From the NCBI GenBank assembly GCA_947303895.1, contig CAMYZQ010000003.1:1-39239 (forward strand): a stretch of 39,239 nt of DNA. Reading direction: 5' to 3'. The notes under the pieces are model-generated. The model was not told where the DNA came from, made no database searches, and saw only the letters and a list, made by a program, of their open reading frames with translations. This DNA comes from an uncultured Bacillota bacterium. GTDB taxonomy: Bacteria > Bacillota_I > Bacilli_A > RF39 > UBA660. Each line of letters opens with the position of its first letter. The stretch's first letter is position 1. The position numbers and the translations under genes are program-made. Positions 1 to 39,239 of this stretch are shown here, piece after piece.

Positions 1-201
1 ACTAAAGATGAATTAGTTGATGCCTTAAACGAAGGTATAAGAACTAAAAATGTTGATAAACTTCAAATGCTTTTAGATCAAGAAAATCTAAATCGTAAGA
101 AAAAAAGAATGAAAAGAAAAGCAGAAGATTCAGAATCTATGGATTATGAACCTGAACATAGTAATAATTCAGATGATTATGATGATTATGACGAAGAATA
201 G
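1..201 (+). CDS. C-terminal end of an unidentified protein (acidic Asp/Tyr-rich tail), truncated by window start
   Basis: Open frame from base 1 (TKDELVDALNEGIRTKNVDK...DDYDDYDEE*) ending TAG at 199-201. Confidence 0.6.
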   Translation, partial: TKDELVDALNEGIRTKNVDKLQMLLDQENLNRKKKRMKRKAEDSESMDYEPEHSNNSDDYDDYDEE

Positions 202-230
202 TTGATATTCTTAAGAATTATTGATATAAT
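202..230 (+). promoter_or_regulatory. sigma-A-like promoter for the 251 ORF
   Basis: TTGATA (202-207), 17-nt spacer, TATAAT (225-230). Confidence 0.7.
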
Positions 231-250
231 TTAGTTAATAGGAGGCTAAT

Positions 251-664
251 ATGAGTAAGAAGAAATTAGTAATAATTATTGGGGCTGCAGTAGTTGTTCT
301 AGCTGGTATTGCAGTAGCATTAGTTCTAATCTTTGGTGGAAATAACGAAAAGAAATTAACAAGTAATTTAACTACACTTGGAAAACAATTCTATGAAGAA
401 TTCTATTATCCAAGTCAAGAAAAATCACAAGAAGATGTTAAAACTTTCGTTAAGAAATTTGAAAAGACTGGTATTAAAGTTAATTTAGAAAACATTGCTA
501 AGATTAGTAAAGTTGATAAAGAACTAGTTGATTCAATGGTTAATAAGAAAACTAAAGAAAAATGTGATGCTAAAAACTCTTATGTAATTATTCGTCCAGA
601 AAAACCATATGGTAAGACTAATTACACAATTGAAGTAAATCTTGATTGCGGATTTAATAAATAA
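251..664 (+). CDS. Small membrane-anchored protein (N-terminal TM), unknown function
   Basis: ORF; GGAGG upstream; N-terminal hydrophobic segment LVIIIGAAVVVLAGIAVALVLIFGG. Confidence 0.75.
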   Translation: MSKKKLVIIIGAAVVVLAGIAVALVLIFGGNNEKKLTSNLTTLGKQFYEEFYYPSQEKSQEDVKTFVKKFEKTGIKVNLENIAKISKVDKELVDSMVNKKTKEKCDAKNSYVIIRPEKPYGKTNYTIEVNLDCGFNK

Positions 665-677
665 TTAATAAAAAAAT

Positions 678-704
678 GATAGGTAAATACCTATCGTTTT
701 TTTT
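678..704 (+). terminator. Rho-independent terminator
   Basis: GATAGGTA-AA-TACCTATC stem followed by T8. Confidence 0.85.
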
Positions 705-737
705 GTTTAGATGATATAATTTAAGAAGGTGATATAT

Positions 738-998
738 ATGAAATACGTAATGATTAGTGCTATATGGTGTCCTGCTTGTATTATTACTAATACTGCTATG
801 GATAAAGTAGTAGAAGAAAAACATATTACTGTGAAAAAACTAGATTATGATTTTGATGATATATCTAAATATAATGTAGGTAAGATATTACCTGAAATAA
901 TTGTATATAAAAATGATGAAGAAATAGGTAGAATAATAGGAGAAAAGAACTATAAAGACCTATGTATGGAGATAGATAAATATGAAAAAGATAATTAG
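738..998 (+). CDS. Small thioredoxin-like protein (CPAC motif)
   Basis: ORF with WCPAC near N-terminus; ATG 738 preceded by GAAGGTGA; overlaps next ORF. Confidence 0.7.
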   Translation: MKYVMISAIWCPACIITNTAMDKVVEEKHITVKKLDYDFDDISKYNVGKILPEIIVYKNDEEIGRIIGEKNYKDLCMEIDKYEKDN

Positions 999-2187
999 AT
1001 TATTAATTATAACTTTATTATTATTTATTCCTGCTTTTAAAGGTGTAAATGCCCTTGATATTTATTTGTTTTATGGTGATGGTTGTCCACACTGTGCTGA
1101 TGAAGAAAAACTCTTAGATTCATACTTAAAATCAAGTGATGATGTAGTAGTTCATAAGTATGAAGTATGGAATAATAAAGATAATGCTAAATTAGTTAAA
1201 GAAGTAGCAGATATAATGGAAGTTAAGTTTGTTGGAGTTCCTTATACTGTTATAGGAGATAAAGTAATATCTGGTTATATGGATGATTCTACTACTGGAG
1301 AACAAATTAAATCATATATAAATATATATAGAAATGAAGAATTTACTGATAGAGTAGGAGAATATATTAAAACTGGTAAAGTTATTAAAAAAGATGAACC
1401 TGATGAACCAAAAAAGAAAGATGAAAAAGTATCTTTTAAAGTATTTGGTAAGAAGTATACTGTTAATCCAAGAACAGTATCATTACCACTTATATCAGTA
1501 GTATTAGGTCTAGTAGATGGTTTTAATCCATGTGCTATGTGGGTATTACTATTCTTAATAACAATGTTATTTAATATGAAAGATAAAAAGAAGATGTGGA
1601 TCTTAGGATTAACATTTATTCTTACTTCTGGACTAGTTTATTTGGCATTTATGCTATCTTGGTTTAACTTAGCATCACTTGTACCTAAACTATCATTATT
1701 AAGGTTTATAGTGGCTCTAGTTGCCTTAGGAGCAGGTATATTTAATATTAATAATTATATTAAGTCTTTATCTAAAGATGATGGTTGTGAAGTAGTAGAT
1801 GATAAGAAAAGAAAAAGAATTATTAATAGAATTATTAAAATAACTTCTAATAAGAAATTTATATTTGCATTCTTTGGTATTATTTTATTGGCTGCTACAG
1901 TTAATTTAATAGAATTAATGTGTTCTATAGGTATACCTTTAATATATACTCAAATATTATCTATGAATAATTTAAGTACATTTAGGTATATGATCTATAT
2001 GCTTATATATATTGTATTCTTCTTATTAGATGATATATTAATATTTATTATATCTATGAAAACATTTAAAGTAACAGGTATATCTACTAAGTATACTAAA
2101 TACTCTCATTTAGTAGGTGGAATTATAATGCTTATTATAGGTATTTTAATGCTTTTAAAACCTGAATTATTAATGTTTAATTTTTAA
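982..2187 (+). CDS. Thioredoxin/glutaredoxin-like domain (GCPHC) fused to a multi-TM DsbD/CcdA-like membrane domain
   Basis: Signal-like N-terminus, DIYLFYGDGCPHC, VPYTVIGDKVISGY, then several TM helices. Confidence 0.65.
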   Translation: MKKIIRLLIITLLLFIPAFKGVNALDIYLFYGDGCPHCADEEKLLDSYLKSSDDVVVHKYEVWNNKDNAKLVKEVADIMEVKFVGVPYTVIGDKVISGYMDDSTTGEQIKSYINIYRNEEFTDRVGEYIKTGKVIKKDEPDEPKKKDEKVSFKVFGKKYTVNPRTVSLPLISVVLGLVDGFNPCAMWVLLFLITMLFNMKDKKKMWILGLTFILTSGLVYLAFMLSWFNLASLVPKLSLLRFIVALVALGAGIFNINNYIKSLSKDDGCEVVDDKKRKRIINRIIKITSNKKFIFAFFGIILLAATVNLIELMCSIGIPLIYTQILSMNNLSTFRYMIYMLIYIVFFLLDDILIFIISMKTFKVTGISTKYTKYSHLVGGIIMLIIGILMLLKPELLMFNF

Positions 2188-2265
2188 TTAAAAAAATCAC
2201 TAAAATACTTTACAAAATAAGGGAAAATTGTATATAATGTAGTTATAAGATAGGAGACGAAAGTT

Positions 2266-2919
2266 ATGGGTAACAGATTTGATTATAATGAAGAAGAAGT
2301 ATTAAAGATTTTAAGTGACGCAACTAAAACTGATGAAGAGAAAAAATCAGCTTTTGACTCTTATAAAGCTAACTTATTATCAGAAAGAAAAAATGAAATT
2401 TTAAATAGATTAAATGAATGCGCTAAAGAGAATCCAATGATTACTCAAGAAAAATATGTTGCTATGTTAAAGAAATATAGTAATGATAATCTTGAAATCC
2501 CATTTGATTCTATAGTAGCTGACATTGAAGCTTTTGATAAAGAAATGAAAGCTGAATATGATAAGTATTTAGAAGCAGAAAAAGCTAAAGAAGTAGCTGC
2601 TCCAGTTGAACCTGTTGTAGAACCTACTCCAGTAGCAGAAGTAACTCCAGTTTCTGAACCAGTATCTACACCAAATGTTGATGAAAAGCCAATTAATATA
2701 GAAATCAACCCTAACAATTTTGATGAAGATATTGTTCCAGATGTTACTCCATTCTCAAATACTGTTGAAGCTAACCCAATCTTTAGTGATAACCAAAAAG
2801 AAGTTGCTCCTAATGATTCTAACGATGGACAAAAAGGAAATGCAAATGCAATTATTATCAGTATTATTACTATAATAATTGGTATTGTAATTATGTATTC
2901 TATTATTAGATTAAAATAA
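2266..2919 (+). CDS. Tail-anchored protein with Pro/Val/Thr-rich linker, unknown function
   Basis: Soluble N-terminus, disordered EVTP linker, C-terminal TM ending IIRLK. Confidence 0.7.
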   Translation: MGNRFDYNEEEVLKILSDATKTDEEKKSAFDSYKANLLSERKNEILNRLNECAKENPMITQEKYVAMLKKYSNDNLEIPFDSIVADIEAFDKEMKAEYDKYLEAEKAKEVAAPVEPVVEPTPVAEVTPVSEPVSTPNVDEKPINIEINPNNFDEDIVPDVTPFSNTVEANPIFSDNQKEVAPNDSNDGQKGNANAIIISIITIIIGIVIMYSIIRLK

Positions 2920-2943
2920 AAAACATCTTAACGATGTTTTTTT
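2917..2943. terminator. Bidirectional terminator between convergent genes
   Basis: AAAAACATC-TTAAC-GATGTTTTT. Confidence 0.75.
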
Positions 2944-3502
2944 ATTTGAATTTATCAATATTAATAATTGGTATTCTACGAGGTATATTAGGGTAGTATG
3001 TTGAAAATACCCAATCAACTGTAAATACTGTTATAAGTATTATTATTATAGTTAATAATACTTTTTTATTACATTTATCTATAATCTTTTTTACTGCAGG
3101 AACTAACATATAAATAACAATTAATCCTGATAAACCAAATGCTATAGAATATGGTAAACATATTTTACCATTAATATTAAATGGTTTATCTGTATAATTC
3201 CACCAAGACATACCATAAGTATATTCCATGTATGTACTTGTTAAATATTCAGATATAGTACATATAACAAAAGACCCCATAAATATAAACCACTTTTTAT
3301 CCCTATATTCATATAAAAGAATATATATTAAAAATGCTCCTGATCCATATATAGGAAGCCAAGGACCATGTAGTTGACCACAGTTCATGAAATTACCATT
3401 TTTCATAAACTCCCATAATATTTCCCAAAACCATCCTATAAAACAGCTAATTAGAAAAAGTAGGTTATATTCCATGAATTTATTTATTCCATTTTTTTTC
3501 AT
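2942..3502 (-). CDS. Putative ABC-transporter type IV / CmpB-like membrane protein (PF06541-like)
   Basis: Motifs FIGWFWEILWE, GPWLPIYGSGAFLIY, WWNYTDKPFNINGKICLPYS; the ORF-track extension to 3658 runs into tRNA-His, so ATG 3502 is preferred. Confidence 0.7.
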   Translation of the reverse strand: MKKNGINKFMEYNLLFLISCFIGWFWEILWEFMKNGNFMNCGQLHGPWLPIYGSGAFLIYILLYEYRDKKWFIFMGSFVICTISEYLTSTYMEYTYGMSWWNYTDKPFNINGKICLPYSIAFGLSGLIVIYMLVPAVKKIIDKCNKKVLLTIIIILITVFTVDWVFSTYYPNIPRRIPIINIDKFK

Positions 3503-3580
3503 GTAATCACCTATAAAAATTATATCATAAATTACTTGTATATTTAAAAAATATGTGTTATATTTAATAAGTAATTTCAT

Positions 3581-3657
3581 GGCGGAATTGGTGAAGTGGT
3601 TAACACGGCAGATTGTGGCTCTGTTATGCAAGGGTTCGACTCCCTTATTTCGCCCCA
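3581..3657 (+). tRNA. tRNA-His (GTG), with G-1 and encoded CCA
   Basis: Acceptor GCGGAAT/ATTTCGC, G-1 opposite C73, anticodon stem GCAGA/TCTGT, loop TTGTGGC, T-arm AAGGGTTCGACTCCCTT, CCA at the end. Confidence 0.95.
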
Positions 3658-3670
3658 TTTGGAAAATAAA

Positions 3671-3698
3671 AAACGAACTATATTTAGTTCGTTTTTTT
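3671..3698. terminator. Bidirectional terminator
   Basis: ACGAACTA-tatt-TAGTTCGT flanked by A and T tracts. Confidence 0.8.
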
Positions 3699-4476
3699 AT
3701 CTTAAATCTTTTATTGCTTTAGTTACTTCGTTAGTAGCTTTGTTTTTTAATCTTTTTTGTTTTGCTTTTTGTTCCTTTGTATAAGGAATAAATCCTTGAA
3801 TGTATTCTCCATATCTTTCACTATATTCATCTGATGCTTGTAATATAGATTCTGGAGCAATTTTTCCAACCTTTATATGATCAGATCTATCCCATGAGTA
3901 ATATGATTCTAAGTCATTAGCTTCTTCTGTCATTTGCATTAAATCTTTGTATAAAAATATAAATGGTTTTACTAATCTTAGAACATCGCTTCCAAGAATT
4001 CTACCAGCAAGATAATCTTCTTTACCTTTTTTCTTTAATTCTTTATTTCTTTTACTTAGTTTAATATCTAATTCCTTTAGATATTCTTCTATACCTTCAT
4101 GATTTCTATCAGTTATTCCTTTGATGATTTCAAGCATTGTTATAAGTTTTTTTCTTAAAACTGATAAATAATCATTATAGTAATTTGTTTGAGCTGGATC
4201 ATACGTATATTGCTCTGAATCCATTCTGTCGAAATATAATTCTTTTGCTTCACTTTCATTGTTAAGAATTTTCCAAAATAGTTCTTCGTCATTTTCTATG
4301 AACAATTGATTTAAATAAGCTTTGATTCTATCCTCACTTACATAAATATGTGCATTTCTGATATCATCTTCTATTTCCTCGATAGGTTTTCCTATTTTAC
4401 CTTCAATATATAATTGTAGATAACTAGTATCGTAATACTTATATGGTGTAAAAGATGAATAATAATTTTTTCCCAT
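3697..4476 (-). CDS. Hypothetical, mainly helical protein
   Basis: 259-aa ORF with GGAGGG SD and extended -10 TGCTATAAT upstream. Confidence 0.65.
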   Translation of the reverse strand: MGKNYYSSFTPYKYYDTSYLQLYIEGKIGKPIEEIEDDIRNAHIYVSEDRIKAYLNQLFIENDEELFWKILNNESEAKELYFDRMDSEQYTYDPAQTNYYNDYLSVLRKKLITMLEIIKGITDRNHEGIEEYLKELDIKLSKRNKELKKKGKEDYLAGRILGSDVLRLVKPFIFLYKDLMQMTEEANDLESYYSWDRSDHIKVGKIAPESILQASDEYSERYGEYIQGFIPYTKEQKAKQKRLKNKATNEVTKAIKDLR

Positions 4477-4563
4477 AAAACCCTCCTGATTTACTTTTAT
4501 TATAGCATATTTTTATAATATAAGTGATAATTAATGATATAAAAAATATAATAGGTGATAAGC

Positions 4564-4614
4564 ATGAAAGACAAGAAACGAGTAGATAGATTATATCTAT
4601 TCTTTTTATTGTAA
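4564..4614 (+). CDS. Possible 16-aa peptide overlapping a terminator hairpin
   Basis: AGGTGATAAGCATG; MKDKKRVDRLYLFFLL*; hairpin TAGATA-gatta-TATCTA then TTCTTTTTATT. Confidence 0.25.
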   Translation: MKDKKRVDRLYLFFLL

Positions 4615-4621
4615 AAAACAA

Positions 4622-4649
4622 TGTAGTAAAATTGTAGTATTTTTGTAGT
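4622..4649 (+). repeat. Three TGTAGT direct repeats with 11-bp periodicity, candidate operator
   Basis: TGTAGT at 4622, 4633 and 4644, directly upstream of the -35 at 4656. Confidence 0.55.
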
Positions 4650-4655
4650 TTTCTA

Positions 4656-4684
4656 TTGACAAGTATTTTTTGTGGTGTTATTAT
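4656..4684 (+). promoter_or_regulatory. sigma-A promoter of the RHH-Nudix operon
   Basis: TTGACA (4656-4661), N17, TATTAT (4679-4684). Confidence 0.8.
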
Positions 4685-4704
4685 CTATTCAAGAGGTGAG
4701 GAAA

Positions 4705-5289
4705 ATGGCTAATAAAACTAGTGCTATTAATATTCAAGTAGATAGCGATGTTAAGCAAGATGCAACATTAGTGTTAACAGAATTAGGTTTATCAATGAGT
4801 TCTGCAATTAATTTGTTCTTAAAACAAGTAGTTAAGAAGAATGGACTTCCATTTGCAGTTACTAACGTAGTTGATACTAAAAAAATATTAGATGTAGTAT
4901 GTGCATTAATCATGAAAGATGGTAAATGTTTAATTGCTAAAAGAAACAAAGATGATCATCTAAAGGGTAGATGGGAATTTCCTGGCGGAAGAAGACAAGG
5001 TCTTGAAGATGAAAAGAAAACTCTAGAAAGAGCATTTAATGAGGTCCTTGGAATTAAAGCTAATATTAATGATTATTTAACTCATAGTATATGTGAATAT
5101 CCAGGTCATATAGTAGATCTTAAAATTTATGAATGTGATTATGTAAGTGGAGAATTTACATCTCCAATACACTCAGAATATAAATGGGTTAACATTGAAG
5201 AATTATTAGATTATGATTTAGCTGATGCTGACGTAATACTATCTAAATTTCTTATTAGAAAATATATTGAAGAAAGTAGGAATAAATAA
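4705..5289 (+). CDS. RelB/DinJ-type ribbon-helix-helix domain fused to a Nudix domain with degenerate Nudix box
   Basis: N-term MANKTSAINIQVDSDVKQDATLVLTELGLSMSSAINLFLKQVVKKNGLPFAV resembles DinJ/RelB; C-term GRWEFPGGRRQGLEDEKKTLERAFNEVLGI resembles Nudix; start at ATG 4705 with GAGGTGAGG SD. Confidence 0.85.
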   Translation: MANKTSAINIQVDSDVKQDATLVLTELGLSMSSAINLFLKQVVKKNGLPFAVTNVVDTKKILDVVCALIMKDGKCLIAKRNKDDHLKGRWEFPGGRRQGLEDEKKTLERAFNEVLGIKANINDYLTHSICEYPGHIVDLKIYECDYVSGEFTSPIHSEYKWVNIEELLDYDLADADVILSKFLIRKYIEESRNK

Positions 5290-5702
5290 TGAAAGTAGTA
5301 GAAGTAGTAGCAGCAGTTATAAAAAAAGATAATAAGATACTTGGAACTGCTAGAGGTTATGGATATTTTAAAGGTATGTGGGAGTTTCCAGGTGGAAAAC
5401 CAGAAGTTGGTGAAACAAAAGAAGAAGCTTTAGTCCGTGAAATTAAAGAAGAATTAAATGCTGATATTAAAGTAGAAGATTATATATGCACAGTAGAATA
5501 TGATTATACTAATCCTGATTTTCATTTAATAATGCATACTTATTTTTGTGAATTATTAAATGATCATATAGAGATGGTTTATCATGATGAAGAAAAGTTA
5601 GAACATGAATCAATGAAATGGCTTTCTAAAGAAGAATTAGACTCTGTTGAATGGCTTGGAGCAGATATAGAAATAGTTAATAAGTTAAAAGAATTATTGT
5701 AG
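5289..5702 (+). CDS. Nudix hydrolase (MutT-like)
   Basis: GGKPEVGETKEEALVREIKEEL Nudix box; start overlaps previous stop. Confidence 0.9.
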   Translation: MKVVEVVAAVIKKDNKILGTARGYGYFKGMWEFPGGKPEVGETKEEALVREIKEELNADIKVEDYICTVEYDYTNPDFHLIMHTYFCELLNDHIEMVYHDEEKLEHESMKWLSKEELDSVEWLGADIEIVNKLKELL

Positions 5703-5711
5703 GAGGGTTAT

Positions 5712-6032
5712 ATGGTTAACATAAAAGAATTACAAGATAAAGTATATCAAAACAAAGTAAATCATGGGTTTAATACAACAAATATAGAAATGGAATTTTG
5801 TTTAGCTTATGGAGAACTTGGTGAAGCATATATTGCATATTTAAAGAAGAAAGAAGACCTAGGAGAAGAATTAGCAGACGTTATTATATATCTTCTTGGA
5901 ATATCTAAAATGCTTAATATTGATTTAGAAAAAGAAGTAGTAAATAAAATAGAAAAGAATAGTAAGAGGGTTTATAAAGAAAATTCAAAAGGGGTTCTTG
6001 TAAAAGAAGAAGAACTAAACAGCGAGGTATAA
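5712..6032 (+). CDS. MazG-like nucleotide pyrophosphohydrolase
   Basis: ELGEAYIAYLKKKEDLGEELADVIIYLLG: ExxE...ExxD pattern. Confidence 0.75.
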   Translation: MVNIKELQDKVYQNKVNHGFNTTNIEMEFCLAYGELGEAYIAYLKKKEDLGEELADVIIYLLGISKMLNIDLEKEVVNKIEKNSKRVYKENSKGVLVKEEELNSEV

Positions 6033-6033
6033 A

Positions 6034-6774
6034 ATGAAAAACACAAAAAAATTTTTAGAATTAAAAACATTATTTGAAAATTTATCTTATGATGATTTAG
6101 AGTCACTTTATACATTACTTTCATTAACTGGTAAAATTGATGATGAATTTAGTGAAGCAATTGATTCAACATATTTTCCTATGTATAATAAACTTGCAGA
6201 ATCAGGAGAATTTGAAGGAAGAAATGAATATGATAATTTAACAAGATATCATAATTTTAGTCTTTCAAAAATAATGGATTTATTTAATCGAATGACAGAT
6301 ACACAATTAAATGAAATATGCAAACTTGTTGGTAAAGCATATGGTAAAATCCTTGAAGAATTAAAAACGAATGAGTGCTCAGGTAAAATTGAAATGCTTC
6401 CTAAATTAGATGAATTCATAAAGAGATTTAATAAAAGAAAAGAAGCTAAAGAAATACTTAAAAAGCTAAGTAGGAGTGATCAAGTGTTATTTGGGTCAGC
6501 ATTAGATTTATCAGTTGGATTTGATGTGGGTGATGAAAAAGAAGTATTAAGAAGAATTATTAGTGAATCTAAGTCTAACAAGACGGGAAAACTAAACAAT
6601 AAACAGCTATATCATATTCATAATATAACAAGTAGCGCTTTAGGGGTTTTAAATTTAGAGGTGTTTGAAGATTTAACATATCAAAGAAGTTTAATAGAAG
6701 AATTTAATGGAAGAGTAAGTAAAGAAATAGAAAATAGAAAAGCGGGTAAAGGTGCTAAAACTTTAACTCCATAA
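6034..6774 (+). CDS. Hypothetical helical protein, last gene of the Nudix operon
   Basis: ORF begins 2 bp after the upstream stop; terminator follows. Confidence 0.7.
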   Translation: MKNTKKFLELKTLFENLSYDDLESLYTLLSLTGKIDDEFSEAIDSTYFPMYNKLAESGEFEGRNEYDNLTRYHNFSLSKIMDLFNRMTDTQLNEICKLVGKAYGKILEELKTNECSGKIEMLPKLDEFIKRFNKRKEAKEILKKLSRSDQVLFGSALDLSVGFDVGDEKEVLRRIISESKSNKTGKLNNKQLYHIHNITSSALGVLNLEVFEDLTYQRSLIEEFNGRVSKEIENRKAGKGAKTLTP

Positions 6775-6782
6775 ATGTAAAA

Positions 6783-6816
6783 AAGGTGTAATCATATAAC
6801 TGATTACATCTTTTTT
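6783..6816 (+). terminator. Rho-independent terminator
   Basis: GGTGTAATCA...TGATTACATC then T6. Confidence 0.8.
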
Positions 6817-6842
6817 ATATTATAATAATATTGGTGAATTAT

Positions 6843-7523
6843 ATGAGTATATTTTTAACTGGTGTTTTTATTTTTATCCTTGGTAGTATAGTAGGATGGT
6901 TATTAGAAATAGTTTATAGAAGATTTATGTTTGGTAAACTAGTTAATCCTGGTTTTTTAGTAGGACCTTATTTACCTATATATGGATTTGGTTTATTATC
7001 TATAACTATATTACATAATATACTTATGAGATTCGATTTAAGTCCTATTGTTGCTATTCTTTTAATGGGAGTAGTAATGACATTAATAGAACTTTTAGGT
7101 GGTTTATTTTGTTTATCACAAAAAGTTAAGTTATGGGATTATAGTGATAACTGGTTAAATTATAAAGGTATTATATGTCCTTTATATTCATCTATGTGGA
7201 TATTAGCAGGAGCTATTTATTATTTCTTCTTATATGATCCACTTATGTATGCTGTTAACTGGTTTAATGATAATATATCTTTTTCATATGTAATAGGAGT
7301 ATTATCAGGATTCTTAATAATAGATTTCTTTTATTCATCTAAGTTATATATTAAGATTAGAAAATATGCTAAGAAGAATAATATTGTTGTTAGATATGAA
7401 AAACTTAAAGATCATATTAAAGATGAAACTAAAAAAGCAGAAGAAAAATACTTTTTCTTGTTTCCATTTAGACAAAGTAGAAAGTTAATAGAATATCTGG
7501 ATAGTTATAGGGATAAGAAATAA
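6843..7523 (+). CDS. Putative ABC-transporter type IV / CmpB-like membrane protein (PF06541-like), paralogue of 2942-3502
   Basis: GWLLEIVYRR, GPYLPIYGFG, KLWDYSDNWLNYKGIICPLYS. Confidence 0.7.
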   Translation: MSIFLTGVFIFILGSIVGWLLEIVYRRFMFGKLVNPGFLVGPYLPIYGFGLLSITILHNILMRFDLSPIVAILLMGVVMTLIELLGGLFCLSQKVKLWDYSDNWLNYKGIICPLYSSMWILAGAIYYFFLYDPLMYAVNWFNDNISFSYVIGVLSGFLIIDFFYSSKLYIKIRKYAKKNNIVVRYEKLKDHIKDETKKAEEKYFFLFPFRQSRKLIEYLDSYRDKK

Positions 7524-8596
7524 TGAATGTAATAGATTATATTAAAAAATATGGAGATTATTCTTTTAAAGAGAAATCATTTAATGAAGTAGATAATGTA
7601 ATATTATCTCTTTTGTCGTATATAAATTTTTCTAATATAGTATCTAATAATAATAGAAATAAAATAAGATTAGAGGATGTTGCATTAGATTTTTTAACTA
7701 TTAATAGTAATACTGTAATAGAGGATGTGCCTGCTGTTAAAGATGCTATTAAAGTATTAAAAGAAGTTAAAAGTACAAAAAGATATAGAGATATTCTTTT
7801 ATATAATTATAAGTATGTTTCGTCAGATGAAAGTCAATTTTCATGTGTTACTTTTGAGTTAAATAAAAAGGTTGTATATGTTGGCTTTGGTGGAACTGAT
7901 AAGTTAATTAGTGGCTGGATAGAAGATGCTAAAATGAGTTATGAGTATCCAGTAACGGCTCATATTAATGCAATTAAGTATTTAAATAGATATTTTATGT
8001 TTAATAGAAAGAGAATAATACTTGGTGGACATTCTAAAGGAGGTAATATTGCATTAGTAGCAGCTCTAGAATGTAGAAAGAATATTTATAAAAGAATTCT
8101 AAATGTATATAGTAATGATGGACAAGGTTTAAGAAAAGAAGATATGTTAAGTCCTAGATATCAAGATCTAGATAGTAAATATGTTCATATATGTCCTTAT
8201 AATTCTATTATAGGTATGCTTTTATATCATGATATGTATTATATAAGTGTTGATTCTGATAAACCAGTTGGTTTTTCACATAATGTTACTAGTTGGCAAA
8301 TAGATGATGATAAATTTCAAACAAGAGAAGTAAGTAAATTTAGTAGAATTCTAGATGAAGGATTTACTAAGTGGTTAGATAAATATAGTTATGAAGATAA
8401 GAAAGAGTTTGTAGAAAGTGTTGATAAACTTTTAAAAGATAACGGAATAGTTACAATAGTAGACTTTAAAAAGAATTTAAAACTAGTATTTGAAGTAGCT
8501 AAGAGTGCTAAAACTATGAATCCTAAAGTAAAAGAAATGACTATAGAACTTCTTAAAATAATAGTATCTCTTAACATTGAAAACAAATTTATGTAA
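7523..8596 (+). CDS. Mbeg1/DUF2974-like alpha/beta-hydrolase
   Basis: YVGFGGTD and GGHSKGGNIA nucleophile elbow, YSNDGQGL. Confidence 0.75.
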   Translation: MNVIDYIKKYGDYSFKEKSFNEVDNVILSLLSYINFSNIVSNNNRNKIRLEDVALDFLTINSNTVIEDVPAVKDAIKVLKEVKSTKRYRDILLYNYKYVSSDESQFSCVTFELNKKVVYVGFGGTDKLISGWIEDAKMSYEYPVTAHINAIKYLNRYFMFNRKRIILGGHSKGGNIALVAALECRKNIYKRILNVYSNDGQGLRKEDMLSPRYQDLDSKYVHICPYNSIIGMLLYHDMYYISVDSDKPVGFSHNVTSWQIDDDKFQTREVSKFSRILDEGFTKWLDKYSYEDKKEFVESVDKLLKDNGIVTIVDFKKNLKLVFEVAKSAKTMNPKVKEMTIELLKIIVSLNIENKFM

Positions 8597-8599
8597 TAA

Positions 8600-8626
8600 T
8601 TAGCACTCTCTATTGACAAGTGCTAA
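8600..8626. promoter_or_regulatory. CIRCE operator (HrcA site), one mismatch
   Basis: TTAGCACTC-N9-AAGTGCTAA (consensus TTAGCACTC-N9-GAGTGCTAA). Confidence 0.9.
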
Positions 8627-8641
8627 TGATAGTGCTATACT
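8613..8641 (+). promoter_or_regulatory. sigma-A promoter overlapping CIRCE
   Basis: TTGACA (8613-8618), N17, TATACT (8636-8641). Confidence 0.85.
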
Positions 8642-8701
8642 TTAATTATGGAGGTAATAATCCACAGGATTTTATCTTAGTAACGAAGGGAGAGATGTTT
8701 T

Positions 8702-9088
8702 ATGATGTTACCAGATAGATTTTTTGATGATATGTTTTTAGACGCTCCAAGAGCTCCAAAGGAAAGAATGGATTGTGATATCTACGAAGAAGATGGTAAA
8801 TACGTTGTAGAAGCTTCAGTATATGGATTTGATAAAAATGATATCAAGATAGAAACTGAAGATGGATCTATTATTATTACTGCTGAAAAACATGAAGATG
8901 AAGTAGATAATAGTAATAAAAAATATCTAAGAAGAGAAAGACATTCTTCTTCAAGTATTCAAAGAGCATTCTACCTAGGTGATATTGATGAGAGTTCTAT
9001 TAAAGCTTCATTTAATAATGGAGTATTAAAAATAGAAACTGCTAAAAAAGAATCAGAATCAAATAGAAAACAAATAGATATTGATTAA
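8702..9088 (+). CDS. Hsp20/alpha-crystallin small heat shock protein
   Basis: ORF with alpha-crystallin core (VEASVYGFDKNDIKIETEDGSIIITAE...SFNNGVLKIETAKK). Confidence 0.92.
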   Translation: MMLPDRFFDDMFLDAPRAPKERMDCDIYEEDGKYVVEASVYGFDKNDIKIETEDGSIIITAEKHEDEVDNSNKKYLRRERHSSSSIQRAFYLGDIDESSIKASFNNGVLKIETAKKESESNRKQIDID

Positions 9089-9089
9089 T

Positions 9090-9117
9090 AAAAAACTGGT
9101 TAAATACCAGTTTTTTT
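9090..9117 (+). terminator. Rho-independent terminator
   Basis: AAAAACTGGT-taaat-ACCAGTTTTTTT. Confidence 0.8.
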
Positions 9118-9151
9118 GTTATAATTATTTATAGGAATAGAGGGTGATATA

Positions 9152-9730
9152 ATGCTAAACTGGATTCAAAATACAGTTGATGTAGTAACAAAATATTTTA
9201 TTTCATTTGGTCCTTTAGGAGGCATGTTAGTTATTATATTAAGCTCTATTTATCCACTGGTTTTTCCTCTTGGAGTACATATAGCTTTTAATGTATCTGC
9301 TTTTGGTATTTTTATTGGAATTGTAATATCTTATATAGGTACTTTAATAGGTTGTAGTATATCATTTCTTTTATTTAAAAAAGTAGATACTAAGTTATTT
9401 AAAAGATTTAATGAGAAAGAAAAAGTTAAGAAGTTAAAAGCTAAAATGAAGAAAATATCTATTCCTTCATTAGCAGTTTTAACAGCTTTACCATTTACTC
9501 CTGCTTTTTTAGTTAATATATCTGCAGGATTATCTGGTATGGATACTAAAAAATTTATTATAGGTATTACTATTGGTAAATTACCTATGGTTATATTTTG
9601 GGCTTTTGTAGGTAAAAGTCTTATGGAAAGTATAACTGATTGGAAGACTATTTTAGTAATTGTAGTTATGTTAGTTATAACATATGTTATAAGTAAAGTA
9701 TTAAGTAAGATATTTAAATGGGAGGTTTAG
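9152..9730 (+). CDS. TVP38/TMEM64 (VTT/DedA-like) membrane protein
   Basis: Multi-TM pattern with PFTPAFLVNISAGLSGM...IGKLP. Confidence 0.6.
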   Translation: MLNWIQNTVDVVTKYFISFGPLGGMLVIILSSIYPLVFPLGVHIAFNVSAFGIFIGIVISYIGTLIGCSISFLLFKKVDTKLFKRFNEKEKVKKLKAKMKKISIPSLAVLTALPFTPAFLVNISAGLSGMDTKKFIIGITIGKLPMVIFWAFVGKSLMESITDWKTILVIVVMLVITYVISKVLSKIFKWEV

Positions 9731-9731
9731 T

Positions 9732-10793
9732 ATGGAATATATAATTATTGGATTATTAGTTGTCTTAATTATATTAACTGTTATTTCTTTATTTAAGAAT
9801 ATAAATGAAGGTAAAATAACTGATAAAGTTAATGATATGCATGTTAATTTAACTAAGGAACTAGGAGATTTTAAAACTGATATTAATAGAAACTTCAATG
9901 AAGATTTTATTAAGATGAATGAAAGAATAGAGAATAGACTTAATCAAATAGATAATAAAGTTAATGAAAGATTAGATGTTAATTTTGAAAAGACTAATAA
10001 GACTTTTGGGGATGTACTTGAAAGACTTAGTAAGATTGATGAAGCTCAAAAGAAAATAGATAGTTTATCATCTGATATTGTATCTCTTCAAGGAATACTT
10101 ACTGATAAAAAGAGTAGAGGTATCTTTGGAGAAGTTAACTTAAATCATATTCTTGCATCTGTATTTGGAGAAAAGAATGATAAAGTATATAGAACTCAAT
10201 TTTCATTTGATAATAATACTATCGCTGATGCAGTAGTATTTGCTCCAGAGCCATTAGGTTTGGTAGCAATAGACTCTAAGTTCCCTTTAGAGAACTATAG
10301 AATTATGGTAGATAAGAAATTTGATAAAGCATCTAGAGATACTGCTGAGAAATTATTTAAGCAAGACGTTAAAAAGCATATAGATGCTATTGCAGATAAA
10401 TATATAATTCCAGGTGTTACATCTGATCAAGCAATTATGTTTTTACCTGCTGAAGCTATATTTGCAGAACTAAACGCATATCATAATGATATTATTGAAT
10501 ATGCTTATAAAAAGAGGGTATGGATTACATCTCCAACTACATTAATGAGTACTTTAACTACGATAGAAGTAATTATTAAGAATAGTGAAAGAGATAAATA
10601 TGCCAAAGTTATTCAATCAGAACTTAGTAAGTTATCAGTAGAATTTGGTAGATATAAAGAAAGATGGGATAAATTATCTAGAAGTATTGAAACTGTTTCT
10701 AAGGATGTTGAAGATATCCACATAACAACTGATAAAATCACTAAGAGATTTGATAGTATAAATGGCGTTGAAATAGAAAAAATAGAGGATTAA
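9732..10793 (+). CDS. rmuC: RmuC-family DNA recombination protein
   Basis: N-term TM, coiled coil, SRGIFGEVNL, AIDSKFPLENY, FLPAEAIFAEL, WITSPTTLMSTL. Confidence 0.92.
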   Translation: MEYIIIGLLVVLIILTVISLFKNINEGKITDKVNDMHVNLTKELGDFKTDINRNFNEDFIKMNERIENRLNQIDNKVNERLDVNFEKTNKTFGDVLERLSKIDEAQKKIDSLSSDIVSLQGILTDKKSRGIFGEVNLNHILASVFGEKNDKVYRTQFSFDNNTIADAVVFAPEPLGLVAIDSKFPLENYRIMVDKKFDKASRDTAEKLFKQDVKKHIDAIADKYIIPGVTSDQAIMFLPAEAIFAELNAYHNDIIEYAYKKRVWITSPTTLMSTLTTIEVIIKNSERDKYAKVIQSELSKLSVEFGRYKERWDKLSRSIETVSKDVEDIHITTDKITKRFDSINGVEIEKIED

Positions 10794-10804
10794 TTTTAAA
10801 TAAT

Positions 10805-10833
10805 AAAAAAGAGAAATTGTTTTCTCTTTTTTT
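10805..10833 (+). terminator. Rho-independent terminator
   Basis: AAAAAAGAGAAA-ttg-TTTTCTCTTTTTTT. Confidence 0.8.
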
Positions 10834-10884
10834 CATTATATGGTATAATAACTATATATATAATAGTATAGGGAGTGTGTATAC

Positions 10885-13800
10885 ATGGAAAAGATTAAAA
10901 AAGGTTTTTGGAAAACCATTGATTTTATTTATAAACACAAAGTAATAGCATTCATTATAGCTTTTACTATAGCAACTTCATTTATTCTATATGGCGTATT
11001 TGCTACAGATGATGAATATGAAAATAAATTAAAGATCAAAGAAAATAGTGCTGTAATTAAAACTATTACAGATGCTCATGCAGAACTTGATGCTGATACT
11101 GATACTCATGGTAAAGATGCATCTGCTTCTAATGGAGTACTTAGAAACTTTGATAGTATTACATATAATGTAGAATATGTTTTAGACCATAAGACTGAAA
11201 CATTAACTACTCCAATAGAAGGTAGAAATGTTGTTGTAGACGTTATTGTTCCAAAGAATATTAATGCTACATTAACATCTACTGGTGGTGATGGTAGTAT
11301 TACTACTAAGACTTTGGGAGACAATTATAACTATTTCCATTTTGAAATGCATAATATTCCTACATCTAGTACATTAAGTCCATCATCATTTAGTTTTACT
11401 TTAGAAAATGTTAATACTCAAACTGTTGGTGCTAGCTTTACTCCAATAATTCTTATGAAGGAAGCTACAGATTCAGATAGTAAATCAATTGATGAATTAA
11501 CTCCAGATGAAAAAGAAGCATTTGCTGCTAATCCTGCAGGAAATGTTACTTGCCCTAATACTGTTACTAACTGTTTAACTACAATGACAGGTACATATAA
11601 TTATGATGTTGAGGTATATCAAGGAGCTCCTTTAACTGATAGTGTTGGACAAAAAACTTATCCAATAGGTGTTGGTGTTAAAGTTGAAAAGACTGTTGGT
11701 ATTTATGTTCCATCTAGTGTTTCATTCAACGTTAACTGGGCTTCAGAAGATGCTAGTGTATTAAATCTTCAATATGTTGAAGATTCTATGGCAGCATATA
11801 AAGACCCTTCAAAACAATATGCAATTTTCTATGATGGTATTAATGAATTACCAACATTAGGTAATACACTTACATTTGAAAATAATTTATTAACTATTAG
11901 TAGTTTAAAATATGATGGTAATACTTCGTTTGTAGGTTCTGCTTCATTTGAATTAAAGGCAGGAAGATCTGCAACTGATAGAAATGATAGAACATTTAAT
12001 GTGGCTGCAACTAACCTTGTTGTTCCTGGAACAGATTATTCTAAATTACAAGGTGGAGCTGTTACAGTTACAGATTATTATGAAAAATTTGTTGGAAGCT
12101 TTGCTTCACAAGTTGATATATATGCTGGTGAAGTATCTAAAGATCCTGGAGATGCAACTCCATTAGTTCCTGGTAATGCATACTTAAACTATAATCAAAG
12201 ATTTAGAGTAGTAGAAACTATTGCTTATGCTACTGATGGTAAAGGTGATGACTTATCAGAATTAGATAACTATATTAAAATTGATCCTACTGCATTCTTA
12301 ATTACTAAAGAAGATAGTGGTATAGTTGGTGCTCCAATGGCTAGTTTAAAATATGGTCAAGGTGAGTGGACGTCTGAATACTTTGATTTAACTGGTGTTG
12401 CTGGTTGCCCTACATCATTTAATGGATTAACTACAGAAAATATTATGAATCTATATGGTGGACCATGTATAGTTGAAAAGACCGGAGAAAATAGTCCATT
12501 TGTATGGAGTTTACAAGATGAAGATACATCTGATCTTCCAATAATAATTGTTAAAGCTATATTTGGTGATCAAACTTCTGATGAGATGAATGCTAATGCT
12601 TCATTAACAGCTAAAGTATCTTTAGCAGGCAAAATTAGAAAGAACCAAATTGGTTTAATTGATCATTCATATCAAATATCTACTTTATCAACAGGATACT
12701 TTAAGAATCCTCAAACTAATAATTTAGATTTATATTATTTATCAAAGAATATTAATACTAGTGATGTTACTAATGCTAAGAATGCTAATAACTATGTAAA
12801 GAGTAATTATAGTTTTGAAAATAGATTCTTAATTGCTAATAATAGTAATCCATGTAATGGTGAAGCATTATGTAATATCTCAGGTGATACAGTTCATATT
12901 ATGGGATTTAGAGTTAATAATCCTTCAGTAGTATCATACTTTAATAATTATCCTAAAACTTCATTCTATGATTATCCAATTGAATGGAGAATTCAAGTAA
13001 GTGCATCTTCTGATATAGATACTATTGAGTATGATCATGCAGCAATTGCTGTTACTATTCCTAAAACATTAAATTATTTATATGCAGAAATCTTAGTAAC
13101 TAATGGTGATAGTTCTAAGAGAATGGAAAAAACACCATCTAGAGTTATAGATGATGATCCTGGATATACAATTTATGTATATGATTTTGCTAAAGATGAA
13201 ATAACTAATGGAACTGTTAATACATTATCTATATTCACAGATATATTCATGAATACTAAGTCAGGAACACAAGTTCAAGTTAGTGCATCTGCTGATATGG
13301 AAGGATATATAGTTGATAATAGTGATATTCATAGAATATTAGATAATAGAACAACTAATCCATATAAGACTACAACTTCTGATACTATTACACTATATAA
13401 CAGTGCTTATATTAGTACATTTGGTAATGCTGCTCCAAGATATATTGAAAAAGCAGAACCATATACTTATACTATGAAAGCTTATAATAATTCAAGTGAT
13501 ACAAGTAATGCAGGCTATGCTTATGAAAATGCAACATTATATTATATGCTTCCATATATTGAAGATTATAACTATAAGTCATATAACAAGAAGTTTACTA
13601 ATGCTACTTATAAAGTTAAGATTAATGATAATTTAACTGGTTATACAGCATACTATACAACTGATACTGCTACTAACGTAATTAGTGATATTAATAATTT
13701 AACTAATTCTGATAATGCTACTAACTGGACTAAATGGACTAATCCAACTACTGAAGTAGAAGCTACAGCTGTTAAGATTGTTAAAGATGAAAACTGGGAT

Positions 13801-15012
13801 ATTGATACATACTTTGTTTCTGAAAACGGAGTTAATGTTATTGTTACACCAGTTAAGAATGCTCAAGCTGATGCATATTATAATGGATTTACTTTAGCAG
13901 TTGATAGACCTGCTGGATTTGCTCCTGAATGTGATGGAAGATATGATGAAGATCCAGAAAGACCATGTGATCCAAATGCATTAAGTAGAAGAATATTCTT
14001 CTATTCATCAGAATCACTTGTAGAAGTTTATAGTAGACAAATATCTGGATTTGTATTTGAAGATTATAACTATAGTGATATCTATGAAGTTGGTGAAGAC
14101 CAAATGAAGGATATAGTAGTAGAGTTATATAAATTAAATAATAATGAATATAATCCTGATGATGCAGCAAATCCAAATGCATATATTAATTCTGAAAATG
14201 ATGAATTAATAGCTACTACATCAACAGATGCTAATGGTTCATATATATTTACTGGATTAAATACAGGTAACTATTATGTATTATTTAGATATGATGGTAA
14301 TAAATATACACCAAGTAATAAATATGCTGGTGGAGAAAGTAATAGACAAGTTAATTCTAAGTCTATAGCTAAGAATCAAGCTGATAATGAAGCTGTTTCT
14401 GATATTCTTACATTAACTAGTCAAAATGGTTCTGAAAATAAGAATTATATAAACTTAGGATTAAGAATTAGAAAAGACTTTGCTGTAGAAATTAACAAGT
14501 ATATAACTAATATTGTTCAAACATCTAGTCAAGGTGTTAAGACATATGAATATGAAAAGGCTACTAAAGTTAATATAGATATTAGAAATATAAGAAATAC
14601 TAAATTTAGAGTAACTTATAGTTTTGATATAGTTAATACTAAATACTTCCCAGGTTATATTGGAATAATTGCTGACTTAGTTCCAGCAGGTATGACATTT
14701 GATGGAAGTTTAGAAGAAAATAAAGACTGGACAATTTATGATGGAGTTTTATATTATACAGGACTTCAAGATAAATTATTATTACCAGGAGATAGACAAT
14801 ACTTTAAATTAGTACTTGATTTAGATACTAATACAGGTGGAACATATACTAATATAGTAGCTGCTCAACAACCTATATTAATGGGTGAAAAAACATCTGG
14901 TGTTGATTTTAATTCAATTACATTTGAAGATGCTAATCCAGTAGAAACAACTGATCCTAATACTGGTACTGATACAGGTAATACTGGATCACAAGGAAAT
15001 AACGGAGAGTAG
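10885..15012 (+). CDS. Large surface/adhesin-like protein with SdrD-B-like domain
   Basis: N-terminal TM; SGFVFEDYNYSDIYEVGEDQMKDIVVELYKL...TTSTDANGSYIFTGLNTGNYYVLF; Gly/Asn/Thr-rich C-terminus without TM. Confidence 0.75.
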   Translation: MEKIKKGFWKTIDFIYKHKVIAFIIAFTIATSFILYGVFATDDEYENKLKIKENSAVIKTITDAHAELDADTDTHGKDASASNGVLRNFDSITYNVEYVLDHKTETLTTPIEGRNVVVDVIVPKNINATLTSTGGDGSITTKTLGDNYNYFHFEMHNIPTSSTLSPSSFSFTLENVNTQTVGASFTPIILMKEATDSDSKSIDELTPDEKEAFAANPAGNVTCPNTVTNCLTTMTGTYNYDVEVYQGAPLTDSVGQKTYPIGVGVKVEKTVGIYVPSSVSFNVNWASEDASVLNLQYVEDSMAAYKDPSKQYAIFYDGINELPTLGNTLTFENNLLTISSLKYDGNTSFVGSASFELKAGRSATDRNDRTFNVAATNLVVPGTDYSKLQGGAVTVTDYYEKFVGSFASQVDIYAGEVSKDPGDATPLVPGNAYLNYNQRFRVVETIAYATDGKGDDLSELDNYIKIDPTAFLITKEDSGIVGAPMASLKYGQGEWTSEYFDLTGVAGCPTSFNGLTTENIMNLYGGPCIVEKTGENSPFVWSLQDEDTSDLPIIIVKAIFGDQTSDEMNANASLTAKVSLAGKIRKNQIGLIDHSYQISTLSTGYFKNPQTNNLDLYYLSKNINTSDVTNAKNANNYVKSNYSFENRFLIANNSNPCNGEALCNISGDTVHIMGFRVNNPSVVSYFNNYPKTSFYDYPIEWRIQVSASSDIDTIEYDHAAIAVTIPKTLNYLYAEILVTNGDSSKRMEKTPSRVIDDDPGYTIYVYDFAKDEITNGTVNTLSIFTDIFMNTKSGTQVQVSASADMEGYIVDNSDIHRILDNRTTNPYKTTTSDTITLYNSAYISTFGNAAPRYIEKAEPYTYTMKAYNNSSDTSNAGYAYENATLYYMLPYIEDYNYKSYNKKFTNATYKVKINDNLTGYTAYYTTDTATNVISDINNLTNSDNATNWTKWTNPTTEVEATAVKIVKDENWDIDTYFVSENGVNVIVTPVKNAQADAYYNGFTLAVDRPAGFAPECDGRYDEDPERPCDPNALSRRIFFYSSESLVEVYSRQISGFVFEDYNYSDIYEVGEDQMKDIVVELYKLNNNEYNPDDAANPNAYINSENDELIATTSTDANGSYIFTGLNTGNYYVLFRYDGNKYTPSNKYAGGESNRQVNSKSIAKNQADNEAVSDILTLTSQNGSENKNYINLGLRIRKDFAVEINKYITNIVQTSSQGVKTYEYEKATKVNIDIRNIRNTKFRVTYSFDIVNTKYFPGYIGIIADLVPAGMTFDGSLEENKDWTIYDGVLYYTGLQDKLLLPGDRQYFKLVLDLDTNTGGTYTNIVAAQQPILMGEKTSGVDFNSITFEDANPVETTDPNTGTDTGNTGSQGNNGE

Positions 15013-15021
15013 GTGATTAGT

Positions 15022-17673
15022 ATGAAGAAGAAAAAATTACTATATGCCTTAGTCTTATTATTAGTGATTGCTATACCATTTACTGTTGTATTTGGTAAGA
15101 AAGCAGGATTAAACTTTAATTTCTTATCGAAATTAATGGGTAGTCCTGCTCAGGTAGTCTCTAATACATATAGATATAATAATGTATCATTTTCTATGAA
15201 AGATATATGGGATTCTGAGTCTACTCCTACATTCTATATAGGACCAAATGAACATACAGGTATATTAAGATTACAATATATACACGAGGCTCAATCATCT
15301 GATGGAAAATATTATCATGCTTATTGTATAGATAGAGGTATTTCTATAGATGATGAAGGTCATCCTTATATGGATGCATATGTTTATGATGATAATTTTG
15401 AAGGTTTAACTTCTAAAAATATTGATGGAGAAGTTACTGCTACACTTACTGCAGAACAAATTGAAACTCTTCAAGATATCTTAGCTTCAGGATATCATTA
15501 TTCTGAAGACCATACAAAATCAATTGATAGGATTAGTACTAGAGCAGAAAAAGAAAAAATATTTGTTAAACAAATACTTGTTTGGGAAGTAATGGGTGGA
15601 GGAAGAACTGGATTACAAGATGTTCCTGAAGCTTGTTCTATGGCTTCCAACTGTTCATATAATGTTATTATTTCTCCAAAGAGTAATTTACTTAGAGAAT
15701 ATAAAGCTGCTCTTCAAGCTGCTAGAGAGTATAGAAGTAAAAGAAAAGCTGAAGATACTTATGCTCCAGCACTATTCAAAAACTATACTATGAGATGGGA
15801 TTCAAAACAACAAAAGTATACAACAGGTGTTATTAGTAATGCACTTGGTGGATTTACTTCTAACTGCCATCCTGTAGATAATGATAATGTACAAGTATCT
15901 GTATCTAATGACCATGCTACAGTTACTTCAACTGTACCTGTTAATAATGTAACTATTAATTGTAGTTATGTTGTTGGTAGTGGTACAAGTAAATGGTGGT
16001 ATTATGATTTCCCTGAACATAAATGGTGGCAAAGAATTGTTAATGGTGAAGGTGGTTCAACACATACTGCATCGTTTACTGTAGGAACTGAAGAAGCACA
16101 ATTATATATTGTTAAATATAATCAAGAAGGATCTAGAATTAATGGTTCTAAATTTACTTTAACGTTAAAGAATGATCCGTCTGTTAAGATTAATATTAAT
16201 GGAGATACTAGTAAAGTATCATTAGAAAGAAGTGGTGTATATATTCTTACTGAAACTGATACACCATTTGGATATGATACAATCCATCAAACAGAGTTAA
16301 ATATTAATCTAAATACTAGATCTATTAGTTCATCTAATACAGGTGAAGTACAAGCAACATTTAATGATAATGAACATGCTTTTGAAGTTAAAGTAGTTGA
16401 TAATTATAAAGCATTTAATATTAGTAAGGTTAATGAAAGTAATCAACCATTAAAAGGCGTTACATTCAAGATTTATAAAGGATCTAACTTTAATACTGAA
16501 GTTAAGTTTAATAAGAGTAACAATGTGTATAGTTATTCTACTAATGGAAGTGTTTCAAGTATTGTAGACAATAATTATTCTACATATACAATTAGATTCC
16601 TAGAACAAGGTATTTATAAAGTAGTTGAAACTGATACTCCTAGTCCATATGTACTAGCTTCTAAAGAAGAAGATAGATCACATTATATTAAAGTAGGAGA
16701 TAAATACGATATATTTGATTGTAAGAATGATTCTACATGTAAGAATGCATCTTTAACTGTTAATAATACATTAACATTTAAGAACTATATAACTAAAGTT
16801 AATATTATTAAAACTGGTAATGGAGGTCTTCCTTTAGCAGGTGTTAAATTTGTATTATTAAATGAAGGAAAAGATAAGTATTATAAAGCAAGTAGTAATA
16901 ATGGAGTATATCAATATTCTGGAACTGCTAATGAAATAAGTGGTGCTACAGTATTTATTACTGATTCTAATGGTAATATTAGAATTAATAGTCTTCCTGT
17001 TGGAACATACTATATAAAAGAAATAGAAACTATTGATCCATATGTATTACCTGAAGGTGATGCGGCTTATACTAAGTTAGTAGTAGATATGAAATCTAAC
17101 GGACCTACTGTTAATAACAAAACATCATGTTCAGAAGGTATTTCTAATGCTACTAAAGAGTTTAACTTCTATAAAGTAGATGAAAATGGTAATTACTTAT
17201 CTGGTGGAAAATTCAAGATTCAAAGATTTAATGATGATACTAATAAATATGAAGATATTAAACTAGTATCTGTAGAAAATGAAGGTCAATATCAAGAAAA
17301 AGCAAATGTATTTAAAGAAGATGAAGATGGTAAAGTTCAATTTACTTTATCTCATGGTATTGCTACATTTGTAGATATGACTCCAGGAACTACATATAGA
17401 ATACTTGAAATTGAAGCTCCTAAAGGATATGAACTTGCTAATGTAGATAATAGTGCAGTTATTAAACTAGATAGAAAAGGTTATGCTAAAGGATCTGCTA
17501 CTATTATTAACCAAACTAAGAAATTAGAGGGCTCTACTGCACAAGCTGAATTAATAATAGAAATTCAAACTGGTAGAAAACTAATTAGATATGGTTTAAT
17601 TATTGCAGGTACATTAATTCTTATTGCAGGATTAATGATTGCATTAATATATATATCAAAAAAGAGAAAATAA
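15022..17673 (+). CDS. Surface adhesin: N-terminal thioester-domain (TED)-like region, CnaB/SpaA-like repeats, C-terminal TM
   Basis: Signal peptide; AYCIDRG and VKQILVW motifs; repeated KV/L..G..F.I / GxYxxxETxTPxxY CnaB patterns; C-terminal TM plus KKRK. Confidence 0.78.
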   Translation: MKKKKLLYALVLLLVIAIPFTVVFGKKAGLNFNFLSKLMGSPAQVVSNTYRYNNVSFSMKDIWDSESTPTFYIGPNEHTGILRLQYIHEAQSSDGKYYHAYCIDRGISIDDEGHPYMDAYVYDDNFEGLTSKNIDGEVTATLTAEQIETLQDILASGYHYSEDHTKSIDRISTRAEKEKIFVKQILVWEVMGGGRTGLQDVPEACSMASNCSYNVIISPKSNLLREYKAALQAAREYRSKRKAEDTYAPALFKNYTMRWDSKQQKYTTGVISNALGGFTSNCHPVDNDNVQVSVSNDHATVTSTVPVNNVTINCSYVVGSGTSKWWYYDFPEHKWWQRIVNGEGGSTHTASFTVGTEEAQLYIVKYNQEGSRINGSKFTLTLKNDPSVKININGDTSKVSLERSGVYILTETDTPFGYDTIHQTELNINLNTRSISSSNTGEVQATFNDNEHAFEVKVVDNYKAFNISKVNESNQPLKGVTFKIYKGSNFNTEVKFNKSNNVYSYSTNGSVSSIVDNNYSTYTIRFLEQGIYKVVETDTPSPYVLASKEEDRSHYIKVGDKYDIFDCKNDSTCKNASLTVNNTLTFKNYITKVNIIKTGNGGLPLAGVKFVLLNEGKDKYYKASSNNGVYQYSGTANEISGATVFITDSNGNIRINSLPVGTYYIKEIETIDPYVLPEGDAAYTKLVVDMKSNGPTVNNKTSCSEGISNATKEFNFYKVDENGNYLSGGKFKIQRFNDDTNKYEDIKLVSVENEGQYQEKANVFKEDEDGKVQFTLSHGIATFVDMTPGTTYRILEIEAPKGYELANVDNSAVIKLDRKGYAKGSATIINQTKKLEGSTAQAELIIEIQTGRKLIRYGLIIAGTLILIAGLMIALIYISKKRK

Positions 17674-17687
17674 TTTCTCTTTTTTTT
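17658..17687 (+). terminator. Rho-independent terminator
   Basis: AAAAAAGAGAAA-ataa-TTTCTCTTTTTTTT. Confidence 0.8.
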
Positions 17688-17727
17688 ATTTATATGTTAT
17701 AATCTTTATCGCAAAGGGGAATATTCT

Positions 17728-18453
17728 ATGGAAAGATTACAAAAAGTTATTGCTGCTTCTGGATATGCTTCTAGAAGAAAAGCAGAAGAATTAATTATAA
17801 ACGGTAAAGTAATAGTTAATGGAGATGTAGTAACAGAACTTGGAACTAAAGTAGATCCTAAAGATATTATTATAGTAGAAGGTCATTCTATTTCTTATGA
17901 AGAAAAAGAATATTATATGCTTAATAAGCCAAGAGAAGTTATATCATCTGCATCTGATGATAAAGGAAGAAAGACCGTTGTAGATTATATAGAAACTGAT
18001 AAGAGAATTTATCCTATTGGTAGATTAGACTATGATACAACTGGTTTAATATTACTTACTAATGATGGGGATTTTGCTAATAAAATGATGAAACCAAGTA
18101 ATAATATTACTAAGACTTATTTAGCTAAATTAGATTCTATTTTAACTAAAGAAGATAGTGAAAGATTACTTAAAGGTTTAGTTATTGATGGAGTTAAATG
18201 CATACCAGATAGAGTTAAATTAAAAGATATAGATAAGAAAACTAATAGATGTTTAGTAGAAATATCTATTCATGAAGGTAGAAATCATGAGGTTAGAAAA
18301 CTATTTGAAAAACTAGGTTATGATACATTAAAATTAACTAGAATAGCTTATGGAACACTTAGACTAGGTAATCTTAGATCTGGAGAATATAGACCTTTAT
18401 CTAAAGGGGAAATAAACGAATTATTACAGTTAATAAAAAAAGAAGATAATTAA
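17728..18453 (+). CDS. rluB: RsuA/RluB-family pseudouridine synthase
   Basis: MERLQKVIAASGYASRRKAEELI S4 domain, YPIGRLDYDTTGLILLTNDG, GRNHEVRKLF. Confidence 0.9.
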   Translation: MERLQKVIAASGYASRRKAEELIINGKVIVNGDVVTELGTKVDPKDIIIVEGHSISYEEKEYYMLNKPREVISSASDDKGRKTVVDYIETDKRIYPIGRLDYDTTGLILLTNDGDFANKMMKPSNNITKTYLAKLDSILTKEDSERLLKGLVIDGVKCIPDRVKLKDIDKKTNRCLVEISIHEGRNHEVRKLFEKLGYDTLKLTRIAYGTLRLGNLRSGEYRPLSKGEINELLQLIKKEDN

Positions 18454-18466
18454 TCTTCTTTTTTTT
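18435..18466. terminator. Bidirectional terminator overlapping both convergent stop codons
   Basis: AAAAGAAGAT-taatta-ATCTTCTTTT. Confidence 0.75.
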
Positions 18467-18659
18467 CTTCCTTTACTTCTTCAATAGCAACTCCAGGACA
18501 TACGTTCTTGAATTCTTCTATTTCTTCTTTGTTTTCTTCAGTTATATTTTCGTTTTTAACTTCGATATCTCCTTCATCGTTAAATTCAAATACATCTGGG
18601 AAATTAGCATGACACATTCCACATTTTAAACATTTATTATTATCTACTTTTAATTTCAT
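18450..18659 (-). CDS. Single-cluster [4Fe-4S] ferredoxin
   Basis: CLKCGMC...VCPGVAI; ATG 18659 preceded by AAAGGAG. Confidence 0.88.
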   Translation of the reverse strand: MKLKVDNNKCLKCGMCHANFPDVFEFNDEGDIEVKNENITEENKEEIEEFKNVCPGVAIEEVKEEKKED

Positions 18660-18755
18660 TTTTTTATCTCCTTTAATCAAATTATAATCAATTAAAACCC
18701 ATTTGTAAATAATTAAAAAATATGTTATTATTTATATAGTAAAGTAGGTGATTAT

Positions 18756-19499
18756 ATGAGTTCTAGAGTTGAGAAATATTCAAGTAATGCTACTACTAGT
18801 AGTAGACAATCAAGAAATAAACAATTATATGAGGATTTATATAGTGATACTAGTTATTCTAATTCTGTTGTTTTAGATGATTCTAAAACTATAGATATAG
18901 ATAAGATTAGAGAAATTTTAGAAAATGAAAAGAAATATCAAGATAAGAAGAAATATAATCCTACAAGTGATTTATATGCCGATTTAGAGAACATTTCTAC
19001 ATCAGCTGATATAGATAGGGTATATGATATAAACGAGGTTTTAAAGAGTGCTAAAAGCAGTCGTGATATATTTGAAGATGCAAATGAAAGAAGAAAGATT
19101 CAAAGTAAGTTTTATAGTCATATAGATATAGAAAAAGAATTAGAAAAAACAAAAGATGCTTATGATAAACTTCTTCATGAAGAAACAGAACTTCTTGAAC
19201 TTATGAATACCTTAACTAATGCTACTAAAGAAGATTTAGCTATGTCTATGTTTAGTGATCTAACTGATGATGCAGTTAAAGGTAATACAGTAGAAGTTAA
19301 ACAAATAGATGATAAATCAGGAACATATAATTCAAGTACATTTATGTTTGATACTAAAGACTTTGATGATGAAATGATTCAAGATGAAGCAGAAGAAATG
19401 AAGAAATCAAATACTTTAACTAAAGTATTAATAATAGTATTTGTATTATTATTTATAGCTGCTGCAGCATTCTTTATTTGGAAATATATTTTAAAATAG
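18756..19499 (+). CDS. Tail-anchored protein of unknown function
   Basis: No signal peptide; C-term TLTKVLIIVFVLLFIAAAAFFIWKYILK. Confidence 0.65.
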   Translation: MSSRVEKYSSNATTSSRQSRNKQLYEDLYSDTSYSNSVVLDDSKTIDIDKIREILENEKKYQDKKKYNPTSDLYADLENISTSADIDRVYDINEVLKSAKSSRDIFEDANERRKIQSKFYSHIDIEKELEKTKDAYDKLLHEETELLELMNTLTNATKEDLAMSMFSDLTDDAVKGNTVEVKQIDDKSGTYNSSTFMFDTKDFDDEMIQDEAEEMKKSNTLTKVLIIVFVLLFIAAAAFFIWKYILK

Positions 19500-19517
19500 T
19501 CATTTGACTATTTTTTT
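19494..19517 (+). terminator. Rho-independent terminator
   Basis: AAATAGTCA-tt-TGACTATTTTTTT. Confidence 0.75.
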
Positions 19518-19541
19518 GTTATAATTAAATTGGTGATATAA

Positions 19542-19814
19542 ATGACAGTAAAAACAGAAAAATATGAATATAAAATAATTAAAGATTATAGAGATGCCTT
19601 TGATAAAGAAGAGTTCTTAAATAGATATACTGACTTTTTTGAAATATATGATTATATAGTAGGGGATTATGCTTACGGTAAACTTAGATTAAAAGGTTTT
19701 TATGATGATAAAAATAATAAAGCATCTAACATAAATAAGTTTAGTAAAGTCGATAAATATATCGAAGAGAACTGCGCTTATGGATGCAAATATTTTATTG
19801 CTAAAAAAATGTAA
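19542..19814 (+). CDS. yutD: YutD-like family protein
   Basis: FEIYDYIVGDYAYGKLRLKGFYDD...IEENCAYGCKYFIAKK pattern. Confidence 0.75.
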   Translation: MTVKTEKYEYKIIKDYRDAFDKEEFLNRYTDFFEIYDYIVGDYAYGKLRLKGFYDDKNNKASNINKFSKVDKYIEENCAYGCKYFIAKKM

Positions 19815-19851
19815 ACATGTTATAATTTATATAGTAGGTAGGTGTTAATAA

Positions 19852-20721
19852 ATGAATGAAAATTTATTTTATGTAATAAATGAAGATGGTACTCCAGTTA
19901 ATGCTAGAGCACTTATAAAATTTAAATTAAACGATAATGACTATTTAGTATATACATATAATGAAATCAATGAAAATGAAATGATTAAAATATATGTTAC
20001 TGGAATAGCATTAGATTCATATAAAGAAATCTCAAGTGATGATGAATGGAATAATGTTAAAGATGCCTTAAAGGTATTTGCTAAAGATCCAAGTCCTCTT
20101 GGAGATAACTTTGTATCTAATATTAAAGTTCTAGGAGAAGAAATCTCTATTAGAAAACCAAAGAAACTATTAGTTTCTCAAAAGTTTGCTAATACACTTG
20201 CTTCTAAGTATGGTGATGAACCTGCAGGTGAACCAAAAACTATGGAACCTGTAAAAGAAGAAGCTCCAGTAGTAGAACAAAAAACAACTGAACCAGTTGT
20301 TAATAATTTATCTGAGAATGAATTAAAACTTGAAAAAACAATCAAGATACCTACATTTGAAGAATTACAAGCTAGATCAAAAACTATTCAAGATGCTATG
20401 AATTCTGTTACTAAAGAAGAAATCAAAAAACCAGTAATGGAAGAAAAAACTGTAGTTTATGATCAAAAAGTAAATAATAAAGATTATGAAGAACAATTTA
20501 AAAAGGATGTTGAACCAGTTTTATTAGATGTTTATGCTAAACAACAAAAAAGAATCGAAGAACTTGAGGAAGAATTATCTAAAACTAAGTTTGATTTATT
20601 TGAAAAACAAAAAGAAGCTTTATCTTTAAATAATGAAAAAGCTGCTCTTCAAGAAGAAATCGATAACGTTAATAAAAAGATGGATGGAATCCTAAATGTA
20701 ATTCAAGGAAATAAAGAATAA
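19852..20721 (+). CDS. DUF1292-like N-terminal domain plus disordered linker and coiled coil
   Basis: DGTPVNARALIKFKLNDNDYLVYTYNE...; C-terminal heptads. Confidence 0.55.
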   Translation: MNENLFYVINEDGTPVNARALIKFKLNDNDYLVYTYNEINENEMIKIYVTGIALDSYKEISSDDEWNNVKDALKVFAKDPSPLGDNFVSNIKVLGEEISIRKPKKLLVSQKFANTLASKYGDEPAGEPKTMEPVKEEAPVVEQKTTEPVVNNLSENELKLEKTIKIPTFEELQARSKTIQDAMNSVTKEEIKKPVMEEKTVVYDQKVNNKDYEEQFKKDVEPVLLDVYAKQQKRIEELEEELSKTKFDLFEKQKEALSLNNEKAALQEEIDNVNKKMDGILNVIQGNKE

Positions 20722-20746
20722 CTAGTGTAAAAGCTAGTTATTTTTT
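20717..20746 (+). terminator. Rho-independent terminator
   Basis: AATAACTAG...CTAGTTATTTTTT. Confidence 0.75.
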
Positions 20747-20808
20747 GTTGATATATAAAGAAATAATATGATATAATATTATTAGAATAGAGAAGTAGGT
20801 GTTTAGAT

Positions 20809-21408
20809 ATGGGAGATAAAATAACTTTCGCTGAAAATAGTAAGGCCAAAGCTTTAGCTAAAAGAATCGATGAAGAACTAGAAAAAGGAACTATTAGTGA
20901 AGATTTAGTAATGTATTGGATAAAATATAAAATCCATAATCAAGATGATAAATTTGTATATACAGAGTATCCAGATTATGAGGTAGAATTTGATGATTTA
21001 GTTCAAATTAAAGATGAAATATCTTATGCTGCTGTAATTAAGAAAGTTTTAGAGAAACAAAAAACACCACTTAAAAAAATGGCAGATAGTATGAGTAATC
21101 CTGCTTCAGAAGAATTAACACCAACTCGTGATATGCTTGCTCCTACAGTGATTATGGATCCTGTAGATCCAAATGCAACTGCTCAAACTAAAGAAGAAAC
21201 TACTGATACTGTAGAAGCACCAAGTGCACCTAGTACAGTTACTCCTGAAGTACAAACTATGGCAAATAAGCAAGTTAAAAAACCATTAACGCTTGCTAAT
21301 AAATCTAAGGCTAATAGTCAGGCTGGATTTGCAGAAGTAATAGCTCTTGCAGTAGTAGTCCTAGTATACGTTGTTATTATTGTAAATTTAATAATAAGAC
21401 TAAAATAA
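20809..21408 (+). CDS. Tail-anchored protein, unknown
   Basis: C-terminal TM FAEVIALAVVVLVYVVIIVNLIIRLK. Confidence 0.65.
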   Translation: MGDKITFAENSKAKALAKRIDEELEKGTISEDLVMYWIKYKIHNQDDKFVYTEYPDYEVEFDDLVQIKDEISYAAVIKKVLEKQKTPLKKMADSMSNPASEELTPTRDMLAPTVIMDPVDPNATAQTKEETTDTVEAPSAPSTVTPEVQTMANKQVKKPLTLANKSKANSQAGFAEVIALAVVVLVYVVIIVNLIIRLK

Positions 21409-21432
21409 ACATATTTTAAATATGTTTTTTTT
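21407..21432 (+). terminator. Rho-independent terminator
   Basis: AAACATATTTTAAATATGTTTTTTTT. Confidence 0.75.
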
Positions 21433-21461
21433 ATTGTATAATTTAGTTAGGAGGTATGCTT

Positions 21462-22649
21462 ATGAAAGTTTTATCAGTTAATGCAGGATCATCATCTTTA
21501 AAATTTAAATGTTATGAAATGCCAGAGGAAAAAGTACTTGCTTCTGGAGTGTTTGAAAGAATTGGTATTAAAGATGGTTTTTATACAATTAAAGTAAATG
21601 GAGAAAAAAGAGAAAAGAAATGTGATTTACCAGATCATAGAGATGCTTTCTCTAAATTAATGAATGAATTAATTAGATTAAATGTTATTTCATCATTTGA
21701 TGAAATAGAAACTGTAGGACATAGAATAGTTCAAGGAGCAGACCATTATAAATCATCTGTTATAGCTACAGATGAAGTAGTTAAAGATGTGTTAGATTTA
21801 GCTAGTTTAGCTCCACTTCATAATAAAGCTGCTGCTACAGGTATTAAGGCTGCTAAAGAAGTTATTAAAGGTGCAGTACATGTATGTGTATTTGATACAG
21901 CGTTCCATCAAACTATTTCTAAAGAAAGATATTTATATGCTTTACCACTAGATTGGTATACTGAATATCATGTTAGAAAATATGGTGCTCATGGAACATC
22001 ACATAAATATATTACAGAACATATGAAAGAAAAATTAGGCTCTAATAAGAAACTAATTATATGTCATATTGGATCAGGTGGATCTATATCTGCTGTTAAA
22101 GATGGTAAGTGTATTGATACTTCTATGGGATTTACTCCAAATGCAGGATTAATTATGGGTTCTAGATGTGGTGATATAGATGTATCTATAATTCCATATA
22201 TTATGAGTAAAAAGAAATATACTAAAGATGATATAGCTATGGTTATTAATAAAGAAAGTGGTTTACTAGGTTTAACTGGAGAATCAGACATGAGAGATGT
22301 TAGAAAACTAGCTGATGAAGGTTCAGAACTTGCTAGAACAGCATTAAATATGTATGTAGATAGAATAGTAGATTACATAGCTAAATATTATTTTGAATTA
22401 AAGGGAGTAGATGCAATTGTTTTAACCGCAGGTGTAGGAGAAAATAATGCTGCTACTAGAAAAGAAATACTAGAAAGACTTGACTTTTTAGGAGTAAAAA
22501 TAGATAATAGTGCAAACGAAGAAATTCTAGGATATAAAGATGTTCATGAAGGAGTAATAACTACTGAAGATTCATCTATTCCAGTATACGTAGTTCCTAC
22601 AGATGAAGAAGTAATGATTGGAAGAGATGCCTATGAATTTGCTAAATAG
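21462..22649 (+). CDS. ackA: Acetate kinase
   Basis: MKVLSVNAGSSSLKFKCYEM, VFDTAFHQT, YGAHGTSHKYI, HIGSGGSISAVKDGKCIDTSMGFTP. Confidence 0.97.
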   Translation: MKVLSVNAGSSSLKFKCYEMPEEKVLASGVFERIGIKDGFYTIKVNGEKREKKCDLPDHRDAFSKLMNELIRLNVISSFDEIETVGHRIVQGADHYKSSVIATDEVVKDVLDLASLAPLHNKAAATGIKAAKEVIKGAVHVCVFDTAFHQTISKERYLYALPLDWYTEYHVRKYGAHGTSHKYITEHMKEKLGSNKKLIICHIGSGGSISAVKDGKCIDTSMGFTPNAGLIMGSRCGDIDVSIIPYIMSKKKYTKDDIAMVINKESGLLGLTGESDMRDVRKLADEGSELARTALNMYVDRIVDYIAKYYFELKGVDAIVLTAGVGENNAATRKEILERLDFLGVKIDNSANEEILGYKDVHEGVITTEDSSIPVYVVPTDEEVMIGRDAYEFAK

Positions 22650-22662
22650 AAAAGAGAATAAA

Positions 22663-23619
22663 ATGAAAAAAGAAATATTAAAAAAGATAGAGGAGTTTGA
22701 TACTATTGTTATAGCAAGACATATAGGAGCTGATCCTGATGCTCTTGGTAGTTCGTTAGGTCTAAAAGATCTAATACTAGATAATTATCCTAAAAAGAAA
22801 GTATATACTATTGGAGTATATGCTTCTAAATTTAAATTTATGGGTAAACTAGATAACATAGATAATCTAGATGTATCAAATGCATTATTATTTGTGCTTG
22901 ATACTCCAAATCTAATAAGAATAGATGGTATTACTAACATAAATGAATTTAAATATGTTATTAAAATAGACCATCACCCAACAATAGATAAGTTTGGAGA
23001 TATATCTTGGGTAGAACCAGAGGAGTCATCAGTATGCCAAATGATATTAGATTTTGCATACTCAAATAACTTAAAGGTTAAAAAAGATGCAGCAGAAAAG
23101 TTCTTCACAGGAATAGTTTCTGATACTGGAAGATTCTTATATGATTATACAACTCCAAAAACATATGAATTAATTGCTAGATTATTAACTGAAAACAAGA
23201 TTAATACATCTGATATATATTCTAAAATATATTCTAGAGACTTAGATGAAGTTAGACTTCAAGGATATATTGAAGAAAATATGACTGTTACTAAGAATGG
23301 ATTTGGTTATATCATCTTAACAGATGAAATGATTAAGAAATATGGTGATGATACATCATATCCAGGTGATATAGTTAATAATTTAAATAATATTAATGAA
23401 GTATATGCTTGGGCTATATTTACTTATGACGTTAAAAACAACCTAGTTAAAGTTAATGTTAGAAGTAGAGGACCTGTTATTAGTAAAGTTCTAGAAAACT
23501 ATGGTGGAGGCGGACATGCCTTAGCATCAGGTGCTAGATTAAAAGATGATTCTAATGTTAAAAATATAATAAATGATTTAGATAAAGTATGTGAAAAATA
23601 TAGTAAAGCAAATGAGTAA
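22663..23619 (+). CDS. DHH/DHHA1 phosphoesterase (NrnA/oligoribonuclease-like)
   Basis: ARHIGADPDALGSSLGL, IDHHPTIDKFG, VSDTGRFLYD, GGGGHALASGA. Confidence 0.9.
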   Translation: MKKEILKKIEEFDTIVIARHIGADPDALGSSLGLKDLILDNYPKKKVYTIGVYASKFKFMGKLDNIDNLDVSNALLFVLDTPNLIRIDGITNINEFKYVIKIDHHPTIDKFGDISWVEPEESSVCQMILDFAYSNNLKVKKDAAEKFFTGIVSDTGRFLYDYTTPKTYELIARLLTENKINTSDIYSKIYSRDLDEVRLQGYIEENMTVTKNGFGYIILTDEMIKKYGDDTSYPGDIVNNLNNINEVYAWAIFTYDVKNNLVKVNVRSRGPVISKVLENYGGGGHALASGARLKDDSNVKNIINDLDKVCEKYSKANE

Positions 23620-23633
23620 TTTGCTTTATTTTT
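23605..23633 (+). terminator. Rho-independent terminator
   Basis: AAAGCAAAT-gagta-ATTTGCTTTATTTTT. Confidence 0.7.
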
Positions 23634-23670
23634 CATTATATGATATAATTTTTGCACGCAGGAGATTAGT

Positions 23671-24264
23671 ATGAAAATTATTAGTGTATCTGAGCCGATA
23701 GTGGCTGTTAGACAAAGTCAATATCCAGAAGATAAGAAACCTGAGTTTTTATTGGTTGGTAGAAGTAATGTAGGGAAAAGCAGTTTTATCAACGCAATAG
23801 TGGAAAGGAAAGATATTGCAAGAGTATCTTCTAATCCAGGTAAAACTCAAACATTAAACTTTTATAATGTTAATAATGATTTCTATATTGTTGATGTTCC
23901 TGGTTATGGATATGCAAATGTATCTAAGGAAATGCAACAAAAATTTGGATTAATGATTGAAGAATATTTAGCAAATAGGGATAATTTAGAAAGAGTATAT
24001 ATGCTTGTAGATTTTAGAATTAAACCAACTAATGATGATATGCTTATGTACAATTTCTTAAAGTATCATAATTTACCTGTTACTATAGTTATGACTAAAG
24101 TAGATAAGGTATCAAGAAATGATAGAGATAAAAATCTAAATCTTATTAAAAATACATTAAATGTATTTGAAGAAGATAATATGGTATTATTCTCTGCTAA
24201 GACTAAACTTGGTAAGAGTGAAATACATAATGAACTAGAGAAAATAGTTTATAATAAAGAATAG
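23671..24264 (+). CDS. ysxC: YsxC/EngB ribosome biogenesis GTPase
   Basis: GRSNVGKSSFINAI, VDVPGYGYA, TKVDKVSR. Confidence 0.95.
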   Translation: MKIISVSEPIVAVRQSQYPEDKKPEFLLVGRSNVGKSSFINAIVERKDIARVSSNPGKTQTLNFYNVNNDFYIVDVPGYGYANVSKEMQQKFGLMIEEYLANRDNLERVYMLVDFRIKPTNDDMLMYNFLKYHNLPVTIVMTKVDKVSRNDRDKNLNLIKNTLNVFEEDNMVLFSAKTKLGKSEIHNELEKIVYNKE

Positions 24265-24302
24265 TTTCTATTCTTTTTTTGAGTATTAAGGAGGTGAGTG
24301 TA

Positions 24303-25613
24303 ATGAAGTTACCAACTGTTGCGTTAGTAGGTAGACCTAATGTAGGTAAATCAACTATATTTAATAGATTAATGGGAAGAAAAATATCTATAATTGAAGA
24401 TACTCCAGGTGTTACTAGAGATAGAATTTATGGAGTAGGTAAATATGGTGACTATAAGTTTAATGTTATTGATACTGGTGGTATAGATTTATCTAATGAA
24501 AAGTTCAATGAACAAATTAAAATGCAAGCAGAACTAGCTATAGATGAAGCTGATGTAGTTGTATTTGTTGTTGATGGAATAGAAGGTTTAAATCAAAATG
24601 ACTTAGAAGTTAGAAATATATTATATAGATCTAATAAGAAAGTTATTGTAGCTGTTAATAAGATGGATGCTAAAGCATCTAAAGATAATTTATATGACTT
24701 CTATGAACTTGGATTTGAAAAAGTAATTGGTATAAGTGCTGAACATGGTACTGGTTTTGATAATCTATTTAAAGAAGTAGTATCTGATTTTAAAGAACAA
24801 GATAATTTTGAATGGGATGAAGACAAGATTAAGTTCTGCGTAATAGGTAGACCTAATGTTGGTAAAAGTTCACTTGTTAATGCTATACTTCATGAAGAAA
24901 GAGTAATAGTATCTGATGTAGCTGGTACAACAAGAGACTCAATAGACACTCCATTTAATTATGATAAGAAAGAATATATTATAATTGATACTGCTGGTAT
25001 GAGAAAAAAGGGTAAAATATATGAAGATGTAGAAAAATATAGTTTACTTAGAGCAATGAAATCAATTGTAAGATCTGATGTATGTGCATTAGTTATTAAT
25101 GCAGAAGAAGGAATAATAGAACATGATAAACATATCGCTTCTTATGCTATAGATGAAGGTAAACCTCTAGTTATAGTAGTTAATAAAATAGACGCAGTAC
25201 CTGATTTTGATAAAAAAGAGTTTGAAAAGAAAATAAGAGCAGAATTCCAATTCTTATCTTATATTCCAATAGTATACTTAAGTGCATTAAAGGGAACTAA
25301 AGTTCATACATTAATGCCTGAAATTATTAGAGTATATGAAAACTCTAGAAAAGAACTTAAAACAAGTTTATTAAATAATGTTATTAGAGATGCATATGAT
25401 AGTAATATTCCTCCTTCATTTAAAGGAAGAAGATTAAAGATTTATTATTGTACTCAAACAGGAGTAGCTCCTATTAGAATTGATTGTTTCGTTAATGATA
25501 AGAGATTAATTCATTTCTCATATTTAAGATATTTAGAGAATCAATTAAGAGCTAATTTTGATCTAGAGGGAACACCAATAGAATTTAACTTTAAAAATAG
25601 ATCTGATGAGTAA
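24303..25613 (+). CDS. der: Der/EngA double GTPase
   Basis: Two GxPNVGKS P-loops, DTPGVTRDRIYG, KH-like C-terminus. Confidence 0.97.
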   Translation: MKLPTVALVGRPNVGKSTIFNRLMGRKISIIEDTPGVTRDRIYGVGKYGDYKFNVIDTGGIDLSNEKFNEQIKMQAELAIDEADVVVFVVDGIEGLNQNDLEVRNILYRSNKKVIVAVNKMDAKASKDNLYDFYELGFEKVIGISAEHGTGFDNLFKEVVSDFKEQDNFEWDEDKIKFCVIGRPNVGKSSLVNAILHEERVIVSDVAGTTRDSIDTPFNYDKKEYIIIDTAGMRKKGKIYEDVEKYSLLRAMKSIVRSDVCALVINAEEGIIEHDKHIASYAIDEGKPLVIVVNKIDAVPDFDKKEFEKKIRAEFQFLSYIPIVYLSALKGTKVHTLMPEIIRVYENSRKELKTSLLNNVIRDAYDSNIPPSFKGRRLKIYYCTQTGVAPIRIDCFVNDKRLIHFSYLRYLENQLRANFDLEGTPIEFNFKNRSDE

Positions 25614-25614
25614 T

Positions 25615-25641
25615 AAAAACAACCAAAAATGGTTGTTTTTT
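25615..25641 (+). terminator. Rho-independent terminator
   Basis: AAAAACAACC-aaaaat-GGTTGTTTTTT. Confidence 0.8.
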
Positions 25642-25686
25642 AATTGTAAAAATGATATAATGTATTCATAATAAGGGAGAATAAAA

Positions 25687-25995
25687 ATGGATAGAGAGTT
25701 AGAAACTTTTAAAGTTATTGATGAAAAAGGAAACGAACTTGTAGCTACAGTTGTAACTAGACTTGAAATTAAAGGGACTGATAAGAAATATCTTATTTAT
25801 TCTATTGATGATGTAGAAGATACTAGAGATGTTCCTGATGAAGAAAAGAAAGTTTTTATCATGGCTGCAAGAATAGACGTTGATGAAAATGGTAATGAAA
25901 AACTATTCAATTTAACTGATGATGCAGAAAAGAAAACTGTCTATAATGCATTTGCTGAAAGTTATAAGGAATTGGTTAGTGCTAGTAGAGAATAG
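25687..25995 (+). CDS. DUF1292-like small protein
   Basis: FKVIDEKGNELVATVVTRLEIKGTDKKYLIYSIDD. Confidence 0.6.
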   Translation: MDRELETFKVIDEKGNELVATVVTRLEIKGTDKKYLIYSIDDVEDTRDVPDEEKKVFIMAARIDVDENGNEKLFNLTDDAEKKTVYNAFAESYKELVSASRE

Positions 25996-26004
25996 GAGGA
26001 CAAT

Positions 26005-27159
26005 ATGGAAGTATTAGATGAAAAACTAGAGTATGAATATAATAATGATCTTGATACTGATTTAGAAATTATTGAAGAAAAATCTCCTGTATATATTAGA
26101 AAAGATTCTATCCCTGATGTTCTTGCTGTAAGAAATCTAGATGATGCTATTGTAGCTAAAGAAACTGAAAAAACTGCTAAAGAAAACGAAGTATCTGAAG
26201 TTCAAGCAAAAAGAAAAGAACTTAGTGATAAGATTGGTATTATAAATAATGGTCAACATATTAATCAAGTTGCTGCAAAACTTGCTAATTTAAGAAAATT
26301 AGATGAGGAAATAGTTGTAAAAGAAAGTGAACTTGAAGAAATATATGCAGATTTAAGAAAACTTCAAGAAGATAGAGATGCTTTAGATGAAACCGCTAGA
26401 AATATGGTTGACAAGATGACTGATGAATATAATGAGATAGTTGAAAAGCAAATAAGATTAGTAGAAAAGTATAGATCTACAGCAGATTATACAGTATATA
26501 AAGATGCATTAGATCTAACTGATGATGCAAATGAATTCGCTGCATATTATAATTATAAAGCTATACTTGATGGAAATGAGATTAAACCTGAAGAAGAAAA
26601 AGTAGAGGAAACTAAAGAAGAAGTTGCTGAACAAAAGGTTGAAGAAACTGAAGAAAAAGAAGTTGAAGCTCCAGAAGCTGAAAAAGCTGTAGTAACTGAA
26701 TTGTCTGAAGTTAAAGTTGATTCTCTTCCTGAAGCTGAAGTAGCTGAGAATAAAGAAGAAAAGGATGAAGAAGTTGCTCCTAGTGAACCAGTTAAAGCTG
26801 AAGTAACTCCAATAGTTGAAGAAAAAGTAGCAATGCCTACATTTGAAGAATTAATGGAAAAAGCAAAAGAAGCTGAAGCGCAAAGTGTTGAAAAAGCTGA
26901 AGTAACTTCAATTGCTGAACAAAAGGTTGAAGAAACTAAACCTGAAGTAACTGCTGAAGTTCCTGAAACTCCAGTAGCAGAAGTAACTCCATTAGCTACA
27001 CCAGAAGTTAAACAAGAACAAGAATTAAAAATAGCTATATTAACTAGCAAGAATGATAAGATTGCAGAAACTGATGGTGCTAAGGTAACAGGTATTAAAG
27101 AGGTATTTGCAAACAGTAAAACTGTAGAAGAAGCAAAAACTTTAGAATTAAGTGCATAA
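26005..27159 (+). CDS. Coiled-coil protein with long acidic repetitive linker
   Basis: Heptads 60-150, then EVTP/EEKVE repeats and PTFEELMEKAKEAE. Confidence 0.65.
   Translation: MEVLDEKLEYEYNNDLDTDLEIIEEKSPVYIRKDSIPDVLAVRNLDDAIVAKETEKTAKENEVSEVQAKRKELSDKIGIINNGQHINQVAAKLANLRKLDEEIVVKESELEEIYADLRKLQEDRDALDETARNMVDKMTDEYNEIVEKQIRLVEKYRSTADYTVYKDALDLTDDANEFAAYYNYKAILDGNEIKPEEEKVEETKEEVAEQKVEETEEKEVEAPEAEKAVVTELSEVKVDSLPEAEVAENKEEKDEEVAPSEPVKAEVTPIVEEKVAMPTFEELMEKAKEAEAQSVEKAEVTSIAEQKVEETKPEVTAEVPETPVAEVTPLATPEVKQEQELKIAILTSKNDKIAETDGAKVTGIKEVFANSKTVEEAKTLELSA
26624..26649 (+). repeat. 26-bp direct repeat copy 1 (in-gene)
   Basis: TTGCTGAACAAAAGGTTGAAGAAACT, identical at 26912-26937. Confidence 0.85.
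26912..26937 (+). repeat. 26-bp direct repeat copy 2 (in-gene)
   Basis: TTGCTGAACAAAAGGTTGAAGAAACT. Confidence 0.85.
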
Positions 27160-27184
27160 AAATGTGTTAAAAACACATTTTTTT
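27158..27184 (+). terminator. Rho-independent terminator
   Basis: AAAATGTGTT-aaa-AACACATTTTTTT. Confidence 0.75.
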
Positions 27185-27276
27185 CTTTAAAAACGTTGAT
27201 TTTATAACAAAAAAATGGTATATTTAACTTGTAAGCATAGATGTGCTTATGATTTCAAAATAGGAGGAATTTGAAT

Positions 27277-27552
27277 ATGAACAAATCAGAAATCGTAGAA
27301 GCAATTGCTAAGGAAGCTGGAATTACTAAAGCTGATGCTGAAAGAGCATTAAACGCATTCCAAACAGTTGTTGCAAAAGCATTAAAAGGTGGTAAAAAAA
27401 TTACTTTAACAGGTTTTGGTACTTATGCAGTATCAACTAGAAAAGCTAGAAATGGTAGAAATCCAAGAACTGGTGCTACAGTTAAGATTCCTGCAAGAAA
27501 AGCTGTTACATTCAAAGTTGGTTCTAAATTAAAAGACGCTGTTAATAAATAA
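27277..27552 (+). CDS. hup: HU-family DNA-binding protein
   Basis: MNKSEIVEAIAKEAGITKADAERALNAF...GFGTYAVSTRKARNGRNPRTGATVKIPARKAVTFKVGSKLKDAVNK. Confidence 0.97.
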   Translation: MNKSEIVEAIAKEAGITKADAERALNAFQTVVAKALKGGKKITLTGFGTYAVSTRKARNGRNPRTGATVKIPARKAVTFKVGSKLKDAVNK

Positions 27553-27616
27553 TAATAAAAGAAAAGGCATTTTATAAATGTCTTTTTTAGTGCTATAATA
27601 TTTATATGGTGATACT

Positions 27617-28405
27617 ATGTATGAATTAGGATTAGAAATATTAAGTATATTGTTTCAACATAAGTTTGAGGCTTATATAGTTGGTGGTTTTCCTAGAGAT
27701 ATGTATTTAGGAATAGAGAGTAATGATATAGATATTACAACTAATGCTGATTTAAATGATTTACAAAATATATTTGATAACGTTAAAGAAAATGGATTTA
27801 TGTCATATATTCTTGAATATAAAGATCATGTATTTCAAATAACTACATTTAGAAAAGATAATTCTTATGTGGATAATAGAAAACCTGATATTCAAGAAAG
27901 AGTAGATACTTTAGACGAAGATCTTCAAAGAAGAGATTTTATTATTAATACACTATGTATTAATAGAAATGGTAAATATATTGATTTATTAGGTGCTAAA
28001 GAAGATATAGATAATAAGATAATTAGAACCGTTAAAGAACCTAATATATCTTTTAGAGAAGATGCTCTTAGAATGCTTAGATGTATTAGATTTTCATCAT
28101 TACTAGGTTTTACTATAGATGAAAATACTAAGAATGCTATTATAGCTAATAAAGAATTAATTAGAAATCTATCTTTCTTTAGAAAGAAACAAGAGTTAGA
28201 TAAGATATTCTCTGATATTAATTATCAAAGAGGATTAAACTTAATTAAAGAATTAGGTTTAGAAGAGGTATTATCTATAAAAATAGTTAATAATATATAT
28301 GCAGATGATTATTTACATGTATGGGCTTCATTAGAATATAGTGATGAATATCCATTTACTAGAAAAGAGAAAGCTGTAATAGAGTTATATAGACAATCTA
28401 ACTAA
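27617..28405 (+). CDS. cca: Short CCA tRNA nucleotidyltransferase (head/neck only)
   Basis: YIVGGFPRDMYLGIESNDIDITTNA, RRDFIINTLCIN, FREDALRMLRCIRFSSLLGF. Confidence 0.85.
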   Translation: MYELGLEILSILFQHKFEAYIVGGFPRDMYLGIESNDIDITTNADLNDLQNIFDNVKENGFMSYILEYKDHVFQITTFRKDNSYVDNRKPDIQERVDTLDEDLQRRDFIINTLCINRNGKYIDLLGAKEDIDNKIIRTVKEPNISFREDALRMLRCIRFSSLLGFTIDENTKNAIIANKELIRNLSFFRKKQELDKIFSDINYQRGLNLIKELGLEEVLSIKIVNNIYADDYLHVWASLEYSDEYPFTRKEKAVIELYRQSN

Positions 28406-28439
28406 TAATAGTATATAATGTAGAAAAGGAGGGTTTATT

Positions 28440-29069
28440 ATGAATAAGTTACTAAAAGATGCTTTAAAAGTTAATGGTAATATTATTATTCCTGAATATT
28501 TATTAAAATATGGAAGTGAACTTAATCTTGAAATGGATGAGTTTATTTTACTTGTTTATTTGATTAATCAAAAAGACTTAGTAGCATTTGATGTTAATGA
28601 TTTATCCTCTAAGTTATATATAGAAAGTAATAGAGTTCTAGAATTAATTAGTTCTCTTAATGAAAAAAATTATATATCTATTGAAATGAAGAAAACTAGT
28701 GGAGTTATCGAAGAATTCATTTCAACAGATTTATTCTTTAATAAAATAGAAAGTATGATTATATCTACTAAAGATGAAGTAAGTAATAATGATATATATT
28801 CTATATTTGAATCAGAATTTGGTAGAACACTTAGTCCTACTGAAACTGAAATTATTAGTAATTGGATTGAAAGTGATATTCCAGAAGAATTAATTAAAGA
28901 AGCTTTAAAAGAAGCTATACTATCTGGAGTTCATAATATGAGATATATAGATAAGATTCTATTTGAATGGACTAAAAAAGGATATAAAGAAGCTAGTGAT
29001 ATAAAAAGAAAGCCAGAAAAAGAAGAAAAAATAGAAGAAATCTATGATTATGATTGGTTAAATGAATAG
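28440..29069 (+). CDS. dnaD: DnaD-domain replication protein
   Basis: FESEFGRTLSPTETEIISNWI...VHNMRYIDKILFEWTKKGYKEA. Confidence 0.85.
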   Translation: MNKLLKDALKVNGNIIIPEYLLKYGSELNLEMDEFILLVYLINQKDLVAFDVNDLSSKLYIESNRVLELISSLNEKNYISIEMKKTSGVIEEFISTDLFFNKIESMIISTKDEVSNNDIYSIFESEFGRTLSPTETEIISNWIESDIPEELIKEALKEAILSGVHNMRYIDKILFEWTKKGYKEASDIKRKPEKEEKIEEIYDYDWLNE

Positions 29070-29089
29070 AGGATATCCTCTATTTTTTT
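29065..29089 (+). terminator. Rho-independent terminator
   Basis: AATAGAGGATATCCTCTATTTTTTT. Confidence 0.75.
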
Positions 29090-29147
29090 AATTGAAATAA
29101 AAATAATTTTATTTTATAATATAGTTATATAGTAGGTGGTGATAAAT

Positions 29148-30116
29148 GTGGATTATTTTAAGAATATAGGTTTATCTTATACTGGTGATTATATAGTACA
29201 AGGATCTAATATAGATAAATGTGAAAAATCAGAAAAATTATCTGCTAAATACACCGAACTATTTGTTAGAAAAGATGGAAAAGAATCTAACATAGAGGAT
29301 TTAAAAAAGGTATATCATGGAAAAGTTTATTTTCATTTACCTACATTAAGACATGATTTATCTAATTTAAAAGCTCTTACTAATACTGTTATAGATCTAG
29401 TTAGAGCAGGTTTTCATGATGCTATTATAGATGCATCTACACTACCACTTGATTTATATGATTGGTCTACATCAGAAGAACAAGAAGATTATATTAGAAC
29501 ATTATCAAATGGATATGCACAATTAATATCTAATGGTATTAATTTATATATAGAGAATACTAGTAATGATAAAGGGACTTCTTATTATGGAAGTAAAGTA
29601 GAACATTTATCAGATTTAGTTTTATATACTAGGAATACTTTATTTAAAAATTATGATTTTCCAAAAGATAAAGTAGAGACATCTATTGGAGTTTCATTTA
29701 ATATTACTAAGTTATATGAAAATGTTGGTGAATATTCTAAATGGTTTAATATACTTGGTAATAATATTAAATTAATAAAAGTAGCAGATGTAGATAATGC
29801 TATATCTATATTTGATGGTATATTAAATTCTGTTAAAGATAATAATTTAGTTTCTATAATATTTCTTCAAACTAATAATGAAATAGAAGAAGTTAAAAAG
29901 AAATATAGAAAGTTTGAATACTTAATTAATATTAAAAATAGTGGACAAACTTTATCTTTAGATAATTATTCTGATATTAATATTAAAGATGATAATGAAG
30001 AATATGATTTTAGTGCTAATAACCAAAGTGGTTATTCGTCTATAGTTATTATTTCTATGATTATTATAACTATTTTAGTAGCAGGAGTAATGCTTTATAT
30101 TAAGTTTAAAAACTAA
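29148..30116 (+). CDS. TIM-barrel-like soluble domain with C-terminal TM anchor, unknown
   Basis: Alternating beta/alpha pattern (VYFHLPTLRHD, AIIDASTLPLDLYDW, NLYIENT, IGVSFNI) and TM SIVIISMIIITILVAGVMLYIKFKN. Confidence 0.5.
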   Translation: MDYFKNIGLSYTGDYIVQGSNIDKCEKSEKLSAKYTELFVRKDGKESNIEDLKKVYHGKVYFHLPTLRHDLSNLKALTNTVIDLVRAGFHDAIIDASTLPLDLYDWSTSEEQEDYIRTLSNGYAQLISNGINLYIENTSNDKGTSYYGSKVEHLSDLVLYTRNTLFKNYDFPKDKVETSIGVSFNITKLYENVGEYSKWFNILGNNIKLIKVADVDNAISIFDGILNSVKDNNLVSIIFLQTNNEIEEVKKKYRKFEYLINIKNSGQTLSLDNYSDINIKDDNEEYDFSANNQSGYSSIVIISMIIITILVAGVMLYIKFKN

Positions 30117-30136
30117 CTTTTTGGTTAGTTTTTTTT
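30108..30136 (+). terminator. Rho-independent terminator
   Basis: AAAAACTAAC-tttttg-GTTAGTTTTTTTT. Confidence 0.75.
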
Positions 30137-30217
30137 ATGTTCATTTTTTGACATAAACACTAAAATATGGTATTATATAATAGCTTTAAAAAAAGCGAGA
30201 AGTAGGTGAAAAAATCT

Positions 30218-30835
30218 ATGAAATTAGTAAAAAAATTCGATAAAAAAATTATTGTAGTTTTTACTATTTGCATGGTTTTCTTAATATCTCTTGCAGTTGT
30301 TTTAGGTAACATCGATACAAGAGAGTTAGCTTTATTAAAAGCTGATTTATCAAGCTCTGAAAAATTAGTATTAGATAATAATACTAAGATGAGTAAAGAC
30401 TCTAACTTAGAAGTTAGACAAATCGTATATGATGGTATGACTTTAAAAGAGTTAGGAGAAAAATTAGAAAGATCAATGCCTGATACTATAGATGGTTATG
30501 GTGAATTCTTAGCTAATCTATGTATAGAAAAAGGTGTAGACCCATATGTTGCTTTAGGTATTATGTTACTTGAAACAGGATGTAAATGGGGATGTAGTTC
30601 TTTAACTAGAAACTGTAATAACGTTGGTGGTATAAAAGGATCACCTAGTTGTGGTGGAGGTTCATATAGAAGATGGGATACTATGGAAGATGGTATGACA
30701 AGCTTCGTAAGTAACCTAGCTGGATATTATGCACAAGGTTTAGATACACCTGAGAAAATGAATCCTAAATATGCTGAGTCTAATACTTGGGCTATGAAAG
30801 TAAGAAATTACATGTCACAAATAAGAGCAAAGTAA
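30218..30835 (+). CDS. Secreted/anchored glucosaminidase- or lysozyme-like peptidoglycan hydrolase
   Basis: N-term TM; YVALGIMLLETGCKWGCSSLTRNCNNVGGIKGSPSCGGGSYRRWDTMEDGMTSFVSNLAGYYAQG. Confidence 0.7.
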   Translation: MKLVKKFDKKIIVVFTICMVFLISLAVVLGNIDTRELALLKADLSSSEKLVLDNNTKMSKDSNLEVRQIVYDGMTLKELGEKLERSMPDTIDGYGEFLANLCIEKGVDPYVALGIMLLETGCKWGCSSLTRNCNNVGGIKGSPSCGGGSYRRWDTMEDGMTSFVSNLAGYYAQGLDTPEKMNPKYAESNTWAMKVRNYMSQIRAK

Positions 30836-30851
30836 TTGCTCTTATTTTTTT
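30820..30851 (+). terminator. Rho-independent terminator
   Basis: AATAAGAGCAA...TTGCTCTTATTTTTTT. Confidence 0.75.
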
Positions 30852-30883
30852 GTTTTTATGATATAATTTTATTAGGTGATAAC

Positions 30884-31867
30884 ATGAATCAAGATAATAA
30901 AAGTAGAAATATTTTTACTATAATAATAGTAGTTCTATTCTTAGTATTTTCATATTATATTATAAAGAGTTATTTTAAAGATGAGAATAAAGCTAATACT
31001 TATGTCTCTGGTTCTTTTTCATTTGTTTATGATAATAAAAAAATAAATGATAAATTAATGTATGATGAAAAGAGAACTGTAAAAGTAGTTAAAGATAAGA
31101 ATTATACTGAAACTACTAATGATATAAAAAGTGATTTATTTTTAAAATTATCTAAAGTAGATTATTATTATGATGACATTATGTTATCTATAGGAGATAG
31201 TTTTTTAGATGTATATGAAATTAATAATAAGGGTATTAAATTAGTGGTTCTAGGAAATGATTTAAAATACTATAGTATTAATATATCTATATTACCTAAT
31301 AGTGAAGGTATAGATATTAATGATAAGACATGGAAGAAAGTAGATGGAAAATATTTAAGTATATATCCAACACAGTATTATAGAGTTATTAATGATAAAT
31401 ATAGTTTATATGTTGAATATCCATTCTTATTAAATAAAGAAAAATATTCAGAAAAAGAATATAATAAATTAATTAGTAGAGTTGAAGAATCTATCAAAAC
31501 TGAAGAAGTAGATAATATTAATTATTATTTTGCTTATAGTAATGATATTAAATTAGATGACAAGATTACTTTAAAACTAAAATTTTTAAGATTAGATACT
31601 TATGCACAGGAAAAGAATGATAATTATTTGTTAACAAAGATAGTTTATTATAATCCAAATAATGAATTAGTTACTTTTAGTGAAATAGATAATGTAGATA
31701 AGTATTTAGAAACTGTTAATGTAATTGGAGAACATAATTACAAAGATTATAGTGTAAAAGTAATAGATAGTAATACACTTATTATTAGTAATTATTTAAT
31801 TAATTATAGTAATAATACATCAAATATAGATTCATTTATAGAAGGTATCTTAGAAATAAAAGAGTAA
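30884..31867 (+). CDS. Membrane-anchored extracellular protein, unknown
   Basis: ATG 30884 with AGGTGATAAC; N-term TM. Confidence 0.65.
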   Translation: MNQDNKSRNIFTIIIVVLFLVFSYYIIKSYFKDENKANTYVSGSFSFVYDNKKINDKLMYDEKRTVKVVKDKNYTETTNDIKSDLFLKLSKVDYYYDDIMLSIGDSFLDVYEINNKGIKLVVLGNDLKYYSINISILPNSEGIDINDKTWKKVDGKYLSIYPTQYYRVINDKYSLYVEYPFLLNKEKYSEKEYNKLISRVEESIKTEEVDNINYYFAYSNDIKLDDKITLKLKFLRLDTYAQEKNDNYLLTKIVYYNPNNELVTFSEIDNVDKYLETVNVIGEHNYKDYSVKVIDSNTLIISNYLINYSNNTSNIDSFIEGILEIKE

Positions 31868-31883
31868 TAAAATTACTCTTTTT
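31858..31883 (+). terminator. Rho-independent terminator
   Basis: AAAAGAGTAAT-aaa-ATTACTCTTTTT. Confidence 0.75.
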
Positions 31884-31920
31884 ATTATGTTATGTTATAA
31901 TATTTGCAAAGGAGGGTTCT

Positions 31921-32739
31921 ATGGAAAAAATTAAATCATGTGATTTGAATTTAAATATTCAAGTAAAACCAATAGTATCTAAAAATGGGAGTCTTATATA
32001 TGAGACAAACAATCATCAAATAGTTAAAGTTTTTTCAGAAGGTACTTTAAAAGATAATAAGGAATTATTGGAGGAAAAACTATCTAATCTATTAGGTATT
32101 AATGGAGTAGTAGATCCAAGAGGATTAGTATATGTTCATGATAATCTAGTAGGTTATACTATGGATAAAATTGATGGTAAAACAAACGGTGAATATGAAA
32201 GAGGTATTTCACCAGATTATAGAAAAAATTTGTATAGATTAGCATATAAATACCTAAAACTAGAAGAAATAGTTAAAAGAGCAGGACAAGATGTAGTATT
32301 CCCTGAACTTCTAGATAAAGTATTTGTGGATAAACAAGATAATATCAAAATAATAGGCTTTGATAGTATTCAAATGGGAGAAAGTAAACCAATAAGAGAA
32401 TCTTTAGTACCAGCATCTTTAGAAAAGTATAGAAGTAATGGAATGTATACTAAAGAATTAGATATTAAATCATTAATAAGTTTTTATCTTATTGATACAA
32501 TTGGTTTAAATTTAGGATCTTTAGAAAAAAACGTGGATGATATACCACATCATGTTTCTAGAGTGTTAGATACAATAGAGGTTCCATCACCATTAAAAGA
32601 AAAAATATTATTATTATATACAGAGAATGCTCAAAATGAATATTTAGGTAATGATGTTATAAAAATAGCTGAAAAATGTAAAATTGTACAAGATGATTAT
32701 TGGATATATCCTTGTAACAAAAGATTAGTGATGAAATGA
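31921..32739 (+). CDS. Possible protein-kinase-fold protein (degenerate catalytic motifs)
   Basis: VKVFSEG...LVGYTMDKIDGKT...FPELLDKVFVDKQDNIKIIGFDSIQMGE layout. Confidence 0.4.
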   Translation: MEKIKSCDLNLNIQVKPIVSKNGSLIYETNNHQIVKVFSEGTLKDNKELLEEKLSNLLGINGVVDPRGLVYVHDNLVGYTMDKIDGKTNGEYERGISPDYRKNLYRLAYKYLKLEEIVKRAGQDVVFPELLDKVFVDKQDNIKIIGFDSIQMGESKPIRESLVPASLEKYRSNGMYTKELDIKSLISFYLIDTIGLNLGSLEKNVDDIPHHVSRVLDTIEVPSPLKEKILLLYTENAQNEYLGNDVIKIAEKCKIVQDDYWIYPCNKRLVMK

Positions 32740-33614
32740 TGAATGGAATAATAGTTGTTAATAAAGAAAAAGATTTAACAAGTAGAGATGTAGTTAACAA
32801 GATATGTCATATTTTTAATACTAAAAAAGTGGGACATACAGGAACTTTAGATCCAATGGCTACAGGTGTTTTAGTAGTGGCCCTAGGTACATCATTAAAA
32901 ATAGTAGATTATATTACTTCTTTAGATAAAGAATATATTGCTAAAGTTAAACTAGGTATTAATACAGATACTCTAGATGTAACAGGTACTACTTTAGAAA
33001 CTAGGGAAGTAAATGTTACTAATGAAGATATAGATAAAGTATTAAAAGAATTTCCACAGGATTATGATATGGAAGTTCCTATATATTCTGCAGTTAAAGT
33101 AAATGGTAAGAAATTATATGAATATGCTAGAAATAATATTCCTGTAGAACTTCCGCATCATATGGTAAAAGTATATTCGTTAGAAAGAATAAGTGATATA
33201 AAAGACAATAGTTTTTATATTAAATGTCATGTTAGTAAAGGTACTTATATAAGAAGTTTAATTAGAGATATATGTAAAAACTTAAATACTATAGGTGTAA
33301 TGGAAGAACTAGAAAGAACTAAACAAGGTAAGTTTACCATAGAGGAATCATATACTCTTAATGATATAGAAAAAGGTAATTATAAATTACTTAGTATGAT
33401 AGATGTATTAGATCTACCTAAAGTAGAAATAGATAATAATGAGTTATTAAAGAAAGTAACTAATGGTAATAAACTTGAAGATATTTATAACTATCCAGAG
33501 TTTATATTTACATATAACAATAACGTAATAGCTATATATAAACAAGATAATAATACGGTAAAACCTGTAAAGGTATTTAACAGTAGTATTGAAAACATAT
33601 TAGAAACTAAATAA
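32736..33614 (+). CDS. truB: tRNA pseudouridine(55) synthase
   Basis: GIIVVNKEKDLTSRDVV, KKVGHTGTLDPMATGVLVVALG, SKGTYIRSLIRDI. Confidence 0.96.
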   Translation: MMNGIIVVNKEKDLTSRDVVNKICHIFNTKKVGHTGTLDPMATGVLVVALGTSLKIVDYITSLDKEYIAKVKLGINTDTLDVTGTTLETREVNVTNEDIDKVLKEFPQDYDMEVPIYSAVKVNGKKLYEYARNNIPVELPHHMVKVYSLERISDIKDNSFYIKCHVSKGTYIRSLIRDICKNLNTIGVMEELERTKQGKFTIEESYTLNDIEKGNYKLLSMIDVLDLPKVEIDNNELLKKVTNGNKLEDIYNYPEFIFTYNNNVIAIYKQDNNTVKPVKVFNSSIENILETK

Positions 33615-33630
33615 AATAATATTAGAGGTA

Positions 33631-33951
33631 ATGTGTATGTATATAGATTTAATTGTAATTGTATTAATAATAATTGCAGTTGTATTCTTTTTTAGAAGAT
33701 TTTCATTTTTTGTATATGCAGTTTGTGGATTAGATATTTTATTTAGATTATTTCATTTTATTGCAGATAATCTACATTTAAAAGATGTTAGTAATATTAT
33801 TTATAAGTATATACCAGCATCTGTAGTATCTATGGTAGGAAGATATACGGGTACTCATGGAATAATATATTTAATTATTAATTGGGCAATGTTTATATTA
33901 TATGCAATATTATTATTCTATATTATTAGAATATTAGTTAAGAGAAAATAG
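33631..33951 (+). CDS. Small multi-TM protein
   Basis: 106-aa hydrophobic ORF. Confidence 0.65.
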   Translation: MCMYIDLIVIVLIIIAVVFFFRRFSFFVYAVCGLDILFRLFHFIADNLHLKDVSNIIYKYIPASVVSMVGRYTGTHGIIYLIINWAMFILYAILLFYIIRILVKRK

Positions 33952-33973
33952 AGTGTATTAACACTCTTTTTTT
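33950..33973 (+). terminator. Rho-independent terminator
   Basis: AGAGTGT-att-AACACTCTTTTTTT. Confidence 0.75.
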
Positions 33974-34001
33974 GTTATAATTATTTATAGAGGTGATAAA
34001 T

Positions 34002-34376
34002 ATGTTTTGCACAAATTGTGGAAATAAAATGAAGAAAGATGATAGCTTTTGTACAGAATGTGGTACTAAAGTAAATCAAAATACTGAAGTTAAAAACGTT
34101 AAAATAAGAGTAATTAGAGAAAAGAAGGCAATGGGTTTTGCTATACCATTTCCTGTATATATAGATGGTGAAAAAGTAGGTACATTATCTAATGGTGCTA
34201 TGGTAGAAGTAGATACTACTTTAGGCCATCACCTTGTTGAGTTTGTATGTGCTGATGGTAATATTAAACAAGATGTTGATATTAATAAGAATCATGAATG
34301 CGTTGAAATTAAATTTAGAGCATGCATGGGCTTAGTAGCAGCTTCAGTAAAGATTACAAGTGTAGAATATAAATAA
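34002..34376 (+). CDS. Zinc-ribbon domain protein with beta-rich C-terminus
   Basis: MFCTNCGNKMKKDDSFCTECGTKV. Confidence 0.8.
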   Translation: MFCTNCGNKMKKDDSFCTECGTKVNQNTEVKNVKIRVIREKKAMGFAIPFPVYIDGEKVGTLSNGAMVEVDTTLGHHLVEFVCADGNIKQDVDINKNHECVEIKFRACMGLVAASVKITSVEYK

Positions 34377-34405
34377 TTGACTATATAGTATTATAATGTT
34401 AGTAT

Positions 34406-34432
34406 AATCACCTATAAAAAGGGTGATTTTTT
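34406..34432 (+). terminator. Terminator-like hairpin ending at the next start codon, overlapping -10 and SD
   Basis: AATCACC-tataaaaag-GGTGATT TTTT then ATG 34433. Confidence 0.55.
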
Positions 34433-35068
34433 ATGTCTTGGTGTGAACATTGCAAAGATAGTGGTCGTATATTTAGTACTTGTTATTACTGTGATTTAAC
34501 TGATGGAAGTAATTATGTTCCGGAAGACTATTATAATAATCTTTGTTATGACGATCGTTATCAATCAAAATGTCCTGTATATAAAGAACATGAAAATACG
34601 GGATCAGTTGTAAAAAAATTCCCAGAATTACCTCCAGATTTATTCAAGGTATGTTTTATAACAACGGTGACTTGTGAAATTTTAGGAAAGCCCGATGATG
34701 ATCCCGTAATGAATGGTCTTAGAGGATTTAGAGATAACATACTTCAAAAAGATGAAAAGTATCATGATATATTAAAAATGTATGATACTATTGGACCAAT
34801 TATTAAAGAAAAAATAAAAAATGATGAAGATGGGGATAATAAAGCAAAATCTATTTTTTCAAAATTAGAAAGAATAGTAGATATAGTTAATAACGGTGAA
34901 TATGATAGAGCAATTAAAAGATATCTTATGATGACTTTAAGACTAGTGTGTGAATATGGAATACAAAAAACATATAGAACTAAAAGAGATAATGATTTTG
35001 ATTATAAAGAAGGAGAGTTTATTCCTTCTAAAGCAGGTCATGGTAAAAAAGTATACAAAAACTCTTGA
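34433..35068 (+). CDS. N-terminal zinc-finger-like protein with CFI-box-like segment
   Basis: CEHCKDSGRIFSTCYYC; CFITTVTCEILGKPDDDPVMNGLRGFRDNIL...YDTIGPIIKEKI. Confidence 0.6.
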   Translation: MSWCEHCKDSGRIFSTCYYCDLTDGSNYVPEDYYNNLCYDDRYQSKCPVYKEHENTGSVVKKFPELPPDLFKVCFITTVTCEILGKPDDDPVMNGLRGFRDNILQKDEKYHDILKMYDTIGPIIKEKIKNDEDGDNKAKSIFSKLERIVDIVNNGEYDRAIKRYLMMTLRLVCEYGIQKTYRTKRDNDFDYKEGEFIPSKAGHGKKVYKNS

Positions 35069-35082
35069 TTTATAAGAGTTTT
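35057..35082 (+). terminator. Terminator-like hairpin
   Basis: AAAACTCTT-gatttat-AAGAGTTTT. Confidence 0.55.
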
Positions 35083-35092
35083 ATGATATAAT

Positions 35093-35160
35093 TACTTACG
35101 TACCTTGTGCTTGGTGTATGGAAACTCCAACCTACAACTAAGTATATGGCGAATTATAAG
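35093..35160 (+). promoter_or_regulatory. Candidate ribosomal protein S15 autoregulatory leader
   Basis: CGTACCTTGTGCTTGGTGTATGGAAACTCCAACC...TAAGTATATGGCG directly upstream of rpsO; small stems TGGA-aac-TCCA and ACC/GGT. Confidence 0.5.
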
Positions 35161-35176
35161 AAAGGAGAAATTTATT

Positions 35177-35446
35177 ATGGCATTAAAAGCTGAAAAGAAA
35201 CAAGAAATCATTAAAAAGTATGGATTAAATGATAAAGATACTGGTTCTGCTGAAGTACAAATTGCTTTATTAACTGAAGAAATTAATACTTTAACTGAAC
35301 ATTTAAAAGTTAATATTCATGATTTCCATTCTAAAAGAGGTTTACTTAAGAAAGTTGGAAGACGTAGAAGACTTCTAGAATATCTTAAGAGAACTGATGT
35401 AAACAGATATAGAGAAATAATTAAGAAATTAGGTTTAAGAAAATAA
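35177..35446 (+). CDS. rpsO: 30S ribosomal protein S15
   Basis: [36 protein letters not shown]...[23 protein letters not shown]. The track's start at 35105 lies in the leader. Confidence 0.97.
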
Positions 35447-35467
35447 AACACTTTTATAGTGTTTTTT
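35446..35467 (+). terminator. Rho-independent terminator
   Basis: AAAACAC-ttttata-GTGTTTTTT. Confidence 0.7.
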
Positions 35468-35538
35468 CTTTTGTTTTGTGATAGAATAGTCTTTGTAAGA
35501 GGAAAAAAGAAAGAGGATTTTAAGAAAGAGGAAAAAAG

Positions 35539-37704
35539 ATGAGTAAGAAAACATTTGAAATGGATTTTCGTGGAAGAAAATTAATAGTTGAAAATGGAGA
35601 GTATGCTAAACAAGCACATGGTAGTGTTTTAGTTAGATATGGTGATACTGTAATACTATCTACAGTAGTAGTTTCACCAAACGCTAATATACTTAGTGAT
35701 TTCTTTCCATTAATGGTTTTATACCAAGAAAAGTTATATTCAGTAGGTAAAATACCTGGTGGATTTATTAAAAGAGAAGGTAGACCAACAGATGCTGCTA
35801 CATTAGCTGCACGTATGATTGATAGACCTATGAGACCTATGTTCCCAGAAGACTTTAGAAATGAAGTACAAGTTGTTAATACTGTATTATCAGTTGATCC
35901 TGATTATTCACCAGAACTAACTGCAATGTTTGGATCATCACTTTGTACATCAATTTCTAAGATTCCATTTGATGGGCCAATAGCTGGTGTTAAAGTAGGT
36001 AGAGTTGATGGAGAATTTGTTATTAACCCAACTCCTGCACAACTTGAAGTATCAGATATTGATTTAACTGTAGCTGGTACTAAAGAAGCTATCAACATGG
36101 TTGAAGCTGGATCTAAAGAAGTATCTGAAGAAGATATGTTAGATGCATTAATGTTTGGTCATGAAGCTGTTAAAGAATTATGTGAGTTCCAAGAAAAGAT
36201 TATTAATGAAATTGGACAAGAAAAGATGGAATATGAACATCTAGAAATTTCTGATGAACTAAGAAATGAAGTTAAAGAACTTGCTGCTGATAAATTAGAT
36301 GCTGCATTAAGAATTAAAGAAAAATTAGCTAAATATGAAGCTATTGATAATGTAAAAGCTGAAGTAGTAGCTAAATATGAAGAAGAAAATGCTGATTTAG
36401 ATAAAGAAGAATTAGTTACTTTAATTACTAAAGTTAAATTAGTACTTGAATCAATTGAATATGATTTATTTAGATCTATTACAGTTAATGAAAAGAGTAG
36501 ATCAGATGGTAGAAAGATGGATGAAATTAGACCTCTATCTACTGAAATAGATGTACTACCTAGAACTCATGGATCTGCTGTATTTACAAGAGGAGAAACT
36601 CAAGCTCTTGCTGTTACTACTCTTGGTGCATTAAATGAATATCAAGCATTGGATGGATTAAGCCTAGAAGCTGAAAAACATTTTATGCTTCATTATAACT
36701 TCCCACAATTCTCAGTTGGAGAAACAGGAAGATATGGTAGTCCAGGAAGAAGAGAAATTGGACATGGTGCTCTTGGTGAAAGATGTTTAAAACAAGTTAT
36801 GCCATCTGAAGAAGAGTTCCCATATACAGTTAGAGTAGTTTCTGAAATATTAGAATCTAATGGTTCTAGTTCACAAGCTACTATCTGTGCTGGTTGTATG
36901 TCATTAATGGCTGCTGGTGTTCCAATTAAAGCTCCAGTTGCTGGTATTGCTATGGGACTTATTACATCAGCTGATGGAAAAGACTATACAATTTTAACAG
37001 ATATCCAAGGTATGGAAGATCACCTTGGTGATATGGACTTCAAAGTAGGTGGAACAAGAGAAGGTATTTGTTCACTACAAATGGATATCAAGATTAAAGG
37101 TATTACAAAACAAATATTAAAAGAAGCTTTAGCACAAGCTAAGAAAGCTAGATTTGAAATCTTAGATGTTATGGAAAAACAAATTCCAGCACCTAGAGAA
37201 GATGTTTCTAAGTATGCTCCTAAGACTGATACATTTATGATTAATCCATCAAGAATTAAAGATGTTATTGGTAAAGGCGGAGAAATGATTACTAAGATTA
37301 TATTAGAAGCTTCTAATGTAAATTCTGTTAGTGATATAAATGCTGTTAAAGTAGATATAGATGATGATGGAAGAGTAATTATTTATCATACTGATAGAGA
37401 TGTAATTAATAGAACTAAAGAAATGATTCTTAACTGTGTTAAAGAAGTTGAAATAGGTAAGATTTATGAAGGTAAAGTAGTAAAAGTTGAAGACTATGGA
37501 TGCTTTGTTAACTTATGGGATGGATTAGATGGATTTGTACATGTATCTCAACTTGCTAATGAAAGAGTTGAAAAACCATCTGATGTAGTTTCAGTAGGAG
37601 ATGAAATCTTAGTTAAAGCTACTGGATTTGATAAGAGAGGTAAATTAAATCTTTCTAGAAAAGAAGCTTTAAATCCAGAACCTAAAAAAGAAGATAAGGA
37701 ATAA
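35539..37704 (+). CDS. pnp: Polynucleotide phosphorylase
   Basis: Two RNase PH domains ([30 protein letters not shown]), KH ([12 protein letters not shown]), S1 ([15 protein letters not shown]). Confidence 0.98.
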
Positions 37705-37716
37705 TAGGAGATAATT

Positions 37717-37896
37717 ATGCTTAGAAAGAATTTAACATTCAGAAGAAATTTAAAGCAAGTAGGATTATTATATCAACTAGGCGTTGTAACTCTATATGTT
37801 CCTACATATAAACCAAAATATAGTGATTATCCTGGATTTAGACCTAAACGTAAAGTATTACATGATAAACCATCTAGATTCGGAAGATTATCATAA
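37717..37896 (+). CDS. 59-aa basic protein downstream of pnp (absent from the ORF track)
   Basis: ATAGGAGATAATTATG; MLRKNLTFRRNLKQVGLLYQLGVVTLYVPTYKPKYSDYPGFRPKRKVLHDKPSRFGRLS*. Confidence 0.65.
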   Translation: MLRKNLTFRRNLKQVGLLYQLGVVTLYVPTYKPKYSDYPGFRPKRKVLHDKPSRFGRLS

Positions 37897-37911
37897 TTAG
37901 TTAATAATAAT

Positions 37912-37936
37912 AAAACTTGCCATTGGGCAAGTTTTG
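37912..37936 (+). terminator. pnp-operon terminator
   Basis: Perfect 10-bp stem AAAACTTGCC-attg-GGCAAGTTTT. Confidence 0.8.
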
Positions 37937-37945
37937 TGTTATATT
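37917..37945 (+). promoter_or_regulatory. Promoter of candidate antitoxin RNA (inside the pnp terminator)
   Basis: TTGCCA (37917-37922), N17, TATATT (37940-37945) with extended TGT. Confidence 0.6.
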
Positions 37946-37951
37946 GTAGGT

Positions 37952-38058
37952 AGTGAAGGAAACTTCATAAAAAAAGGAACATTTGCTTTTGCATGTGAAT
38001 GTCAACCTTTTATATTTTGGGTGACACTCAATCAATGCTGATTTGAGTGTCTTTTATT
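37952..38058 (+). ncRNA. Candidate antisense antitoxin RNA, about 105 nt
   Basis: 5' hairpin TGAAG-GAAA-CTTCA, no useful ORF, 3' terminator GACACTCAATCA-atgc-TGATTTGAGTGTC-TTTTATTATT. Confidence 0.55.
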
Positions 38059-38068
38059 ATTCTTATAA

Positions 38069-38143
38069 TCATCTATATAAATGAATAAGAAGTAGTAAGA
38101 TGATTATGATTAGAGAAAGAATTAATAAATCTTTCTTTGTCAT
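38069..38143 (-). CDS. Candidate type I toxin, 24-aa hydrophobic peptide
   Basis: MTKKDLLILSLIIIILLLLIHLYR*; SD AAGGAGGTGAT 7 nt from ATG. Confidence 0.65.
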   Translation of the reverse strand: MTKKDLLILSLIIIILLLLIHLYR

Positions 38144-38149
38144 ATCATC

Positions 38150-38165
38150 ACCTCCTTCCGGAGGT
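38150..38165 (-). promoter_or_regulatory. SD-sequestering hairpin with GGAA tetraloop
   Basis: ACCTCC-GGAA-GGAGGT on the minus strand. Confidence 0.75.
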
Positions 38166-38193
38166 TGGCACTCACAACAAATGTTCCAAATTC

Positions 38194-38222
38194 ATTATAG
38201 CAAACATAGGTATGTAAAACAA
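38194..38222 (-). promoter_or_regulatory. Promoter of candidate toxin mRNA
   Basis: TTGTTT-N17-TATAAT with extended -10 TGC on the minus strand. Confidence 0.7.
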
Positions 38223-38244
38223 CCAATTTTTTTAAAATATCAAC

Positions 38245-38277
38245 AAAAAAAGTAGTGATTATTTATCACTACTTTTT
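38245..38277 (-). terminator. Terminator of the RNase J gene, overlapping its stop codon
   Basis: AGTAGTGAT-aaat-AATCACTACT then T-tract on the minus strand. Confidence 0.8.
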
Positions 38278-39239
38278 ATATCCATAATAACAGGCATAAT
38301 AATAGGTTTTCTGCCTGTTTTTTCTATTATGAAATCATTAACATCAGTTATAATTTTACTCTTTAAATCAGCTATATTAAATCTTTTGTTGTTTAATTCT
38401 TTTTTAACAACTTCTTCAGCTTTATTTTCTATTTGTGTTAATAATTCTTCGTTTTCATTTACTAAAACGAATCCTCTAGTTGCTTGATTAACTTTACCAA
38501 GAAGTTTTCTCTTTTTAATATCTATATTGCATACTAAAACTAGTATTCCATCATTAGACATTATTTTTCTATCTTTTATAACAGCTCCGCCAACATCACC
38601 AATTCTATTACCATCAACATATATATCATAGCAAGGAAATGATCCTGCTTTTTTACATACACCGTTTTTAATAGATAATATTTCACCATTCATCATTGGG
38701 AATATATTTTCTTTTGGCATTTTGCATGCTATAGCTAATTCTTCATGTTTTCTTAAGTATCTGTAATCACCATGGATAGGCATTAAGTATTTTGGTTTTA
38801 TTAATCTTAGCATTAACTTTATTTCTTCTTGATTACCGTGTCCAGATGAATGAACATCACTTAATATAGTATTTGTATATGTTTTAATACCATTTAAAGC
38901 TAGTTTATTAAGAGTAATAGCTACAGCTTCAGCATTACCTTGAATAGGTGATGATGAAAATATAACTATATCACTTGGAACTAGTTTAATTTGTCTATGA
39001 GTACCATTAGCCATTCTTGATAATGCTGCTAAAGGTTCTCCTTGAGTACCAGTACAAAGTAAACATACTTCTTCAGGTCTTAAATTATTAGATTCTTCAG
39101 GAGAAATAATTATACCATTATTCTCTATATATCCTAGCTTAATTGCTATTTCAACCTGAGTTTGCATACTTCTTCCAAATAAAGCAACTTTTCTATTATT
39201 TCTTTTTGCAGTCTCTATAATATGTTTTAATCTATAAAC
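38259..39239 (-). CDS. rnj: Ribonuclease J, C-terminal part (truncated by window end)
   Basis: FGRSMQTQVEIAIKLGY, CLLCTGTQGEPLAALSRMANG, DVHSSGHGNQEEIKLMLRLIKPKYLMPIHGDYR. Confidence 0.93.
   Translation of the reverse strand, partial: VYRLKHIIETAKRNNRKVALFGRSMQTQVEIAIKLGYIENNGIIISPEESNNLRPEEVCLLCTGTQGEPLAALSRMANGTHRQIKLVPSDIVIFSSSPIQGNAEAVAITLNKLALNGIKTYTNTILSDVHSSGHGNQEEIKLMLRLIKPKYLMPIHGDYRYLRKHEELAIACKMPKENIFPMMNGEILSIKNGVCKKAGSFPCYDIYVDGNRIGDVGGAVIKDRKIMSNDGILVLVCNIDIKKRKLLGKVNQATRGFVLVNENEELLTQIENKAEEVVKKELNNKRFNIADLKSKIITDVNDFIIEKTGRKPIIMPVIMDIKSSDK

Follow-up and report, generated by a model that had tools for sequence, protein, structure and literature searches.

A DinJ-type RHH domain joined to a degenerate Nudix domain: a candidate nucleotide-sensing autoregulator of a nucleotide pyrophosphatase operon

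In an uncultured Bacillota bacterium, a single open frame of 194 aa (4705..5289 on the forward strand of the 39,239-nucleotide stretch analysed here, the window) joins an RHH domain of the type found in DinJ antitoxins to a Nudix domain in which two of the catalytic glutamates are replaced. We consider it probable, at a likelihood of about 0.7, that this fusion is a one-component, autoregulating and nucleotide-sensing transcription factor, composed of an antitoxin-derived RHH domain and a Nudix domain acting as a non-hydrolysing sensor.

In the mechanism that we propose, the RHH domain would dimerise and bind the array of three TTGTAGTA repeats at 4621-4648, next to the -35 box of the fusion's promoter, and RHH dimers filling these repeats would hinder RNA polymerase at the adjoining -35 box, such that the operon, encoding the fusion, MutT-like and MazG-like pyrophosphatases and a helical protein, would most likely be repressed. 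The Nudix domain, with hydrolysis apparently lost and a NudG-like nucleotide cleft kept, would take the role of sensor. Binding of a nucleoside triphosphate, probably a modified or excess pyrimidine, could then change the geometry of the RHH dimer or of the array, and the clean-up enzymes would be produced when needed.

If true, this would represent a second, independent invention of a Nudix-sensor regulator and also the domestication of a toxin-antitoxin repressor, in which the DNA-binding domain and its operator survived and the toxin and the toxin-binding tail were replaced by a metabolite sensor. This evolutionary step is testable, because the operator is common to present-day DinJ-YafQ modules. 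As a genetically encoded sensor, the fusion is likewise a candidate for the detection of damaged or modified nucleotides, signals for which, to our knowledge, few repressors are known.

Domain architecture, distribution and selection

The N-terminal part of the protein (residues 1 to about 58; 4705..4878) belongs by curated cut-offs to the RelB/DinJ family of RHH domains, matching both PF04221 (RelB; residues 6-59, E 1.7e-11, 44.3 bits against a curated cut-off of 22.4) and TIGR02384 (RelB_DinJ; residues 2-56, E 1.8e-17, 63.4 bits against 45.65). Its N-terminal strand reads SAINIQVD, the corresponding strand in DinJ antitoxins of the same order being SAINVQVD. The remainder (residues 59-194; 4879..5286) is a NudG/MutT-like Nudix domain, non-catalytic by sequence. 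It matches NUDIX_4 (residues 65-176, E 1.6e-14), and its best Nudix model is NF007834, the NudG-type pyrimidine nucleotide diphosphatase (residues 60-183, E 1.6e-25), at a score below the equivalog cut-off. The HMM matches reveal no third domain. An earlier note on this DNA, made from the letters alone, had described one uninterrupted frame carrying a DinJ-like RHH domain and a Nudix fold; the HMM search that it proposed bears this description out.

The same note had suggested searching for other RHH-Nudix fusions and had raised the concern that a sequencing error might have created this one. A scan of the genome collection found 17 further loci of the same architecture at 80-98% identity, and the genomes that carry the fusion are those of uncultured Bacilli-type organisms, mainly from gut and rumen. 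When the 18 fusions are aligned, the mean column identity is 87%; pairwise dN/dS is about 0.07-0.10, with medians of 0.07 in the RHH part and 0.09 in the Nudix part. Such low values indicate purifying selection on the protein, so that both parts matter, and together with the 17 further loci they rule out a sequencing error or a chance fusion.

The distribution is narrow. Six of 288 genomes of the order contain the fusion, and outside this bacterial family none was found among 395 genomes of the class (E 1e-15) or 392 of the phylum (E 1e-22), the remaining matches in both scans being Nudix-only or RHH-only proteins. A phage or plasmid origin was also considered and rejected, the fusion having no match in viral contigs or in phage and plasmid records; the operator, too, was not found in viral contigs.

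An operator shared with DinJ-YafQ modules

The candidate operator, ATGTAGTA-AAA-TTGTAGTA-TTT-TTGTAG, comprises three repeats at 11-bp spacing (4621..4648, forward strand). It is followed on the same strand by a sigma-70-type promoter, TTGACA-17-TATTAT (4656..4684), which with 11/12 matches is the best in the region and whose -35 hexamer begins 8 bases past the last repeat base, leaving a gap of 7 bp. Because the operator ends at this distance upstream of the -35 box, the bound protein could possibly activate instead of repressing. The position of the -10 hexamer (4679-4684), downstream of a GTG at 4672, also shows that this GTG is not the start of the fusion.

Within the window the operator pattern has 2 overlapping matches against 0.06 expected. 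The three repeats stand, near-invariant, upstream of the -35 box in 18/18 loci, and the sequence that precedes them is unalignable across these loci, the flanks having diverged. A search of the order's 288 genomes for the combined operator-promoter pattern, allowing at most one mismatch, gives nine occurrences. Six of these come from the fusion genomes, one per genome; the other three, one each in G056, G170 and G232, immediately precede the gene of a stand-alone DinJ-like antitoxin, behind which a YafQ toxin gene follows. G237 is a fourth such genome, having three repeats with a weaker -35 box ahead of the stand-alone DinJ of a DinJ-YafQ pair. The exact full three-repeat pattern is confined to the fusion genomes among the 395 of the class.

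That this operator accompanies the same type of RHH domain, with or without a Nudix domain, is the strongest indication that the RHH domain would bind the repeats. The earlier note had proposed an RHH-Nudix nucleotide-responsive repressor, and the DNA-binding half of that proposal is well supported by an operator that is both conserved and found before DinJ-YafQ antitoxin operons.

The regulon seems to consist of one operon. There is one intergenic three-repeat site per genome, additional sites with one or two mismatches are no commoner than those of a reversed control pattern, and in G000 the only further site with two exact repeats falls within a YqgF-like gene. With a single operon as regulon, the signal is not pinned by other target genes.

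The likeness to the DinJ-YafQ type II toxin-antitoxin module thus embraces both the RHH domain and the three-repeat operator within the same bacterial order, and the fusion's RHH domain, 59-63% identical to the DinJ of the operator-bearing pairs, has these antitoxins among its closest RHH relatives. Such resemblance would be compatible with the fusion being an antitoxin still, either acting against a toxin encoded elsewhere or itself sequestering a nucleotide, the alternative that the earlier note had offered. We regard this as highly improbable, since the C-terminal toxin-binding tail of DinJ is absent, its place being taken from residue ~59 by the Nudix domain, and since no toxin gene adjoins the fusion in any of the 18 loci, the fusion being accompanied instead by an operon of nucleotide pyrophosphatases. 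Furthermore, YafQ was detected in none of the six fusion genomes searched, as against 4/4 DinJ genomes, an absence slightly weakened by the completeness of two of the six fusion assemblies (71% and 87%; the other four exceed 90%). The shared operator and the lack of YafQ point rather to reuse of the DNA-binding domain and operator of an antitoxin, the toxin-binding tail having apparently given way to a Nudix domain of the non-catalytic kind.

Another DinJ-like antitoxin, of the type that elsewhere bears the operator, is found at 1489-1785 of a further locus (L027, genome G190), behind a pair of genes that look AbiEi/AbiEii-like by eye; it lacks repeats of its own and has no YafQ-like ORF behind it, and so has the appearance of an orphan antitoxin.

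A Nudix domain with a degenerate box and a conserved cleft

The Nudix box of the window's fusion, GRRQGLEDEKKTLERAFNEVLGI (4987..5055, forward strand), retains G95, E101, R109, E113 and G116, and has A110 and V114 where glutamates are expected (E16 to A and E20 to V in box numbering). The earlier note's reading of the box, with RE changed to RA, the last E to V, and G1, E7, R15, E19 and G22 kept, is exact. In the alignment E16, which by position corresponds to E53 of MutT, is A or S in 18/18 fusions, and E20 is lost in 17 of them, L047 being the one that retains it. E7 and R15 are kept throughout and E19 in 17/18 (D in L047); G22 is not conserved among the fusions (11/18). None of the 18 has the intact GX5EX7REUXEEXGU box, and so the homologues with intact boxes that would have spoken against the earlier proposal are missing from the family. 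The 18 closest solo relatives, on the other hand, all retain the full E-R-E-E-E set, including E16 and E20.

Outside the box, the alignment shows 33 positions that are equally conserved in fusions and solo relatives, among them W90-E-F-P-G-G95, H156, E158, Y159, Y170-D-L172 and A175-D176; by our own residue count, the aspartate D176 corresponds in alignment to D118 of NudG. When 73 Nudix domains are placed in a tree, the fusions fall into a single clade (100/100 support) on a long stem, nested within solo NudG-like proteins from the same bacterial family, which suggests a single origin from NudG-like solo enzymes.

The structure prediction called for by the earlier note also yields a Nudix fold. 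In an AlphaFold2 model built from a wider alignment, which replaced one built from the 18 near-identical fusions only (pLDDT 56), the mean pLDDT is about 80 and the Nudix part lies mostly above 90; the RHH part is of low confidence, as is to be expected when a dimeric fold is modelled as a monomer. The best solved structural matches are BdRppH, NudG/Orf135, and MutT2 with dCTP or 5-methyl-dCTP.

The retention of E7, R15, E19 and the substrate cleft, and of E20 in L047, might be taken to indicate a working hydrolase of altered chemistry, in which the RHH domain merely autoregulates its own synthesis, and some weak catalysis may indeed be conceivable. As a reading of the family as a whole, this is nevertheless very unlikely, given the substitution of E16 in every fusion and the loss of E20 in all but one, when every solo relative has both, and given that half of the loci encode an intact MutT-like enzyme alongside. 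The pattern appears instead to be that of an enzyme turned into a binding domain, as in NrtR and AraR.

A PADLOC label attached to this region, PDC-S07, was taken as a generic Nudix match, since it matches the fusion and the neighbouring MutT-like protein equally.

Relation to known Nudix proteins

Regulators that sense through a Nudix domain are already known from the NrtR kind; what would be new here is an independent assembly from toxin-antitoxin parts, with the history of the operator still visible. NrtR and AraR have impaired Nudix boxes, and the domain is used for ligand binding (PMC4666351); MsNrtR is described as an auto-repressor (PMC6800001). With NrtR, AraR and NdnR the fusion shares the one-component organisation and a Nudix box that has lost glutamates, metabolite sensing being a property of the NrtR family (PMC4666351). 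The layout is different: NrtR has an N-terminal Nudix domain and a C-terminal winged helix-turn-helix, whereas in the fusion an N-terminal RHH domain precedes the Nudix domain. Operator and operon differ as well, and the fusion's Nudix domain is NudG/MutT-like by both HMM and structure, with NrtR absent among the matches listed for it by either method.

The fusion also resembles the pyrimidine nucleotide diphosphatases NudG (Orf135) and MutT2, which provide the best HMM and structural matches and share the WEF motif, the cleft aspartate and the fold; it departs from them in lacking two Nudix-box glutamates and in being joined to a DNA-binding domain. We found no RHH-Nudix regulator in the literature searched, although such an absence is no proof.

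The operon and its genomic surroundings

Downstream of the fusion, on the same strand, follow three genes. The first (5289..5702) encodes an intact Nudix hydrolase (MutT/NudG-like, box EREEE) and is found in 9/18 loci; in the window its start overlaps the stop of the fusion (TAATG, 5286-5291), which suggests translational coupling. The second (5712..6032), present downstream in 18/18 loci, encodes a MazG-like NTP pyrophosphatase with an ExxE...ExxD motif (PF12643, 3.8e-6). The third (6034..6774) encodes a fast-evolving helical protein, of family F2 in 14 loci and of family F4 in the other four; the two families are remotely related (hhalign probability 94%), and one or the other occurs in all 18. 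These helical proteins range from 101 to 413 aa, with apparently repeated units, for example at 4613-5260 in L035 and 4906-5388 in L038.

Together with the loss of glutamates throughout the family and the preserved cleft, this complement of nucleotide pyrophosphatases lends indirect support to the sensing half of the nucleotide-responsive repressor. The constant MazG-like partner is also consistent with a different possibility, namely an autoregulator without ligand, in which the RHH domain sets the level of the operon and the dead Nudix domain stabilises the dimer or engages a protein partner: the Nudix domain could, for example, bind the operon's MutT or MazG, whose free level would be read as in the conditional cooperativity of toxin-antitoxin systems. 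Nudix domains that lack catalytic activity can bind small molecules or else other protein domains (PMC5389931), and control by a protein partner is plausible from the antitoxin ancestry. We nonetheless judge this unlikely, as the cleft residues are identical to those of active-looking solo enzymes and would be needless in a pure scaffold, and we retain the nucleotide-sensing transcription factor as the preferred reading.

As to the nucleotide that would be sensed, NudG acts on modified pyrimidine nucleotides related to 5-OH-dCTP, and we infer that a modified or excess pyrimidine nucleotide would be the first candidate ligand. The MazG-like enzyme points in the same direction, because mycobacterial MazG hydrolyses 5-OH-dCTP (PMC3855555).

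The genes upstream of the fusion operon vary between most loci, and a tRNA gene lies shortly upstream of the operon in the window (3582-3657) and in L034 (3766-3841), L035 (2504-2579), L041 (3793-3869) and L043 (3219-3295), being tRNA-His in three of these five loci and tRNA-Glu in two, with different intervening genes. The varying upstream genes and the several tRNA-gene sites suggest that the operon is mobile as a single unit, and the tRNA-side location may be an integration hot spot, with the operon carried as an islet. A more specific version of the sensor reading is tentative and, taken as a whole, unlikely. In this version a former type II antitoxin would act as a repressor engaged in nucleotide surveillance: it would detect abnormal pyrimidine nucleotides, either oxidised dCTP or dCTP with phage-type modifications, and in response induce a clean-up operon of MazG and Nudix enzymes, the whole having spread as a small mobile islet.

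Two further observations concern the window itself. A long ORF on the reverse strand (2942-3658) starts inside the tRNA-His gene (3582-3658), and its real start must therefore be further in. At 10885-17673 there are two tandem genes for large surface proteins of 1375 and 886 aa, with SdrD/Cna-B-like repeats recognised by eye, probably a pilin or adhesin pair.
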